From Sphaerochaeta associata (GTDB taxonomy: Bacteria; Spirochaetota; Spirochaetia; Sphaerochaetales; Sphaerochaetaceae): a stretch of 64,000 bases of DNA. The notes beneath the pieces were generated by a model. That model did not search any database. It was not told where the DNA came from and saw nothing but the letters and a program-made list of their open reading frames with translations. The DNA lies in NCBI RefSeq assembly GCF_022869165.1, contig NZ_CP094929.1, forward strand, positions 1,302,001 through 1,366,000. Direction: 5' to 3'. The position numbers were made by a program, and so were the translations under genes. Below are positions 1 to 64,000 of the stretch, piece after piece; the stretch's first letter is position 1, and the number at the start of each line of letters is the position of its first letter.

Positions 1-664
1 TAGGCTCGGGGACGTCCTTGAAGCTGTAGTGCAGCTTCAGCTGCTCCCACTTGTACTGACCCATCCTGTGGTAGGGCAGCAGTTCGACCTGTTCGATGCA
101 GCTGAAGGCTTTCAAAAAGTCAGCCAGCTCTTTCAGCATCTGTTCCTCAAGCGTCCAGCCAGGAACCAATACATGTCGTATCCACACCTTCTTGCCGATG
201 CTCTGGCAGTAGGCGAGGGTGGACAAGGTGTTTGCGTTGCCCATGCCGGTAAGACTGAAGCACATCCTGTCGTCCAGGCTCTTGATATCCAGAAGGATCA
301 GGTCGGCGGCATCGAGCACCGGCTTGGCCAGTTCCAGCGGGACGCTGCCGGCAGTGTCGAGGGCTGTGTGCAAGCCTTCCTGCTTCAGTCGCTCGATTAC
401 GTCAAGTGCGAACTCGGGTTGCTTCAGCGGCTCTCCGCCGCTGATGGTGACCCCGCCCTTGGCGATGAAGTTCCGGTATCCCAGAATCTCCTTTACCAAG
501 TCCCTGCTGTCGGTGCTCTTTCCTCCCTTCAAATTCCATGTATCGGGATTATGACAATAGCGGCATCTCAGCGAGCACCCTTGCAGGAAGACCACATAGC
601 GCAGCCCCGGACCATCCAAGGTCCCGAGACTCTCCACCGAGTGTACAGATCCGATTACCGACAT
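1..664 (-). CDS. pflA: Pyruvate formate-lyase activating enzyme (3' end outside window)
   Basis: This radical SAM enzyme installs the glycyl radical on pyruvate formate-lyase. The N-terminus shows the cluster motif CSLRCRYCHNP (CxxxCxxC, binding the SAM-ligating 4Fe-4S cluster), followed by GGVTISGGEPLKQ and a DLILLDIKSLDD stretch, as in PflA. The start at 664 has an AGGAGG site 6 nt upstream that overlaps the pflB stop codon region. It begins 11 nt after pflB and is clearly co-transcribed. About 221 codons are visible of roughly 245 expected, so the C-terminus is cut by the window edge. Identification is firm. Confidence 0.95.
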   Translation of the reverse strand, partial: MSVIGSVHSVESLGTLDGPGLRYVVFLQGCSLRCRYCHNPDTWNLKGGKSTDSRDLVKEILGYRNFIAKGGVTISGGEPLKQPEFALDVIERLKQEGLHTALDTAGSVPLELAKPVLDAADLILLDIKSLDDRMCFSLTGMGNANTLSTLAYCQSIGKKVWIRHVLVPGWTLEEQMLKELADFLKAFSCIEQVELLPYHRMGQYKWEQLKLHYSFKDVPEP

Positions 665-675
665 GGTTTGCCTCC

Positions 676-2886
676 TTACAGGGATTCGTGGAAGGTGCGG
701 TGAATGACGTCAAGCTGCTGCTCGCGGGTGAGCTTGATGAAGTTGACCGCGTACCCGCTGACCCTGATTGTCAGCTGGGGATACTTCTCAGGGTGATCCA
801 TGGCATCCAGCAGGGTGCTTTTCTCCATGACGTTCACGTTGATGTGATGCCCTGTCTGGGCGAAGTAGCCGTCCATGAGGGTGGTCAGGTTGGCTGTCTG
901 CATCTCCTTGTTCTTTCCAAGGGTGGAAGGAACGATGGAGAAGGTGTAGCTGATGCCGTCCTGTGCATAGGCGTACGGCAGCTTTGCCACGCTCTTCATG
1001 CTGGCGACACAACCCTTCTTGTCACGACCGTGCATCGGGTTCGCTCCAGGAGCGAACGGTTCGCCCGCCTTCCTGCCGTCGGGGGTTGACCCGGTTTTCT
1101 TTCCATACACCACATTGCTGGTGATGGTCAGTACCGAGAGGGTGGGGATGCTCTGCCGATAGGTGGTATGCCTCTTCATTTTCTGCATGAATGATTTCAC
1201 CAACTCCCGGGCGATGGAATCGACGCGGTCATCGTCATTGCCATACGAGGGATAATCTCCCTCGATCTCAAAGTCGACGGCGAGGCCGCTCTCATCCCTG
1301 ATCGGTTTGACCTTGGCATGCTTGATGGCTGACAGGCTGTCGGCAACAACGCTCAGCCCCGCAATGCCGCCCGCCATGGTTCTGACTATCTGTTCGTCGT
1401 GCAAAGCCATCTCCAATCGTTCATAGCTGTATTTGTCGTGCATGTAATGGATGACATTCAGCGTGTCGATGTAGAGCTTTGCAAGCCAGCTGCTCATCGC
1501 CTCGAAGCGGTCCATCACCGTTGCATAGTCGAGGTACTCATCCGTGATGGGTGCCAAGGTGGGACCGATCTGCTCTCCGCTCTTCTCATCACGGCCGCCG
1601 TTGATTGCATAGAGCAACGTCTTGGCAAGATTCACCCGGGCGCCGAAGAACTGCATTTGTTTTCCGATGCGCATCGCGGATACGCAGCAGGCGATGCCAT
1701 AGTCATCCCCGTAGTCCGCTCTCATCAGATCGTCATTCTCATACTGGATCGAAGAGGTTTCGATGGAGAGCTTTGCACAGAAGTCCTTGAAGTCCTGGGG
1801 AAGTTTCTGACTCCACAGTATCGTGAGATTCGGCTCGGGAGCAGGCCCGAGGTTGGTCAGGCTATGGAGGAAGCGATAGCTCATCTTGGTGACCATGTGT
1901 CTTCCATCATGGCACATGCCTGCAATGGATTCGGTTACCCAGGTGGGGTCGCCGCTGAACAGCTGGTCGTAGGCCGGAGTTCGGAGAAATCGGATGATTC
2001 TGAGCTTCATGATGAAGTGGTCGACCAACTCCTGGATTTCCGCCTCGTTGAACGTTCCTGTCTTCAGGTCCTGCTCGGCATAGATGTCAAGGAAGGTGGA
2101 GACGCGCCCAAGGCTCATCGCAGCTCCATTCTGCTCCTTTGTTGCTGCAAGAAAGGCAAAGTACAGCCACTGAATGGCCTCCTTGGTGTTCTTGGCAGGT
2201 CCGGAAATGTCATAGCCGTAGGAGAGCGCCATTTCCTTGAGTTCGACAAGGGAGCGGATTTGCTCGCTGAGCTCCTCTCGGTCGCGAATAACCGCTTCAG
2301 TCATCGCGTCGAAGGTGTACTGTTGTTTGGCCTGCTTTTTCTGCTCGATCAGGAAATCGACACCATAGAGAGGGACGCGGCGGTAGTCGCCGATGATCCG
2401 TCCCCTCCCGTATGCATCGGGAAGTCCGGTGATGATTCCACTGTGGCGGACTTTCTTCATTTCGGTGGTATAGACATCGAAAACACCGTCGTTGTGAGTC
2501 TTTCGGTAGGAGAATACCTTATCCACGTCCTCGGGCAAGGTCCTGTCATAGGCCTGCAGTTCGGTATGCACCAACCTGATGCCTCCGAATGGCATGATGG
2601 CTCGCTTCAGGGGCTCGTCGGTCTGTAGGCCGACAATCTGTTCGAGCTCCTGGTCGATATAGCCGCTTCTATGACTGGTGATGGTGGAGATGGTTTTTTC
2701 GTCGATATCGTACATGCCGCCTCGTTGGCGTTCGACTGCAAGCAATGCCTTGAGCTTGTCCCAAAGCTTACGGGTGCGTTCCGTAGGCCCTTGCAAAAAG
2801 GATGCATCTCCATCGTACGGTGTATAATGCTCAACAATGAAGGATCTCGTGTCGATTTCGTACTTCCGGTCTTCTCTATCGTTCAT
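676..2886 (-). CDS. pflB: Formate acetyltransferase (pyruvate formate-lyase)
   Basis: This cytoplasmic glycyl-radical enzyme cleaves pyruvate plus CoA to acetyl-CoA and formate, the central anaerobic fermentation step. Of 736 residues (E. coli PflB has about 760), the adjacent catalytic cysteines are seen in [14 protein letters not shown] and the radical glycine loop RVSGYAVNF lies near the C-terminus. The start at 2886 has a GAGGAA site. It is transcribed ahead of pflA and divergently from the Crp/Fnr gene. The shared intergenic region carries CRP/FNR-like half-sites, so oxygen- or redox-dependent control is likely (inference). Confidence 0.97.
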
Positions 2887-2943
2887 GGTGTTTCCTCTTT
2901 CACACGTTTCTCGTATACTTTTCTTGACTTTGGTATACCATGT

Positions 2944-2974
2944 TCACAGTATTTGTACTGTGATTGAAATCACA
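2944..2974. promoter_or_regulatory. Overlapping Crp/Fnr-type palindromes between pflB and the regulator gene
   Basis: TGTGA-N6-TCACA at 2959-2974 is a perfect CRP-type dyad. Its left half-site is also the right arm of a second perfect inverted repeat, TCACAGTA-TTTG-TACTGTGA (2944-2963). Three half-sites therefore sit side by side, 27-57 bp before the regulator ATG and 58-88 bp before pflB. The regulator encoded next to them is the obvious candidate ligand. Confidence 0.6.
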
Positions 2975-3000
2975 AATTGAGTATTTCACTAGGAGTTGGA

Positions 3001-3720
3001 ATGGAAGCCGCCAGTCAGTGCCAGAATTGCACAAACGACCGCTGTATACGCAGCGTCCCCCTCTTCGCCTCCCTGGAACCGGAGGCGGTGCATGCCCTAA
3101 CCGCCCAGATGGAGCATCGGAGCTTTCAGAAAGGAGAGATACTGGTGAGGGAGGGGGATTTAGCAAAGGGTTTCACGGTAATCCGCGAGGGTAGTGCCAA
3201 GGCATACCGGACCAATGCCGACGGCAGGGAGCAGATATTATACATCTTTCCTGCAAACGACTACTACGGAGCACGATTTCTGTTTACCGAAGAGAGGGTT
3301 CCCTACACGGTCGAGGCGTTGGAGGAGACACACGTCTGCATCCTCAGCAAGGCGCAGTTCGCATCGTTGCTTGAAAAACACAGCTCGGTTGCACTGCAAA
3401 TCATCGAGGCGATGGCGAACCGGATGAGCCGCCTTGAAACGGCGATGCAGAGCATGGGAGGCAGGAATGCCGACCTCAGAATTGCAAGCCTGTTGCTTGA
3501 ATTCAAGCAGCCCTACGGCCGTTACAACGGACCTTATCTTGAAATAACCCTTCCCCTGAGCAGGGAAGGGTTGGCTAATTATCTTGGGCTGGCCCGCGAG
3601 ACGCTCAGTCGCAAGCTGGTTCAGTTCGAGGAAGAGGGCTTGGTCGAGCTCGTCGGGCAGAAGGTGGTACGCATCCTGGACCTTGAGCGTCTGGTCGGCC
3701 TCTCGGTTATGGTCGATTAG
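3001..3720 (+). CDS. Crp/Fnr family transcriptional regulator, FNR-like cysteines
   Basis: 239 residues: N-terminal cyclic-nucleotide-binding-type beta roll, a long dimer helix and a C-terminal winged helix with the recognition segment ARETLSRKL typical of FNR/CRP. Cys7, Cys10 and Cys15 at the N-terminus plus Cys113 (ETHVCILSK) match the four cluster ligands of E. coli FNR in arrangement (the last N-terminal spacing is one residue shorter), so an oxygen-labile 4Fe-4S cluster is plausible. The ATG at 3001 has AGGAG 5 nt upstream. A TTG at 2977 lies inside the operator and is less likely. The divergent pflBA is the likely target. Confidence 0.88.
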   Translation: MEAASQCQNCTNDRCIRSVPLFASLEPEAVHALTAQMEHRSFQKGEILVREGDLAKGFTVIREGSAKAYRTNADGREQILYIFPANDYYGARFLFTEERVPYTVEALEETHVCILSKAQFASLLEKHSSVALQIIEAMANRMSRLETAMQSMGGRNADLRIASLLLEFKQPYGRYNGPYLEITLPLSREGLANYLGLARETLSRKLVQFEEEGLVELVGQKVVRILDLERLVGLSVMVD

Positions 3721-4253
3721 CTGTTTTGCATCGCTTTCGTATAGATGCTCTCTATCTCCTTTTTCCCCATCAATGCCTGAAGCAGGTAGGCGATGATGAT
3801 GATACCCGGAATATCGACGAGCAGCCGGGTTAGGGCGAAGGGAAGACCGAGTGCAGAGAATTCAAACAGGATCATCGGAATCTTGGTGGTGGACCAGGCT
3901 CCGAGGAAGATCAGGATGTTGGAGAACTTCACCCCTTTTCTCATGAACACGGCAGCCACCGGGAAGGCTCCGTAGAGGGGACCTGCTGCAGCTGAACCGA
4001 TGAAAAGGGCGAGCAGTATTCCTTTCAAGCCGCTGCCTTCCCCCATGTATTTGACCATGGTCTGCTTGGGAACCCAGATGTCCAGAAGCCCGAGGAGCAC
4101 GAAAATGGGAGGAATCACCAACAGCATCTCCTTGAGTTGGTATGCCGTTGTGCTCAGTACCTGCTGTCCAAGCTCCTTATTGAAAAGACCGGCAAGCAAC
4201 AGGACCACCGATACAATCAAGAATGAGCGATAGCGCTTCACAAAATGCTTCAT
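3717..4253 (-). CDS. Permease-like membrane protein, second half of a two-gene pair
   Basis: 178 residues with about five hydrophobic segments. It belongs with the YraQ/DUF318-type permease family, in which each half carries a conserved glycine/proline-rich segment (here IGSAAAGPLYGAFPVAAVFMR). Substrate is unknown; some relatives are tied to metal or arsenical handling. The start at 4253 has GGAGG 7 nt upstream and overlaps the stop of the upstream half by ATGA, showing translational coupling. A longer reading frame starting further upstream is out of frame with the partner and lacks membrane character. Its 3' end overlaps the convergent Crp/Fnr stop by 4 nt. Confidence 0.75.
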   Translation of the reverse strand: MKHFVKRYRSFLIVSVVLLLAGLFNKELGQQVLSTTAYQLKEMLLVIPPIFVLLGLLDIWVPKQTMVKYMGEGSGLKGILLALFIGSAAAGPLYGAFPVAAVFMRKGVKFSNILIFLGAWSTTKIPMILFEFSALGLPFALTRLLVDIPGIIIIAYLLQALMGKKEIESIYTKAMQNS

Positions 4254-4735
4254 ACTACTGCCTCCATGACCTGCCCGATGACGAAGGCCACAAGGAACGA
4301 AAAGACAAACGCAAGAGCGTTGCGATAGAGTGCAAGCTTTTTGCCGAAGTACTGCATTTCCACCGGAAGGGTGACGATGCCGACCATCATCAACGTTGAG
4401 ATGAACGCCCCGATTTGCATGTACCCGGCTCCTCCGTTGACTAAAAGAGCCGCAGTGGGGAAGGCGACAAATCCGGGAATCAGAGTGACCGCCCCTACGA
4501 TGGCTGCAAGCAGCACTCCCAGCCAACCGGATTCAGAACCGATTATTCTGAGAATCATCCGGTGGTCGAGCAGGCTGAGCAACAGACTGACGAGCAGGAT
4601 GACGACCAGAAACTGGGGAAGAATGTTTTCAAACGCCTTCCATGCTTTCAGTAAAGCCTTGCGGGTTTTCTCTCGGTCTTTTACAAAAGAGAGAAGCAGC
4701 AGTGCAGCGGTTGCACTATATAAAATGATGTTCAT
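4250..4735 (-). CDS. Permease-like membrane protein, first half of a two-gene pair
   Basis: 161 residues, mostly hydrophobic, with a cytoplasmic KDREKTRKALLKAWK helix followed by membrane segments and the motif VTLIPGFVAFPTAALLVNGGAGY. This mirrors the partner gene's IGSAAAGPLYGAFPVAAVF, so the pair probably forms one pseudo-symmetric transporter split into two chains. The start at 4735 lies downstream of a palindrome-rich leader. Function and substrate cannot be read from the sequence. Confidence 0.75.
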   Translation of the reverse strand: MNIILYSATAALLLLSFVKDREKTRKALLKAWKAFENILPQFLVVILLVSLLLSLLDHRMILRIIGSESGWLGVLLAAIVGAVTLIPGFVAFPTAALLVNGGAGYMQIGAFISTLMMVGIVTLPVEMQYFGKKLALYRNALAFVFSFLVAFVIGQVMEAVV

Positions 4736-4815
4736 CGATGGTATTCCTTTCTCCTACCTATATAACAAAAATATTTGCCTATGGCAACAATATACCTGTA
4801 TAATGTTACATCATA

Positions 4816-4860
4816 TATTTTTCTATAGATAGAAAAATAGCTATACTACTAAATTAGTAG
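4816..4860. promoter_or_regulatory. Two adjacent perfect palindromes upstream of permease and CBS genes
   Basis: TATTTTTCTAT (4816-4826) and ATAGAAAAATA (4829-4839) form an 11-bp perfect inverted repeat with a 2-nt centre. CTACTAA (4846-4852) and TTAGTAG (4854-4860) form a second with a 1-nt centre. They lie in the 226-bp divergent region and are too AT-rich and loop-free to be good terminators, so operators are more likely. Confidence 0.45.
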
Positions 4861-4961
4861 GAATTTTAGTCGCACTGAGCACAATTATCTTGCGTAATTG
4901 AAAACGGTGGGGTACGCTTGAAATAGATAAGACGCGTAGATTGACATAGTGGAGGTAATGT

Positions 4962-5405
4962 ATGGCAAATGTACAATCGATTCTGGATAAAAAAGGGAGT
5001 ACGGTAATCAGCATCGGACCCGATGATGCCCTTTCTCATGCACTCTTGAAACTGACCGAGCACAAAATCGGTGCATTGTTGGTACTCAACGAGCAGGGTG
5101 ACATCAAGGGAATCCTCTCTGAAAGAGACATCATCCGGCATTTCTCCAAGAGACTTGAGCATCTCAATACTGGTTCCATCAAGGTGCGCGAAGTGATGAC
5201 GACCGGAGTAACCTATGTCAAGCCTCATCAAAGCAGTGAGGACTGCCTGCAGCTCATGACCGCAGGTCGCTTCCGTCACCTTCCGGTTGTTGATGGAGAA
5301 AAGGTCATCGGCATGATATCCATCGGGGATGTGGTCAAGGCGGCCTTGGAAGAACGCGATTTCCAGATCGGCGAGCTTGAGCACTACATCACGAATGCCT
5401 ACTGA
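4962..5405 (+). CDS. CBS-pair domain protein
   Basis: 147 residues made of two tandem CBS motifs (about residues 15-70 and 80-140; typical GILSERDIIRHF and GMISIGDVV strands at the ends of each). Such stand-alone CBS pairs bind adenosyl nucleotides (AMP, ATP, SAM) and usually regulate a partner. Nothing else is fused here. GGAGG lies 6 nt before the ATG. It is divergent from the permease pair and followed by its own terminator, so it is monocistronic. The specific role is not predictable. Confidence 0.88.
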   Translation: MANVQSILDKKGSTVISIGPDDALSHALLKLTEHKIGALLVLNEQGDIKGILSERDIIRHFSKRLEHLNTGSIKVREVMTTGVTYVKPHQSSEDCLQLMTAGRFRHLPVVDGEKVIGMISIGDVVKAALEERDFQIGELEHYITNAY

Positions 5406-5438
5406 CCTGAACCAAACATTCTGCTCTTTTTTAGGAGA

Positions 5439-5465
5439 AAGCGCTTCCCTTGCGAGGCGCTTTTT
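5439..5465 (+). terminator. Intrinsic terminator after the CBS gene
   Basis: AAGCGC (5439-5444) pairs with GCGCTT (5457-5462) and the T-run continues to 5465. It ends 34 nt after the CBS stop codon. Confidence 0.8.
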
Positions 5466-5478
5466 ATCATACTATAAT
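5450..5478 (+). promoter_or_regulatory. Promoter for the DUF438 gene
   Basis: TTGCGA (5450-5455), 17 nt, TATAAT (5473-5478). The -35 lies inside the preceding terminator stem. The gene start is 29 nt downstream of the -10. Confidence 0.55.
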
Positions 5479-5507
5479 AGTAGGATATTAAATGAGAAGG
5501 AGAAATC

Positions 5508-6731
5508 ATGGACGATAAGAAAATTCAGAGGCTGAAGGAAATCATAGAAAGACTGCACAGTGGCGCTTCCAGTGATGAAGTGAAGAAGGATTTCGAGGCT
5601 GAATTCGGCACGGTGAGTGCAGAGGAGTTGGCTGCAGCCGAACGCAAGCTCATGGAAAGCGGTGCCATTGTTGTAGAGCAGGTCCAGAAGCTCTGTGATG
5701 TACACGCCTCGGTCTTTGGCGGCAGCATTGAAGAGATTCATCAGGGCAAGCAAGCCGACAAGACTCCCGGTCATCCGGCATTTGTTTTCATCAAGGAAAA
5801 CGAGGGGCTGACGAGTTTCATCAATACCGAGTTCAGCAACGCTGTAAAAGCCTACAAACAGGACAAGAGTGAAGCCGCCAAAGCGAATCTGCTTGCAGAG
5901 CTGAAGAGCCTGAGCAAGCTCGACAAGCACTATGCCCGAAAAGAGAATCTCTTCTTCCCCTATATGGAGAAAGCCGGGATCACTGCTCCTCCGAAGGTTA
6001 TGTGGGGGGTGGACGATGAGATTCGCGATCTTTGGAAATCCTGCATTCGCAGTCTTGAGACTGAGGGGACTGTACAAGAAGCCTCACTGGACAAGTTGAT
6101 CGAACAGGTACTGGGCATGATCAACAAGGAGAACAACATCCTCATGCCGATGCTCTCAGGTGTAATGGATGGTGATTCCTGGCTTACGGTCGCCCGCGAC
6201 AGCGCTGATATCGGATACTGTTTCAACGGAGGAATCGAGGGTGCAAGTCCTTCTGATGCCTTGACCTGGTACCGCTGGAATGCAAGTATGAGCGGCAAAG
6301 AGGACTTTGCTCCAAAACAGGAGACAAGTGGAGAGATCGTGCTGCCCAGCGGCCATCTTAACCTCGAAGAGTTGACTTGGATGCTCAACACGCTTCCAGG
6401 CGATGTCACCTTTGTTGGTGCCGATGACAAGGTCCGCTATTTCAGCGAAGGAAAGGACAGGGTTTTCCCACGTACCCGCAGCATCGTTGGACGCGAAGTA
6501 GCTCACTGCCATCCTCCCAAGAGCCTGGCTGTCGTCGAGAAGCTGGTCGAGGATTTCAAGGCCGGTCTGAAGGACAGTGAATCCTTCTGGATCCAGAAAG
6601 GCACCATGTTCATCCTGATTCGTTACTTTGCAGTCCGCAATGAGAAGCAGGAGTATTTGGGAGTCGTGGAAGTGACGGAAGAGATTTCCTCCCTGAGGAG
6701 TCTGGAGGGACAGAAGACCCTGCTCAGCTGA
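5508..6731 (+). CDS. DUF438 / hemerythrin-like / PAS domain protein
   Basis: 407 residues. N-terminal DUF438 segment (about 1-75), a hemerythrin-like helical region (about 80-250) with metal-ligand type histidines in GHPAFVFIKENE and KHYARKENLFFPYME, and a C-terminal PAS domain (about 290-400). Proteins of this architecture occur in fermentative anaerobes and are thought to sense redox or oxygen or NO through a di-iron or haem site; the output partner is unknown. AGAAGGAG precedes the ATG. The stop is followed by a strong bidirectional hairpin, so the gene is alone. Confidence 0.85.
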   Translation: MDDKKIQRLKEIIERLHSGASSDEVKKDFEAEFGTVSAEELAAAERKLMESGAIVVEQVQKLCDVHASVFGGSIEEIHQGKQADKTPGHPAFVFIKENEGLTSFINTEFSNAVKAYKQDKSEAAKANLLAELKSLSKLDKHYARKENLFFPYMEKAGITAPPKVMWGVDDEIRDLWKSCIRSLETEGTVQEASLDKLIEQVLGMINKENNILMPMLSGVMDGDSWLTVARDSADIGYCFNGGIEGASPSDALTWYRWNASMSGKEDFAPKQETSGEIVLPSGHLNLEELTWMLNTLPGDVTFVGADDKVRYFSEGKDRVFPRTRSIVGREVAHCHPPKSLAVVEKLVEDFKAGLKDSESFWIQKGTMFILIRYFAVRNEKQEYLGVVEVTEEISSLRSLEGQKTLLS

Positions 6732-6739
6732 GCAGTCAG

Positions 6740-6769
6740 AGGGCTGTAGGAGAGTGCTCCTATAGCCCT
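6740..6769. terminator. Bidirectional hairpin terminator between convergent genes
   Basis: A 13-bp stem (6740-6752 with 6757-6769, one G-T pair, 4-nt loop) lies between the DUF438 stop and the convergent 90-residue gene, whose stop codon is inside the hairpin. Confidence 0.7.
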
Positions 6770-7032
6770 TGCTCCTTCTTAAGTTGATTCATGAACGCCA
6801 GATAGGCGTAGATTTGCCCTTGTATCTCTGCATTTTTCAATACGCCCCTGCCTCCCCAATCCTGACCTTCGTAGACGGTCAGGTGATAATACTCACCTTC
6901 AAGGTCTAACATATTCAGGGGGCTGATTTTCTGTCTGGTTCTCAAATAATGCAGCGTAGTATCATACGCCTCATGGAAAGCACGCTGCTCTCCGGTGAGG
7001 TCCGGGTCGTGATCATCGTGTATCGTGTTCAT
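6760..7032 (-). CDS. Conserved hypothetical protein in the ndh2 operon
   Basis: 90 residues, acidic N-terminus (MNTIHDDHDPDLTGEQ), soluble, no membrane segment or signal peptide, no cysteines. Contains aromatic/charged stretches (GEYYHLTVYEGQDWGGRG) and looks like a small alpha/beta protein. I do not recognise a family. It starts 8 nt after the polyprenyl synthase stop with AAGGA as binding site, so it is the third gene of that operon. Confidence 0.65.
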   Translation of the reverse strand: MNTIHDDHDPDLTGEQRAFHEAYDTTLHYLRTRQKISPLNMLDLEGEYYHLTVYEGQDWGGRGVLKNAEIQGQIYAYLAFMNQLKKEQGL

Positions 7033-7040
7033 GCAAATCC

Positions 7041-8027
7041 TTATACAGAGCGCTTCGATAATTTGGTAAAGAGATTGCCAAGCTGTCTCTCAACCTGAGG
7101 ATGCGCAAGCCGCTTGATGTCCGAGAGCGCACGCATCTTGTATGATTCTGCAAGAATTTCTGCTTTTTGTACACCACCCAAAGATTCAACCAAGACCAGC
7201 GCCTGTTTTACGGTTTTTTCTTTTAATGGAACTGTAGAACTAAGCAGTAGATCCCGCAATTCCGCTCCTCCATTCCGTTGTTCCTGGTCCAAGGCATAGA
7301 TGAGCGGCAGGGTGGGGATCCCGCACTTCAAGTCATTGCCTGTCTGCTTACCAAGCTTGGATGAACTTCCTGCATAATCGAGAACGTCGTCTTGGATTTG
7401 GAAGGCCATACCCATGCAGTACCCGATTCTATGACACAGCATCTGCTTGACCGGAGGTGCTTCCTGCAATGCAACACCCGAATAACAACTCAATGCGAAC
7501 AGACTTGCCGTTTTTCCTGCAATCCTTCGGAGGTAGGTGTGTCGAGAGATGAGGAAATCACCTTGCCCTGCATCCTGGTCAAGCTCGCTTTCACACAAGC
7601 GGGAGAGAGCGGCAGAGACCACCCTGCTGTCCATTCCCCGTTCTTTGCCGCTTGTCAGCAGCAAGGCTTTCGCCAAGAGAAAATCACCGGCGAGGACTGC
7701 CTGCTTGGCTCCTACCTTGGCGTAGACCGTGGATTTGCCTCTGCGCTTGGAGGCGGAGTCAATAATATCGTCATGCACAAGAGAGGCCAAATGAATCAGT
7801 TCAATAACCGACCCAACCCTGACGGCATCCTCGGTGATCGAGTGCTCGCCTAGAGCGCTTGTAATCAAGACCAGTGCTGGTCGCAGCATTTTTCCCACCG
7901 ACTGGACATGGTCGAGTAAAATCGGACGGATAAAGCCATGAGCAGTGGCCACCGTATTTTCGATGGTACTGCTCACGTGTAGAAGCTGCTCTTTGAGTTC
8001 CTGCTCATCGTTCCAGAAATCGGTCAT
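7041..8027 (-). CDS. Polyprenyl diphosphate synthase (trans-isoprenyl, DmkB/IspB type)
   Basis: 328 residues of the all-alpha trans-prenyltransferase fold. GKMLRP (substrate entry), first aspartate-rich motif LVHDDIIDSASKRRGK and second FQIQDDVLDYAG are all intact, so it should be active. Such enzymes build the C30-C40 side chain of quinones or lipid carriers. It begins 6 nt after the NADH dehydrogenase stop, which ties it to a quinone for that enzyme; in Listeria the equivalent DmkB makes demethylmenaquinone for extracellular electron transfer. Exact chain length cannot be read. Confidence 0.9.
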   Translation of the reverse strand: MTDFWNDEQELKEQLLHVSSTIENTVATAHGFIRPILLDHVQSVGKMLRPALVLITSALGEHSITEDAVRVGSVIELIHLASLVHDDIIDSASKRRGKSTVYAKVGAKQAVLAGDFLLAKALLLTSGKERGMDSRVVSAALSRLCESELDQDAGQGDFLISRHTYLRRIAGKTASLFALSCYSGVALQEAPPVKQMLCHRIGYCMGMAFQIQDDVLDYAGSSSKLGKQTGNDLKCGIPTLPLIYALDQEQRNGGAELRDLLLSSTVPLKEKTVKQALVLVESLGGVQKAEILAESYKMRALSDIKRLAHPQVERQLGNLFTKLSKRSV

Positions 8028-8033
8028 GCCTTC

Positions 8034-10148
8034 CTACTTTTTCCCCAATTTCCGTTCCATCTGGCGTTTGGTGAACTCGGGTTCATCAAGATAGAAGTAG
8101 GTTTTCTTGGCAAGCGGAGTTTTATTCCACAACTTCTTCAGATAAGGCATCACCCAGTAGTCCAGACCGAAGGCCTTGCCTGCTCCTCCGAGCATGACAA
8201 TCGATACCGCCATATACCAAAGAATCTCTTTGCCTGCCAATGCCCCGATCAGGAACATGACCGACAAGCCCAAGGATACGATGGCGGCAGGGAAGGTAAA
8301 CAGACCGGCAAAGAGGGCAAGTCCGATACCAACTTCAGCCAGTACGATCATCAGCTGGAACAGATAGGGAGCCTGGGCTACAAATGTATTGTTGATCCAG
8401 GTGAAGATTGCCAAAGGCTGGGAGAGCAGGGGAGGAGCAAACTGCTCGACTGCACCGCTCTCAGCAATCGATTGGCTGACGGCTGCGACGGTATCAACAA
8501 CCGTCTGGCTTGCAGAGGCTGCGGTCTCGACAACCCATTGGGTTGCCGATGATGCAGCTTCCACTGCCGGCTGGCTGGCGGAAGCCACGGCTTGCACTGC
8601 CGGTTGACTTGCCGATGCTACAGTCTGATACGCAGTCTGACTGACCGAAGCTACGGTGTCGGCTACCGCCTGACTTGCCGAGGCGACTGTTTCAGTAACC
8701 GCTTGGCTGGCAGAGGCCCATGCATCGGAAACACTGCCGGCAGGAGCTCCCCAATATACCTTTGAGCCGGTTGTATCGGTAAGCCAGCCTTTCTGTATTT
8801 TCCCAACTCCCTCAATAAACCACATTACACCCAGATACATTCTGAGGAAGGTTGTCCAATAGGAGGGAACCTTGTAGGCAGCCAAACCACCGATGAGGGA
8901 GCGGTTGTGCTTTATTTCCAGTATCTCATGCTTGATGTACGCCCAAGCACCGTTTACGCCACATACACCGCTCTGGTAATAGATGTTCACCATATGCTTG
9001 AGGGCCATGGCGAAGAAGCCTGAGAGGGACATGCCGGCGGTATGACTCACTGCATACTTTCCACCGATGGAAACCATGAATCCGTGGAAGTTCGACTTGA
9101 ACGGCTTGGGGTGCTCGGCTTTGAGGCCGAGTTCACTCTTGACTGCATAGATTACACCATCGGCCGCAGTCTTTGCAGTCTGTTCGGCGGCTTCAACTAT
9201 CTGGGGAACTGCACGGTTATTCTCCAAAAACCACATGCCGTCACCGACGAGGTAGACGTTCTGGTAATCGGGGCTTTGCATATATTCATTGACGAGTTTT
9301 CTGCCGATCTTACCATCGGTAAGCGGAAGCTTCTCGCAGAATTCCGTTCCGCGAACGCCGCAGGTCCAGACCAGCGTCTTTGTTTTGATCACTTCGCCGC
9401 TTTTGGTGGTGAAGCCTTCGGCATCGACTTGGGTGATCAGGGAGTTGAGCTTAATCTCAACGCCTTGTTTCTCCAGGTATTTTACAGCCTTTGCCCTGGG
9501 TTTCTCCGGAAGCATGTTCAAAATGCTTCCCAGTGCTTCTGCGCTGATAAGCCTGCCTTCCTTCTTGAAGTCAATGCCGTTTTCCTTGCACAGGATCGGT
9601 AGCCATTCAGTGAGTTCACCCACCAGCTCGATGCCGGTGAATCCACCGCCGGCAACCACGAAGGTAAGCATCTGTCTGCGCTTTTCACTATCGGCTTCAC
9701 GGCTTGCATCCTTGACAACCTGTTCGATATGGCAGCGGATGCGAAGTGCATCCTCAAGACTCCACAAGTAGAATGCGTGCTCCTTGACACCGGGTATGTT
9801 GAAGTCGGCGGTGGTGGCACCTGTCCCGATGATCAGTTGGTCATATCCGTAGCTTGCACGATCGCCTTTGAGTGTCTGGTTCTTGAAATCGATGTCGATA
9901 ATGGTGTCCTGTACGACATTGACCATTTTGCCGGAGAAAATGCGGTCGAAGGATATTTTTACGGAATCCTCTTCAACACGGTTACCGGCGACTTCATGCA
10001 GCTCAGTCATGAGAATGTGGTGACGGTTCTTGTCAATCAAGGTTATTTCAACCTTGTCTTGATGCTTCTTGAATGCTTTGTGCAAGGTTTTTGCAGCGTG
10101 TACTCCGGCGTATCCCCCGCCCAATACCACAATCTGTTTCTTGTCCAT
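8034..10148 (-). CDS. ndh2: Type II NADH dehydrogenase fused to a DoxX-like membrane domain with hendecad repeats
   Basis: 704 residues. The first about 420 are a two-dinucleotide flavoprotein: FAD motif VLGGGYAGVHAA at the N-terminus and NADH motif VVAGGGFTGIELVGEL near residue 170. From about 425 follows a DoxX-like integral membrane module (FLRMYLGVMWFIEGVGKIQKG, then three further membrane segments to the C-terminus). Between its first and second helices lie eight near-perfect 11-residue repeats of the type ASASQAVTETV (about 477-564). The ATG at 10148 has GGAAGGAA; an upstream in-frame start would add an unmatched 32 residues. It probably oxidises NADH and passes electrons to a quinone at the membrane. 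Confidence 0.88.
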   Translation of the reverse strand: MDKKQIVVLGGGYAGVHAAKTLHKAFKKHQDKVEITLIDKNRHHILMTELHEVAGNRVEEDSVKISFDRIFSGKMVNVVQDTIIDIDFKNQTLKGDRASYGYDQLIIGTGATTADFNIPGVKEHAFYLWSLEDALRIRCHIEQVVKDASREADSEKRRQMLTFVVAGGGFTGIELVGELTEWLPILCKENGIDFKKEGRLISAEALGSILNMLPEKPRAKAVKYLEKQGVEIKLNSLITQVDAEGFTTKSGEVIKTKTLVWTCGVRGTEFCEKLPLTDGKIGRKLVNEYMQSPDYQNVYLVGDGMWFLENNRAVPQIVEAAEQTAKTAADGVIYAVKSELGLKAEHPKPFKSNFHGFMVSIGGKYAVSHTAGMSLSGFFAMALKHMVNIYYQSGVCGVNGAWAYIKHEILEIKHNRSLIGGLAAYKVPSYWTTFLRMYLGVMWFIEGVGKIQKGWLTDTTGSKVYWGAPAGSVSDAWASASQAVTETVASASQAVADTVASVSQTAYQTVASASQPAVQAVASASQPAVEAASSATQWVVETAASASQTVVDTVAAVSQSIAESGAVEQFAPPLLSQPLAIFTWINNTFVAQAPYLFQLMIVLAEVGIGLALFAGLFTFPAAIVSLGLSVMFLIGALAGKEILWYMAVSIVMLGGAGKAFGLDYWVMPYLKKLWNKTPLAKKTYFYLDEPEFTKRQMERKLGKK
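8456..8719 (-). repeat. Eight 33-bp repeats coding 11-residue hendecads inside ndh2
   Basis: The coding strand repeats ASASQ-x5-V/A eight times in register (ASASQAVTETV, ASASQAVADTV, ASVSQTAYQTV, ASASQPAVQAV, and so on). Eleven-residue periodicity is typical of extended amphipathic helices or right-handed coiled coils. Boundaries are approximate to about 10 bp. Confidence 0.75.
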
Positions 10149-10618
10149 GGTTCCTTCCTTACGGCGGCCCTTGCTGACAAGGGCTTGCAATATACGAATC
10201 TTTGTATAGCGTTGCAACAAGGATTTTTGCGGATGTACAGTCACGCTACCTTACTGCGTTGGTAGAAAAACACTCTAGCACAGAAGTAGGAATTTATGCA
10301 ATTGTGTCATTTTTTATCGAATATAGTTTTTCACATTTTTTACATTAACACCATACTGTAGGAGATGAAAAAATAAATAAATCTCTGTGGGAAACGAATT
10401 ATTGGTAAAATAGTGAAAAAAAATGTATCGATATTTTTATATCTAAGTAAAGCAATCGGATTACTTGCCTATGGAACTCTTTATAATATAATTACATATC
10501 AAGATAATCTCGTAATTGCGAATGACTATTGATAATTTTAGGACGATATTGCAAAACTGTAATAGTTCTGTATATGATTATATCAACGAATGATGAAATT
10601 ACCTAGGAGTTAATGACC
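10149..10618. other. AT-rich divergent intergenic region between ndh2 and the FMN-binding lipoprotein
   Basis: About 470 bp without an open frame. It is much more AT-rich than the flanks, especially 10290-10600, and must hold both promoters. I find no perfect CRP/FNR dyad, riboswitch or terminator in it. The long AT-rich leader ahead of the lipoprotein is unusual for this window. Confidence 0.4.
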
Positions 10619-11926
10619 ATGAGAAAGAACGTGTTGGCTGTACTTGCAGCTGTTGTTTTGATCTCTCTGTTCGTCTTCACCGGCTGCTCGAAGTCTGAAG
10701 CGAAAACCGCAACCCCGGCACCTGCTGCTGCACCTGCTGTAGCTGCACCTGCTCCCGCCCCGGCCCCGGCCCCGGCTCCTGCTGCTGCAAAGTATGCCGA
10801 TGGCATCTATTTTGCCGCCGACGATGCGTTCGCTTCCTCCGGCTGGAAGGAAACCGTAACCTTGACTGTCAGTGGTGGAAAGATTGTCGAAGCTGACTGG
10901 AATGCAGTAAACATTTCCGGTGGTGCCGACAAGAAGACCTATGACAAGGCTGGGAAGTACAACATGGTGAAGTTCGGCAAAGCCCAGGCTGAATGGTATC
11001 AGCAGGCCGAGAAGGCCGAGGCCCACCTCCTGAAGACCCAGGATCCTGCAGCAATAAGCTATAAGGACAGCGAAGGTCACACAGATGACATCGCCGGTGT
11101 CTCAGTCCATGTGGATGCATTCTTCGAACTTGCTGCCAAGGCTCTTGCAGCCGGTCCTGTCGGTCGCGGTCCGTATGCCGATGGTGCTTACTTTGCCATC
11201 GATGAGGCCTATCCCTCCTCCGGTTGGAAGGAATATGTCTCCCTGACCGTTCTCAACGGCCGCATTGCAGCTGTCAACTGGAGTGCCGTGAACCGCAATG
11301 GGGATGACAAGAAGGCCTATGACAAGGCTGGAAAGTACAACATGGTGAAGTTCGGCAAGGCTCAGGACGAGTGGTATGTACAGGCTCAGAAGACCGAGGA
11401 GTACCTGCTCAAGACCCAGGACCTCAATGCCATCACCTACAAGGATGATGCCGGTCATACAGACGACATCGCAGGGGTCTCCGTACACGTAAACTCCCTC
11501 TTTGATCTGGCCAAGAAGGCACTGGACAACGGTCCTGTCGGGCTTGGTCCCTTCTCCAACGGCGGCTACTATGCAACCGAGGAAGCGTTCGGTTCGTCAG
11601 GCTGGAAGGGATTTGTTTCTCTCTTCGTAAACAACGGCAACCTCGTCAATGTCTACTGGAGTGCAGTGGATAAGGACAATCGTGACAAGCAGACCGTTGC
11701 AGCTGAGGGTGGTTACGGCATGATCAAGGCCAGCAAGATCGGGAAGGAATGGAATGAGCAGGCAGTGGCGGTTCAGAACCACCTCCTCTCCACCCAGGAC
11801 CCCAAGAAGATCACCTACAAGGACGATGCCGGTCATACCGATGACATCGCCGGTGCCAGCGTGCATGTAAACGACTTCTATGCCTTGGTTGAGAAAGCTC
11901 TCGCCAATGGAGTAAAGAAGTACTAA
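10619..11926 (+). CDS. Lipoprotein with three FMN-binding-type repeats (PplA-like)
   Basis: 435 residues. Signal peptide with lipobox VFTGC (Cys23), an Ala-Pro linker (about 32-57), then three repeats of about 115-125 residues. Each begins YADGxYFA/GYYATEEAF and has SSGWK, WSAV and a terminal TYKDDAGHTDDIAG(V/A)S motif. This matches the FMN-binding domain family (NqrC C-terminal/PplA), in which ApbE links FMN to a Ser/Thr in such a motif. ATG 10619 is 9 nt after AGGAG; ATG 10613 is too close. Divergent from ndh2, it may be a flavinylated surface electron carrier; the FMN itself is inference. Confidence 0.8.
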   Translation: MRKNVLAVLAAVVLISLFVFTGCSKSEAKTATPAPAAAPAVAAPAPAPAPAPAPAAAKYADGIYFAADDAFASSGWKETVTLTVSGGKIVEADWNAVNISGGADKKTYDKAGKYNMVKFGKAQAEWYQQAEKAEAHLLKTQDPAAISYKDSEGHTDDIAGVSVHVDAFFELAAKALAAGPVGRGPYADGAYFAIDEAYPSSGWKEYVSLTVLNGRIAAVNWSAVNRNGDDKKAYDKAGKYNMVKFGKAQDEWYVQAQKTEEYLLKTQDLNAITYKDDAGHTDDIAGVSVHVNSLFDLAKKALDNGPVGLGPFSNGGYYATEEAFGSSGWKGFVSLFVNNGNLVNVYWSAVDKDNRDKQTVAAEGGYGMIKASKIGKEWNEQAVAVQNHLLSTQDPKKITYKDDAGHTDDIAGASVHVNDFYALVEKALANGVKKY

Positions 11927-11950
11927 TCGTCCGAAATCGACAGTATCAGG

Positions 11951-11980
11951 ACCCCGGGGATTGCTCTCCGGGGTTCATTA
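11951..11980 (+). terminator. Intrinsic terminator after the FMN-binding lipoprotein
   Basis: ACCCCGG (11951-11957) pairs with CCGGGGT (11968-11974), extended by an imperfect pair, and is followed by a short T-containing tail. Confidence 0.65.
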
Positions 11981-11986
11981 ATTATG

Positions 11987-12016
11987 TTGGGCAAAATTGG
12001 TTTTTACTGATACAAT
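11987..12016 (+). promoter_or_regulatory. Promoter of the LysE-family gene, leaderless geometry
   Basis: TTGGGC (11987-11992), 18 nt, TACAAT (12011-12016). Only 8 nt separate the -10 from the ATG at 12025, and no Shine-Dalgarno is present. The spacer plus -10 block is shared with the LysR promoter near 24041. Confidence 0.55.
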
Positions 12017-12024
12017 CCAATGGT

Positions 12025-12630
12025 ATGCAAATCGACATGCTTGCCACCCTGACCTTTGCCTTGATAACCACATTCACCCCTGGTCCCAATACGATCAGCA
12101 GTCAGGCAATGGGGCTGAATTACGGCTATCGCAGGTCCCTGCCGTATTTCTTCGGAATTGCCACAGGATTCTTCTCGATCATGCTGCTCAGTGCAGTGCT
12201 CGCTGCAGCGCTTACTCAATTGATTCCTTCGGTGGTAACCTACCTTACCATAGCCGGCAGCCTTTATATTCTCTACTTGGCCTACCACGTTTTTACAAGT
12301 TCATATTCGTTCTCCCAAACGATTGTAAAGCCGCTCGGCTACAGCAACGGCCTGCTCTTGCAGTTGCTTAATCCGAAGGTCATCATCCTTGGGCTGACCG
12401 TCTACTCGACTTTCCTCAGGGATATGGCACGCACTCCGTTCAATCTCGCGGCGAGTGCCCTTTGTTTTACGCTGATGAGTTTTTCAGCCCTCTCAACCTG
12501 GGCCTTGTTCGGGATGGGGATATCACGCCTGCTCAGAACCGAGCATACTCGCAAGGTTGTCAATGCAGCACTTGCACTATTGCTGGTGTATACAGCGGTG
12601 AGGATGGTGTGGAGCTTGTTTTCAGCCTGA
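12025..12630 (+). CDS. LysE/RhtB family amino-acid exporter
   Basis: 201 residues with six predicted membrane helices and the family signature near the N-terminus, TFTPGPNTISSQAMGLNYG, as in LysE/RhtB exporters. It probably exports an amino acid or derivative from the cytoplasm; the substrate is unknown. The start codon has no ribosome binding site and follows the -10 by 8 nt, so translation may begin at the very 5' end of the mRNA. It stands alone between a terminator and a 220-bp gap. Confidence 0.87.
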   Translation: MQIDMLATLTFALITTFTPGPNTISSQAMGLNYGYRRSLPYFFGIATGFFSIMLLSAVLAAALTQLIPSVVTYLTIAGSLYILYLAYHVFTSSYSFSQTIVKPLGYSNGLLLQLLNPKVIILGLTVYSTFLRDMARTPFNLAASALCFTLMSFSALSTWALFGMGISRLLRTEHTRKVVNAALALLLVYTAVRMVWSLFSA

Positions 12631-12745
12631 TGTTAAATAGGCGATCTCTTCAAATGCATGATAATGCGATTTTATACTACCAGTTCTCCGTTTTCATATA
12701 TGAAGTGAATTATTCAGAATAACGCATTCATGGTCTCAATGATAA

Positions 12746-12766
12746 TGGTGTCACAACTGGTGTCAC
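12746..12766. repeat. Tandem 9-bp repeat TGGTGTCAC
   Basis: TGGTGTCAC occurs at 12746-12754 and 12758-12766, separated by AAC, in the gap between the LysE gene and tRNA-Leu. No function is apparent. Confidence 0.35.
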
Positions 12767-12794
12767 GTTCCATTTCCAGGTTTTTAAGGGGAGG

Positions 12795-12841
12795 GAAAAT
12801 AAAAAACAAACCCTCGCTAAATTATTTATTAGCAAGGGTTT
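12795..12841 (-). terminator. Terminator of tRNA-Leu
   Basis: On the minus strand a 13-bp stem (12829-12841 with 12808-12820, one mismatch) is followed by a T-rich tail at 12807-12795, just after the tRNA. Confidence 0.75.
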
Positions 12842-12849
12842 ATTTTGAG

Positions 12850-12934
12850 TGCGGTAGACTGGACTTGAACCAGCATGACCTCTCGGACACTAGCACCTCA
12901 AGCTAGCGTGTCTACCAAATTCCACCACTACCGC
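12850..12934 (-). tRNA. tRNA-Leu(GAG)
   Basis: 85 nt with GCGGTAG/CTACCGC acceptor stem, variable arm typical of leucine tRNA, anticodon loop TTGAGGT (anticodon GAG) and T-loop GGTTCAAGTCC. CCA is not encoded. Confidence 0.95.
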
Positions 12935-13034
12935 ATTCTGAGGTTGTTCAGTTCTCTCAAACCGAACGTGGCAACAATACAACACCGTTGGGTTTTGAGT
13001 CAAGCCCTCTTTTGAAAAAGAAGGCTTGAATTTC

Positions 13035-14813
13035 CTAGAGTAACGCTTCAAATTGATCGAGCAGGCTTTCAAACGTTTTCAAAGCCTCCTGCACCGGTTT
13101 TTCACTCTCCATATCGACACCAGCCTTGCAGAGGGAATCGATGGGATAGGAGCTGCCGCCGCTAGAGAGGAAAGCGAGGTAGTCGTTGCGCTGGGCTTCA
13201 CCACCGCATAGGACCTTTTGACTCAATGCGATTGCGGCACTGATGCCGGTTGCGTATTTATATACATAGAAGGGGCTGTAGAAGTGTGGTATTCTCAGGC
13301 CTTCAAGATCGCTCTCATCCTCAAACTCGACGGCGGGTCCGAAGTAGGCTTCAAGCAGCTTGCGGTACTCTTGTCGCAACACCTCAAGCGTCAAGGGAGT
13401 ACCTGCTTCAGCCAACTCATGCGTGACCTTCTCATACTCGGCGAACATTGTCTGCCTGAAGAGCGTGGCAACGATATCGTCGATCTGCTTGCCCAAAATA
13501 TAGGCCTTGGTTTTGTTGTCCGATGAGGTCTCGATCATATACTTGGCCACCAGCTGCTCGTTGAAGGTGGAGGCCACTTCAGCTTCAAAGATGGTGTAGT
13601 CGTAGTGGAAGTAGGGATTGTTCTTTGCACTGTAGTAGCTGTGCATGGAGTGTCCTCCTTCGTGGGCTACGGTGAACAGGTCGCGAAGTACATCCTCCTT
13701 GTAGTTGAGCAGAATGTACGGCTTGGACGTATAGGTTCCACTGCTGAAGGCTCCACTGCGCTTTCCTTTGTTCTCATACCGGTCGACCCAGCGCTCGGTG
13801 GTAAGCCCTGCCTTGATGGTCTTGACATATTCCTCGCCAAGGGGCTTGAGCGACTCACAGATGATGTTGACCGCCTGCTCATAGCTCGTATGGGACTCGA
13901 TGCCTTTGACCAAGGGGACATAAACATCGTAGTGGGCAAGCTTCTCCTGTCCCAGCAAACGAGATCTCAATGCATAGTAACGGTGCAGGGCAGGGAAGGC
14001 CTCATGCACCGCCTTGATCAGGTTGTCGTATACAGACAAGGGTACCCTGTCACCGAAGAGAGCCATGCTCCGGCAGCTTTCATAACCGCGAGCCTTGCTG
14101 CGGAATATATCCTGCTTCACCTGGCCTTCGTAGAGTCTGGCGATGGCATGCTTGCTCTTCTCATATACTGCATAGAACTGTTTGTACGCCCTCTTCCTCA
14201 AGTCCCTGTCATCCTGCATCAAGAAGCTGCTGAATGAGCTCTGGGTGAGAGGTTTCCCGTCAAGCTCGCCGAAATCGAAATCTACGTTGGTCAAATCGCC
14301 GAAGGTGGTTCGCATCACCGAGCCAACCTCTCCCTGCAGTGCCATCAGGCGCTCTTCCGACTCGCTGAGTATATGTTCCTTGAATCTGCGTGCTTTCTTG
14401 ATGAAAATGGCATAGGGAGCAAAATCCACATCCTCGAGATAGGTTTCGATTACCTTGTCCTCAATGCCGAGCAATTCGGGATCGAAGAAAGCCATGGCAG
14501 CCGATAGCAGGCTCAGCTGCTGGGATGCCAGCGAGTAGCGCCTGACGTTGTCGTTGTCAGAGGCATCTCCTGCGTAGAGCAGAAAGGCGTAGTTGTACAG
14601 CCGCTCGGCAAGAATCGAAGTCTGTTCGTACCACTGCATCGTTGATAAAAAGGAATCCTTGCCCGCTGAAAGGCTTCCTTTCAGCTCAGGGGCCTCCTCG
14701 ATGCGGGTTTTAAGCTCCTTGAGTCCTTCGTCCCAGCTTTCGTTGTTCCCAAAGAGACTGCCAAGGTCCCAGGTATCTTCAATTTTCTGCTGTGCTCGGT
14801 TGAGTGTCTTCAT
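13035..14813 (-). CDS. pepF: Oligoendopeptidase F (M3B peptidase)
   Basis: 592 residues, the usual size. Zinc site HEGGHSMHSY (HExxH) about residue 390 with the third ligand in TIFEAEVASTFNE. Cytoplasmic, degrades short peptides. The ATG overlaps the rdgB stop by ATGA, so the two are translationally coupled. The first 20 residues carry no signal peptide. Confidence 0.95.
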   Translation of the reverse strand: MKTLNRAQQKIEDTWDLGSLFGNNESWDEGLKELKTRIEEAPELKGSLSAGKDSFLSTMQWYEQTSILAERLYNYAFLLYAGDASDNDNVRRYSLASQQLSLLSAAMAFFDPELLGIEDKVIETYLEDVDFAPYAIFIKKARRFKEHILSESEERLMALQGEVGSVMRTTFGDLTNVDFDFGELDGKPLTQSSFSSFLMQDDRDLRKRAYKQFYAVYEKSKHAIARLYEGQVKQDIFRSKARGYESCRSMALFGDRVPLSVYDNLIKAVHEAFPALHRYYALRSRLLGQEKLAHYDVYVPLVKGIESHTSYEQAVNIICESLKPLGEEYVKTIKAGLTTERWVDRYENKGKRSGAFSSGTYTSKPYILLNYKEDVLRDLFTVAHEGGHSMHSYYSAKNNPYFHYDYTIFEAEVASTFNEQLVAKYMIETSSDNKTKAYILGKQIDDIVATLFRQTMFAEYEKVTHELAEAGTPLTLEVLRQEYRKLLEAYFGPAVEFEDESDLEGLRIPHFYSPFYVYKYATGISAAIALSQKVLCGGEAQRNDYLAFLSSGGSSYPIDSLCKAGVDMESEKPVQEALKTFESLLDQFEALL

Positions 14814-15415
14814 GAAATTTCTCCTAACAGGGTGATAAGGTGCCGTGTTGCGCGACCGCGGTGGCTGTAGTGGTCTTTCTCATCATCGGTCAGTTCGGCC
14901 ATGGTTTTTCCGGCCTCCGTGACGTAGAAGACAGGATCATAGCCGAAACCGCCTTTCCCGTACCCGGTGGCGGCGATCTGTCCATGCACCGATTCACATA
15001 TGGTAAAGATGCGATGCTTATCCACAACCAGAGCCAAGGCACAGACAAACTGTGCACTGCGTTCAGAAGGGGACTTCAGATGTGCTAAATTTTCCAACAG
15101 GAACGTATTGCGTTCATCACTTTCCAGCTGCCTGCCGAATGTTTCCATTCCGTAGCGGGCAGTCCTGACTCCCGGACCGCCGCCCAATGCATCCACGCAA
15201 AGTCCGGAATCGTCGGCAAGGACAACCATATTTTTCGGAGCAGATTCAGCGAGTGCCAATGCCTTGCCCAAAGCATTCTCGGTGAAGGTCGGCTTGTCTT
15301 CCTCGAAGTCGAAACTCAGACCCAGCTCCTTAGGTAAAATGATGGTATGGGCGCCGAGCATGCGGGAGAACTCCTCCCGCTTATGGGTATTATTTGATGC
15401 CAAAAGAATATTCAT
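14810..15415 (-). CDS. rdgB: dITP/XTP pyrophosphatase (RdgB/HAM1 family)
   Basis: About 201 residues from MNILLASNNTHKREEF. Family motifs SNNTHKREE, DDSGLCVDALGG, PGVRTARYG and the FGYDPVF loop are present. It removes deaminated purine nucleoside triphosphates. The ATG at 15415 matches the family N-terminus, but an in-frame ATG at 15433 has a better GAGG site and would overlap the upstream gene by 14 nt. Operon order on the minus strand is the sigma-like gene, rdgB, pepF, each overlapping or abutting the next. Confidence 0.93.
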   Translation of the reverse strand: MNILLASNNTHKREEFSRMLGAHTIILPKELGLSFDFEEDKPTFTENALGKALALAESAPKNMVVLADDSGLCVDALGGGPGVRTARYGMETFGRQLESDERNTFLLENLAHLKSPSERSAQFVCALALVVDKHRIFTICESVHGQIAATGYGKGGFGYDPVFYVTEAGKTMAELTDDEKDHYSHRGRATRHLITLLGEIS

Positions 15416-15419
15416 GGGT

Positions 15420-16418
15420 CTAAAGATACTCATTGTCCTCTTGTTCGTCCATATACTGAGAGAGCAGGCGCTTCATATAATGTACAGAACTGTCGATGGT
15501 GCCTTTGGGTATGCCAAGCAGGGCACCCAATTCACTGTGACTTAGGTTGAGTTCCATTGCACGAATCTGATTGATCTTGGTTTTATACACACGCTGGGTC
15601 CAGATACGAAGCTGCTCTAGTTTCAGCCTCTTCGTCTCATCCTCTTCGCGAAGGAGTTCTGCTTCAATTTCCAGCAACCTTCTGAAGTGCCGATGACTGA
15701 TTGTTTCGAACTCTTCCTTGCATGCCCTCTTTTGTGCAAGAACGATATCGGCTGTATTCAGATACTCGGCCAGCAGGGTTGTATTCACTTCCAAAAGTGC
15801 TGCCAAGTCCTCCAGGAGATAGTGCCCGGCCATGTGCGGAGAGAGGGTGAGCATGATCAGAAATCGCTTTCGATTCACCTGGTGCCGAAGTAAGCCTTGC
15901 AATTCCAACAACTTTCCATCGTTTACAATCGATGGCTGGCTCCTATGCTCAAGCAATTCCTTGAAAAGGGCAGGGAGAGTCTTGATGTCTTGTTGCACCA
16001 CTGACGAAAACCTGCAGTACATGGCATGTTCCAAGGTTTCCTCAGGCATCGGGTTTGCCTGCTGATGATAGAAATCACTTTCGGCGACTAAAAGCTCTTT
16101 CTTTCTTTGTATCTGCTTTTGGGCGATGAAGTACCGACTACGCTTACGTACGACCTGACTCAGATACCCTATATAGGATAGTCGACCTTCCCGATAGGTG
16201 TTCAGATAATACGGAATGGCGTCGTAGCAGAAGAACAGGAACTCGCAACAGTCCTCCTCGTCAATGAGGTGCAGAAAGGATGGGAGCTCATACATCAATT
16301 GTTGGGTTTGTTCGTGCAGTGATTGATAGAGCACTTGGTCGTCGTGTTGCTTTTGGTAGCTTATTACTGACTTGGTCAGTTGAAGTGAAGCGCTCTCGGA
16401 GAGAGGTAACAGATACAT
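15420..16418 (-). CDS. Unrecognised helical protein with sigma-region-4-like helix-turn-helix
   Basis: 332 residues, almost all helical and rich in Leu, Glu, Gln and Arg. The C-terminal 60 residues (KTKINQIRAMELNLSHSELG followed by a LLGIPKGTIDSSVHYMKRLL-like segment) resemble sigma-70 region 4 or a RNA polymerase sigma-factor-like helix-turn-helix. No clear region 2. AAGGAG precedes the ATG. First gene of the rdgB-pepF operon. It could be a divergent spirochaetal transcription factor; I cannot name it. Confidence 0.6.
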   Translation of the reverse strand: MYLLPLSESASLQLTKSVISYQKQHDDQVLYQSLHEQTQQLMYELPSFLHLIDEEDCCEFLFFCYDAIPYYLNTYREGRLSYIGYLSQVVRKRSRYFIAQKQIQRKKELLVAESDFYHQQANPMPEETLEHAMYCRFSSVVQQDIKTLPALFKELLEHRSQPSIVNDGKLLELQGLLRHQVNRKRFLIMLTLSPHMAGHYLLEDLAALLEVNTTLLAEYLNTADIVLAQKRACKEEFETISHRHFRRLLEIEAELLREEDETKRLKLEQLRIWTQRVYKTKINQIRAMELNLSHSELGALLGIPKGTIDSSVHYMKRLLSQYMDEQEDNEYL

Positions 16419-16469
16419 CGCATACTCCTTCGGTGTTGTATCACCTATGTATGCAATGTGTATGCCAAG

Positions 16470-17456
16470 TCAGCTGTTCAGCAGTTCCCCAACAGCATCG
16501 ATCAGTTTCTGACGCACCACCTCGATCTTTTCATTGATGGTGGCTCCTGCGGCTTTTTTATGTCCACCGCCGCCGAACCGTTCAGCCAAGGCTCCGACAT
16601 CGACACTGCTTTGATGGGAAGAACGGAACCCCACCTCGGTTGCACCGCCTTCGAGTTCCTTGAAGAAAAGTACCACCTCAACATTCTTAACCGAAAGCAA
16701 CATTGCATAGAGCGAATCGCTGGGTTTGTCGGAGGTGATATAGGTGTCCCGGTCCTTGAGGCAGGAGGAGGAGAACATAAGCCTGCCGTCATAGAGGCTT
16801 TCGCTCCGGTCGATAAGCTTGCCCAGGTACTTTACATAGCCAAGGCTTTTACCGCCGGTCATGCGGTCAGCCATGGTATTGGGGGATACCCCGAGGTCTA
16901 CAAGCTCAGCGGCGAGGCGCAACGTCTCGCCGCGATATGCGTTGATGAAGCGGAAAAACCCTGAGTCGGTGGCGAAACCGAAGAACAGATGCTCGGCGAT
17001 CTCCTGGGAGATTTCCACTTCAAGGGCCTTGTACAGCTGCATGATGATGAGTGTGGTGGAAACTGAACGGGGTACGATGTAGCGATGGGTTCCGAATTGT
17101 TCTCCACTGCTGTGGTGGTCCAGAACTATGGTGGTCAGCCCTTCGATCTCCTGGGCCAAATGGCCAAGTCTCTCGGGCGAGGAGCAATCGACCACGACAA
17201 CAATGGGATCGCGGTCGTAGAGCTCCTTGTCGATATGGGAAAGAAAATCTGCTCGTAAATGGGAAATTTCAGAACGGTCGAACGGGCCGGCGTTGGCCAA
17301 GTGGACCGTCTTGCCCATTTTGAGCAAGAGCGATCCTGCGGCCATCTGACTGGAAAGGCAATCCCCATCAGGGCTTACGTGTCCTAGAACGATGAACTCG
17401 TCCCGACTTCTCAACAGATCAAGAATCTGTTCGTCGAATGGGGGGTAACTAAACAT
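16470..17456 (-). CDS. DHH family phosphoesterase (NrnA-like nanoRNase / PAP phosphatase)
   Basis: 328 residues. Metal-site motifs in order: GHVSPDGDCLSS, VVDCSSPERLG, LDHHSSGEQFG and the C-terminal DHHA1 signature RFGGGGHKKAAG. It probably degrades 2-5 nt RNA oligomers and/or pAp. The ATG at 17456 lies 1 nt past the clpX stop and has GGAG upstream; a start 15 codons earlier would overlap clpX and lacks a site. It follows clpP-clpX in the same transcript. Confidence 0.9.
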   Translation of the reverse strand: MFSYPPFDEQILDLLRSRDEFIVLGHVSPDGDCLSSQMAAGSLLLKMGKTVHLANAGPFDRSEISHLRADFLSHIDKELYDRDPIVVVVDCSSPERLGHLAQEIEGLTTIVLDHHSSGEQFGTHRYIVPRSVSTTLIIMQLYKALEVEISQEIAEHLFFGFATDSGFFRFINAYRGETLRLAAELVDLGVSPNTMADRMTGGKSLGYVKYLGKLIDRSESLYDGRLMFSSSCLKDRDTYITSDKPSDSLYAMLLSVKNVEVVLFFKELEGGATEVGFRSSHQSSVDVGALAERFGGGGHKKAAGATINEKIEVVRQKLIDAVGELLNS

Positions 17457-17457
17457 A

Positions 17458-18687
17458 TCACGCTCCACGAATGACCTCGGGTTGTTTGCCTTCAAGCACA
17501 CACTCCCGTCCTACGATTACTTGTTTCACCTGTTGGATGGAAGGAATATCGTACATGATACCCATCATGATGTTCTCAACGATGGAACGCAAGCCTCTGG
17601 CGCCGGTCTTTTGTTCGAACGCCTTCTCGGCAACCGCTTCTATCGCTTCACTCTTGAAGATGAACTCGATACCGTCGAGACGGAAAGCCGCCTCGTACTG
17701 GCGAATGATGGAATTTTTCGGTTCGACGATGATTCTCATCAGGTCCTTCTTGGAGAGATTGTCAAGAGCGACGTGGATGGGAAGCCTGCCGATGAACTCG
17801 GGAATCAGGCCGAACTTGATCAAGTCGTCCGGCATCATCTTGCTGTACAGGGCGTGCAGGTCCTTTTCCTGGGCATTGACGATAGTCGCGCCGAATCCCA
17901 TGGCATGGCTGGAGACACGCTTCTCGATGACCTTGTCCAGACCAACGAACGCACCGCCGCAGATGAAGAGAATGTTGCGCGTATTGATCTTCAGCATCTC
18001 CTGGTTCGGATGCTTTCGTCCCCCTTGGGGAGGTACGGATGCATCGGTTCCTTCGATGATTTTCAGAAGAGCCTGCTGAACACCCTCACCACTGACATCG
18101 CGTGTGATCGAAGGGTTCTCACCCTTCTTGGCAATCTTGTCGATCTCATCGATGAAGATGATTCCGTACTCAGCCGCCTTGATGTTGTCGTTGGCGTTCT
18201 GGATGAGTTTGAGCAGGATGTTCTCAACGTCTTCACCGACATAGCCAGCCTCGGTAAGAGTGGTTGCATCAGCGATGGCGAAGGGGACCTGCAGCTTCTT
18301 GGCAAGGGTGGAGGCAAGCAGGGTCTTGCCGGTACCGGTGGGCCCTACCATCAGGATGTTGGACTTATCCAGCTCCACTCCCTGTTCAGCGATTTGCTTT
18401 TGGAACTTGACCCGCTTGTAGTGGTTGTATACGGCAACTGCGAGCACGCGCTTTGCGTCGTTCTGGCCGATGACATACTCATCCATGTACTCCTTCAATT
18501 CCTGCGGAGTGGGGATACGGTCGGGAAGTCCCACCGCGTCCTCCTGGAACGTAGGATCACCTGCAAGCATATCGTTGCATACCTTGATGCACTCATCGCA
18601 AATGGCAACACCCGGGCCGTTGATGAGCCTTTTTACTTCTTCCTGGCCTTTGCCGCAGAAAGAACAGACTTTTGCGTTTCGTGCCAT
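17458..18687 (-). CDS. clpX: ATP-dependent Clp protease ATP-binding subunit ClpX
   Basis: 409 residues. N-terminal zinc-binding domain with CSFCGKGQ and CDECIKVC, Walker A GPTGTGKT, Walker [12 protein letters not shown], sensor and C-terminal small domain. It unfolds substrates for ClpP. Its start overlaps the clpP stop by one base (TAATG). The gene order tig, clpP, clpX is the classic one. Confidence 0.98.
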
Positions 18688-19295
18688 TAGTTACTCCTTC
18701 TCATGACGCTGTCGACAATACCATAAGCAACCGCATCATCGCTTGAAAGGAAGAAATCCCGTTCGACATCCTTGGACACCTGCTCAAAACTCTTGTGGGT
18801 ATGACGGGCGATGATATCGATGGTAAGTTTCTTCAATCTGCTGATCTCCCTGGCATGGATTGAAATGTCGGAGGATTGCCCCTCGACACCCCCCCACGGC
18901 TGGTGGATCATGACTCGTGCCGAGGGAAGCATGAAGCGCTTTCCCTCAGAACCGCTGGCAAGCAGCAGTGCCGCCATACTGGCGGCTTGTCCCATGCAGA
19001 TGGTCTGCACATTGCTGTGCAGGTACTGCATGGTGTCGTAAATAGCAAGACCGGCGGTGACTGATCCGCCGGGGCTGTTTATGTACAGGCTGATATCTTT
19101 GGAGGAGTCTTCGGAATCAAGGAAAAGCATCTGTGCTACCACAAGGTCCGCATTTGCATCGTGGATCTCGCCATCAAGGAAAATAATGCGATCCTTGAGC
19201 AGACGGCTGAAAATATCGTAGGCACGTTCGCCGATTCCTGACTGCTCGACGACCATCGGTATGGTGGATTGCATCCTAAAAGGATGGATATTCAT
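18687..19295 (-). CDS. clpP: ATP-dependent Clp protease proteolytic subunit ClpP
   Basis: 202 residues. Catalytic serine in [16 protein letters not shown], histidine in MIHQPWGG, aspartate downstream near [14 protein letters not shown]; oligomerisation and IGF-loop regions normal. Preceded by an AGGAGA-type site in AGAGAAAGGGGGC. Cotranscribed with clpX and probably tig. Confidence 0.97.
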
Positions 19296-19325
19296 GGCAA
19301 AAGCCCCCTTTCTCTCCTGGGATTG

Positions 19326-19356
19326 AAAAGGCGGAACCTGTGTGGACCCGCCTTTT
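19326..19356 (-). terminator. Weak terminator/attenuator between tig and clpP
   Basis: AAAAGGCGG (19326-19334) pairs perfectly with CCGCCTTTT (19348-19356); the minus-strand tail has only a short T-run, so partial read-through from tig into clpP is likely. Confidence 0.5.
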
Positions 19357-19385
19357 CACAACGTAAAACACTGTCTGATGCGTTC

Positions 19386-20735
19386 TTACGCACCGTAGGT
19401 CTGACTCATGAAGGTCTCGTAGGCAACCTCTTCACCTTCAACGAAGGTGTTGTTTTCCTGGAGGAACGGAGCAATCTTCTGGAATCGCATGTCGTCCTCG
19501 ATCATGACCTTGTAGTAGTCACGCTGCGCGGGGTCGGTAACGTCCTTCAGCTGCTCTTCGAGCGTCTTGTTCAGTTCTTCCTCGTCCACGGCGAACTTCT
19601 CGGTATCCTTGATCTTGTCCATGATCAGCTGAATGCGCAGGCTCTTCTCTGCAGCTTCCCTCCAAGGAGCGGTGATGTCTTCCTTGGTTTTCTGTTGGAA
19701 CTGGAGGAACTGAAGAATCTGCTCTTCACTGAGGCCGGTCTGCTTTACATAACGGTTCCAGCTCTGCTCGATCTCCAGATCAATCATGCTGGCAGGAACT
19801 GCGATGGTGGTTCCCTTGAGCAGCTCTTCGCTCAGCGCATTGAGTTTCTCCTGCTCAAGCTTTGCCTCAAGAGCCTTCTCAAGCTTTTCGCGGGTAGCCT
19901 TGGTCAGGTCGGCAACGGTCTTGTACTCTTCCTTCACATCCTGGGCGAATTCGTCGTCGAGAGCCGGCACATCACGGAATTTCACAGCTGAGACAGCTAC
20001 CTTGAGGGTGATGGTTTTACCTGCATAGCCTTCCACGGTGGAGTCCTCGGCATAGGTCTTGGAGAAAGTCTTCTCTTCACCGGCCTTCATGCCGACCAGG
20101 TCGCTGTCGATCTGATAGAAGTTGTAGGTGCTGCCGAGGGTGAATACGAATTCCTTGCGCTCGGTTCCTGCAACCTCATTGTTCTGTTCGTCAAGTTCGA
20201 CGTAGTCAACGGTGACGATGTCACCCATCGCTGCCGCATCCTGCTTGTCGATGACCATGGCGTTCTGGTCGCGAAGCTTGTCGATTTCGGCATTTACAGC
20301 CTCATCGGTCACCCGTACCTTCGGATAAGACACATTCAGACCCTTGTAGGTGGGAAGCTCGAATGTGGGCAATACATCGTATTTGACGGTAAAGGTCACA
20401 TCGGTATCGGCCTTGAAGGGGAGCAGGGACTCTTCGTCCTGCAACTCGGGAGTGCTGAAAGAGAGGGGCTTGTACTTGTCCTCAACTCCCTCCAGAGCCT
20501 CCTTAAGGGCGGCCTCGATGGTGTTGAAGGTGCTTTCCTCGCGGATAGCCTTGCCGAATTTGCCTTCCAGCACAGAAACAGGGGCCTTGCCTTTGCGGAA
20601 ACCCTTGAGTTGGATGGTGGAGGCATACTTCTGCAGTGCAGCCTTGTAATCATTCTCGATGGTGGGAGCGGTCACGGTGACCGTCAGTGCGACGGAGGAG
20701 TTCTCCAATTCTTTGATACTCTTATCAGCGATCAT
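19386..20735 (-). CDS. tig: Trigger factor
   Basis: 449 residues: N-terminal ribosome-binding domain with the signature FRKGKAP, central FKBP-type prolyl isomerase domain (about 155-245, GDIVTVDYVE to ETFSKTYAED), then the long helical chaperone domain. It receives nascent chains at the ribosome. The start at 20735 (MIADKSIKELENSS) matches the family; an upstream in-frame start adds 17 unmatched residues. Heads the tig-clpP-clpX cluster. Confidence 0.96.
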   Translation of the reverse strand: MIADKSIKELENSSVALTVTVTAPTIENDYKAALQKYASTIQLKGFRKGKAPVSVLEGKFGKAIREESTFNTIEAALKEALEGVEDKYKPLSFSTPELQDEESLLPFKADTDVTFTVKYDVLPTFELPTYKGLNVSYPKVRVTDEAVNAEIDKLRDQNAMVIDKQDAAAMGDIVTVDYVELDEQNNEVAGTERKEFVFTLGSTYNFYQIDSDLVGMKAGEEKTFSKTYAEDSTVEGYAGKTITLKVAVSAVKFRDVPALDDEFAQDVKEEYKTVADLTKATREKLEKALEAKLEQEKLNALSEELLKGTTIAVPASMIDLEIEQSWNRYVKQTGLSEEQILQFLQFQQKTKEDITAPWREAAEKSLRIQLIMDKIKDTEKFAVDEEELNKTLEEQLKDVTDPAQRDYYKVMIEDDMRFQKIAPFLQENNTFVEGEEVAYETFMSQTYGA

Positions 20736-21003
20736 CCTATGTTCATCCTTTCGGTCCGATTTCGGACCATGTATATCCTCAGGCAAAGCCCTTTCTTTGT
20801 TTCCTTATGCAATCAGGCTACCTTGGCAGTATACTACAACCAGAAAAGCTCGACCACCCTATAGAGGGCAGATTGAGAAAACCCTTTTACCGGAAACATA
20901 TTGTATATAGCAACTTTTTCCTCTTTGGTCTAGGGGAATGCACAATTTTGTCCAATTGCAGGGTGGCGTTTCATCTGCTACCATGGCATGCAGGAGGCCG
21001 AAT

Positions 21004-21375
21004 ATGACTATCTTTTGTTATCCCAACTGCAGCACCTGCAAGCGTGCAACTGCCTATTTGGAGCGAAAGGGCATTTCCTATACGTATCGGAACATCAAAG
21101 AAAACCGACCGAGCAAAGAAGAACTTGAGAAGATAGTCACCCAAAGCGGTAAGGACAGCAGGAAATTCTTCAATACCAGCGGACAACTTTACCGCAGTCT
21201 CGAGCTCAAGGACAAGGTTCCAGAGCTGAATGATGATCAGATCCTGGACCTGCTCGGCAGTGACGGCATGCTGGTTAAGAGGCCTTTGCTCGTCAGTGAG
21301 AAAGGGGTGCTCGTCGGATTCCGTGAAGCTGAATGGGATGCCTTCTTTGGAGCTAATCCAACCTGCACATCATGA
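21004..21375 (+). CDS. ArsC/Spx/MgsR family thioredoxin-fold protein
   Basis: 123 residues. Redox motif CSTC at residues 9-12 (PNCSTCKRATAYLE), NIKENRPSKEEL and the RPLL segment (KRPLLVSEKGVLVGFRE) of the Spx/ArsC family. More like YffB/MgsR-type proteins than true arsenate reductase. The ATG at 21004 has GGAGG 6 nt upstream; an in-frame ATG further upstream has no site. Its 3' end overlaps the convergent acetyltransferase by 23 nt. Confidence 0.88.
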   Translation: MTIFCYPNCSTCKRATAYLERKGISYTYRNIKENRPSKEELEKIVTQSGKDSRKFFNTSGQLYRSLELKDKVPELNDDQILDLLGSDGMLVKRPLLVSEKGVLVGFREAEWDAFFGANPTCTS

Positions 21376-21904
21376 TGTCCAGGTCTGCATAGGTACCGTC
21401 CTTGTATCTCATGCCCCGCTGTATCGTGCCGCATGTGGTAAACATAAGCTTCTTGTACAGATTGACTGCTCTGGTATTGGAAGAGACCACTTCCAGCTCC
21501 ATCTGCTCGTAGCCAGCGTTCCTTGCAGTTTCCAAAAGGATGCGCATCAGCAGTTCACCGATGCCCTTATGTTGGAATTCCGGTGCAACGGAAAGGCCGC
21601 ATTGGGCCCGATGAGTCATGCGCCTCAACGTGGAAACAGGGGAGAAGTCACATAAGCCTGCCAACTGCCCGTTGCATAAGGCACCGAGGATGATGCGCTT
21701 GTCATCGTTGTTTGCCTTGGTCAGCCATTCGGCTTCCTCCTCGACGGTGATGGTCCACTCCTCGACATCACGTGCAAGGAAATGGGAGGAGGCGTACATG
21801 GTCTGCATATAGGCAACGGCAAGGGATGCATCCTTGCGTTCCAGGTTGCGCACGGTTACCACCATTCCATGTTTCAATCGGTGTTCGGAAGCTTCACGTT
21901 TCAT
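21353..21904 (-). CDS. GNAT family N-acetyltransferase
   Basis: 183 residues of the GNAT fold with acetyl-CoA loop SVAPEFQHKGIGELLMR and C-terminal EVVSSNTRAVNLYKKL as in RimI-type enzymes acting on an amino group; substrate unknown. There is no ribosome binding site. TTGTAC-N17-TATGCT ends 6 nt before the ATG, so the mRNA is probably leaderless. Confidence 0.88.
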   Translation of the reverse strand: MKREASEHRLKHGMVVTVRNLERKDASLAVAYMQTMYASSHFLARDVEEWTITVEEEAEWLTKANNDDKRIILGALCNGQLAGLCDFSPVSTLRRMTHRAQCGLSVAPEFQHKGIGELLMRILLETARNAGYEQMELEVVSSNTRAVNLYKKLMFTTCGTIQRGMRYKDGTYADLDIMMCRLD

Positions 21905-21910
21905 ACAGCA

Positions 21911-21939
21911 AGCATAGCAACTCTTCTTTTTTGGTACAA
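21911..21939 (-). promoter_or_regulatory. Leaderless-type promoter of the acetyltransferase gene
   Basis: On the minus strand TTGTAC (21939-21934), 17 nt, TATGCT (21916-21911), then 6 nt to the ATG at 21904. Confidence 0.55.
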
Positions 21940-22010
21940 GAAGCAGACAATGATAAAACAGTTCCTCTTTCCATCTGTCGTATTTATGAGAGTTGATATA
22001 CTATGGCAAT

Positions 22011-22964
22011 ATGTACACATTGACAGTCGACCAATCCGGAAATGGGCACTACTGCAGCATCCAGGAAGCATTGGATGCCGTTCCCTATGCACAGGAGGCC
22101 CGAATCATCATTGAGGAGGGCGTGTATCACGAAAAGCTCTTTTGTGACAAGCACAACATACACCTCATAGGGAACGGTGATGTAATTATTACCAATTCCG
22201 AGGGTGCAAAACAGAGAATCGATGCGCTGCCCAAGCGCGGTACCTTCCGCACCTATACAGCCTTCTTCAGTGGTGAGTTCCTAAAACTGGAACATATCAC
22301 CATAGAAAACAGGGCAGGAAAAGGAAGCGAAGCCGGGCAGGCTGTCGCCTTGTACCTCGATGTCGATCGCGCCCATCTCTTTCAGGTCCGCCTGTTCGGC
22401 AGTCAGGACACCCTTTTTATCGCACCGCTACCCGAAAAGGAGCGTGAACCCAATGGTTTTTTTGGACCGAGATGTTTTGCCAAGCGAAAGCAGAATGCTG
22501 CGTTCTTCGAACAATGCTTCATCCAAGGGGGAGTGGATTTCATCTTCGGCGGCGGTGATGCCCTCTTCAGGAATAGTGAGATCAGCAGTTGTGAAGCAGG
22601 ATATGTAACGGCACCCTCGACCTGTGCAAAAGACATCGGACTGGTCTTCGATCGGTGCACGTTCACCGCCAAGGACCATGTCGATGCCGGATCGGTGTAT
22701 CTGATGCGCCCATGGAGAGAGGATGGCAAGGCTGTGTTTCTCCATTGCAGCTTCAAAGAGCACATCCATCCAGCGCTGAGAATCGATTGGCCGGGTCATG
22801 AAGGGCTTGGAGAGGGAACGCTTGCCTGCCATCGATGTCGTTCTTGGAATGGGGCGGGCACCGAAGAGGCGTTTGAAATTTCTGCCGTTGAAGCCATGGG
22901 TGTGCTCGATGCCATCGAGCAGCGCTGCCGAATTTTCCACCAAAGCCCCTATGAGGGCGTGTAA
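22011..22964 (+). CDS. Pectinesterase (carbohydrate esterase family 8)
   Basis: 317 residues of right-handed beta-helix type. Family signatures: GSQDTLF (catalytic Asp region), GGVDFIFGGGDALF (second catalytic Asp), YVTAPST and LMRPWRED (normally LGRPW). It de-esterifies pectin. There is no signal peptide, so it is probably intracellular and acts on imported oligogalacturonides. ATG 22011 follows TATACT by 8 nt with no ribosome binding site. Convergent with the YeiH gene. Confidence 0.9.
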   Translation: MYTLTVDQSGNGHYCSIQEALDAVPYAQEARIIIEEGVYHEKLFCDKHNIHLIGNGDVIITNSEGAKQRIDALPKRGTFRTYTAFFSGEFLKLEHITIENRAGKGSEAGQAVALYLDVDRAHLFQVRLFGSQDTLFIAPLPEKEREPNGFFGPRCFAKRKQNAAFFEQCFIQGGVDFIFGGGDALFRNSEISSCEAGYVTAPSTCAKDIGLVFDRCTFTAKDHVDAGSVYLMRPWREDGKAVFLHCSFKEHIHPALRIDWPGHEGLGEGTLACHRCRSWNGAGTEEAFEISAVEAMGVLDAIEQRCRIFHQSPYEGV

Positions 22965-22966
22965 CA

Positions 22967-23992
22967 TCAGGCAAACATACCCGTGGCAAGCTGCATGCGG
23001 ATGGCCAGCAAGGCTACAAGCACCACCAAGAGCGAGATGATGAACCCGTGCAACATCGGAGCCGCTCCCTCCTGTTTCATCTCCTTGAAACTGGTGTTCA
23101 AACCGATTGCCGCCAGTGCTGTAACCATGCAAAACTTGCTGATGGACTTCAACAGTGAAGCAATGCTTGTCGGTATAAGTCCAAGACTGTTCAAGCAAGC
23201 CATGACCAAAAACAGGCCGATGAAGTAGGGGACGATTGAGGACACCTTTACGGCAATCCTCCCTGTTTTCGATCTCTTCCGGGTCTGGTGGAATTGGACG
23301 GCGCTGAATATGAGCACGGTGGGTATGATGGCAAGGGTGCGGGTGAGTTTCACCATTACGGCAAAGTCTCCGGCACGCTCGCTGAATCCATATCCTGCAG
23401 CAACCACCGACGAGGTGTCGTTGACTGCCGTGCCTGCCCAAAGTCCGTAGGCGGTGTCACTCATGCCAAGCCACGAGCCGAGAAGGGGGAAGAGCACAAT
23501 CATGACCATGTCGAAGATGAATGTTGCGCTCATGGCAAAGGCTATGTCACGGTCCTCGGCTTCTATGACGGGTGCGATGGCCGCAATGGCCGATCCCCCG
23601 CAGATGCCGGTCCCTGCAGATATCAGGTTGGACATCTTCCAATTGAGGCCGAATGCCTTCCCTACAAAGTAGCCGACGCCAAAGCATGCTGTCAGCGTGA
23701 ATAGCATAACGAAAAGGGAGATCCTGCCTACTTGAAGGATGGTGGTGATGTTCAGGCTTGCTCCCAGCAGGATGATGGCGAACTTCAGCAACATCTTCGA
23801 CGAGAACCGTATTCCCTTTTGAAACTCAGGATCCGGTCTTCTGATTGTATGGAGCAATATGCCGATGAATAGGGCAATGACCGAGGCGCTGATGAAGCCT
23901 TGCCCCATCAGGCTTTCAATCCATTTTGCAGCTGAAGCGATAACGACGGCGAGCAGTATTCCCGGTGCATATGCCTTGATGGTTGTATTCAT
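22967..23992 (-). CDS. YeiH family putative anion (sulfate-like) exporter
   Basis: 341 residues, about ten membrane helices, UPF0324/YeiH family with conserved GTGICGGSAIAAIAPVI and GTAVNDTSSVVAAG segments. Members are predicted exporters of sulfate or related anions. It is transcribed divergently from a LysR regulator, the same arrangement as yeiE-yeiH of E. coli, so the neighbour likely controls it. Confidence 0.88.
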   Translation of the reverse strand: MNTTIKAYAPGILLAVVIASAAKWIESLMGQGFISASVIALFIGILLHTIRRPDPEFQKGIRFSSKMLLKFAIILLGASLNITTILQVGRISLFVMLFTLTACFGVGYFVGKAFGLNWKMSNLISAGTGICGGSAIAAIAPVIEAEDRDIAFAMSATFIFDMVMIVLFPLLGSWLGMSDTAYGLWAGTAVNDTSSVVAAGYGFSERAGDFAVMVKLTRTLAIIPTVLIFSAVQFHQTRKRSKTGRIAVKVSSIVPYFIGLFLVMACLNSLGLIPTSIASLLKSISKFCMVTALAAIGLNTSFKEMKQEGAAPMLHGFIISLLVVLVALLAIRMQLATGMFA

Positions 23993-24027
23993 TGGTAGGT
24001 AATCTTCCTTTGTGCGTGGTATCGATG

Positions 24028-24056
24028 TTGATACTACGAATTTTTACTGATAAAAT
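24028..24056 (+). promoter_or_regulatory. Promoter of the LysR gene
   Basis: TTGATA (24028-24033), 17 nt, TAAAAT (24051-24056). The block from 24041 on is nearly identical (one change) to 12001-12022 before the LysE gene. Confidence 0.55.
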
Positions 24057-24108
24057 CCAATGAAACATTTCTATAGTACAATTCCATAAAGTTATCAAAG
24101 GATCATAG

Positions 24109-24957
24109 ATGGATACCAGGCTCAGAACATTCTTATCACTTTGTGAAACAATGAATTACCGAAAGACTTCCGAACTAGTGAACCTTACGCAACCTGCTGT
24201 TACCAAGCAAATCCAGTCGCTGGAGGAGGAGTACTCCACCAAATTGTTCGAGTATAAGGGGCGCAGTCTGCACATCACCGATGATGGCTTGCTGCTCAAG
24301 CAGTTTGCTGAATCCCAGCATTACAATGAAGTGGAACTGATATCAATGCTCAACCGTACCGAGCGGCGAGTCTTGCGCCTGGGTGCGACCAAGAGCATTG
24401 GCGACAGTGCCTTGAACGAGTACCTGCAGCGGTATCTCCAGCAAGATCAGCACAACTTGTCTCTTGTTGTTGCCAACACAACCAGGCTGTTGTCGTTGCT
24501 TGATGCCGGTGAACTGGATTTTGTCGTGGTGGAAGGATTGTTCGAGAAGATCAAGTATGAAGTCCGTCTGCTCAAACGGGAACGGTTTGTCGGAATATGT
24601 GCGCTGCAGCATCCATTTGCAGGTACGAGCGTCCCTGTACAAGCCTTGGCTGGTCAGAATCTGTTCGTCCGGGAACCGGGATCGGGTACGCGGGATATCT
24701 TCGAACGTGAATTGAAAGGTTTGGGATATGACCTATCGCTTTTCAACAGGGTAACCGAACTATCGAGCTTCCAGCCTCTGAAGAAGATGGTTGCAAGCTC
24801 GCTGGGCATCAGTTTCTTGTATCAATCGGTAGTGGATGCCGATTCTCATATCGCGCAATTCAGTCTTGACGATACGGTGGAAGAACATGAGTTCAACATC
24901 GTGTGGTTGAAGCATACAACAGCTTTACGGTATGTTGACGCTTTCTTTCAAGAATAA
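24109..24957 (+). CDS. LysR family transcriptional regulator
   Basis: 282 residues: N-terminal winged helix with NYRKTSELVNLTQPAVTKQI and a periplasmic-binding-protein-like effector domain from about 90. AAGGA precedes the ATG. Divergent from the YeiH-type exporter, its probable target. The effector is unknown. Confidence 0.92.
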   Translation: MDTRLRTFLSLCETMNYRKTSELVNLTQPAVTKQIQSLEEEYSTKLFEYKGRSLHITDDGLLLKQFAESQHYNEVELISMLNRTERRVLRLGATKSIGDSALNEYLQRYLQQDQHNLSLVVANTTRLLSLLDAGELDFVVVEGLFEKIKYEVRLLKRERFVGICALQHPFAGTSVPVQALAGQNLFVREPGSGTRDIFERELKGLGYDLSLFNRVTELSSFQPLKKMVASSLGISFLYQSVVDADSHIAQFSLDDTVEEHEFNIVWLKHTTALRYVDAFFQE

Positions 24958-24961
24958 CAAA

Positions 24962-24986
24962 AGCAGCCAGATTTTCTGACTGCTTG
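24962..24986 (-). terminator. Hairpin, copy A of a duplicated tRNA-operon terminator
   Basis: AAGCAGCCAGA (24962-24972) and TCTGACTGCTT (24976-24986). Nearly identical to the hairpin at 25802-25827, in the same orientation. The two copies flank the fic remnant. Confidence 0.6.
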
Positions 24987-25029
24987 AGAAATCTCAAGAA
25001 GAACGTACAAGTCAGCATGCAAGTCGCAG

Positions 25030-25791
25030 TTATTCCAGCCTTGCACAATATGTTTGGAGTCGACTGTTAGGTTTGTCCGGAATGGTCATCTGCACAAGGC
25101 CTAGTTCAAGAGCGGGATGCAGATACACTTGCATGAAGGATTGGCGGTTGGTCAGGCCCAGCTCCCGCATGATTTCTTGTGCTGAGAGCATTCGAGTTCC
25201 CATAACTGAGAGAAGCTTTTCCACATAGGGAGAAATGATTTCCTTGGTGGGTGTCAGCTCATCCAATGCCTGGTTGATTGCTTCCGGCATGAAGGTGACA
25301 AATGGAGCTGAGTCGTTTTGCAACGTGGATTTATTAATGACATCATAGTATTGATGTTGCCGGTCTTTTACTATTTCCTCGACCGCCAGGCAGGAGAAGA
25401 GCGGATTCCAGCTTGTGAGCAAGAGAGTCTGCCACATGCGTCCCATGCGACCGTTTCCGTCAGTAAATGGATGGATATACTCGAATTCGTAATGAAAGAT
25501 TGCGCTTTTTATAAGCATTGGATATGCAGACTCTTTCACCCATTCCAGAAGATCAGAAACAAGATGGGCAACCATTGGGGCTGGAGGAGCGATATGAATA
25601 ACTTGCTCTTCTTTCATAACACCTACAGCAGTTGATCGGAAACTACCGCATTCTAATACCAATCCATTGGTCAATAGTCCGTGAATCGCGAGCAAGTCCT
25701 TCACACTGTATGGTTTTTTTTGAATAGAGCACTTGGTAGGCGGCAATCGCATTCTGAACTTCCAATACATCTTTTTTGGTCCGGCAATGAC
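25030..25791 (-). pseudogene. Broken Fic family gene (5' truncated, two frameshifts)
   Basis: The reading frame holds the Fic active-site motif HPFTDGNGRMGR and a C-terminal helix-turn-helix-like segment, so it descends from an AMP-transferase-type Fic protein. The expected upstream sequence VIAGPKK-DVLEVQNAIAAYQVLYS-KKPYSVKDLL is present but split over two frames: a base is missing in the A-run near 25772 and one is gained in the A8 run near 25717, so the existing frame reads MYWKFRMRLPPT there. Upstream of VIAGPKK the sequence is a terminator hairpin and tRNA-Gly, so the N-terminal third is gone. A start codon inside tRNA-Gly is not credible. Confidence 0.75.
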
Positions 25792-25795
25792 AGAG

Positions 25796-25827
25796 AAAAA
25801 AAAGCAGCCAGATTTCTCTGACTGCTT
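25796..25827 (-). terminator. Terminator of the five-tRNA operon (copy B)
   Basis: On the minus strand the stem 25827-25817 / 25812-25802 is followed by eight T. It begins 3 nt after the tRNA-Gly end. Confidence 0.85.
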
Positions 25828-25830
25828 AAG

Positions 25831-25902
25831 AGCGAAAGACGGGACTTGAACCCGCGACATCCACCTTGGCAAGGTGGAGCTCTACCACTGAGCTACTTTC
25901 GC
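25831..25902 (-). tRNA. tRNA-Gly(GCC)
   Basis: 72 nt; acceptor GCGAAAG/CTTTCGC, anticodon loop TTGCCAA (GCC), T-loop GGTTCAAGTCC. Last gene of the cluster; CCA not encoded. Confidence 0.95.
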
Positions 25903-25944
25903 AAAAAACCTATATTCGTCAGACAGCCCTTTCGGATTGTCCTT

Positions 25945-26026
25945 TGCGAGAGAGGGGACTTGAACCCCTACACCGTAAGGTACCAGATCCTAAGTCTGGC
26001 GTGTCTGCCAATTTCACCACTCTCGC
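25945..26026 (-). tRNA. tRNA-Leu(TAG)
   Basis: 82 nt; acceptor GCGAGAG/CTCTCGC, long variable arm, anticodon loop CTTAGGA (TAG). Confidence 0.94.
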
Positions 26027-26063
26027 GGTGCATGCCTTGCCCCTTACGAGGTTCGCCATGTTT

Positions 26064-26136
26064 TGAGCCGCAAAGGGATCGAACCTTTGACCCGCAGATT
26101 AAGAGTCTGCTGCTCTACCAGCTGAGCTAGCGGCCC
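26064..26136 (-). tRNA. tRNA-Lys(CTT)
   Basis: 73 nt; acceptor GGGCCGC/GCGGCTC, anticodon loop CTCTTAA (CTT), T-loop GGTTCGATCC. Confidence 0.94.
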
Positions 26137-26170
26137 ATGACAAAATACAATTTCAAAAAACCAAAACCGT

Positions 26171-26244
<74 letters not shown>

Positions 26245-26262
26245 GTTCACGACCCGATCAAG

Positions 26263-26335
26263 GGTGAGAGACGGGGCTCGAACCCGCAACAGCCAGATCC
26301 ACAATCTGGTGCTCTACCATTGAACTACTCCCACC
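26263..26335 (-). tRNA. tRNA-His(GTG)
   Basis: 73 nt including the extra 5' G opposite the discriminator C, a hallmark of histidine tRNA. Anticodon loop TTGTGGA (GTG). First gene of the cluster His-Arg-Lys-Leu-Gly. Confidence 0.94.
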
Positions 26336-26472
26336 ATGGTAGCTGAAGCAGTGGCTACTCACCAGTGCGTTTCAACGTTGCATACTATGCCCTAAAGACT
26401 TTTGTTTGTCAACAACCCTTGCTGAAATTTTGCAAAAATTTGAGGAGGCCGATACAACTGTTTTTCCTGCAA

Positions 26473-28734
26473 TCAATTGCCTCCGTGCACCTTTTTGACA
26501 ACAGCGGCAAAAGCCCCGGTGCCCTTTTCATCCCTCTCAACGATTGTTATCGGTTGTCGTGAAGCATGGACAAATGCCAAGTGATGTCTCCAGTGCAAGG
26601 CCCTGTTGGCCAACAGATCCTCCAGCCTCCTTTGCAATGCAGTGGCATCAACTTCAAGCCCCAGCTTCTCGAACGAAGGCAGATAGGAAGAGATCATATA
26701 GCGCCTGATGTCATCAGATCCCATCATCCGCTGTTCGGTCAAGTCCAGCGAAGTAACCACAGCCAAAAGATTCTCGACCTCGAACATGGACTGAAGGTAT
26801 TCTTCATCCCAGTTGGTCAATGCATTGGTAGGCTCGCCGTACAAGAGCTGCTCAGCTTGGATGAACATAGGCTTAAGGTCTGGAGGCAAAAAGTCAGAGA
26901 GCCGGGAGCCCTTGCTTGGTACGCTCTCGCAGAGATGCAGCGAACCTTGCCTCGCCAAGCGGGAGGCTAAAGCCGTACACAGCTGTTGCTCTTCCCTGGC
27001 ACGGGAGAATACATTGCGGCCGATGATGATCTCGAAGCGCATGTCCTCTTCCAACGAGGCTACAAGCTTCTTGAGATCGGCAAGATGCACCTGTGGTTTT
27101 TCCAGCTCAGGCAGTGAATCTGCATAGTGATTGATATGATCCAACTGGTCCTTGCTTCGTACCTGGGCGACCACCAATCCCTCGGCTGTCTTGCGGAAAG
27201 CTTCCCACAGCAAGAGCCCGTGGCCCGCATTGCAGACCAACACCCGGTCGCTTCGGCGAAACTGCACCGATTCGAACAGCGTTGTGCGAACGGTTGATAA
27301 AAGCTTTCCGCGCTCGCTTACCGTTCGATTGACCCACTGTTGCCGCTGTTTGTCACCAGGGGAGAAGGTGAGATTTTCCACAAAGGCGTCCACCTCGACG
27401 CTTTCAAGCTGCTCTTCGCGATGACGTTGTACTTTCTCTTGGATGTTTTTCTCATACCCCTGATTGCTCGGCTGGTAAAACACCTTGCCCTGAAGTCCGG
27501 AAGGAAGGTATTGCTGGGCTACCCAGTGGTCCTGATAAGAGTGCGGATACAAGTATCCTTGCCCATGACCGAAACCTTTTGCATCGCGGCTTGCATCGCG
27601 CAGGTGGTTTGGCACCTCGTCCTGAGCCTGTTGTTCAACACCTTTGAGGGCGTCGAAGAAGGCCAGGGTGGAATTGCTTTTCTCGGTTGTAGCCAGATAG
27701 AGGGCGGCATGGGTAAGATGGAATCTCCCTTCGGGCAGCCCGATGCGTTCGAAGGCCTCTGCATCAGCCTGCACCACAACGATGGCGTTGGGATCGGCAA
27801 GTCCCACATCCTCACAGGCGCTGATGAGCATCCGGCGAAAGATGAATTTGGGATCTTCACCGGCGCTTACCATTCTTGCCAACCAGTAGAGCGTGGCATC
27901 AGGGTCGCTTCCTCTGACGCTTTTAATGAATGCACTGATGACGTCGAAGTGATAGTCCCCCTCCTTGTCATACAGTACCGCTTTTTTCTGGATGGATTGC
28001 TCGGCGGCATCCTTTGAGATAAAGATTTCCTTCCCGTTGGCGGGAGGAAAGTGCTCTGTGGATGTTTCTACAGCAAGTTGAAGCGCATTGAGCAGGCTGC
28101 GTGCATCCCCGTTTGCAATCTCCACCAGATGCTCGAGAGCCTGGTCCTCAAACGTCACCCGGTAGTTTCCATAGCCGCGCTCCTTGTCCGCCAGCGCTTG
28201 TTTTGCGATGGCAAGCAGGTCCTCATTTTCCAAGCTCTTCAGCTGAAATATCCTGGATCTGCTGACCAAGGCGGCATTCACTTCGAAATACGGATTTTCG
28301 GTTGTCGCTCCGATGAGAATGACGGTTCCGTTCTCTACCCATGGCAACAGGGCGTCTTGCTGGCTCTTGTTCCACCGATGCACCTCGTCGATGAAAAGTA
28401 TGGTACCCCGGTTGTAAAGTTCCAGGCGCTGACGTGCTTCCTCGATTTCATACCGCAGTTCCTTGACACCTGACAATACTGCATTGAGGGTCGAGAAGTG
28501 GCGCTTGGTTGTATTGGCGATTACACGGGCAAGTGTTGTTTTTCCTGTTCCGGGAGGGCCGTAGAAAATAACCGAGGAGAGCTGATCGGCCTGAATGGCC
28601 CGTCTGAGCAGGCGGCCCTTGCCGATGATGGCATCCTGGCCGATGTACTCGTCCAAGGTTCTCGGGCGCATCCGATAGGCAAGGGGTTGGTTGGCACTTT
28701 GATCCTTTTCACTGGCTTCGGTAAAGAGATTCAT
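26473..28734 (-). CDS. rarA: RarA/MgsA-type AAA+ ATPase with a large C-terminal extension
   Basis: 753 residues; the first about 430 are a full RarA (Walker [13 protein letters not shown], Walker [17 protein letters not shown], sensor [12 protein letters not shown]-terminal [13 protein letters not shown]...[12 protein letters not shown]). RarA acts at stalled replication forks. The remaining about 300 residues are not part of RarA; a segment [19 protein letters not shown] followed by alternating strands and helices resembles a Rossmann SAM-methyltransferase-like fold (inference). The ATG overlaps the upstream lipoprotein stop by ATGA. Confidence 0.88.
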
Positions 28735-29432
28735 TGCTGGCCGTCCTGTTGGAAAAGCTCCAGGAAAGAGCCGCTGCCCTTGGGTACCGGGGTGGTCCTC
28801 AATCGTTCTTCCTGTGATCCCAACTCATCGAGGTATGTGGTTACGAAGAAGGAGTAGATGTGCTCGAACGGATCGGTTGCAACGGCGGGAAGCCCCTCAC
28901 GCCCCCAAAGGGCTGTACCTTTCTGCCAAATGCTGTAACGGTCGAGAATAAGGTTCCATGTAATACTGCTGGTCTGCAATGCGTCCTGCAGCATGCTTCT
29001 TACTTGCTGGGCAAGTGCGGTGCCTTGCTCGGTGACCAAGGCCGTAGTTGCACTTCGATTCCCTGCTTTCAGAAGAGCCTCGCCATTCTTCCAGACAACC
29101 GTTGAGACCGAAGTTTCAACAAGGGAAGGCAGTTGCACCACCACTTGACGGAAGGCACTCAGCACCTGTATTCGCCATACTTGGAGATGGTCATGAAACA
29201 AGGGAATTTCCTGCATCTGGAGAAAGTGTGCAGTCTGTGGAGGCAGCAGTATCTCAAGGGCCGTTTCCGCATACAGGTTGACATCGATTGATTGGCTGGC
29301 AAGTTTCACCACCTCGGTAAGGGCATACTCAGTATCGGGAGTACGCAATGCTTGGTCTTGCTTGACAGAGGAGCATCCCGTAAAAAGGAGAGCCAATCCA
29401 AGCAAAAGGTATACATATGACGTCCGTTTCAT
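28731..29432 (-). CDS. Lipoprotein, possibly DUF4197-related
   Basis: 233 residues. Signal peptide ending in the lipobox LFTGC (Cys19). The body is helical; the pattern GNRSATTALVTEQGTALAQQ and a C-terminal DPFEHIYSFFVTTYLDELG...RTTP segment recalls DUF4197 lipoproteins, though diverged. Membrane-anchored, function unknown. The start is MKRTSYVYLLLG at 29432; a longer frame to 29645 runs into the divergent MATE gene and is spurious. No ribosome binding site; TATAGT lies 7 nt upstream, a leaderless layout. Confidence 0.72.
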   Translation of the reverse strand: MKRTSYVYLLLGLALLFTGCSSVKQDQALRTPDTEYALTEVVKLASQSIDVNLYAETALEILLPPQTAHFLQMQEIPLFHDHLQVWRIQVLSAFRQVVVQLPSLVETSVSTVVWKNGEALLKAGNRSATTALVTEQGTALAQQVRSMLQDALQTSSITWNLILDRYSIWQKGTALWGREGLPAVATDPFEHIYSFFVTTYLDELGSQEERLRTTPVPKGSGSFLELFQQDGQQ

Positions 29433-29439
29433 GGTTGAT

Positions 29440-29490
29440 ACTATACCATCCGACTTCTCTCTTGCATAGCAGAATGGACATCTGTACAAT
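29440..29490. promoter_or_regulatory. Back-to-back leaderless-type promoters of the lipoprotein and MATE genes
   Basis: Plus strand: TTGCAT (29462-29467), 17 nt, TACAAT (29485-29490), 6 nt to ATG 29497. Minus strand: TATGCA (29468-29463), 17 nt, TATAGT (29445-29440), 7 nt to ATG 29432. The two -35 elements overlap. Confidence 0.55.
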
Positions 29491-29496
29491 CGCAGC

Positions 29497-30849
29497 ATGC
29501 TTAGCCAATATAAAACCATGAACAGGCAGATTCGTGCCATGAGTCTGCCGACTATGTATGGAATGCTGTTCACTGCGCTGTACGACATGGTCGACATGTT
29601 TTGGATAGGCATGTTGGACAAGGAAGCGGTTGCCGCAATCACCATCTATTTGACCCTCTTTCTGGCATTGGAAATTCTCAATGAGGTGGTCGGTACGAGC
29701 AGCGTCTCCTTGCTCAGCAGAAGCTGGGGCTCGGGTGACATCGATCTGACAAGGACAATCGGAGAGCAGACTTTTGTCTTCAAGGCTTTGCTGGGAAGCC
29801 TGGGCGCCATTGTGCTCATTCTGGTCCTTCCTCATTTCTATCGTCTTTACACCGATGATGCAAAAGTGCTCTCCCACGGCCTGCAGTATGGCTATCTGCG
29901 TTCGGTGTTCGTTCCGGTATTTTTCTCCTCCTACACCGTCAATACCATCCTCAGAAGCACTGGGGATGCAAAGACTCCCATGAGGCTTCTGTTGGCCTCT
30001 GCCGTACTGAACATGGTCCTTGATCCAATTTTCATGTTCAGCACCATCCCTGCAACCTCATTGAAAGGATTGGGATGGGGAATGTTCGGAGCAGCGGTCG
30101 CCACCTGCATCTCCTATAGCTTTGCCTTCATTGCAGGATTCTGGTATCTGCAAAGCGGCAAGGCCCCCCTGACCATAAGAGTCAAAGGACTTTTACACCT
30201 CGATTGGACCATAGATAAAAAATTGCTTACCATCGGCCTGCCCAGCGGAATCAACATGCTGCTCAGGTCCTTGATTACCATCATCTTTCTCAAGCTCGTC
30301 GCCCTGTATGGTACGGTTGCCATTGCCGCCCTGGGAATTGCAAACCGGATATACCAGTTTTGCGGCATGCCCTCCAACGGCCTGAGCATGGGCTCGGGTA
30401 TCCTGGTCGGTCAACGCCTGGGTGCAAAACAGTTCAAGGAGGCACACGATGTCACCTTGCTGTCCTCTGTCAACGGCCTGATCTTTTCTCTTCCCTTCAT
30501 TCTGTTGCTCCTCCTCGCTCCAAACCAGTTGCTCAGTCTTTTTCTTGGTGGTTCATCGGTCTCCTCCGAGGCTGCTTCCCTGTTGCGTATCTATGGATTG
30601 TGCCTGATCTTCATGTCCATCTCAGGCGGCTTGGGTTCGGCCTTCTTCGGATCGGGCCACACCCGTCCCATTCTCTATACCTCGCTGATCAGCGGCTGGT
30701 TGGTCCAACTTCCCTATGCACTACTGGTCGTTCTGGTCCTCAAGTTGCCGCTTCCCTGGCTGTGGGCGGCGTACCTTACGGGAGACTTCCTGGAGTGCCT
30801 GCTGCGGTATCGGTATTTCCTATTAGGCGGTTGGAAGCAAGAGCGTTGA
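29497..30849 (+). CDS. MATE family multidrug/metabolite exporter
   Basis: 450 residues, twelve predicted membrane helices in two homologous halves; typical segments LPTMYGMLFTALYDMVDMFWIG and LPSGINMLLRSLITI, with GDAKTPM and AALGIANRIYQF motifs. Proton- or sodium-driven export across the inner membrane; substrate unknown. Apparent leaderless start (see promoter). Confidence 0.92.
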   Translation: MLSQYKTMNRQIRAMSLPTMYGMLFTALYDMVDMFWIGMLDKEAVAAITIYLTLFLALEILNEVVGTSSVSLLSRSWGSGDIDLTRTIGEQTFVFKALLGSLGAIVLILVLPHFYRLYTDDAKVLSHGLQYGYLRSVFVPVFFSSYTVNTILRSTGDAKTPMRLLLASAVLNMVLDPIFMFSTIPATSLKGLGWGMFGAAVATCISYSFAFIAGFWYLQSGKAPLTIRVKGLLHLDWTIDKKLLTIGLPSGINMLLRSLITIIFLKLVALYGTVAIAALGIANRIYQFCGMPSNGLSMGSGILVGQRLGAKQFKEAHDVTLLSSVNGLIFSLPFILLLLLAPNQLLSLFLGGSSVSSEAASLLRIYGLCLIFMSISGGLGSAFFGSGHTRPILYTSLISGWLVQLPYALLVVLVLKLPLPWLWAAYLTGDFLECLLRYRYFLLGGWKQER

Positions 30850-30902
30850 CGTTTGTTCGATTTATTGCGACATTATATGTGATAGCACAGGAGGCTAGTA
30901 CT

Positions 30903-31613
30903 ATGTCAGAACGAAACTCTTCAATACTCCAGAATGTGGCGACGCGTGAGCGAACCATCCTAAAAAATGTATACCTTTGGATGACTGCAGGCCTGGGTCT
31001 TACCGCCTTGGTTGCCTTCTTTGTGGCCAGCAATCCCTCTCTACTCAGGGCCCTGGTCGGAAACACCATGGGATTTCTTCTAATTGTCGTAGGACAATTC
31101 GCCTTGGTATTCTACCTCTCGGCACGGTTGGACAGAATGAGTCAGGCCAGTGCCATCGGAGCATTCCTGGCATATTCCGCCTTGAACGGCATTATGCTCA
31201 GTACCATATTCGCCGTCTATGCCGGAGTGGTGATTTACAAGACCTTCTTTACCACCGCCCTTATGTTCGGCGGGATGAGCCTCTATGCAATGACCACAAA
31301 GCGCGATCTGAATAAGTTTGGTTCGTATCTTGTCATGGGCCTGTGGGGTCTGATCATTGCATCCCTGATCAATATGTTCTTGGGCTCATCCGGCCTGGAT
31401 TATCTGATCAGCTTCATCGGCGTCGGTATCTTCCTCGGTCTTACCGCATGGGATACACAAAAGATCATCAGAATGAACGAGCAGTATGGTTCGGGAATCG
31501 ACGAAGAGACCTTCACAAAGCTCAGCATCATCGGAGCTCTTACGCTCTATCTCGACTTTTTGAACCTTTTCCTTTTCCTTTTACGAATTTTCGGTCGTTC
31601 GAACAATCGATGA
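30903..31613 (+). CDS. Bax inhibitor-1 / YccA family membrane protein
   Basis: 236 residues, seven membrane helices; family features VYLWMTAGLGLTALVAF at the start and GVGIFLGLTAWDTQKI near the end, with the aspartate of the proposed di-acid pH sensor. May be a pH-sensitive calcium leak or a membrane-protease modulator. AGGAGG lies 8 nt before the ATG. A longer in-frame region upstream is only the MATE gene in another frame. Confidence 0.92.
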   Translation: MSERNSSILQNVATRERTILKNVYLWMTAGLGLTALVAFFVASNPSLLRALVGNTMGFLLIVVGQFALVFYLSARLDRMSQASAIGAFLAYSALNGIMLSTIFAVYAGVVIYKTFFTTALMFGGMSLYAMTTKRDLNKFGSYLVMGLWGLIIASLINMFLGSSGLDYLISFIGVGIFLGLTAWDTQKIIRMNEQYGSGIDEETFTKLSIIGALTLYLDFLNLFLFLLRIFGRSNNR

Positions 31614-31635
31614 TCCAGGGAAGACTCTCAGAACG

Positions 31636-31660
31636 GGCTGCAGCGATGCAGCCTTTTCTT
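31636..31660 (+). terminator. Terminator after the Bax inhibitor-1 gene
   Basis: GGCTGCA (31636-31642), loop GCGA, TGCAGCC (31647-31653), then TTTTCTT. Confidence 0.8.
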
Positions 31661-32372
31661 ATATCCGGTGGTACGTGACCGAGGATGGCAGCGCAAGGCT
31701 TCTCTTCAAGGCTTCATAGCTGATTTCCTCCATCTCAAGGAAACAACTTCGTCTTCCCACCTGCTCGAGGCAATGGGCGTCCGAACCTGTAAGAATCGCC
31801 AGATTATGGGTATCGGCATGGACGGGGAGATGGATTGCCTCCAGCGCCGAGTATCTCAGATCGGGGAGAAATCCAAGGTTTGCAAGCACACTGTTGGCAT
31901 ATCGGTCGATATGGGCGGGGATTACCAGGGCATCCCTGCTGAGCGCTTCCTCCACTACATCGCTGAATGCAAGGGAGGTGGAACTGACCAAGAGCTTGTC
32001 CACCGTCTCAAGTACTTTCCCCTCGATATCCACCACCAGCTGATTACCGAATATGTCCGGCCGGTTTTTTTGGGCGGGCAGCAGGAACTCGATGAACGAC
32101 CCAAACTCGAGTGCGTCCTCGATCCGGGAAAAGAGGGTAAGTACATGCACGTCCTCAACAGTGGAAACTTCCAGGCCGAATAAGGGAAGTATTTCGCACA
32201 ATTGGCAAGCCTCACTGAAAGCGGGCAGATTGCGGGCGCTGTTGTGGTCGGTCAAGGCAAGAATCTGTATCCCTTGTTCCATCGCCTCCACTGCCAGCAG
32301 GGCAGGGGTAAAATCGTCGTTCGCACAGGGTGAGAGGCAACTGTGATTATGGAGGTCAAGCTTTACCTGCAT
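31659..32372 (-). CDS. PHP domain metal-dependent phosphoesterase
   Basis: 237 residues. PHP motifs LDLHNHSCLSPCAND, LTDHNSARN, VIPAHIDRY and LTGSDAHCLEQ place the metal ligands. Members hydrolyse phosphoesters (for example RNase AM or histidinol-phosphatase relatives). In many anaerobes this gene follows DRTGG and anti-sigma-ATPase genes in hydrogenase clusters, as here. The start at 32372 has AAGGA; overlap with the DRTGG gene is 17 nt. Confidence 0.87.
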   Translation of the reverse strand: MQVKLDLHNHSCLSPCANDDFTPALLAVEAMEQGIQILALTDHNSARNLPAFSEACQLCEILPLFGLEVSTVEDVHVLTLFSRIEDALEFGSFIEFLLPAQKNRPDIFGNQLVVDIEGKVLETVDKLLVSSTSLAFSDVVEEALSRDALVIPAHIDRYANSVLANLGFLPDLRYSALEAIHLPVHADTHNLAILTGSDAHCLEQVGRRSCFLEMEEISYEALKRSLALPSSVTYHRI

Positions 32373-32706
32373 TGATCCTTCCCAAGGCTGCTGCAATACG
32401 GCAGCTTGCCTCGAATTGAGTCACCGCTGTGGTGAAAATAGCGATTCCCTCATCTTTTGCCGCTTGAAGCATATCAGAAGGAATACTGCGGTTGTTGCAA
32501 ATAACCAACGCACGGATACCGGCAAGCGAGGCTACCGCCACCGTATTCTTATGAGCCTGGATGGTTATCAGGACACTCTCTGCAGGGGCGTTCCCCATCA
32601 CATCACTGAGCAGGTCGCCGGTATAGGCGTCCTGGATCGTCAGCGAACCATCTCCCATGCAGTGCTCGGTAAATCCTTCCAATTGAGCCAAATCCTGAAC
32701 AACCAT
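32356..32706 (-). CDS. DRTGG domain protein
   Basis: 116 residues matching the stand-alone DRTGG domain (MVVQDLAQLEGF, YTGDLLSDVMGNAPAESVLITIQ, LVICNNRSIPSDMLQAAKDEGI). The domain occurs beside CBS pairs and in phosphotransacetylase, and as a separate protein next to [FeFe]-hydrogenase genes; likely a ligand-binding regulator. AGGAG 7 nt before the ATG, one base after the preceding stop. Confidence 0.85.
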   Translation of the reverse strand: MVVQDLAQLEGFTEHCMGDGSLTIQDAYTGDLLSDVMGNAPAESVLITIQAHKNTVAVASLAGIRALVICNNRSIPSDMLQAAKDEGIAIFTTAVTQFEASCRIAAALGRINAGKA

Positions 32707-32707
32707 C

Positions 32708-33634
32708 CTATGTCTCCTCTTGTTTCGGGTGTAATGCAATGCTGCAAACCACGGTGGTTCCGCTTCTATTGCTTTCAATGGTAAATTCATCGGCAACCGA
32801 CTTGACGTTGGGAAGACCCATGCCGGCACCGAATCCGAGGGAGCGGATCCACTCGCTGGCAGTCGACCATCCCGGTGTCATTGCCGCTTCGACATCGCTG
32901 ATGCCCGGTCCGCTGTCTTTTGCCGTTATCTGCATCGTTTGCGGGGAGTATTCGGCGATCAATTCGCCTCCGTCGGAGTGCACCACCAGGTTCATCTCCA
33001 ATTCATAGCTTGCTATCGCCGCCCTGCGTATGATGTGCGGTGCAATCCCTGCACTCTTAAGCCGTTTCTTGATTTCAGTGCTGGCGTAGCCTGCATTCTC
33101 AAAGTCATTCTTCATGATCGAGTAGGTGTGAATCTCCCCGCTCATCTCCTCGCTGAGGCTGGTGGTGCGGGTCCGTTTCTCCAGCTCCTCGATCTCCCTG
33201 TTGATTTCCACCAGCAACGTGCTGGTGATATCGCGGCTGGTAATCATGCCGACCAGTTCCTTGTGCTTGTTGAGCACCGGGAACCGATGGTAGCTGAAAC
33301 GGTCGAAGTAGCTGATTGCAAATGAGATCGGCATATCATCTTCGAGGACGATGAGGTTGCGCGTCATATGATCCTGCGCTTTTTCTTCGATATACCCTTT
33401 GTCGAGGGCCTGGATGATGTCATCCATGCTCACAATCCCTATCAAGCGCTTGCCGACCACGATGGGAAGCCCGGTAACCTGCTTTTCGCGCATGATGTAC
33501 TGGATCTGTCTGAGTGTGGTCTCCTTGGTGGCGGTAACCAGGTCTGTGGTCATGACATCCTTCACCTTCAGTCGGTAAATCAGTTCAAGGATGACATTCG
33601 GTGAGGTAATGGTATTGATAGGTATCTCTTGCAT
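32708..33634 (-). CDS. CBS-pair protein with anti-sigma-type histidine-kinase ATPase domain
   Basis: 308 residues: two CBS motifs (about 15-135), a DRTGG-free linker, then a small ATPase domain with YELEMNLVVHSDGG (N-box), DSGPGISD and GFGAGMGLPNVKSVAD (G-boxes), as in SpoIIAB/RsbW-like proteins without a phospho-acceptor histidine. It likely senses adenylates and controls a partner by binding or phosphorylation. No ribosome binding site; TTGCAC-N16-TATACT ends 6 nt before ATG 33634, which supports this start over TTG 33649. Confidence 0.87.
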   Translation of the reverse strand: MQEIPINTITSPNVILELIYRLKVKDVMTTDLVTATKETTLRQIQYIMREKQVTGLPIVVGKRLIGIVSMDDIIQALDKGYIEEKAQDHMTRNLIVLEDDMPISFAISYFDRFSYHRFPVLNKHKELVGMITSRDITSTLLVEINREIEELEKRTRTTSLSEEMSGEIHTYSIMKNDFENAGYASTEIKKRLKSAGIAPHIIRRAAIASYELEMNLVVHSDGGELIAEYSPQTMQITAKDSGPGISDVEAAMTPGWSTASEWIRSLGFGAGMGLPNVKSVADEFTIESNRSGTTVVCSIALHPKQEET

Positions 33635-33640
33635 AGGTTG

Positions 33641-33668
33641 AGTATACAACAGCTTTGCATGCGTGCAA
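33641..33668 (-). promoter_or_regulatory. Leaderless-type promoter of the CBS-ATPase operon
   Basis: Minus strand TTGCAC (33668-33663), 16 nt, TATACT (33646-33641), then 6 nt to the ATG. Confidence 0.55.
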
Positions 33669-33738
33669 AGAAAGGTTGGTTCTCAGTTTCATGTTTTCCT
33701 ACTGCCAAAACACGATTTCTTTGCTATATTGAAGGGGT

Positions 33739-34476
33739 ATGAATACTGTCCCATCCTTGGCACTCGTGTATGAAGACCCCTTTCTTCTGATCGTGGATAA
33801 ACCTGAGCTGTTGCCTACAGTCCCTCTCAAGGATGATCCATTGGATAAACCAACCCTGTTGGGACTGGTAGCCTCTTCATACCCTGAAGTGCTCTCGGTG
33901 GAAGGCAAGAATGCCTGGGAGGGCGGAGTGCTTCACCGCCTTGACACCCCGACGAGCGGCTTGGTGGTCATAGCCAGAACCAAGGAAGCATACACTGCAC
34001 TGCAGGCGATTGGAAAAGCCGAGCTCTTTGTAAAGGAGTATCGGTGTCGCAGCTCGCAGAGACCCGAAGCACAGCTTCCCGCTTTCCCCCCGTTTCCCTA
34101 TGAGGATCCGGTCTCTTGTGGTGGTCGGGAGGTGACCATTGGAAGCTTGTTCCGTCACTACGGCGACAACCGTAGACAGGTGAGGCCGGTGCTTGCAGAC
34201 AGCCCAAAGCATCTGCTTGATAAGTCAACAGGAACCTGGTACATGACCAAGGTGTGGTATACAGGAGAAGAAGAGGGAGCCTCGACGTTCACCTGCCGGC
34301 TCACCTCGGGATTTCGTCACCAAGTCAGGGTGCATATGGCATGGAGCGGTCATCCGATAGACGGCGACGCCGTCTATCATGGGAAAGTGCAGCAGCATCT
34401 CGCCTTGCGGGCGGTTGCCGTTGAATTCCCTCATCCGATAACATCGCAAACCATGGAAATTCGAATAGATTCTTAA
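33739..34476 (+). CDS. RluA family pseudouridine synthase
   Basis: 245 residues. Catalytic aspartate in VLHRLDTPTSGLVV, then YRC strand and GFRHQVRVHMAWSGHPIDGD near the C-terminus. No S4 domain. It isomerises uridines in rRNA or tRNA; the target site is unknown. An AAGGGG stretch directly precedes the ATG. Confidence 0.9.
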   Translation: MNTVPSLALVYEDPFLLIVDKPELLPTVPLKDDPLDKPTLLGLVASSYPEVLSVEGKNAWEGGVLHRLDTPTSGLVVIARTKEAYTALQAIGKAELFVKEYRCRSSQRPEAQLPAFPPFPYEDPVSCGGREVTIGSLFRHYGDNRRQVRPVLADSPKHLLDKSTGTWYMTKVWYTGEEEGASTFTCRLTSGFRHQVRVHMAWSGHPIDGDAVYHGKVQQHLALRAVAVEFPHPITSQTMEIRIDS

Positions 34477-34489
34477 GAGAGGAGTACAC

Positions 34490-35599
34490 ATGGCAGATCC
34501 AAGAGAACAGAAGTTGGCAGAACTTCTCGTCACATATTCGGTACAGCTTCAGAAAGGCGAATCGTGTCTCATCAACGCTGTCGATATTCCCACCAGCATG
34601 ACTGAAGCCCTCATCAAGGCTGTCTATGCCGCTGGGGGGTACCCGGTGGTAAACCTATGGAACCAACGCATCGAGCGGGCGATGTGTGAAGATGCAACCG
34701 AGCATTCGCTTGCCAAGTGGGCCGATGTCGACACCTACCGCATGAAGCAGATGGATGCCTTCATCGGCATCCGCGGTATCGCAAATGTACGCGAGCTTGC
34801 AACCATTGCAGAGAAAACGAACTTGGCAAGCAAGTATTACAATACCCCGGTACACATGAAGACCCGCCTTACCCAGACCAAGTGGGTGGTGCTTCGCTAT
34901 CCGACCGAGGTCATGGCGATGCAGGCGGGAAAGGGTACGGTGGAGTTTGAAGAGTTCTTCTACAAAGTCTGCACCCAAGTCGACTACAATGCCATGGCCG
35001 CTGCGATGGCGGAAGCCAAAACCTTCTTGGACACCGTCGACCGGGTTCACATCAAGGCGAAGAACACCGATCTTACCTTTTCGGTCAAAGGCATGCCATG
35101 GGTTCCCTGCGCCGGGAGAATGAATATTCCCGACGGGGAGATCTACTCCTGCCCGGTCAAGGACTCGGTCAACGGAACCATTACCTACAACGCCGAGAGC
35201 ACCTATCACGGCCATTGTTTCAAGGATGTGAGCTTCACGTTCAAGGATGGTAAAATCATCGAGGCGCATGCCGATGACGATGCGCTGCTCAATGACATTC
35301 TTGACATCGATGAAGGTGCGCGCTACATCGGGGAGTTCGCCCTGGGGTGCAACCCTGGTATTCTCGAACCGATGGACAACACGCTGTTTGATGAGAAAAT
35401 TTTCGGATCGATTCACTTTACCCCCGGCAACGCATATGAGGATTGCGACAACACCAACCGCAGTGCAGTGCACTGGGATCTGGTGCAGATCCAGAGACCT
35501 GAATACGGCGGAGGGGAGATGTATTTTGATGATGTTTTGGTCCGAAAGGACGGAATATTCGTCCATCCCAGGCTTACCTGTTTGAATCTTTCTCTCTAG
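34490..35599 (+). CDS. Aminopeptidase, M29 family (PepS/AmpT type)
   Basis: 369 residues. Metal-site features: NIPDGEIYSCPVKDS, IGEFALGCNPG, GSIHFTPGNAY and SAVHWDLV. Cytoplasmic metallo-aminopeptidase releasing N-terminal residues. GAGGAG precedes the ATG; 13 nt after the pseudouridine synthase gene, so probably cotranscribed. Confidence 0.93.
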   Translation: MADPREQKLAELLVTYSVQLQKGESCLINAVDIPTSMTEALIKAVYAAGGYPVVNLWNQRIERAMCEDATEHSLAKWADVDTYRMKQMDAFIGIRGIANVRELATIAEKTNLASKYYNTPVHMKTRLTQTKWVVLRYPTEVMAMQAGKGTVEFEEFFYKVCTQVDYNAMAAAMAEAKTFLDTVDRVHIKAKNTDLTFSVKGMPWVPCAGRMNIPDGEIYSCPVKDSVNGTITYNAESTYHGHCFKDVSFTFKDGKIIEAHADDDALLNDILDIDEGARYIGEFALGCNPGILEPMDNTLFDEKIFGSIHFTPGNAYEDCDNTNRSAVHWDLVQIQRPEYGGGEMYFDDVLVRKDGIFVHPRLTCLNLSL

Positions 35600-35647
35600 A
35601 AGCGATTGACAGATAAGGCCAAGCTCTGGTACAACAAGGCAAACGTC

Positions 35648-35685
35648 AAGGGCGATGTGGAGCAATCCGCATCGCCCTTTGTTGT
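35648..35685 (+). terminator. Terminator after the aminopeptidase gene
   Basis: AAGGGCGATG (35648-35657) pairs perfectly with CATCGCCCTT (35670-35679), tail TGTTGTTT. Confidence 0.75.
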
Positions 35686-35710
35686 TTCAGGCCCGTTGGG
35701 CTTCGTACAA

Positions 35711-35747
35711 AGGTGTGCGGTGATTTTCACTGCACGCCTCTTTTTTT
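35711..35747 (+). terminator. Second terminator just before the amt ribosome binding site (attenuator candidate)
   Basis: A 12-13 bp stem (35711-35723 with 35727-35739, two G-T pairs) followed by CTTTTTTT. It ends 6 nt before the GGAGGG of the ammonium transporter gene, so transcripts entering from upstream must pass it. Confidence 0.65.
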
Positions 35748-35764
35748 GTTTTTGGAGGGAACGT

Positions 35765-37453
35765 ATGTACGTATCGGTGGACACGCTCTGGGTCTTGTTG
35801 GGGACGGTGCTCGTGTTTTTCATGCAAGCAGGTTTTGCCATGGTGGAGACTGGTTTCACCCGGGCGAAGAATGCCGGCAACATCATCATGAAAAACCTCA
35901 TGGACTTTTGTCTGGGTAGTGCTGCGTTCTGGATCATCGGCTTCGGACTGATGTTCGGGTTGAATGGGGGAGGCAGTGCCCTGCCCTTGGTAGGAGTGCC
36001 GGATTTTTTCATCCTTCGCGATTACGGATCGGCCGTGCCCTCCTATGCCTTCATTATGTTTCAGACAGTCTTCTGCGCCACGGCGGCAACCATTGTCAGC
36101 GGGGCAATGGCTGAACGAACCAAGTTCGTCTCCTACTGCCTCTACTCAGTTGCCATCAGCGCCTTGATCTATCCGATAAGCGGACATTGGATCTGGGGCG
36201 GCGGTTGGCTCTCAACGCTTGGGTTTCATGACTTTGCCGGTTCTACTGCAGTTCATATGGTAGGTGGAGTTGCAGCCTTCTGGGGGGCGAAGATCATCGG
36301 ACCGAGAATTGGTAAGTACGACAGCAATAAGAAAGCACAGGCGATTCCTGGTCACAGCCTCACCTTGGGAGCCTTGGGTGTGTTCATCCTCTGGTTCTGT
36401 TGGTTCGGTTTCAATGGTGGTTCGACGCTCAGTCTCGATAGCAGTGAAAGCCAAGTCAGTGCGGCAATGATTTTCTTCAATACCAATCTGGCCGCAGCCT
36501 TTGCAGCCATTGCAACCATGCTCCTGACGTGGTGGAGGTATAAGAAACCCGATGTATCGATGACCCTCAACGGAGCACTCGCCGGCTTGGTTGCAATAAC
36601 CGCAGGCTGTGATGCAGTCTCTCCTTTCGGCTCTGCCATCATTGGGATCATCAGCGGCATAGTCATTGTATTCGCCGTTGAATTCTTTGAAAAGGTTGCT
36701 CACATCGATGATCCGGTCGGTGCCATTTCGGTGCATGGAATCTGCGGGGCGCTCGGAACGCTTCTTGTTGGAGTATTCGCTGTAGATGGAGGTCTGTTCT
36801 ACGGCGGAGGGTTTGCAATGCTCGGTATTCAGGCACTGGGAGTCGGATCGGTCATGCTGTGGGTATCGGTGACCATGATCGGTTTGTTTCTGCTTCTGAA
36901 GAAGACCGTAGGGCTTCGTGTATCTCATGCAGAGGAGATAGCAGGACTCGATCTGAAAGAGCATGGGCTCTGTTCAAGCTATGCCGACTTCATGCCCGCC
37001 GTACCATCGGTGCTCGGCACCCTTGTGACGGAGGAACTTGCAATTCCTGTAACAGAGGTTCCTCCTGTACAGAAACCCAGCCGCGAGGCTCCGATGACCA
37101 AGGTGGTCATCGTCAGCAGGCAGAGCAAGTTCAATGAGCTCAAGGAAGCCTTGAATGCAATAGGAGTCATGGGTATGACGGTAACCCAGGTCATGGGCTG
37201 CGGAATGCAAAAGGGCCAGAAGGAGTATTACCGAGGTGTTGCGGTCTCCCCGACCCTGTTGCCGAAAATGCAGCTTGAGACGGTTGTCAGCAAGGTCCCT
37301 GTACGGGCGGTCATCGAGGCTGCCAAGAAGGCACTCTATACCGGTCATATCGGCGATGGCAAGATCTTTGTGTACACGGTGGACAATGTGGTCAAGGTTC
37401 GTACCGGCGAAGAGGGCTACGACGCACTGCAGGATGAGATTATTCCAGAATAA
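35765..37453 (+). CDS. amt: Ammonium transporter fused to a P-II regulatory domain
   Basis: 562 residues. Residues 1-about 400 are an Amt channel with eleven helices (GFAMVETGFTRAKNAGNI at the start; conserved WGGGW, GSTAVHMVGG and VHGICGALGT regions). After a linker, residues about 445-562 form a complete P-II/GlnK domain (TKVVIVSRQSKFNELKEAL to VVKVRTGEEGYDAL) with a T-loop containing QKEYYRG. In most bacteria GlnK is a separate protein that plugs Amt; here it is tethered. GGAGGG precedes ATG 35765; upstream in-frame codons are the leader. Confidence 0.94.
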   Translation: MYVSVDTLWVLLGTVLVFFMQAGFAMVETGFTRAKNAGNIIMKNLMDFCLGSAAFWIIGFGLMFGLNGGGSALPLVGVPDFFILRDYGSAVPSYAFIMFQTVFCATAATIVSGAMAERTKFVSYCLYSVAISALIYPISGHWIWGGGWLSTLGFHDFAGSTAVHMVGGVAAFWGAKIIGPRIGKYDSNKKAQAIPGHSLTLGALGVFILWFCWFGFNGGSTLSLDSSESQVSAAMIFFNTNLAAAFAAIATMLLTWWRYKKPDVSMTLNGALAGLVAITAGCDAVSPFGSAIIGIISGIVIVFAVEFFEKVAHIDDPVGAISVHGICGALGTLLVGVFAVDGGLFYGGGFAMLGIQALGVGSVMLWVSVTMIGLFLLLKKTVGLRVSHAEEIAGLDLKEHGLCSSYADFMPAVPSVLGTLVTEELAIPVTEVPPVQKPSREAPMTKVVIVSRQSKFNELKEALNAIGVMGMTVTQVMGCGMQKGQKEYYRGVAVSPTLLPKMQLETVVSKVPVRAVIEAAKKALYTGHIGDGKIFVYTVDNVVKVRTGEEGYDALQDEIIPE

Positions 37454-37484
37454 TGGAATAAGAAGAGTGAACAGCACATCAAGA

Positions 37485-37502
37485 GGGGGCCGGTCGGCCC
37501 CC
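37485..37502. terminator. Bidirectional hairpin between amt and purU
   Basis: GGGGGCC (37485-37491), 4-nt loop, GGCCCCC (37496-37502), between convergent genes. Confidence 0.7.
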
Positions 37503-37512
37503 TTCATACTTG

Positions 37513-38385
37513 CTATCTCTCCACATCGAACACAATGGTGCGGTTCTTGTACATGATGATCCTGCTCTCAAGGTGGGCCTGCACAGCCTTGGCCAACACC
37601 CTGCGCTCGACATCCTTTCCCACGTCCCTCAGCCCGTTGGGACTGAGTTCGTGGTTCACCCGTACCACATCCTGGTCGATGATCGGGCCCTGGTCGAGTT
37701 CCTCGCTGGCATAGTGGGCTGTCGCTCCGATCATTTTAACCCCACGTTCATATGCCTGCCGATACGGGTTGGCCCCTTGGAAGGCAGGGAGGAAGCCATG
37801 GTGGATGTTGATGATTTTCCCATGCCATTGGCTGGTGAAATCGCTGCTGAGAATCTGCATGTAGCGCGCCAGGACCACCAAGTCGATATCAAAGCGCCTC
37901 AGCAATGTCATTACCTTGGCCTCCTGTTCTGCCTTGGTTTCGGCTGTGACCGGCAGGTAATAAAATGGAATGCGGAATTGGTTTGCAATAATTTCCAAGT
38001 CAGGGTGATTACTGATGATCAGGGAGATGTCGCACTTCAAGTCGCCTTCATTCTTGCGGGCGATCAAGTCGTAGAGACAGTGGCTGGTTTTGCTTACCAT
38101 GATGGCCACCCGCGCGTTGTAATCACTGTAGTGGCACTCCCACGTCAGGTTGTACTCCTTGGCGAAGAGACCAAAGTCCTCTTCAAGCTCCTTGCGGGTT
38201 GTCTTGAGGTCGAGCATGTCAAGCTCGATGCGCATGAAGTAACGTCCTTCGATGTTGTCGGTGTGCTGCTGGCAGTGGACGATATTGTAGCTCCGCTGGA
38301 AAAACCATGTGGAGGTGGCGCTGAGTATGCCTTTTCGATCCTCACACTGGATGAGGAAGATTATCTTCTTCTGGTTGTCTTTCAT
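37513..38385 (-). CDS. purU: Formyltetrahydrofolate deformylase
   Basis: 290 residues: N-terminal ACT domain (about 8-85, FLIQCEDRKGILSAT) and a formyl-transferase-type catalytic domain with INIHHGFLPAFQGANPYRQA and GPIIDQDVVRV (catalytic Asn/His/Asp). Releases formate from 10-formyl-THF, giving formate for PurT or one-carbon balancing; relevant beside a formate-producing metabolism. AGGATCC/CAGGA precedes the ATG. Confidence 0.95.
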   Translation of the reverse strand: MKDNQKKIIFLIQCEDRKGILSATSTWFFQRSYNIVHCQQHTDNIEGRYFMRIELDMLDLKTTRKELEEDFGLFAKEYNLTWECHYSDYNARVAIMVSKTSHCLYDLIARKNEGDLKCDISLIISNHPDLEIIANQFRIPFYYLPVTAETKAEQEAKVMTLLRRFDIDLVVLARYMQILSSDFTSQWHGKIINIHHGFLPAFQGANPYRQAYERGVKMIGATAHYASEELDQGPIIDQDVVRVNHELSPNGLRDVGKDVERRVLAKAVQAHLESRIIMYKNRTIVFDVER

Positions 38386-38399
38386 TCCTGGATCCTCTA

Positions 38400-38606
38400 T
38401 TACAGGGCTTTTATTTCAGCTTCCCGGGGGTCTTCTCCCAACACAATCTCTACGCTGCGCTTGGCCTCGGCAAGGGCTTTTTCCAAAGCCTTTGCAAGCC
38501 GCATTCCTTCTTCGAAGAGTGCAATGCTCTCTTCGAGGGAGGTGTCGGAGGCGTTGAGCTTTTGGGCGATCTCCTCGATTCTGGAAATATCAGTTTCAAA
38601 ACTCAT
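38400..38606 (-). CDS. xseB: Exodeoxyribonuclease VII small subunit
   Basis: 68 residues, a two-helix protein with family pattern RIEEIAQKLNASDTSLEESIALFEEG split over both helices. ATG 38606 has AAGGAG; a longer frame to 38636 reaches into xseA. It starts 2 nt after xseA and completes the nuclease. Confidence 0.93.
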   Translation of the reverse strand: MSFETDISRIEEIAQKLNASDTSLEESIALFEEGMRLAKALEKALAEAKRSVEIVLGEDPREAEIKAL

Positions 38607-38608
38607 CG

Positions 38609-39805
38609 TTACTCCTTTACAAGCGCCTTTCGGCATCCATCGGTGAATGTCAGCGTCAGCAGAGATCCAGGCACGGCTTGCTCTTTGGATGCAACAAGCC
38701 GTCCTTCCTGGTTTTGTACGACCGCATAGCCTCGGGCAAGTATAGCAAGGGGGCTGAGGGCTTGCAACTCTCTGATGGCCAGTTCGGCCCGCCCGCTATA
38801 AGATTTCAGCAGTTGGTTCTGGGCTGTGACTATATTATTAGTGGCATTTGCCAGTAAATACTCCTTGGTATTGATGATGTTCTTGATCCTCATCCCCATC
38901 GCCTTGGTGTCGAAGCGCTTGAGTTTGCTCTCTGCCAGCGCAAGTCGACTCTCCATGCTTTTCAGCAACTGCGTACGTAGGTTCCCCACTTGGTTGCGAG
39001 AATCCAGATAGCCTTGGCTGACCAGCTCTGCAGCAGCAGAAGGGGTGGGGGCACGTAAGTCTGCGACGAAGTCCGAGAGAGCCCAGTCGATCTCGTGCCC
39101 GACAGCACTGACGATGGGAATCTGGGATTCGTGGATGGCCTTAATCACACACTCCTCGCTGAAGGGCAGCAGATCTTCAATCGAGCCGCCGCCGCGCCCG
39201 ACGATCAGAACATCGCAGAGCAGCAGATTATTGGCTTGTTGGATTCGATTTGCAATGGAGGGGGCTGCACTCTCCCCTTGGACGGTGGCAGGAAGGACCA
39301 GCACATCGACCGAGGGTGCCCTTCTCTGCAGTATATTCAGAATATCCTGCAAGGCTGCTCCAGTGGGACTGGTCACCACCCCGACCCGAAGGGGACGCTT
39401 GGGAATGGGCTTTTTATTTTTTTCGTCGAAATACCCCAATGCAGCATACTGGCGCTTACGCATCTCCAGCATGGCGAGAATCTGCCCGAATCCGGCTTTT
39501 TCCATGCTGTCGCACTTCAGCTGATAGGTTCCCCGCGCCCCGTATACATCCAGGCCGCCGGTGACTATCACCTTATCCCCTTCCTGAGGGGCGAAGTCAA
39601 CCTTCCACGTCGAGCCTTTGAACATGACTGCACTGATGGAGCAGGACGCATCCTTGAGGGTGAAGAACCAGTGGCCGGTGGAGGATGGGCGGAAGTTGGA
39701 AATTTCACCGCTGACCTTCAAGCCGTAAAAACCCTGCTCGAGGGTTTGTTTGATCAGGCCGGTAAGCTCGGAGACAGAGAGCTCGGTTTGCAGCAGGTTA
39801 TCCAT
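38609..39805 (-). CDS. xseA: Exodeoxyribonuclease VII large subunit
   Basis: 398 residues: N-terminal OB fold (VSELTGLIKQTLEQGFYGLKV, VSGEISNFRPSSTGHWFF), catalytic region with VGVVTSPTGAALQDI, GRGGGSIEDLLPF and SAVGHEIDWALSDFVADLRAPTPSAAA. With XseB it degrades single-stranded DNA. Start 39805 matches the family and overlaps the upstream gene by 8 nt. Confidence 0.96.
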   Translation of the reverse strand: MDNLLQTELSVSELTGLIKQTLEQGFYGLKVSGEISNFRPSSTGHWFFTLKDASCSISAVMFKGSTWKVDFAPQEGDKVIVTGGLDVYGARGTYQLKCDSMEKAGFGQILAMLEMRKRQYAALGYFDEKNKKPIPKRPLRVGVVTSPTGAALQDILNILQRRAPSVDVLVLPATVQGESAAPSIANRIQQANNLLLCDVLIVGRGGGSIEDLLPFSEECVIKAIHESQIPIVSAVGHEIDWALSDFVADLRAPTPSAAAELVSQGYLDSRNQVGNLRTQLLKSMESRLALAESKLKRFDTKAMGMRIKNIINTKEYLLANATNNIVTAQNQLLKSYSGRAELAIRELQALSPLAILARGYAVVQNQEGRLVASKEQAVPGSLLTLTFTDGCRKALVKE

Positions 39806-40463
39806 TCTCCTGCTCCTTGTCAGGCTTCGGTCGTCCAAGCCTGTGCAATTGGTTGAGGATTCCCAGGAAGGCGAGTATCGCCCACATGGTGAAAAAGAGC
39901 CAGAACTGCAGATACCAGAATTGGGAGAGCAGATAGGAAACAATCAAGGAGCCTGCAACGGCGCTTTCCAAGGCCATGTAGGAGTCGAACCGGATGAGGC
40001 TGTAGGCGAGGATGATGACCTGCAATACAAGAAACATAACAAAGCTGGTTTGCAGGGGAAGAAAACCTAGGATGAGTAGAAAGATTACCAAACCCATGCT
40101 CAACCCGGTAAATGAGGCTACAACCAGCCGAGGGAGTGCCGCCTTCCTTCTGGATAGGTAGAACAGCAGCAAGCCTCCGAAGCAGAAGGAGAGCAGGTTG
40201 ACCAGAACCCCCATATAATCCTGGGTGGTGAAAATGATATTCCACAGCTCGGAAAGGGGTGAGGCAGAGGAAAGGCCTACCAACAGCGATTGTTGGTGGA
40301 AAACGAGCAGTACCAGGGCAAGAAAGACGAGACTGCCTGCAAAAACACTGCGTATGCTTACCAAGAGTCGTTTTGCAACATAGCCATAGAAACAGAGGAA
40401 AAAACCCGTCAACAGCCCGATGAACATCACCGCCGCTCCGATTGTACTTCCATCACTTTGCAT
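39798..40463 (-). CDS. Hypothetical integral membrane protein
   Basis: 221 residues with about seven hydrophobic helices and a short charged tail (RPKPDKEQENG). No motif I recognise; probably in the cytoplasmic membrane with both ends charged. AAGGAA precedes the ATG. First gene of the xseA-xseB operon. Function unknown. Confidence 0.7.
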   Translation of the reverse strand: MQSDGSTIGAAVMFIGLLTGFFLCFYGYVAKRLLVSIRSVFAGSLVFLALVLLVFHQQSLLVGLSSASPLSELWNIIFTTQDYMGVLVNLLSFCFGGLLLFYLSRRKAALPRLVVASFTGLSMGLVIFLLILGFLPLQTSFVMFLVLQVIILAYSLIRFDSYMALESAVAGSLIVSYLLSQFWYLQFWLFFTMWAILAFLGILNQLHRLGRPKPDKEQENG

Positions 40464-40479
40464 GTACGTTCCTTATCTT

Positions 40480-40513
40480 CAAAAAAAAAGAGACAGCACA
40501 GTACGCTGTCTCT
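40480..40513 (-). terminator. Terminator of the ferredoxin gene
   Basis: AGAGACAGC / GCTGTCTCT (40505-40513 with 40489-40497) and nine T on the minus strand. Confidence 0.85.
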
Positions 40514-40530
40514 CAACCTAACTGGTTGGC

Positions 40531-40710
<180 letters not shown>

Positions 40711-40776
40711 TTACTTCGTTTTCGTTGCTTTTGACTATATACCGCCTTTGCATGCAAGTCAAGGAATTTGAATAAT

Positions 40777-40793
40777 CTGTACTAAAAGTACAG
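40777..40793. promoter_or_regulatory. Palindrome CTGTACT-AAA-AGTACAG
   Basis: Perfect 7-bp inverted repeat with 3-nt centre, 79 bp upstream of the ferredoxin start. Further TGTAC elements occur at about 40914, 40935 and 40949, so this stretch may bind a regulator. Confidence 0.4.
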
Positions 40794-40928
40794 AATAATG
40801 AAAATATAAAAACTCACAGTAAAAGTTATATTTGTATCAGAGAGCCATTTTCCCATTACTTCCTACTATATAAGTATCTCATGAATTTCTTTATTGCAAT
40901 AGGGATTGTACACTACTTGAATCTAACT

Positions 40929-40956
40929 TTGAAATGTACTGTATTCGCTGTACAAT
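40929..40956 (+). promoter_or_regulatory. Promoter-like sequence in the non-coding stretch
   Basis: TTGAAA (40929-40934), 16 nt, TACAAT (40951-40956), with no open frame downstream. It points at the structured segment that follows. Confidence 0.45.
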
Positions 40957-40962
40957 ACTCTT

Positions 40963-41040
40963 AACGGCGAAGACCGGAGGCTGGTACGCCTTCCGAGTAG
41001 CCTGGGGTCCTCTCTGGTGGAGGGCCTTATTTGTATTTCA
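40963..41040 (+). ncRNA. Unidentified structured RNA candidate
   Basis: Two alternative hairpins share one arm: GACC..AGGCT / AGCCT..GGTC (40972-41008), and GGTCCTC / GAGGGCC (41005-41024) followed by TTATTTGTATTT. This is the layout of a small terminated RNA or an attenuator. No known family (SRP RNA, 6S, tmRNA, common riboswitches) is recognised. Confidence 0.3.
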
Positions 41041-41220
41041 GTATGCATATAGCATGGAGAACGTGATATAGACATCGTTATTGTTCTGGGTGATACTGGT
41101 GATGGTCGGCGAAGTGGTTAGGTCTGCGAACCTTTCAAGTACCCGGTCCAATGAGGGGCGCACTCCGAAAGGGGTGCGTTTTTACTTACCGGCATTTCGG
41201 CGTTCTTTCGTTGCTTGATC
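41041..41220. other. Gap with a start-less reading frame and a plus-strand hairpin
   Basis: On the minus strand 41043-41186 stays open for about 47 codons and ends VYITFSMLYAY, but has no start codon and a stop just upstream; it may be the 3' remnant of a gene. On the plus strand CGCACTCC/GGGGTGCG plus TTTTT (41159-41182) makes a good terminator. Nothing else seen. Confidence 0.3.
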
Positions 41221-41787
41221 TCAAGTCCTCCGTTCCAATCGGAGCGCAGAATCGCTGAGCGTCCCGATCGGGCAGACAGCACACCAGATTCTGGGTCTGT
41301 AGATGCGTGAAAGCACCAACGCCAATAGGGTTGTCGATGCCATCATTCCGTAGAAGCGATAGGAGAGATGGATAAGGAAAAGAGGGGCCTGGACGGTGAG
41401 AAGCTGAGGCAGGCTGAAGAGCTCGATGGCGATGAAAAGCCTGATGTACGGCATCGCTTCCATTCTTCCCAGTGCCACTTGGACGGTTGAGCCGGTGATG
41501 AAGAGCAGGTTGAGCCCGAAGTACCAGATCATGATGCGCCGGAGTCTGCCGTTGGTGATGAAAGCTGGATTCTTTCTCCAGTTCTTCCTTCTCCCTGCTG
41601 CATTGAGCAGACTTGCACGAGGGCAGTAGCTTTGGCACCAAAGCTTCTTCTTCGCCTTGGCAAGCAGGATGAATGGAAGTGCCATGCACAAGAGTGCAAG
41701 ATTGGCAAAGAGTATGGAAATAATGCCGAGTGCAAAATAAGCCAAGGTGATGAAAAAGAGGTTGGGCAGCAATCCCTTTCTGTTCAT
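41221..41787 (-). CDS. Membrane protein with NapH/YccM-type cysteine motifs
   Basis: 188 residues, four to five membrane helices. Two cysteine motifs CQSYCPRASLL and CAVCPIGTLSD match the CxxxCP clusters of NapH/MauN/YccM membrane Fe-S proteins, which pass electrons across the membrane or reside in thiol/metal-handling systems. Start 41787 overlaps the ferredoxin-like gene by ATGA. A longer frame to 42114 is out of frame with the partner and unlikely. Confidence 0.8.
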   Translation of the reverse strand: MNRKGLLPNLFFITLAYFALGIISILFANLALLCMALPFILLAKAKKKLWCQSYCPRASLLNAAGRRKNWRKNPAFITNGRLRRIMIWYFGLNLLFITGSTVQVALGRMEAMPYIRLFIAIELFSLPQLLTVQAPLFLIHLSYRFYGMMASTTLLALVLSRIYRPRIWCAVCPIGTLSDSALRLERRT

Positions 41788-42026
41788 GCTTTCTCCATCA
41801 CCAATGCCTTGGGGAAGCAATAGCGGGTGCATTTTCCACAGTTGATGCATCGCTCTCGGTCTACGGTGGGCGCTTTCTGTCCCTTCTGGCTCAACGCTCC
41901 GACCGGACATGCCGAAACAGCTGGGCAGCGATGGTTCTGCGGGCAGCGGTGCTTGAGAACCACCAGTGTTTTGGGTGTGGTATCGTGAGTTTTCAATCCG
42001 AACAGAGATGCAAGTGAGAATGCCAT
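41784..42026 (-). CDS. Small 4Fe-4S binding protein
   Basis: 80 residues. One cluster motif CINCGKCTRYCFP near the C-terminus, plus cysteines in LKHRCPQNHRCPAVSACP for a second. It precedes and overlaps the NapH-like gene, so the two probably form an electron-transfer pair. GGAGG precedes the ATG. Confidence 0.82.
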   Translation of the reverse strand: MAFSLASLFGLKTHDTTPKTLVVLKHRCPQNHRCPAVSACPVGALSQKGQKAPTVDRERCINCGKCTRYCFPKALVMEKA

Positions 42027-42084
42027 AGAGTTCCTCCCGTGGTTTTGTACGTACCATACCGGAAAGGAAGGCTTCTGTCAAACT

Positions 42085-42115
42085 ATTGTTAATAGCAACA
42101 ATTGTGAATGACAAT
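42085..42115. promoter_or_regulatory. ATTGTT-N6-AACAAT inverted repeat
   Basis: ATTGTT (42085-42090) and AACAAT (42097-42102), followed by a related TTGTGAATGACAA. Located between the Fe-S pair and topB. Possibly an operator for a metal or redox regulator; the motif is not a clear Fur box. Confidence 0.35.
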
Positions 42116-42187
42116 CAACTATCCATCTTCGCCCTTGCCACTCCCGCAATCTTGGTTATATAGTCAAGCAGAGTGGAGGAGTGAGCA

Positions 42188-44512
42188 TTGAAAAAGCTTG
42201 TACTTGCGGAAAAGCCGAGTGTTGGGAGAGAGTTGGCGCGTGTTTTGAACTGCTACAGACGGGAGACCGGCTATATTGAGGGCGAACACTATATCGTGAC
42301 CTGGGCGCTGGGGCATCTGGTGGAGCTTGCCCAGCCGGCCGCCTACAGTGAACGGTACAAACGGTGGTCACTGCGCGATCTTCCCATGCTTCCGCCTGTG
42401 TTGCAACAGGAGGTCATCGAGCAGAGCAAGGATCAGTTTGCAGTGGTTAAAAGCCTGATCGGGAGAGCGGATATTGAGAGCGTAGTCATCGCCACCGACG
42501 CCGGTCGGGAAGGCGAGTTGGTCGCCCGCTGGATTATGAAGCTTGCCGATTACCAAGGTCCCGCCCACAGGCTGTGGATCAGCAGCCAGACTGAAGGCGC
42601 CATCAAGGAGGGGTTCGCAAACCTCAAGGATGCAAGCCTGTATGACAACCTCTATAAAGCCGCTGAGAGCAGGGCCGCCGCCGACTGGTATGTCGGCATG
42701 AATGTAACCAGAGCCCTTACCTGTCATTATGATGCAAAGCTTTCGGCAGGCCGGGTGCAGACCCCGACCTTGGCACTCATGACCCGGCGCGAGGATGAGA
42801 TTGAAGCCTTCAGCGGACAATTCTACTGGACTTTGAAAGCTGATTTCACCCAATTCACCGCCTCCTACTATCCGAGTGAGGATTCGATCAGAATCACCGA
42901 GGAGGCATCGGCCAAAGAGAAGGAAAGCTCACTGGTAGGAAAGACGGGAAGGGTTGTGAGCTTGGAAACCGTTGAGAAACGTGAGCAGCCGCCGCTTGCC
43001 TATGACCTTACCGAACTGCAGCGTGATGCAAACAACCTGCTCGATTTCAGTGCAAAGCAGACCTTGGATGTACTGCAGGCCCTGTATGAGCAGCATAAGA
43101 TAGTCACCTATCCGAGAACCGACAGCCGCTACATAACCACCGACATCGTCGCTACCCTGCCACAGCGACTGCGCAGCCTGCAGGACACTCCCTTCAGTCC
43201 CCTATGCGCCCGTTTTGTCAAGGATGGGTTCCGCGTCGATGAGGAGCGCTTTGTGCAGGATCTGCAGGTAACCGACCATCACGCCATCATCCCGACCGAA
43301 CAGCGGGTTGACCTTTCAAGGCTCAGTGCACAGGAGAAAGCCCTGTGGGAGTTGATCGCCCTGCGCTTCTTGGAAGTGCTCAGCCCCGATTATGAATATC
43401 GGACCACCACCTTGACAGCCGAGGTCGAAACGTGTCGGTTCAAGACACGCCTTACCATCCCTGTAGAGCAAGGCTGGAGAAGTGTTGCCGCCTTGATCGG
43501 TAAACGAAGCGCCCAAGGCTCACTGGGTGATGAGGATGAGGCAAGTCCCTCCTTGTTGCGGGTCAAGGAGGGTGATGCTGTCACCATCAATTCTGTCAAG
43601 CTCAGAAAGCTCGCAACCGCCGCTCCCTCCCGCTATACCGAGGCGACCCTGCTCTCGGCCATGGAGCATGCCGGACGCTTTGTCGAGGATGCAAAGCTGA
43701 AGAAGCGGCTGACCAACGGACTTGGAACGCCGGCTACCCGTGCAGATATGATAGAGAAGCTGATCCAAAACCACTATATAGAACGGGTTGGCAAGGAGCT
43801 GGTTCCCACTCCCAAAGGCAGGGAGTTGGTCCGCCTTGCCCCTGAAGAGCTGCGTTCGCCCGAATTGACCGGGCGTTGGGAGGAGCGGCTTGGCAATATT
43901 GCAGAAGGCAAAGAGGATGGTGATCGTTTCATCCAAGACATCAAGCAGAATGCCTCAGCCCTTGTCGCCCAGGTAATCGGCAGCAGTGATGTGTTCTCAC
44001 CGCATTTCCCTGACTCCAAGAAGTGCCCGTACTGCAAGACGCCGATGATGAAGGTCGTAGATGAAATCGGGCAGAGTCACTTTCTCTGTCAGAAACTTTC
44101 ATGCAGCTATGAGGAGATGGAGGTCAAGAAGCGGGTGCCTAAGCCTCAAGCCGAGAAAACGACGGAGCCGAAAAAGAAAGTCGTGGTGAAAGTCGCTCCC
44201 GTCGAGGTCGATGGAGTCAAGAAGCGCGTGGTTCTAAAAAAGAAACCTCCGGTTCAATCCTTCTCCCTGCCCGATGAGGAGGCTTCACCAGCCTATACCT
44301 GGGAGACTGTCATCGAGGTTGTAAGACCGAGCAAGCTTGCCTATCGATCTGAACGCAATGAACGAAGCAGCGATACCAGAGGAGGGTGGAAACCACCGGT
44401 ACAATCACAGCATATAGTCGACCAGACTCCTTCGGAAGGCGGCAGCTTCGCCGATTTCTTGAAGGCCAATGAAGAAAGAAAGAGACGAGACCGGGAGAAA
44501 AGGCGTACATAA
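42188..44512 (+). CDS. topB: DNA topoisomerase III-type (type IA) with C-terminal zinc finger
   Basis: 774 residues. TOPRIM domain (LVLAEKPSVGREL ... ATDAGREGELVARWI), active-site tyrosine in TYPRTDSRYI, and RFVEDAKLKKRLTNGLGTPATR split in the usual C-terminal core. After about 600 a cysteine pair module CPYCKTPMM...FLCQKLSCSY (one zinc finger) and a basic low-complexity tail. Decatenates and relaxes DNA using single-strand passage. TTG start at 42188 with GGAGGAG upstream. Confidence 0.94.
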   Translation: MKKLVLAEKPSVGRELARVLNCYRRETGYIEGEHYIVTWALGHLVELAQPAAYSERYKRWSLRDLPMLPPVLQQEVIEQSKDQFAVVKSLIGRADIESVVIATDAGREGELVARWIMKLADYQGPAHRLWISSQTEGAIKEGFANLKDASLYDNLYKAAESRAAADWYVGMNVTRALTCHYDAKLSAGRVQTPTLALMTRREDEIEAFSGQFYWTLKADFTQFTASYYPSEDSIRITEEASAKEKESSLVGKTGRVVSLETVEKREQPPLAYDLTELQRDANNLLDFSAKQTLDVLQALYEQHKIVTYPRTDSRYITTDIVATLPQRLRSLQDTPFSPLCARFVKDGFRVDEERFVQDLQVTDHHAIIPTEQRVDLSRLSAQEKALWELIALRFLEVLSPDYEYRTTTLTAEVETCRFKTRLTIPVEQGWRSVAALIGKRSAQGSLGDEDEASPSLLRVKEGDAVTINSVKLRKLATAAPSRYTEATLLSAMEHAGRFVEDAKLKKRLTNGLGTPATRADMIEKLIQNHYIERVGKELVPTPKGRELVRLAPEELRSPELTGRWEERLGNIAEGKEDGDRFIQDIKQNASALVAQVIGSSDVFSPHFPDSKKCPYCKTPMMKVVDEIGQSHFLCQKLSCSYEEMEVKKRVPKPQAEKTTEPKKKVVVKVAPVEVDGVKKRVVLKKKPPVQSFSLPDEEASPAYTWETVIEVVRPSKLAYRSERNERSSDTRGGWKPPVQSQHIVDQTPSEGGSFADFLKANEERKRRDREKRRT

Positions 44513-44866
44513 GCCGTCTCTGGACCAGTTCCTCGTTCTTGCGGGATCCCTGCCTCCTTCATAGCTTCCAAGTACCTCCAGGAATCTATCCGGCCGAACC
44601 AGCAGTCCTGATTGTTGCATCCCTTGCATGCCCACGGTTGCACGTGAGCCTGCAAGGGATGTCTTTTCACTCGCTGATAATTTCTCATGGCTATATTTCT
44701 TCAAACGTGTCCTTCGCATCTGCTGCCAAGCCCTCTCATTGTGCTACTTCAGGTGGGATTACCATACATATGGATAGCAGGAAAAGTGCGCATTTTCTTG
44801 GCTATCCATTGTAGGTTTTGGAATTATTGCGTTGACAACTGGCTCAGCCATGGTAAGATATAGTCG
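44513..44866. other. Intergenic stretch between topB and the TRAP operon
   Basis: No convincing gene. CATCCCTTGCA (44618-44628) and TGCAAGGGATG (44651-44661) form an 11-bp hairpin followed by TCTTTT, the likely topB terminator. TTGACA (44832-44837)-N16-TAAGAT (44854-44859) is the probable TRAP promoter. Confidence 0.5.
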
Positions 44867-44888
44867 CTACTCATACTATAAGAAGTAG
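44867..44888 (+). promoter_or_regulatory. Candidate operator before the TRAP substrate-binding gene
   Basis: 22 bp beginning CTACTCATACT and ending AAGTAG, matching 18 of 22 positions with 54838-54859 before dapA. A further half-site ACTCATAC sits at 44898-44905. It lies just downstream of the -10 element, a repressor position. Confidence 0.6.
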
Positions 44889-44927
44889 CAAAGATGCACT
44901 CATACGTCACTACTATAGGAGGGAGAC

Positions 44928-45980
44928 ATGAAAAAGAACCGAATAGGGTTACTGGTGCTTGCGTTGATACTGGTATCGGGTTTGCTCTTTGCAGCTGCGC
45001 AGGCGGAGACCTCTGCTCCGACGGCAGGAGGAATGGAACCTCTCAAGGCAGCCACGTATTCGTGGACGGCAGGTGGAATGGGAGGCGGCTGGTATACACA
45101 AGCCGGAGCCATGTCGGCAATCGTGAAAAACACATTCCCCGAAATTACCATCAAGGTCATTCCTGGTGGTGGAACAGCTAATCCGCTGGCCGTTGATCAG
45201 GGAAAAGATGACATTGGTTGGGGCGTAGGATATGTCGACAAAGCTGCATACAATGGTGTAGCACCTTTGTATGACAGGGAAGTGAAGAACATCAGGGGCC
45301 TGCTCGGTGGATTCTCCGTTGACTTCTATCACTTCTTGGCTGCAAAATCGACTGGAGTAACCACAATCGACGAATTCGCAGCGAAAATCAAGGCTGGAGA
45401 GAAACTCAACGTTGCCGCTCCGATGCCGGGAACCAGTGAACGTGCCCTTACCACGTTCATCCTTGAGAACTACTACGGTATCTCCTATGAACAAATCGAG
45501 AAGAACGGCGGCAAGTTGTTCCAGGCTGTCTATGGTGACATGGTCAACTATTACAAGGACCGACACGTTGATTACGTTATCGCTTGTCTTGGCCTTCCCG
45601 GAGCAGCAATCACCGAAATGACGATTTCAAGAGATTCCACCATCCTTGAAGCCAGCGACGATTTGATCAAATGGAGCGCGAACACGTATGGTACCGTTGC
45701 TCTTGAAAGCGGTTTGAATGTGATTCCTGCCGGAACCTACAAGGGCATTGATGTGAACAAGAAGGCTATCGGGCACTCAACAGAAATTATTGCTTCCGCA
45801 AAATTGCCTGAGACGGTTGCCTACCATTTCGTCAAGGCTCTCATTGAGAACATTGGTGAAGTCAAGTCCATCAATCCTTCGTTCAATAAGTATTTCACCG
45901 CTGAAACCGCTCCTGTTACCATGGTTCCTCTTCATCCAGGTGCCGAGAAGTATTACAGAGAGGTTGGTTTGTTGAAGTAA
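44928..45980 (+). CDS. TAXI family TRAP transporter substrate-binding protein
   Basis: 350 residues: signal peptide (LLVLALILVSGLLFAAAQA), then the TAXI fold (WTAGGMGGGWYTQAGAMSAI, GGGTANPLAVDQGKDDIGW). It binds the imported acid in the periplasm; TAXI proteins are linked to glutamate, dicarboxylates and other organic acids, but the ligand is not readable. GGAGGG precedes the ATG. A strong terminator follows before the permease gene. Confidence 0.93.
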   Translation: MKKNRIGLLVLALILVSGLLFAAAQAETSAPTAGGMEPLKAATYSWTAGGMGGGWYTQAGAMSAIVKNTFPEITIKVIPGGGTANPLAVDQGKDDIGWGVGYVDKAAYNGVAPLYDREVKNIRGLLGGFSVDFYHFLAAKSTGVTTIDEFAAKIKAGEKLNVAAPMPGTSERALTTFILENYYGISYEQIEKNGGKLFQAVYGDMVNYYKDRHVDYVIACLGLPGAAITEMTISRDSTILEASDDLIKWSANTYGTVALESGLNVIPAGTYKGIDVNKKAIGHSTEIIASAKLPETVAYHFVKALIENIGEVKSINPSFNKYFTAETAPVTMVPLHPGAEKYYREVGLLK

Positions 45981-45998
45981 GTGTACATCGACCATCAA

Positions 45999-46029
45999 AA
46001 ACGGACCTTCCGTACAAGGTCCGTTTTTT
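45999..46029 (+). terminator. Intrinsic terminator between TRAP binding protein and permease
   Basis: AAACGGACCTT (45999-46009) and AAGGTCCGTTT (46016-46026) pair perfectly, followed by TTT. Partial read-through would give more binding protein than permease. Confidence 0.85.
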
Positions 46030-46059
46030 AAAAACTAATACGAAAGTGGAGTGAATACT

Positions 46060-47964
46060 ATGCGTGAATTGAAAGGTTGGTTGAAATGGGTCGTTAGTTT
46101 TTGCCTCGTTGCGGTGGCTGTCTTTCATTTATATACCGCGATATTTGGAGTATTCCAGCCCAGAATTCAACGGGGTATTCACTTGATGGTTCTCTTGCCG
46201 ATGGCCTTTATTCTGTTTCCTGCATCAAAAACAAAGTCGCCTACCGATCGACCATCGGTTTTGGATGTAGTATTGGCCATTCTTGCAATTCTCCCGCCGT
46301 TGTATCTCATGCTGATGGATGCGAAACTGAACCTGCGGTATGAGTTGATCGACCCAGTTACTCCACTGCAGACTATTCTTGGCCTCATCAACATCATATT
46401 GCTGATCGAAGCCGTCCGTCGAGTCGTCGTACCAGCGATGGCCATCCTCATCAGTCTCTTTCTTGTGTACCTGGTCACAGCTCCGTTTCTTGGCGGTATT
46501 TTTTACTCCAAGCCGATGGCTCTCAGCCGCATGGTGGAGATTCTCTACCTCTTTACGAGCGAGGGCATCTACGGTTCCATCATCGGAGTTACTGCGACAC
46601 TGGTTGCTGTATTCGTCATCTTCGGTGCCTTCATGCAGAATACGAAGACCGGCGAGTACTTTACCAATCTGGCAGTCTCGCTTGCAGGAAGATCCATTGG
46701 AGGTCCTGCAAAAATCGCCGTCATCTCAAGCGGCTTGTTCGGTTCGATCAGCGGTGTGGCTGCAGCAAATGTGTATGCAACCGGTGTGTTCACCATTCCC
46801 CTTATGAAGCGCCTGGGCTATCGCAAGCAATTTGCCGGAGCAGTTGAATCAGCCGCCTCCACCGGAGGATTGATCATGCCTCCGATCATGGGAGCCGGAG
46901 CGTTCGTCATGTCAGAAATCACCGGTATTGCCTATGTTCATATCATTAAGGCAGCAGTTATCGGTGCAATTTTCTACTATCTGAGTATTCTCATTAAAGT
47001 TCACTTCGAGGCCAAGAAGGAGAATCTTCGTGGCATGGATGAGAGCGAAATCATATCGACGAAACAGGTCCTAAAAGATTCGTATCAGTTGATACCCCTT
47101 ATCGTTCTCGTCATTTTCCTGGTCATCGGGTATTCACCGTTCATGGCAGCAGTCTACGGTATATTGGCGACCTTCCTGATGACCTTCCTCAAACGCGACA
47201 CATGGATGACTCCAAAAAAGCTGTACGAAACCTTCGAGTTGTCGGGAAAGAACCTGATCATGCTTGCAGTGACGTGCGCCGGAGCCGGAATGGTCATAAG
47301 CATCGTAACGTATACCGGCCTCGCGTTGGGAATAGCTTCGGTCATCCAATCGTGGTCGGGCGGGTTTTTACTCCCTGCATTGATGCTCATCATGGTTACC
47401 TCGATTCTGATGGGCATGGGCATGCCGTGTACGCCTGCCTACATCGTTGCCGTGACCATCGGTGGGCCCGCCCTTCAGGCATTGGGTATCGATGTTCTGA
47501 CCGCACACCTGTTTGTATTCTATTTTGCAATTCTGGCTGAAGTGACGCCTCCTGTGAGCATCGCCAGTTATTGCGGGGCTGCCATTGCCGGTTCCGATCC
47601 TTTGAAGACTGGTTGGGAAGCGCTTCGTCTGGCATTGGTAGGGTTCATTATCCCGTACATATTTGTATATAACCCTGCTTTCCTGATGAGAGGAAACTTT
47701 CTTGAAATAATGGCTCTTTGTATTATCGTATTTTATGCTATTATAACTATGGCATCATCGATGCGCGGCTACTTCAATAGGATTCTGAAACTATGGGAAC
47801 GATTAGCATTAGGAGCCTTGACGGTAGGTATGGTCATCGTTGCATGTACACCAAAAATCATGCACTCGTATACGGTTGATATTGCCCTGATCATTTCGGC
47901 GGTCGTCATCCTCGTGTTCGTTGTATTGGCAAAACTGAAAAAGAAGGTTCTCTCTCCGGCCTGA
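46060..47964 (+). CDS. TRAP transporter fused permease (DctQ-DctM type)
   Basis: 634 residues, around seventeen hydrophobic segments: an N-terminal four-helix DctQ-like part fused to the DctM channel part, as usual for TAXI systems. Conserved PLMKRLGYRKQFAGAVESAAS and GGLIMPPIMGAGAFVM, and MGMPCTPAYIV. Secondary uptake driven by an ion gradient. GGAG precedes ATG 46060. Followed at 117 bp by asd. Confidence 0.94.
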   Translation: MRELKGWLKWVVSFCLVAVAVFHLYTAIFGVFQPRIQRGIHLMVLLPMAFILFPASKTKSPTDRPSVLDVVLAILAILPPLYLMLMDAKLNLRYELIDPVTPLQTILGLINIILLIEAVRRVVVPAMAILISLFLVYLVTAPFLGGIFYSKPMALSRMVEILYLFTSEGIYGSIIGVTATLVAVFVIFGAFMQNTKTGEYFTNLAVSLAGRSIGGPAKIAVISSGLFGSISGVAAANVYATGVFTIPLMKRLGYRKQFAGAVESAASTGGLIMPPIMGAGAFVMSEITGIAYVHIIKAAVIGAIFYYLSILIKVHFEAKKENLRGMDESEIISTKQVLKDSYQLIPLIVLVIFLVIGYSPFMAAVYGILATFLMTFLKRDTWMTPKKLYETFELSGKNLIMLAVTCAGAGMVISIVTYTGLALGIASVIQSWSGGFLLPALMLIMVTSILMGMGMPCTPAYIVAVTIGGPALQALGIDVLTAHLFVFYFAILAEVTPPVSIASYCGAAIAGSDPLKTGWEALRLALVGFIIPYIFVYNPAFLMRGNFLEIMALCIIVFYAIITMASSMRGYFNRILKLWERLALGALTVGMVIVACTPKIMHSYTVDIALIISAVVILVFVVLAKLKKKVLSPA

Positions 47965-48052
47965 TGTTGAGAGTGTATTTCTAGGGATTAACGCCATCGA
48001 GCAAGATGGTTCAGCTGGTTACGCGATTGGTAAAAGACATAAAGGAAGTACT

Positions 48053-48085
48053 ATGCGTAACCGGCAGGGAAGGTGGTATATATGA
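48053..48085 (+). CDS. Possible 10-residue leader peptide coupled to asd
   Basis: ATG at 48053 has AAAGGAAG 4 nt upstream and reads MRNRQGRWYI, ending in TGA that overlaps the asd ATG by ATGA. The start lies in one arm of an 8-bp inverted repeat (GGTTACGC 48017-48024 / GCGTAACC 48055-48062). No run of one regulatory amino acid is present, so translational coupling rather than classical attenuation is more likely. Confidence 0.35.
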   Translation: MRNRQGRWYI

Positions 48086-49098
48086 GATCATATCGAGTTG
48101 CGGTTGTAGGTGCATTGGGAGCGGTAGGCCAGCAGATGGTGAGAATCCTTGAACGGTCCTCTTTGGCCGTATCTTCGCTCAAGCCGCTGGATATTGAAGA
48201 GAATGCGGGAAAGCAGGTCTCGTTCAGGGACAAGATGTGGACGGTCGAGACATCGGGCAAGGGCAAGTTCATTGACGTCGACATCGCTTTGTTCTCCGCT
48301 GGAGCTGAAGCGAGTGAGATCCTGGCTCCGATAGCGGTTTCGGAAGGGGCGGTCGTCATCGACAACTCGAGTCAATGGCGCATGACCGATGGTGTCCCCT
48401 TGGTGATTCCCGAGGTCAATCCCGAAGCCTTGCGCTCGCATAAGGGCCTGATAGCAAACCCCAACTGCTCGACCATCCAGATGTTGGTCGCACTGAAGCC
48501 GTTGCATGATGCATTCACCATCAAGCGTGTTGTGGTTTCGACCTATCAGGCCGTCTCGGGCAGCGGCGCTGCTGCGATTCGCGAATTGCGTGAGCAGACG
48601 CAAGCGGTATTGGACGGCAGGCAAGCTGTCGCACAGGTGTATCCGCATCCAATAGCATTCAACGCATTACCGCAAATTGATGTCTTCTTGGAGAATGGAT
48701 ATACCAAGGAAGAGATGAAGATGGTCAACGAAACACACAAGATGCTCGATCCAAATATTCTCGTCAGTCCGACTGCTGTCAGGATTCCAGTCTTCAGAGG
48801 CCACAGCGAGTCCATCAATCTTGAGTTTGAAAAACCATTCGAACTTGAAAAGGTTTTTGAGCTGTACAAGCATGCTCCGGGGGTCCGGCTCGTAGACGAT
48901 CCTGGACACCTGGCGTATCCGTTGGCCCTTGATGCAGAGGATCGTTACGAAGTCTTTGTTGGAAGACTCAGAAGAGACCCGTCGATCGAGAATGGTCTGA
49001 ATATGTGGGTGGTTTCTGATAATCTCCTTAAAGGAGCAGCGCTCAATACTGTACAGATCGCCGAGAAACTGGTCGAGATGGATTTGATTGGTCGTTGA
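48082..49098 (+). CDS. asd: Aspartate-semialdehyde dehydrogenase
   Basis: 338 residues. NADP-binding VVGALGAVGQQMV, active cysteine in ANPNCSTIQM, VSTYQAVSGSGAAA, histidine in RGHSESINLEF. Makes aspartate 4-semialdehyde, the DapA substrate. Located between the TRAP permease and the dehydrogenase complex, not next to an aspartokinase. ATG 48082 preferred over GTG 48073. Confidence 0.95.
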   Translation: MRSYRVAVVGALGAVGQQMVRILERSSLAVSSLKPLDIEENAGKQVSFRDKMWTVETSGKGKFIDVDIALFSAGAEASEILAPIAVSEGAVVIDNSSQWRMTDGVPLVIPEVNPEALRSHKGLIANPNCSTIQMLVALKPLHDAFTIKRVVVSTYQAVSGSGAAAIRELREQTQAVLDGRQAVAQVYPHPIAFNALPQIDVFLENGYTKEEMKMVNETHKMLDPNILVSPTAVRIPVFRGHSESINLEFEKPFELEKVFELYKHAPGVRLVDDPGHLAYPLALDAEDRYEVFVGRLRRDPSIENGLNMWVVSDNLLKGAALNTVQIAEKLVEMDLIGR

Positions 49099-49132
49099 TC
49101 GTGCTGTCGACGCTATAAAGGAGATGAAGTAC

Positions 49133-50308
49133 ATGACACGTTCTGCCGACGTATTGGTTATCGGTGGGGGCATAATCGGCCTTTCCTGTGGGTTTTACCT
49201 CTCAAAGCGGGGTAAGCGGGTGTTTGTACTCGATACCGGCGGGTTTGCCGATGGAGCATCCGGTGCATGCGATGACATGATACTATTCCAGTCCAAGAAA
49301 CCCGGTATCAATCTTGAACTGACATTTGAGAGTTTGGAGCTGTATAAATCGTTACTTACCGAATTGGGTGGTGATCTTGGATTTGCGAACTTGGGAGGAA
49401 TGGTCCTGATTGAAAACCAACAGGAGTTGGAGATCATGGAGGAATTCGTTGCACAGCAACGCTCCTACGGTCTTGATGTCGAGGTGATCGATAAGCGTGA
49501 GATGCTCAAGAAGCAACCCTTTCTCAGCGACCATATCATAGCTTCCACCTACAGCAGGATGGATTCCCAAGTCGATCCTTTTGCGGTTATGCGAGGCTTT
49601 GAACGTAAAGGTACCTCCTACGGAATGAAAGTCTTCAGGCGCAACGGGGTCGTAGGGATCGATCGCATCGGTACAGGTGATTTTCAGGTAGGTACCGTAG
49701 ATGGTACTATCTTCCAGGCTCCAGTGGTTATTAATGCTGCTGGAACGTGGGCTGGACAAATCGGTGCGATGGTTGCGGCCAATGTGCCGATTACGCCCAA
49801 ACGTGGTCAGATTGTCATAACCGAGCGTGTACCGCCGATAGGCGATACCAATATTTGGAGTGCGAAATATCTGGTGACCAAATTACGAAGTGATGTTGTT
49901 GTCGATTTGAATGAAGACGAGCGGTCCCTTGGCTTGTCCCTGGCATTAACCCGCTCTGGTGGTGATACGTATCTGATAGGCAGCACCCGTGAATTCGTAG
50001 GCTTTGATAAGCGTACCACAATTGCAGGAATCAGGGCGATCATCAATCAGACGCTCAAGGTTGTGCCGAAGCTACGGGAAGTCAACTTCATCCGCTCGAT
50101 TGCAGGCTTGAGGCCTTCTACGCCGGACGGTAGGATGTTGTTGGGTGAGCATGCCGGCATCGAAGGCTTTTTTACTGCAGCAGGGCATGAAGGCGATGGT
50201 ATCGCACTCGCCCCGATTACCGGTAAACTCTTGGCATCGATGGTATGCCACGATCCGGTTGACCAACGATTGGACGAGTTGTCGCCCAACAGATTCGCAA
50301 AATCCTAA
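49133..50308 (+). CDS. FAD-dependent amino-acid/amine dehydrogenase (DadA/HcnC family)
   Basis: 391 residues. FAD motif VLVIGGGIIGLSCGFYLSKRG, DAO-family C-terminal RPSTPDGRMLLGEHAGIEGFFTAAGHEGDGIALAP split over the flavin site. Catalytic subunit that would oxidise a secondary or alpha-amino group. Followed by BFD, 2Fe-2S, NAD/FAD and 4Fe-4S genes in one tight operon, the arrangement of dye-linked proline, hydroxyproline or opine dehydrogenases. Substrate unknown. ATG 49133 is 9 nt after AAGGAG. Confidence 0.88.
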   Translation: MTRSADVLVIGGGIIGLSCGFYLSKRGKRVFVLDTGGFADGASGACDDMILFQSKKPGINLELTFESLELYKSLLTELGGDLGFANLGGMVLIENQQELEIMEEFVAQQRSYGLDVEVIDKREMLKKQPFLSDHIIASTYSRMDSQVDPFAVMRGFERKGTSYGMKVFRRNGVVGIDRIGTGDFQVGTVDGTIFQAPVVINAAGTWAGQIGAMVAANVPITPKRGQIVITERVPPIGDTNIWSAKYLVTKLRSDVVVDLNEDERSLGLSLALTRSGGDTYLIGSTREFVGFDKRTTIAGIRAIINQTLKVVPKLREVNFIRSIAGLRPSTPDGRMLLGEHAGIEGFFTAAGHEGDGIALAPITGKLLASMVCHDPVDQRLDELSPNRFAKS

Positions 50309-50320
50309 GGAGGACCAAAT

Positions 50321-50614
50321 ATGACCGACGATAAGGACATGTTCATCTGTCGTTGTGAGGAAGTCACCCTGCGTGAGATTGAACAGGCGATAGACGAAGG
50401 TTTTGTAACCGTTACGGATATCAAGCGAGTAACGCGTGCAGGAATGGGCCTCTGCCAAGGGAGAACCTGCACCAAGACCATTGCAAGAATCATTTCCCAG
50501 CGTACCGGTAAACCGCTTGATGAGGTCCTGCCAAAATCCTACCGATCGCCGGTGCGACCGCAAAAGATGCAGGCAGTCGAGAATGAGGAGTTTAACGATG
50601 CAAAGAATTCTTGA
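50321..50614 (+). CDS. BFD-like [2Fe-2S] protein
   Basis: 97 residues; four cysteines in FICRCEEVTLREI and GMGLCQGRTCTKT, the bacterioferritin-associated-ferredoxin fold also found as a subunit or domain in amine dehydrogenase complexes. AGGAGG precedes the ATG; overlaps the next gene by 17 nt. Confidence 0.9.
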   Translation: MTDDKDMFICRCEEVTLREIEQAIDEGFVTVTDIKRVTRAGMGLCQGRTCTKTIARIISQRTGKPLDEVLPKSYRSPVRPQKMQAVENEEFNDAKNS

Positions 50615-50924
50615 GCATCCGATACTTGGTCCGCTCCCCGAGGAGGAGAAGGTTACCATATATGTCGATGGAGAACCTGTCGAGGCGAGAAAAGGGGAGA
50701 TGATAGCGGCAACGCTCATGGCTACAGGCAAGCCTTATTTCCGCAAGACGGTCAAGCGGCATGAACCGCGTAGCATCTTTTGCGGCATCGGGCGTTGTAC
50801 CGATTGCGTCATGACAGTCAACGGGATTCCTAATGTCCGCACCTGTGTAACGGCAGTCGAAGACGGGATGGTGATCGAGACTCAGATGGGATTCGGCGAT
50901 TGGGGAGGAAACGATAGCAAATGA
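50598..50924 (+). CDS. [2Fe-2S] ferredoxin-like subunit (HcnA type)
   Basis: 108 residues. Plant-type cluster in IFCGIGRCTDCVMTVNG with a fourth Cys in VRTC. Matches the small subunit of HcnABC, opine oxidase and D-hydroxyproline dehydrogenase complexes. GAGGAG before the ATG; its TGA overlaps the next ATG. Confidence 0.9.
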   Translation: MQRILEHPILGPLPEEEKVTIYVDGEPVEARKGEMIAATLMATGKPYFRKTVKRHEPRSIFCGIGRCTDCVMTVNGIPNVRTCVTAVEDGMVIETQMGFGDWGGNDSK

Positions 50925-52012
50925 TGGAACGTGATATAGTTGTTATCGGATCTGGTCCGGCTGGATTGTGTGCGGCCATTGAGGCTGCCGAGGCCGGGGC
51001 AAAGGTGCTGTTGGTTGACGAAAACGCAAAACCAGGCGGGCAGTTGTTCAAGCAAATACATAAGTTTTTCGGTTCACGAGAACATAGTGCAGGTGTACGT
51101 GGGATCGATATCGGAACCTTGTTGCTGAAGAAGGCCGAGGACCTGAATATTGAAGTCTGGCTCAATACTGAAGCCTGCGGAATATTCGATCAGGATAAGG
51201 TCTGGGTGGTGCGGGATAAAAGCAAATCCATGACCATTCATGCAAAGCGCATCATCCTGGCTACCGGAGCCAATGAGAATGTGGTCAACTTCCCCGGCTG
51301 GACACTTCCGGGCGTTATGGGAGCCGGGGCGGCACAGACCATGATCAACCTTCACCGGGTTCTTCCAGGGAAGAAAATTCTCATGATCGGCTCGGGAAAT
51401 GTCGGCGTCATCGTATCGTATCAGTTGCTTCAGGCGGGAGCGGAGGTCAAGGCGGTTGTAGAGGCAGCCCCGCAGCTCGGCGGCTATGGCGTCCATACGG
51501 CCAAGGTAAGGCGGGCGGGAGTCCCTTTTTATACTGGACATACCGTACTCGAGGCGAGGGGAACCGATCACGTCGAATCAGCGGTGATTGTACAGCTTGA
51601 TGCTTCTTGGAAACCGATTCCAGGTACTGAATTTGAATTGGATGTCGATACCATCTGCATTGCCGCAGGTCTCACTCCTGCAGTGGAATTGGCCTTTGGA
51701 GCCGGTTGTCGTTCAGTGAATAGTCCTGTATTGGGGGGATTGGTGCCATGGCACGACCAGAGGATGTGTACGAGCATACCCTCCATCTATATTGCAGGAG
51801 ATGTTTCAGGAGTTGAAGAAGCCAGTACTGCAATGGAAGAAGGACGCATGGCCGGATTATCAGCCGCTGATTCGCTTGGATATCTTGAGGAATCACGGTA
51901 TAAAGCCCGATTTGAAGCGATCAACCATAATTTGTTGGCGTTGCGATCAGGGATGTTCGGACAAAAAAGACGTGATGCGAAAGAAGCCATCATGGCTGCC
52001 AGCAAAGGATGA
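50921..52012 (+). CDS. NAD(P)/FAD-dependent oxidoreductase (HcnB type)
   Basis: 363 residues. FAD motif VIGSGPAGLCAAIEAAEAG, GGQLFKQ, and a second nucleotide site MIGSGNVGVIVSYQLLQAG; C-terminal YIAGDVSGVEEASTAMEEG. Links the dehydrogenase flavin to NAD or another carrier through the Fe-S subunits. Unlike many HcnB proteins the BFD-type domain is a separate gene here. Confidence 0.9.
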   Translation: MMERDIVVIGSGPAGLCAAIEAAEAGAKVLLVDENAKPGGQLFKQIHKFFGSREHSAGVRGIDIGTLLLKKAEDLNIEVWLNTEACGIFDQDKVWVVRDKSKSMTIHAKRIILATGANENVVNFPGWTLPGVMGAGAAQTMINLHRVLPGKKILMIGSGNVGVIVSYQLLQAGAEVKAVVEAAPQLGGYGVHTAKVRRAGVPFYTGHTVLEARGTDHVESAVIVQLDASWKPIPGTEFELDVDTICIAAGLTPAVELAFGAGCRSVNSPVLGGLVPWHDQRMCTSIPSIYIAGDVSGVEEASTAMEEGRMAGLSAADSLGYLEESRYKARFEAINHNLLALRSGMFGQKRRDAKEAIMAASKG

Positions 52013-52017
52013 ACGAG

Positions 52018-52545
52018 ATGGACAACCACAATGAGACAGAAGGGAGACTCAAGACTACCGGTGCGGCAAGCCTCGCCGAATTGCACGCAACAAAGGAATA
52101 TATCCTTCCCGACGAGCATATGAAGCATCCTGTCGCAGTCATCGAATGCATCGAGGCAATCCCCTGCAATCCATGCGAGACGGCGTGCCCCGTTCATGCC
52201 ATCACCGTAGGTTCAGAGATCACCAACCTGCCGGTGATCGATATTGAAACCTGCACCGGCTGCGGCTTGTGCGTTGCGGCATGTCCTGGCTTGGCCATCT
52301 ATCTCAAGCAGAAGGAGTATGCGAAGGGTTTGTCCTTTATCGCTTTCCCGTTCGAATATGTGCCGCTGCCCGAGGCAGGCCAAGTAATAGATATGGTCGA
52401 TCGCCACGGCAGGGTTGTATGCAAGGGGACTGTGATCAAGGTTGCAACAATCAAGAAGTTCAATAGAACGGCAATCATCCATGCAACCTACCCGGTCGAG
52501 CAATACGAACAGGTGGTGAACATGCAGCGTTTGGCCCGAGACTAA
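52018..52545 (+). CDS. 4Fe-4S dicluster-type ferredoxin subunit
   Basis: 175 residues. Cysteines in PCNPCETACPVHAIT and a full CTGCGLCVAACP motif, then a C-terminal beta domain (VDRHGRVVCKGTVIKV). Corresponds to the ferredoxin-like subunit of archaeal dye-linked proline dehydrogenase complexes. Start at 52018 has AGGA 8 nt upstream; 52009 is an alternative. Converges with and overlaps dapB by 4 nt. Confidence 0.87.
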   Translation: MDNHNETEGRLKTTGAASLAELHATKEYILPDEHMKHPVAVIECIEAIPCNPCETACPVHAITVGSEITNLPVIDIETCTGCGLCVAACPGLAIYLKQKEYAKGLSFIAFPFEYVPLPEAGQVIDMVDRHGRVVCKGTVIKVATIKKFNRTAIIHATYPVEQYEQVVNMQRLARD

Positions 52546-53756
52546 ATGGCAAACTCTTCCTTGATGATCCTGATCGCCTTATCAACGTCGGTGGAATAGA
52601 TTGCATACTCAATCTTGTTCTCCGATGTTGTAACAGCGAAAATTGAAATATCCGCTTTCGCCATACAAGAGAATACCTTGTACGCTACACCCGACTGGAA
52701 TTCCATGCCGGGGCCTTCCACGGACAGCTTGGTGATATTCTCCGAAATTGTTGCCTTGGTCTCTCCCTGAGTCTCCGTCAACGTGGCGATTACGTCCCTG
52801 GTCTTTATAAGATCCTTCCGATTAATCGTAAAGGCAATTGCAATATGTCCGTTGGTTGCCCCGGTATGGCTGATCATGTCGATGAATACATCGTTTGATG
52901 CCAACGCCCCATACAGGTCGGTGACGATGGACATGTTCCTTGGGATATTCTCTATCGATACAAGTACTTGATCCGGTTGTGCCAAAAGTGTCGTAATTGC
53001 GCTTTTTGCGGTAATCATATCCTGCATCGTATACATGCCGGGCTTTTGTTCAAAGATGTAGGAAGCCGCCAACACCGCACCGGTTGCAAATACCTGTCGT
53101 GAAAAGGCTTGATGGGCGATGGTGATTACCTCGTCCTTGCCTGCAAAGAACACTTCGTGCTCTCCGACGATTGTTCCGCCGCGCAGTGAATGGATGCCCA
53201 GCTCATCACTGCTGCGCTGAGCCTCTCCTCCCTGTCTGCCGTATACATATCTCAGTTTCTTGGTCCTGCCTTCATTGACCGAATCTGCTAGCATCAACGC
53301 GGTTCCGCTGGGAGCATCCTTTTTCAGATTATGATGTTTTTCGATGATTTCCACATCGAATTGTTCTCCCAGCACCTTTGCTGCATGCTTGATCAGCTGC
53401 TGGACAAGGTTGACTCCAAGTGACATGCTTCCGCTGCGGAAAACAGGGATTGTATCAGCTGCCTTTGCCAATAAATCCAATTCCAATGTTGCAAGTCCTG
53501 TAGTTGCGACAACAACGGCAAGTCTGCGTTCGATGGCGACATCGAGATAGTCGTGCAGCGATTTGGGTGAAGAAAAGTCAAGTAGTACGTCTGCTTCGAC
53601 GGGGCAGGCGAGCAGGCTCTGATATACCGGATAGGCTCGCTCGCTTGGATATACATCGATTCCCGCAACGATGGATAGATTGTCCAGCCGCTCTGTCATC
53701 GATGTAATGACTTGTCCCATTCTTCCACTGCAACCGTATAGAATTACTCTCACCAT
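52542..53756 (-). CDS. dapB: 4-hydroxy-tetrahydrodipicolinate reductase fused to aspartokinase-like ACT domains
   Basis: 404 residues. Residues 1-about 245 are a normal DapB: VILYGCSGRMGQ, catalytic KHHNLKKDAPSGTA. From about 262 on comes a pair of ACT domains (VLVSIENIPRNMSIVTDLYG, KLSVEGPGMEFQSGVAYKVF) like the lysine-binding tail of aspartokinase. This implies feedback control of the reductase by an amino acid. DapB is normally about 250-270 residues without ACT. ATG 53756 has AGGA 8 nt upstream. Confidence 0.9.
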   Translation of the reverse strand: MVRVILYGCSGRMGQVITSMTERLDNLSIVAGIDVYPSERAYPVYQSLLACPVEADVLLDFSSPKSLHDYLDVAIERRLAVVVATTGLATLELDLLAKAADTIPVFRSGSMSLGVNLVQQLIKHAAKVLGEQFDVEIIEKHHNLKKDAPSGTALMLADSVNEGRTKKLRYVYGRQGGEAQRSSDELGIHSLRGGTIVGEHEVFFAGKDEVITIAHQAFSRQVFATGAVLAASYIFEQKPGMYTMQDMITAKSAITTLLAQPDQVLVSIENIPRNMSIVTDLYGALASNDVFIDMISHTGATNGHIAIAFTINRKDLIKTRDVIATLTETQGETKATISENITKLSVEGPGMEFQSGVAYKVFSCMAKADISIFAVTTSENKIEYAIYSTDVDKAIRIIKEEFAI

Positions 53757-53868
53757 ACAAAACATCCTGTTAGTAAATTTGTATGTATGTTATTCTAAAA
53801 ACAATAATGAATCAATAATAACATAAAAATATTTTGCATTAGTTTATGAATGGTTGGTGTAATGAATG

Positions 53869-53892
53869 CCCCCTGACAAATAAAGTCGGGGG
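53869..53892 (-). terminator. G+C-rich hairpin after dapA
   Basis: CCCCC-T-GAC (53869-53877) with GTC-GGGGG (53885-53892), one bulge. No T-tail on the minus strand; may reduce read-through from dapA into dapB. Confidence 0.4.
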
Positions 53893-53947
53893 ACATGTTC
53901 TCATTGGATTCGCGGGTCTCTTTTCCAAGGCCTGCTGCCATGAACCG

Positions 53948-54808
53948 CTACTTGAATGTGGCCAGAAGCTTTTCCTTGTTTACTGCCTTAAGCGGTACCA
54001 ACGGAAGTCTGAATACCTCTTCAAGCATTCCCTTGGAAGCCATGTAGGTCTTTACAGGAACCGGGTTGGTTTCGATGAATTGATTTACAAAGAACGGATA
54101 AATCCAGTTGTACATTTCCAGAGCTGTCTTGTAATCACCAGCGGCGGCAGCGTGTGTCATTTTCACCATTTCGGCAGGAAACATGTTGCTGGCCACCGAG
54201 ATGATGCCTTGTGCACCGCATACCATCATCGGCAGAGTAAGTGCATCGTCCCCGGATAACACTGCAAAATCAGCGGGTCTTTTATGAAGCAGGTCCTGTA
54301 TTTGGCCCATACTTCCACACGCTTCCTTATCAGCAACGATAAGAGGATGCTTTGCCAGCTTCAGTACAAGATCCACCGACATGTTGATCGCACTGCGACC
54401 CGGAATGTTGTAGAGGACCACAGGCAGGCCGCCATGTTCGGCAACTTCGATAAAATGTCGATACAGGCCTTCCTCGGAGGGCTTGTTGTAATATGGGGCT
54501 ACCTGCAGGGTATAATCGGCACCGGCATCCTTTGCTTTTTTAGTTGCTTCTATTGCCGATTTCGTGCAGTTGGAGCCACTTCCGGCGATGATGGGAACCT
54601 TTCCTTTAGCAAGGAGCGCAACGGTCTTGATGATCAACTCTTTCTCTTTGTCATCGAGGGTCGGACTCTCTGCGGTTGTACCTATGGGTACCAAGCCATC
54701 GATACCTGATTCCAATTGTTTTTGAACGATTGCCTTGAGCGCACCGATGTCAAGATCCCCATTTTTGGAAAATGGGGTAACAAGCGCAGTAAAAACTCCA
54801 TGCAACAT
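53948..54808 (-). CDS. dapA: Dihydrodipicolinate synthase family protein, copy 1
   Basis: 286 residues of the NAL/DHDPS barrel. GTTAESPTL (hydroxyls), APYYNKPSEEGLYRHF, YNIPGRSAINM, Schiff-base lysine in VADKEACGSMGQI. Residues fit 4-hydroxy-tetrahydrodipicolinate synthase, though family members also include deaminases and aldolases of hydroxyproline and sugar-acid pathways. ATG 54808 has AAGGAG. Upstream lies the operator shared with the TRAP gene, linking it to that regulon. Confidence 0.87.
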   Translation of the reverse strand: MLHGVFTALVTPFSKNGDLDIGALKAIVQKQLESGIDGLVPIGTTAESPTLDDKEKELIIKTVALLAKGKVPIIAGSGSNCTKSAIEATKKAKDAGADYTLQVAPYYNKPSEEGLYRHFIEVAEHGGLPVVLYNIPGRSAINMSVDLVLKLAKHPLIVADKEACGSMGQIQDLLHKRPADFAVLSGDDALTLPMMVCGAQGIISVASNMFPAEMVKMTHAAAAGDYKTALEMYNWIYPFFVNQFIETNPVPVKTYMASKGMLEEVFRLPLVPLKAVNKEKLLATFK

Positions 54809-54837
54809 GGCGATTCTCCTTGATTTTGTCATTCTCG

Positions 54838-54859
54838 CTACTCATACTGTGAGTGGTAG
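54838..54859 (-). promoter_or_regulatory. Candidate operator before dapA copy 1
   Basis: 22 bp, plus strand beginning CTACTCATACT and ending GTGGTAG; includes ACTCA-N5-TGAGT. 18 of 22 positions match the TRAP site at 44867-44888. It is 30 bp upstream of the dapA start. Confidence 0.6.
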
Positions 54860-54996
54860 TAGTTTAAACCGCCGAATTGCTGCAGTCAAGTAAAACCGCT
54901 GGAAGAACTTAGCAGGGAGGGAAGCAACCGATCGGGATTGGAATCAAGCCTTGCGAGAATGCTGTAGATTGGTTAGACTGTAAGGGAGGTACAACA

Positions 54997-55746
54997 GTGG
55001 AAATTGCAAAGGATAAATGGAAAAAGCCAATTCTGGAACTTATCGGAAATTCGAAGGAACCGGTTGGATCATGGTATATTGTCAATAACTTCAAGAAGAA
55101 CGGCATCGAAGTAAGCAGTGCAACGGTTGGACGGGAGCTCAACGAGTTGGAAACACTCGGATATGTCGAAAAAATCGGATTCAAAGGGCGTTTAATCACA
55201 CCGTTGGGAAAGAAAATCATCGAAGATGCGAACACTACGCTCGAACTCGATTATTACAAGAACAGCTTGGAATCTCTCTTGAGCAGCCATGTGCTGGAAA
55301 ATTTCATCATGGTTCTTGAAGCGCGATCCGCCATCGAACGTCAGACGGCGCGCCTCGCCGCAGAACGTATTACCGATGAGGAATTGGCGGAACTCAAACG
55401 CTGTTATGCAAATCAGCAGATGCATTCATCCGACAGGCAGAGTATAGCAAAGGATGATATTGCGTTTCACAGTTGCATTGCCAAGGCATCGAAAAACAAG
55501 GCGCTCGTATCCCTGTATATGATGCTGTCCACCATGGGCCAACAGTCGGAATTGTTTGAGCAACTCAGGCATCGAGTAGGGGACAACTACCGGACGTATC
55601 ATCTCAGCATTTTAGAAGCCATCGAGAAGCATAACCCCGATCAGGCTGAAGAGAGTATGATGGACCATCTTCAAAAACTGACGCGCGACGTCAATCAGTA
55701 TTGGAACGAATATATGCGCAAGCGCAAAGATGGTGATGGAGTGTGA
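54997..55746 (+). CDS. Winged-helix regulator with FCD ligand-binding domain
   Basis: 249 residues. N-terminal winged helix (about 8-75: ILELIGNSKEPVGSWYIVNN, SSATVGRELNELETLGYVEK) that looks more like the NrpR-type helix-turn-helix than the usual GntR one; C-terminal FCD domain (about 100-240) with metal-binding-type histidines in IAFHSCIAKAS, YRTYHLSI and MMDHLQKL. FCD regulators respond to organic or amino acids. GTG start with GGGAGG. Central in the lysine/DAP block and the probable reader of the shared operator. Confidence 0.82.
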   Translation: MEIAKDKWKKPILELIGNSKEPVGSWYIVNNFKKNGIEVSSATVGRELNELETLGYVEKIGFKGRLITPLGKKIIEDANTTLELDYYKNSLESLLSSHVLENFIMVLEARSAIERQTARLAAERITDEELAELKRCYANQQMHSSDRQSIAKDDIAFHSCIAKASKNKALVSLYMMLSTMGQQSELFEQLRHRVGDNYRTYHLSILEAIEKHNPDQAEESMMDHLQKLTRDVNQYWNEYMRKRKDGDGV

Positions 55747-56154
55747 TTCCTGCATATCTGCATAACGGTTTCTGCGGTAACAGCCTTTGCCTATACGCTG
55801 GTTGAACGCCTTCTTGTCCCGATCGACGGGAAGGCGGATTGTCAAGGCATGACCTGCTGCTGATCGGTTGGGATTTCGACAGCCTCTCCCTCGGTTGTCC
55901 GCCTGACACTCTATGCTTATCGGATTTTCCATGCCTGCCGCCTCGGCGGCATGATCACCTATAGAGTTTTATCATTTGGTATTCGTGCTTCTTGGTCTTT
56001 CCCTCCGTCAAATCATGGTTTTCTCTTGGTATGGAAGCGAGTGAATGATGAATTTTAGTTCAGAGTAGTTGTATTAGAAACATTTTGTTGTGATTATAGA
56101 CAAAATGTTATGAGAATGATACACTCCAAAACAATTCAAACATAGGAGAACTGA
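55747..56154 (+). promoter_or_regulatory. Leader region of the dapB-dapA-dapL-lysA operon
   Basis: About 400 bp without a gene. AACATTTTGT (56079-56088) and ACAAAATGTT (56100-56109) are a perfect 10-bp inverted repeat with 11-nt spacer, 46-76 bp before dapB. A hairpin TGCCGCC-TC-GGCGGCA lies near 55935-55950. I see no lysine riboswitch consensus in this stretch. Confidence 0.45.
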
Positions 56155-56928
56155 ATGCACATTGCAATAGTAGGATTTGGAAAAATGGGTAGGCAATTGC
56201 ATGAGGCGGCAATTACCGGCGGGCATGAGGTTGTTTCCATAATCGATCCCCATGTTGCCGATCCGAAGGTGACCCATCGTACGCTGACTGCACAAGCTCT
56301 CGCTGGTGTGGATGTAGCAATCGAGTTCTCCGTCGCAGACGGAATTGAAGAACGGATGCAGTTGTACTGCGATACCTCGACGCCTGCAGTCATTGCAACC
56401 ACCGGATGGTACGATAAGCTGGATGCCCTCAAGCCGCTTGGTTCCCATCCTGGATGCGCAATCATCTGGTCTGGAAACTTCTCGATCGGCGTGCAACTTT
56501 TTTTCGCCATCGTTCGCAAGGCTGCAAGCCTGATGAATGGCTTTTCCGAGTACGATCCGTTGGTCCGGGAATGGTTTCATGCGGCAAAAGCCGATAGTCC
56601 TTCAGGTACCGCTGTGATGCTGGGAAATATTCTGACAGAAGAGCTTGCAGGGAAGGAAAAGCTTGAGACTGCACGCCTGGACCGCAAGCGGGAACAACGT
56701 GAAATACATGTATCATCGGTGCGCGGCGGGTATAGTCCCGGTGTGCATTCGGTTCTTTTTGATAGTCCTGTCGATACAATCGAGCTGATCCATACCGCCC
56801 GAAACAGGGATGGGTTTGTATCGGGAGCACTGAAAGCCGCAGCATGGATCACCACCAAAAAGCACGGCTTCTTTTCAATCGATGACATGCTTGGCGATGT
56901 ATTTCTGTCAATGGAGAAAAACGTATGA
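56155..56928 (+). CDS. dapB: Dihydrodipicolinate reductase, copy 2 (altered active site)
   Basis: 257 residues. GFGKMGRQ nucleotide loop and a C-terminal DTIELIHTARNRDGFVSGAL. The signature normally HHxxKxDAPSGT reads WFHAAKADSPSGTA: the first catalytic histidine is Phe, while the second His and the Lys remain. TAGGAGA precedes the ATG. First gene of an operon with dapA, dapL and lysA, so still probably biosynthetic. Confidence 0.9.
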   Translation: MHIAIVGFGKMGRQLHEAAITGGHEVVSIIDPHVADPKVTHRTLTAQALAGVDVAIEFSVADGIEERMQLYCDTSTPAVIATTGWYDKLDALKPLGSHPGCAIIWSGNFSIGVQLFFAIVRKAASLMNGFSEYDPLVREWFHAAKADSPSGTAVMLGNILTEELAGKEKLETARLDRKREQREIHVSSVRGGYSPGVHSVLFDSPVDTIELIHTARNRDGFVSGALKAAAWITTKKHGFFSIDDMLGDVFLSMEKNV

Positions 56929-57836
56929 GAGAGTTAAGTTTCAAAGGGGTTCATACTGCGTTGATCACCCCGTTCACCAGAAAGGACAATTTGGATGAAG
57001 AGCGCCTCGAGCAGATCATCGAAGCACAGATTCAAAGCGGTGTCGACGGTTTGGTTCCTTGTGGAACAACCGGTGAGAGCCCGACGCTCAGTCATGATGA
57101 GCACGACCGAACCATCGCCCTTACGGTCAAGTACGCCAATGGAAGGGTTCCCGTTATTGCCGGCACCGGGTCCAATGCCACCAGTGAAGCGATCAGGTTG
57201 TCACGCCATGCCCAGCAGGCAGGCGTCGATGCCGTGCTGCTTGTGAATCCCTACTACAATAAACCCACGCAGAAGGGTTTGTACCTCCATTTCAAGGCGA
57301 TTGCCGAGAGTGTCGACATCCCTTGCATCCTCTACAACATCAAGGGGAGAACGGGAGTGAACATCGAGACTGAGACCGTCAAGGCCCTCAGTGATGCCTG
57401 TTCAAACATCGTGGGAGTGAAGGAAGCCAGCGGCAGCCTCGAACAGATGCGGGCGGTGATCGAAGCCACCCATGGAAAGTTCCATGTGCTCAGCGGAGAT
57501 GACAACCTCTCCCTGCCCTTGATTGAAAGTGGTGGCGATGGCGTAATCAGTGTTGGTTCGAACATATGCCCCGCATACATCACCAAGATGATCCACCTTG
57601 CCTTGGAAGGCAAGTTTGAAGCAGCCAGGGCGATGGAAGCAAAGTTGGCAGGATTCTTTAAAGCGTGTTTTCTGGAAACCAATCCCATCCCGATCAAGAC
57701 AGCCATGGCCCGGTACGGATGGTGCGAGGAGTCGTTCAGGCTCCCGATGTGCAGCTTTGAGAATGAAAAAAACAGAGCCCGTCTCTATGCAGAGCTTGAT
57801 GCATTGGAAGAGATCGGGGCGATTACAAGGAGATAG
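56925..57836 (+). CDS. dapA: 4-hydroxy-tetrahydrodipicolinate synthase, copy 2
   Basis: 303 residues. GTTGESPTLS, LLVNPYYNKPTQKGLYLHF, YNIKGRTGV and Schiff-base lysine in VGVKEASGSLEQM are canonical. Condenses pyruvate with aspartate semialdehyde. Starts inside the dapB stop (ATGA) and is 5 nt before dapL. Confidence 0.95.
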   Translation: MRELSFKGVHTALITPFTRKDNLDEERLEQIIEAQIQSGVDGLVPCGTTGESPTLSHDEHDRTIALTVKYANGRVPVIAGTGSNATSEAIRLSRHAQQAGVDAVLLVNPYYNKPTQKGLYLHFKAIAESVDIPCILYNIKGRTGVNIETETVKALSDACSNIVGVKEASGSLEQMRAVIEATHGKFHVLSGDDNLSLPLIESGGDGVISVGSNICPAYITKMIHLALEGKFEAARAMEAKLAGFFKACFLETNPIPIKTAMARYGWCEESFRLPMCSFENEKNRARLYAELDALEEIGAITRR

Positions 57837-57841
57837 CATTC

Positions 57842-59071
57842 ATGGCAACGATAAATACCAATTACCAAAAGCTTGCAAGCGGGTACCTCTTTCCCGAGAT
57901 CGCCCGCCGAACGAGTATCTGGCAAAAAGCCCATCCTGGAGTGCCTGTACTGCGTCTGGGCATCGGCAATACCACCGAGGCCCTTCCAGAGGCAGTCTGC
58001 AGTGCAATGAAGGAGAAGGTTGATTCCCTCTCCGACCGCAGCACCTATACCGGCTACGGCGATGAGCAAGGGGATACCTACCTGCGCGAAGCCTTGGTCG
58101 CCTACTACAAGCGGTACGGGGTGGAACTTGAGAGCACCGAGTTCTTCGTGAGCGATGGAGCTAAAAGTGATGCAGCCAATATTCAGGACATCTTTGGGGA
58201 GAACAACATCGTTGCCATCCAGGATCCTGCCTACCCGGTTTATGTGGACAGCAATGTCGTCGGTGGCCGTACAGGACGCTTCAACAAGGAGAAGGGGTGT
58301 TACGACGGCTTTGTCTACCTTGCCAGCACCGAGGAGAATGGATTCATCCCAGAGCCACCGAAGCAGAAGGTCGATTTGATCTACCTGTGCAGCCCGAATA
58401 ATCCCACCGGTGCTGTGGCGACCTATGACCAGCTGAAAGCATTTGTCGACTATGCCAGGGAACATAAGAGCGTTATCATTTTTGATAGTGCCTACAGTGA
58501 ATACATCACCGAAGCCGGATACCCTCGTTCCATCTATGAAGTGGAAGGAGCGAAGGAGTGTGCCATCGAGATCAACAGTTTCTCCAAGTTCTCCGGTTTT
58601 ACCGGCGTACGGCTTGGTTGGACCATTGTGCCGAAAGCCCTTTGCTGCGAGGATGCCCCTCCTGCAGTGCTGAACGCCATGTGGAACCGCCGACAGTGCA
58701 CCTTCTTCAATGGTGCAAGCAATATTGCCCAAAAAGGCGGGTATGCAGCATTGTCGGGTGAAGGGTATGAGCAGAGCAGGGCACTGGTAGCCTACTACCT
58801 GGAGAACGCCAGGATTATCCGTGAAGGGCTTTCAAAGGTGGGCTTGACGGTCTATGGTGGAGTAAACAGCCCCTATATCTGGGCGAAGACTCCCAAGGGT
58901 ATGGAGAGCTGGGATTTCTTCGACCTGTTGCTCGATACCTGCCATGTTGTGGTGACACCGGGAAGCGGCTTCGGTCCTGCCGGGAGGTCTTATGTCCGGG
59001 TTTCTTCATACGGCCATCGCGAACAGGTCGTACAGGCAATGCAAATGATTGAGGAGAATTTGAAGATATGA
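57842..59071 (+). CDS. dapL: LL-diaminopimelate aminotransferase
   Basis: 409 residues, the usual DapL size. LRLGIGNTTEALP, YTGYGDEQGDTYLREAL, SPNNPTGAVATY, PLP lysine in NSFSKFSGFTGVRLGW, VVTPGSGFGPAGRSYVRVSS. Converts tetrahydrodipicolinate directly to LL-DAP, bypassing succinyl or acetyl intermediates. Overlaps lysA by 4 nt. Confidence 0.96.
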   Translation: MATINTNYQKLASGYLFPEIARRTSIWQKAHPGVPVLRLGIGNTTEALPEAVCSAMKEKVDSLSDRSTYTGYGDEQGDTYLREALVAYYKRYGVELESTEFFVSDGAKSDAANIQDIFGENNIVAIQDPAYPVYVDSNVVGGRTGRFNKEKGCYDGFVYLASTEENGFIPEPPKQKVDLIYLCSPNNPTGAVATYDQLKAFVDYAREHKSVIIFDSAYSEYITEAGYPRSIYEVEGAKECAIEINSFSKFSGFTGVRLGWTIVPKALCCEDAPPAVLNAMWNRRQCTFFNGASNIAQKGGYAALSGEGYEQSRALVAYYLENARIIREGLSKVGLTVYGGVNSPYIWAKTPKGMESWDFFDLLLDTCHVVVTPGSGFGPAGRSYVRVSSYGHREQVVQAMQMIEENLKI

Positions 59072-60333
59072 GTGAGAAGAAACTGCCTATCGGCCATGGT
59101 CAGATGCTCGAGTTGGCCTCCCATATGGAAACCCCCTTCTATTTGTATGATGAGACGGCCATCATCGAGCACGCACGAAGATTTAGGAAACTGTTTGCCT
59201 GGGCGCCGGGCTTTTGCAACTACTATGCAGTGAAGGCCTGTCCGAACCCTGCAATCCTCAAGCTCCTCGCTCAAGAAGGCTTTGGTGCAGATTGCTCGTC
59301 GTTGCCTGAGCTGTTGCTCAGCAAGGCAAGCGGGATAACCGGGAAAAAGATCATGTTCACCAGCAACGACACCCCGCCCGAAGAGTTCAAGGCCGCTTAT
59401 GAAGCGGGGGCGATCATCAATTTGGATGATATTACGCACATCGAGGCACTCGAGCAGGCGGCGGGAACACTGCCCGATACCATCTGCTTCAGATACAATC
59501 CAGGGCCGGACAGGACAGGCAATGCCATTATCGGCAACCCTGTTGAGGCAAAGTACGGGGTGACCACCTCCCAGATCGTCGATTGTTATAAGATTATGAA
59601 GGAGAAGGGAGTCAAGCACTTCGGCCTGCACACCATGGTCGCTTCCAACGAATTGGACGGGACCTACATTGTTGAAACAGCGCGCATGCTCTTTGCCCTT
59701 GCAATCCGCATCCAAAAGGAGGCGGGGGTTCGCATCGAGTTCATCGATATGGGCGGGGGCATCGGCATACCCTACCGCCCAGACCAAGAGGTGATGGACT
59801 TGGCGAAGGTAAGCTCGGAAATGCAGGAACTTTACCAGGGCATGATTGTTCCCGCCGGCCTCGATCCTCTTCAGATTGTGTTTGAGTGCGGACGGGTGAT
59901 GACCGGTCCGTATGGATACCTGGTCAGCAAAGTCCTGCATGTGACGAAGAAGTATAAGGACTATGTGGGTCTCGATGCTTCGATGGCCAATCTCATGCGT
60001 CCGGCCCTGTACGGGTCCTACCATCATATCACCGTGGTGGGAAAGGACAAGATGCCTTGCGACCATACCTACGATGTGACCGGTTCACTGTGTGAGAACA
60101 ACGACAAGTTTGCCATCGACCGCAAGCTTCCCGAAGTCAAAAAAGGTGATGTGGTCGTCATCCACGATGCAGGGGCCCACGGTCACAGCATGGGGTTCAA
60201 TTATAACGGGAAACTTCGCTGTGCCGAGTATATGCTTAAACGTGACGGCTCGGTGGTTATGATCCGCAAAGCACAGACCTGCGATGATTATTTTTCCACC
60301 CTTCGTTTTGATGGCGCGGAGGTGGTGATTTGA
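59068..60333 (+). CDS. lysA: Diaminopimelate decarboxylase-type enzyme
   Basis: 421 residues, fold III PLP enzyme. PLP lysine in CNYYAVKACPNPAIL, FGADCSSLPEL, FIDMGGGIGIPY, ECGRVMTGPYG, and a C-terminal CENNDKFA and DAGAHGHSMGFNYNG. Last step to lysine; no dapF is in the window, so the epimerase must be elsewhere. Cotranscribed with dapL. Confidence 0.93.
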   Translation: MSEKKLPIGHGQMLELASHMETPFYLYDETAIIEHARRFRKLFAWAPGFCNYYAVKACPNPAILKLLAQEGFGADCSSLPELLLSKASGITGKKIMFTSNDTPPEEFKAAYEAGAIINLDDITHIEALEQAAGTLPDTICFRYNPGPDRTGNAIIGNPVEAKYGVTTSQIVDCYKIMKEKGVKHFGLHTMVASNELDGTYIVETARMLFALAIRIQKEAGVRIEFIDMGGGIGIPYRPDQEVMDLAKVSSEMQELYQGMIVPAGLDPLQIVFECGRVMTGPYGYLVSKVLHVTKKYKDYVGLDASMANLMRPALYGSYHHITVVGKDKMPCDHTYDVTGSLCENNDKFAIDRKLPEVKKGDVVVIHDAGAHGHSMGFNYNGKLRCAEYMLKRDGSVVMIRKAQTCDDYFSTLRFDGAEVVI

Positions 60334-60749
60334 TACACCGTTTTCCGATTCGGGTGTATTACAGCGATACCGACTGTGGTGGCATTGTCTACCACGGCCG
60401 GTACCTTGATTTTGCAGAGCATGCACGCACTGAGATGCTGCGGGAACTAGGGGGCAAACAGAATGTCAGCGGTTCCCATACCAGTCTCTTGGAGTCGGAG
60501 GGGCTGGTCTTTGTCGTCAAATCGATATCGGTGGACTACCAAAGCCCGGCCCGTCTTGACGACCTCTTGGAAGTACAGACCACCCTCGAAAGCGCAAAAC
60601 GCTTTTCCATCGTCTTCCGCCAGACTGTCCTTCGCGACGGGCTGAGCCTGTGCGTTCTTCTGGTCAAGGTGGCTTCCATCAATATGCAGACGCACCGTCC
60701 GATGCCGCTTCCTGCATGGTTTGTCCCCGCCTTCACATCCGCTACCTAG
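60330..60749 (+). CDS. YbgC/4HBT family acyl-CoA thioesterase
   Basis: 139 residues, hotdog fold with YYSDTDCGGIVYHGRYLDFAEHART split over the catalytic Asp. TTG start at 60330 with GGAGG upstream; overlaps the lysA stop, so it may be the last gene of that operon though unrelated in function. Converges with the next gene. Confidence 0.9.
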   Translation: MIHRFPIRVYYSDTDCGGIVYHGRYLDFAEHARTEMLRELGGKQNVSGSHTSLLESEGLVFVVKSISVDYQSPARLDDLLEVQTTLESAKRFSIVFRQTVLRDGLSLCVLLVKVASINMQTHRPMPLPAWFVPAFTSAT

Positions 60750-61731
60750 GCATGTCAAGGAGAATGGTTGAGGAGCCGAGGCTTCCCAATCGTTCGTGGT
60801 TGACGATGACATCATAGCGATGCACCCCGGCGAGCGGGAAGCTGGTGAAGTCGGCATTTGCCTCTTGGACCAGGATACCTTCGCAATACCAATCAATCTG
60901 CAGGCTGTCGACGTTGACTCCTTCGGGGAGGTTGTTCGGCGTATAGCTGAGCGTAACCTCATCGCCTGCCTTCGCCTCGGCCGGACTTGCAGTGATGATG
61001 CCTTCGATGGGAAGCATGGTGTTGTTCACAACCATGATGGTGTAGGCGGTACTGAGGTCGCCGATGACAAGTTCTGTGCTTCCACTGCTGGTCACCCCGT
61101 CCAGGATTCTCAAGGCATGGGTGGCTCCACTGACCAGGACATTCTGGCTGTAGAGCTGTACTTTAAGGAAGTAGGAGCCGGCGGGAAGTGTCTTTGCCAG
61201 GGTGACTGTCCCCTCGGTTGTGTTCAATGCTCCAACATTCAGGGCAACGGTTGTTCCATTTTGGTCGAAGAGCTGGGCTTCAAGACGAACGTCGGAGGCC
61301 ACCTGATCGGGATCCCAGGAGAATTGGATGCTCAAGCTGCCTTCACCGACAAGCTCGGTAAGCTGCAATGTTGCTTCATTGGTAACCGAAGAGAGCAGGG
61401 TTGTCAGATTTCCGCTGACCAGTGCGACTCCTGAACTGTTGGATCCCACTGCATGCAGCGTCCAGGTGCCGATGGTCAGGTTCCCGATTTCAACAACCTG
61501 ATCTGTAGATTGCACGTCGATGGTCTGGCCTTTCGGTCCTGTTCCCGTGATTCTCACCGATGCAATGGTCAGCTCTTCTGCAGTCGGCAGCAGGCTGCGT
61601 GATGTCCGAAACCTCTCTGAGGCAAGGTTCAGTCGTAAGGTGGTGCTTGTAGCCTCGCCGCTGTTCTCACACCCAATGACCAAGGCGAGCAACAGTATCA
61701 GTCCAAGCAGGGGCAATGTTCGATGTTTCAT
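60742..61731 (-). CDS. Secreted lipoprotein, beta-rich
   Basis: 329 residues. Lipobox LVIGC near residue 21. The rest is Thr/Ser/Val rich with repeated beta-sandwich-like stretches (IGTWTLHAVGSNSSG, PAGSYFLKVQLYSQN), similar to fibronectin/Ig-type surface modules. No enzyme motif. GAGGAG precedes ATG 61731; the TTG inside that site is not a start. Function unknown. Confidence 0.72.
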   Translation of the reverse strand: MKHRTLPLLGLILLLALVIGCENSGEATSTTLRLNLASERFRTSRSLLPTAEELTIASVRITGTGPKGQTIDVQSTDQVVEIGNLTIGTWTLHAVGSNSSGVALVSGNLTTLLSSVTNEATLQLTELVGEGSLSIQFSWDPDQVASDVRLEAQLFDQNGTTVALNVGALNTTEGTVTLAKTLPAGSYFLKVQLYSQNVLVSGATHALRILDGVTSSGSTELVIGDLSTAYTIMVVNNTMLPIEGIITASPAEAKAGDEVTLSYTPNNLPEGVNVDSLQIDWYCEGILVQEANADFTSFPLAGVHRYDVIVNHERLGSLGSSTILLDMPR

Positions 61732-61849
61732 GCGATATCTCCTCAATTTGTGATGCTAACCAAGGAGCAAAGCCTGATGGTTTGCTTCACAATCCCCCTA
61801 GGCTTGACTTGTACTCTCGTCTATACTACAGCACAGGGAGTATGAAATC

Positions 61850-62437
61850 ATGATTACCATCTACAGCCGTCCACTTGAACAAACGCTTCCGGTCAGCCTG
61901 ATTCCGCTTTGGGGTGAGTATGAGGGTGTGCAGGCCTCTGTGCGCATGATGTGGGAAAACAAAATGTTGAGGTTGCGCTATCAGGTCAGGGAGCCCCAGC
62001 TCAGACGCATGGTGACCGAGCACAACGGCAGGGTCTGGGAAGACAGCTGTGTTGAGGTTTTCTTGCAGCGGGAAGGCCGGGCAGAGTATGTGAATGTCGA
62101 GTGCAGCGCCAGTACCAGCATTTTGGTCGGCAGGGGGGAAGGACGGGCGAACCGTACGTTGTTCCCGCTTGAATTCATCAATGCAATCGAACACTCGGTC
62201 GAGATTTTGGAAAATTCCAACAAACAGAGCCGTTGGACCCTTGATGTGAGCCTTCCTCTGGTTTCCTTGGGCCTGGTGGAAGAAGGCGAGGACATCAAGG
62301 CGGTGCAGCTGAAGGGGAATTTCTATTGCTGCGGCGATAAGCTTGCCAAGCCTCACTTTCTTGCTGTTTCAGAAATTGGTACGCTGAAGCCGGATTTCCA
62401 TGCTCCGTCGTTTTTCTGTCCTATACGGTTTGCCTGA
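61850..62437 (+). CDS. Carbohydrate-binding family 9-like protein
   Basis: 195 residues. Pattern WEDSCVEVFLQREG, YVNVECSAS and the C-terminal KPDFHAPSFFCPIRF match the CBM9-like DUF1083 proteins, whose ligand is usually a sugar. No signal peptide. AGGGAG upstream of the ATG. Role unknown. Confidence 0.82.
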   Translation: MITIYSRPLEQTLPVSLIPLWGEYEGVQASVRMMWENKMLRLRYQVREPQLRRMVTEHNGRVWEDSCVEVFLQREGRAEYVNVECSASTSILVGRGEGRANRTLFPLEFINAIEHSVEILENSNKQSRWTLDVSLPLVSLGLVEEGEDIKAVQLKGNFYCCGDKLAKPHFLAVSEIGTLKPDFHAPSFFCPIRFA

Positions 62438-62460
62438 AAACCAGGAGTTGCGCAATGGCC

Positions 62461-63261
62461 TCAGGGCTTGTTCGAATTAGGGTTGAATGCCTCTTCTCCT
62501 GAGAGCAACGTGCCATCCAGGAGTTTGCTGAGGGCCAAGTGCGCCAATTGCTGGCCGAAGACGGCGGTGACGGTGGGAAGGCTTCCCAGTACGTTGCGCT
62601 TTCTTCCCCTGTCGATGATTTGCTCATTGAAGTCAGCGTGTTCTTCTTCCTCAGGCTTTCTGTAGGTGAATTGGACCAACTCTGGGCTGTAGATGACATC
62701 GATTCCCCTTCCAACACCTCTTTTTCTGAGGTTTGTCCGCACAGCTCGTGCCAACGGGCAGCCATAGGTATCCATCAGGTCGGCTTTTCTTACTAAAAAC
62801 GGGTCACGTCTGAGGGCCGCCCCCATGCTGCTGATCACCGGTATGTTGCGATTGTATGCCTCCTGCAGCAAGGAGCATTTGGGATTCAACGAGTCGATGG
62901 CATCGATGACGAGGTCTATGTCGCCTTCCAGGATTTGGCCGAGCGTCTCTTGTTGCACGAAGAGGGGAAGAGCCTCCAATTTGCAGTCGGGGTTGATCGC
63001 CTTCACCCGCTCTGCGGCCACCTCGGTCTTCAACCTGCCCAGACTATCGTAGGTTGCAAGAATCTGTCGATTGAGGTTGGTGATGCCTACGGTGTCGAAA
63101 TCGACGATTCGAATAGTACCGATGCCGCTGCGTACCAAGGACTCGAGGCACATGCCTCCCACAGCCCCCAGTCCCACCAGTACGACATGTTTCTCATGCA
63201 AGGAGTGGACGACATTTTCACCGAGAAGTCTGGTTATGCGTAAGAATTGCTCTGATTTCAT
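62461..63261 (-). CDS. tcdA: tRNA threonylcarbamoyladenosine dehydratase (TcdA/CsdL)
   Basis: 266 residues, ThiF/E1-like fold: VVLVGLGAVGGMCLESLVRSG (ATP site), IVDFDTVGITNLNRQ, DAIDSLNPK and a C-terminal GSLPTVTAVFGQQLA. Cyclises t6A37 to ct6A on tRNAs. The start at 63261 has GGAGAAA; longer frame upstream is the tatD gene. Overlaps tatD by 44 nt. Confidence 0.9.
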   Translation of the reverse strand: MKSEQFLRITRLLGENVVHSLHEKHVVLVGLGAVGGMCLESLVRSGIGTIRIVDFDTVGITNLNRQILATYDSLGRLKTEVAAERVKAINPDCKLEALPLFVQQETLGQILEGDIDLVIDAIDSLNPKCSLLQEAYNRNIPVISSMGAALRRDPFLVRKADLMDTYGCPLARAVRTNLRKRGVGRGIDVIYSPELVQFTYRKPEEEEHADFNEQIIDRGRKRNVLGSLPTVTAVFGQQLAHLALSKLLDGTLLSGEEAFNPNSNKP

Positions 63262-63889
63262 CGTTGTGTTTCTCCAGTTGTTCTTCACTGCAGCCGCTGA
63301 GGCTGCAAAAGGCTTGTATGTGCTCGGTAAACATCCGCTCATAATCTCCTTCATCGCCAGTAAAGTCGGATTCCAAAGCGAAGGGCAGCGTTTTGATGTG
63401 CTGCATGTGCCCAACAAGACGACTGTTGTAGATATTCGGACCATAGGAGGGGATGACGCCGTAGCCTACCGCTTCCTTGATCGTTTCGATGCTTGCCGTA
63501 CAGCCGTGCCACAAAAGCGGCGGAAGTCTTCTACGCTGGGCCCTGAGCAGCGAGAGAAGCAAGCCGTCCTCCCGTACACAGTGCAGGCTGATGCTTCGCC
63601 CCAGCTCGAAGCCGATGTGCAGTATTTCTGCAAGGAAAGCCAGCTGGCCCTCCCTGTCGGGAGAGCGACGGTCCAAGCCGACCTCTGCAATTAAAAATCC
63701 GGGATTCGCCACCAGATGGTCATAGAGTACAGTGGCATCAAAAGGAAGTTCTGAAGGCAGGACTCCAATGCCACCGAGCGCCAAGAGCCCCCTGTGCTGC
63801 AACCTCGGCCATTCGGAAGGCTTGCTGGTGGCATAGAGTGCATTCTTTGTTGCTTGCTCGTTGGAAAGGTGTCGGTGGGCGTCAAACAT
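63218..63889 (-). CDS. TatD family metal-dependent hydrolase
   Basis: 223 residues. FDAHRHL, EVGLDRRSP, SLHCVRED and ESDFTGDEGD give the metal ligands of TatD deoxyribonucleases. Shorter than most (about 255). No ribosome binding site: TTGACC-N17-TACGAT ends 5 nt before the ATG. Confidence 0.85.
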   Translation of the reverse strand: MFDAHRHLSNEQATKNALYATSKPSEWPRLQHRGLLALGGIGVLPSELPFDATVLYDHLVANPGFLIAEVGLDRRSPDREGQLAFLAEILHIGFELGRSISLHCVREDGLLLSLLRAQRRRLPPLLWHGCTASIETIKEAVGYGVIPSYGPNIYNSRLVGHMQHIKTLPFALESDFTGDEGDYERMFTEHIQAFCSLSGCSEEQLEKHNDEIRAILTHNQTSR

Positions 63890-63894
63890 GTCTT

Positions 63895-63923
63895 ATCGTA
63901 CGGCTGGGGAAGCAGGAGGTCAA
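63895..63923 (-). promoter_or_regulatory. Leaderless-type promoter of tatD
   Basis: Minus strand TTGACC (63923-63918), 17 nt, TACGAT (63900-63895), 5 nt to ATG 63889. Overlaps the stop region of the upstream gene. Confidence 0.55.
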
Positions 63924-63924
63924 G

Positions 63925-64000
63925 CTAGACCAGAAGAGCCAGATACGTCACCCCGATGGAGAGCAGGATGGGAATCACCATCCCCCGCCTCTTGTAAGCG
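63925..64000 (-). CDS. C-terminal end of a membrane protein (rest outside window)
   Basis: The minus strand reads AYKRRGMVIPILLSIGV then TYLALLV and a TAG stop at 63927-63925: a basic loop and one membrane helix. The family cannot be told from 24 residues. It ends 35 nt before tatD. Confidence 0.6.
   Translation of the reverse strand, partial: AYKRRGMVIPILLSIGVTYLALLV

Follow-up and report, generated by a model that had tools for sequence, protein, structure and literature searches.

The window, a stretch of 64,000 nucleotides from Sphaerochaeta associata, covers bases 1302001-1366000 of a single-contig genome of 3.55 Mb. All four genes of the locus lie where the earlier note had placed them (Table 1). 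Three of them form one minus-strand operon, in which the gene for a type II NADH dehydrogenase (ndh2) is followed after 6 nt by a polyprenyl diphosphate synthase gene and, after another 8 nt, by a gene for a protein of 90 residues; the fourth, encoding a lipoprotein, is divergently oriented. The ndh2 open reading frame spans 8034-10244 (-), and the ATG at 10148, preceded by AAGGAAGG, is its likely start. Both transcription units are bounded by terminator-like hairpins (consensus matches only).

Table 1. Features of the ndh2 locus of S. associata (positions in the window).
Feature	Position	Strand	Remarks
Third operon gene, small protein of 90 aa	6760..7032	-	Outside known families; predicted three-helix bundle
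Polyprenyl diphosphate synthase (DmkB-like)	7041..8027	-	PF00348, NCBIfam TIGR02748, comparison with Listeria
ndh2, type II NADH dehydrogenase (FLEET type)	8034..10148	-	704 aa from ATG 10148; FAD/NAD domain (approximately residues 1-430) and C-terminal DoxX-like membrane module
Variable-length spacer in the C-terminal module of Ndh2	8448..8750 (approximate)	-	Degenerate repeats of approximately 11 residues, ASASQAVxETV
Divergent intergenic region between ndh2 and lipoprotein gene	10149..10612		Layout as in Listeria pplA/ndh2
Sigma-70-like site in the intergenic region	10465-10492	+	10/12 consensus matches; consensus only
PplA-like lipoprotein	10613..11926	+	Lipobox FTGC; three FMN-bind-type repeats (DDIAGVS, DDIAGVS, DDIAGAS)
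Terminator-like hairpin closing the ndh2 operon	6739..6770		Faces the convergent DUF438 gene; consensus match only
Terminator-like hairpin 3' of the lipoprotein gene	11949..11976	+	Consensus match only

In Listeria, the FLEET pathway exports NADH-derived electrons via a quinone and a flavin-carrying lipoprotein, and comprises the genes ndh2, pplA, fmnB, dmkA, dmkB, eetA, eetB and fmnA. As comparison loci we used those of L. booriae (L142) and L. riparia (L138), in which the combination of Ndh2 (with its C-terminal extension), DmkB and PplA named in the earlier note was indeed present. The S. associata dehydrogenase aligns with the FLEET Ndh2 of L. booriae from end to end, C-terminal module included (37% over 692 aa, E 5e-137). 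Together with a Pfam match to Pyr_redox_2 (E 2.4e-37), this bears out the initial description as a type II NADH dehydrogenase with a C-terminal membrane module, and the protein thus has the membrane extension of FLEET Ndh2. Solved structures of ordinary Ndh2 enzymes match the N-terminal 430 residues only (best 4nwz, E 1.6e-57) and have no C-terminal module.

The C-terminal part has weak similarity to DoxX (Pfam). Used alone as a query, the module retrieved, among named genomes, spirochaetes and then Listeria, Streptococcus, Globicatella, Clostridium, Abiotrophia and Weissella, and a GLDYWVMP segment as well as other positions are invariant across 20 aligned modules from spirochaetes and Firmicutes. 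A low-complexity spacer, ranging among species from almost nothing to about 100 residues, separates the first predicted membrane helix from the remaining ones. Its repeat is seen at the protein level only, as Tandem Repeats Finder detected no repeat in the DNA of the spacer. The spacer is predicted, with low confidence, to form long helices; AlphaFold modelled the C-terminal module poorly (pLDDT 54), and this model was set aside.

The second gene of the operon is, as proposed, a polyprenyl diphosphate synthase (PF00348, E 1.5e-57). Its best NCBIfam match is TIGR02748 HepT (E 1.7e-59, under the cut-off of that model), and the protein is 34.7% identical to the prenyl synthase of Listeria FLEET. 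A DmkA-like DHNA prenyltransferase is encoded outside the window (genome 1955583-1956533; PRK06080.1-1, E 2.2e-52, under its cut-off). This is the single UbiA-family protein of the genome, has DHNA polyprenyltransferases as its nearest relatives and is 30% identical to Listeria DmkA. Counterparts of both dmkA and dmkB are therefore present, the latter in the operon and the former elsewhere.

The search for the quinone head-group pathway covered MenB, MenD and MqnA/D. With control genomes positive in each case, neither MenB nor MqnA/D (futalosine pathway) was found in the genome, and no MenD scored above the cut-off in 25 genomes of the genus (hits of approximately 80 bits, far under the required 244). 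Of the menaquinone genes that were to be checked, the DHNA prenyltransferase is therefore present, but neither of the two marks of a menaquinone prototroph that were searched for, MenB/MenD and the futalosine pathway, was found. Since these were not found while dmkA and the prenyl synthase are retained, uptake is the simplest reading: the head group is probably scavenged, likely as DHNA or a relative taken from neighbours. The apparent absence of head-group genes thus predicts dependence on the DHNA-type quinones of neighbours. There is a precedent in Lactiplantibacillus plantarum, a quinone auxotroph that has FLEET, lacks head-group genes and performs extracellular electron transfer (EET) on exogenous DHNA (PMC10746273, PMC8837199). 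A TAXI-type TRAP transporter (genome 1956593-1960145) is divergent to dmkA and adjoins it in the other Sphaerochaeta genomes looked at, though not in sister genera; that it imports a quinone precursor is only a guess.

The divergent gene encodes, as the earlier note had described, a lipoprotein with three FMN-binding-type repeats. The three tandem domains are 35-52% identical to each other, and a repeat matches the solved single domain 2kzx_A (E 8.5e-39). Against the NCBIfam PplA model NF041941 the protein scores 93.7 bits (E 1.1e-26), far under the curated cut-off of 325 bits; we therefore name it PplA-like rather than PplA. Listeria PplA itself scores 424 bits on this model, and the two proteins share 21% identity (E 2e-9). 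Short Pfam matches to HutF_N and Caleosin were judged spurious.

ApbE joins FMN to the final residue of a [S/T]GA[S/T]-like motif (PMC8238504). The corresponding motifs of the lipoprotein read AGVS, AGVS and AGAS, so that none conforms to the strict consensus and the acceptor serine alone is kept. Across 15 lipoproteins, the acceptor position is Ser or Thr in all 43 motif instances, while the flanking positions drift: one sister genus has SGVT, another carries SGAT in its third repeat, AGAT also occurs among the relatives, and two other spirochaete genomes have SGVS. Because the acceptor is invariant while its flanks drift, flavinylation appears plausible but non-canonical, and the drifted AG[VA]S motif offers a test of how strict recognition by ApbE is. 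Tandem FMN-bind-type domains on one chain are known from the multi-flavinylated proteins SaFMN3 and CbFMN4 (PMC10339131), and the repeat is a close relative of 2kzx_A; the motif there is DxxxGAT (SaFMN3/CbFMN4) or DAISGAT (2kzx), in contrast to DDIAGVS or DDIAGAS here.

The 90-residue protein has no Pfam or NCBIfam match, and a profile search returned nothing convincing (best E 0.037). Its presence in 24 of the 25 other members of the genus searched indicates a real gene, which always follows the prenyl synthase gene in the genus loci fetched. The predicted structure is a three-helix bundle (pLDDT 88) with a conserved GxDWxGRG..K..E stretch, for which no PDB fold match was obtained at E <= 0.001. 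The gene is missing from several complete clusters of sister genera, and homologues in other spirochaete families adjoin unrelated genes (clpS-clpA, TolC-type, topoisomerase), which argues for a family general to spirochaetes. Examples of such loci are L068:7611-8191 (clpS-clpA), L066:7746-8000 (a DJ-1-like/topoisomerase pair) and L064:618-878 (chloride-channel-like). The proposal that this gene is a new FLEET member thus stands as regards a real, operon-linked gene, but the protein is not always present and its homologues turn up in other settings; it is best described as an optional, operon-linked accessory, and its status as a FLEET component is weakly supported.

Homologues of EetA/EetB, DmkA and FmnB, which the earlier note had not seen in the window, were all found elsewhere in the genome. 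Two ApbE genes are present, one of which (ApbE1, genome 1219058-1220104) is FmnB-like (E 3.8e-96) and has the lipobox LGSC, so that an extracytosolic FmnB/ApbE-type flavin transferase is available. The presence of ApbE by itself was rejected as proof of FLEET. Since Rnf and Nqr also require ApbE, identity to the ApbE encoded inside the clusters of sister genera is a better test: it amounts to 55-62% for ApbE1 and to 36-42% for ApbE2. Rnf-like and Nqr-like FMN_bind proteins, which require ApbE, are also encoded in the genome.

The genes for EetA (NusG_II) and EetB (PF07456) overlap each other (genome 1197887-1199363). The EetB of Listeria serves as the ECF-S subunit that exports FAD and is required for flavinylation of PplA (PMC9973259). 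In a profile comparison, the C-terminal domain of the S. associata EetB resembles Listeria FmnA only weakly (hhalign probability 77%), and three CbiQ-family proteins are encoded elsewhere in the genome. In the EetB tree, the EetB of the genus groups with stand-alone forms, apart from the cluster form; EetA/EetB of the genus thus belong to a stand-alone clade that is also found in genomes without the pathway cluster, and for this reason are not specific evidence. The proposed search for apbE/fmnB, eetAB and dmkA was accordingly positive for all of them, but EetAB are not orthologues of the cluster type. Either the stand-alone pair may have taken over, or FAD export may differ in Sphaerochaeta. 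The presence of EetA/EetB as such was rejected as proof of FLEET, as many genomes of the family carry the pair and lack the Ndh2 C-terminal module or dmkA. Such homologues occur, for instance, in family members without a listed Ndh2 module or dmkA match (L081-L088), where they probably serve another need for flavin export.

Two further flavin-linked operons deserve mention. The Rnf-like operon (genome 1608785-1611452) has a transposase-like ORF (370 aa, L017 9541-10653) between rnfG and rnfE, and the RnfE match begins at residue 27 of its ORF, so an altered N-terminus is possible. The Nqr-like operon (genome 2463149-2467029) encodes an NqrC-like protein and an NqrF that scores above its curated cut-off; an adjoining NqrA was not seen.

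The locus is conserved across Sphaerochaeta, a comparison that the earlier note had proposed: the order CBS protein - DUF438/hemerythrin protein - 90-aa protein - prenyl synthase - ndh2 is kept in all 13 genomes of the genus that were fetched, and the lipoprotein gene comes next, divergent to ndh2, in each of the 12 whose contig extends that far. Here ndh2, the prenyl synthase gene and the pplA-like gene are found together; in sister genera, the full set pplA-eetA-eetB1-eetB2-apbE-ndh2-prenyl synthase forms one cluster (10 complete genomes, and 3 more cut by contig ends). The clusters of the sister genera therefore tie together the genes that are scattered in Sphaerochaeta. Within the family, the Ndh2 C-terminal module occurs in 21 of 61 genomes, 19 of which have a dmkA match (fused query, among the matches listed); among the matches listed for these 61 genomes, from which weak matches may be missing, no dmkA was found in a genome without the module. 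In a sample of 198 genomes from the phylum, 11 genomes from seven families have the module. In the nine Spirochaetota neighbourhoods fetched from outside the family, ndh2 always adjoins a prenyl synthase gene; four of them have dmkA adjacent or nearby, two have a PplA-like gene close by, and one has an adjoining apbE. Because this pair is constant and the other genes are patchy, we regard Ndh2 and the prenyl synthase as the conserved core.

Compared with Listeria FLEET, the S. associata system shares an Ndh2 with a homologous C-terminal membrane module, the divergent arrangement of pplA and ndh2, a prenyl synthase, a PplA-like lipoprotein and, elsewhere in the genome, homologues of the DHNA prenyltransferase, the lipoprotein ApbE and EetA/EetB. 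It differs in that the host is diderm and the genes are scattered over approximately 760 kb, in the lack of a match for head-group biosynthesis, in the 90-aa third gene, in the long variable spacer of Ndh2 and in the fusion of EetB to a second membrane domain. Furthermore, Listeria PplA has two FMN-bind repeats with the motif TGAT, in contrast to three with AG[VA]S in the Sphaerochaeta lipoprotein. L. plantarum resembles S. associata in combining dmkA and a prenyl synthase with the lack of a head-group pathway and a fermentative metabolism, and its ndh2 and pplA have a common intergenic promoter region, similar to the layout observed here (PMC8837199, PMC10746273); unlike S. associata, it is monoderm and has an intact cluster with demonstrated activity.

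FLEET is described as a Gram-positive system, in which the lipoprotein faces the outside directly. Based on gene content, homology and synteny, we consider that the locus is probably the Ndh2/DmkB/PplA part of a FLEET-type electron-export pathway in a diderm spirochaete, and that it likely works like FLEET. The related NADH-to-surface path proposed in the earlier note thus holds as a FLEET-type gene set, but the "surface" part is putative in a diderm. In such a pathway, Ndh2 would oxidize cytosolic NADH and reduce an inner-membrane quinone of the demethylmenaquinone type, the tail of which would be supplied by the prenyl synthase and coupled by the DmkA-like enzyme to a naphthoquinone head group, DHNA or a relative from neighbours. 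FAD for flavinylation would leave through the EetA/EetB-type ECF system, and ApbE1 would attach FMN to the three repeats of the lipoprotein. The C-terminal membrane module of Ndh2 would probably conduct electrons from the quinol to these flavins, and the lipoprotein, located either in the periplasm or at the outer surface, would pass them to acceptors outside the inner membrane, such as Fe(III), humics or soluble shuttles. For a fermenter, such export of electrons would provide a means of NADH disposal.

The gene set suggests a two-membraned fermenter that exports electrons using a borrowed vitamin-K-like molecule. The literature searched contained one claim of flavin-based EET genes outside the Gram-positives, for Ca. 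Effluviviacota (PMC11323493), where NADH is said to enter via a Nuo-type complex with EetAB/DmkAB/FmnAB, in contrast to the FLEET-type Ndh2 of Sphaerochaeta. No description of FLEET in spirochaetes was found in the literature searched, which is weak evidence, since subscription papers were mostly outside reach. In published reports, Sphaerochaeta is a recurrent member of electroactive and anode communities, with no known mechanism. The Ndh2-type set of Sphaerochaeta and the complete cluster of the sister genera extend FLEET to cultivated diderms, and pose the question by which route electrons of a flavin-lipoprotein cross the outer membrane. The broader view, that the Sphaerochaetaceae and some other spirochaetes possess a complete diderm Ndh2-FLEET with a scavenged naphthoquinone and a tri-flavin AG[VA]S lipoprotein bridging outward, and are quinone-cross-feeding electron exporters, we hold to be about evenly balanced between right and wrong.

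Other endpoints for the electrons have to be weighed. Spirochaete lipoproteins are often surface-exposed, which counts against an endpoint in the periplasm. In that scenario, which we regard as unlikely, the lipoprotein would be anchored to the inner membrane, or else to the inner leaflet of the outer one, and reduce soluble Fe(III), quinones or a reductase of the periplasm, serving iron assimilation or redox balance without extracellular transfer. The diderm host would fit, none of the genes examined was identified as an outer-membrane conduit, the conserved neighbours are the DUF438/hemerythrin and CBS proteins instead of an outer-membrane protein, and flavinylated systems often serve iron assimilation (PMC8238504). 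However, the genes correspond to those of Listeria, whose pathway is known to reduce extracellular acceptors, and no iron-uptake gene was recognized in the conserved neighbourhood of the genus and sister loci. It is also conceivable, if rather improbable, that Ndh2 acts on small exogenous naphthoquinones, which in reduced form diffuse out and themselves reduce the acceptors, leaving the lipoprotein as an accessory or devoid of FMN. L. plantarum can reduce an anode without PplA, and its dmkA/dmkB mutants keep DHNA-dependent EET (PMC8837199, PMC10746273); the AGVS/AGAS motifs deviate from the ApbE consensus, and the constant pairing of ndh2 and prenyl synthase in the nine neighbourhoods outside the family, of which two have a PplA-like gene, agrees with such a shuttle. 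The conservation of the divergent lipoprotein gene in all 12 genomes of the genus whose contig covers it, the invariant acceptor Ser/Thr and the retention of dmkA, on the other hand, speak against a shuttle.

The Rnf-like and Nqr-like operons would be in line with an altogether different reading, in which Ndh2 is an ordinary quinone-linked NADH dehydrogenase of an unrecognized respiratory chain, and the PplA-like protein serves Rnf/Nqr and lies beside ndh2 by chance. We disfavour this reading and consider it highly improbable: no cytochrome bd passed the cut-off in the genome (control genomes positive) and the search for a quinone head-group pathway was likewise negative, Ndh2 has the C-terminal module of FLEET, the divergent arrangement is also the FLEET one, and in the clusters of the sister genera apbE and eetAB sit between pplA and ndh2.

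The DUF438/hemerythrin/PAS protein (window 5508-6731) and the CBS-domain protein (4962-5405) are neighbours of the locus in all 13 genomes of the genus, whereas neither was found next to it in sister genera; a function as O2 or NO sensor is possible. Upstream of this conserved neighbourhood lie two adjoining ArsP_1-type permease ORFs (window 3717-4735).
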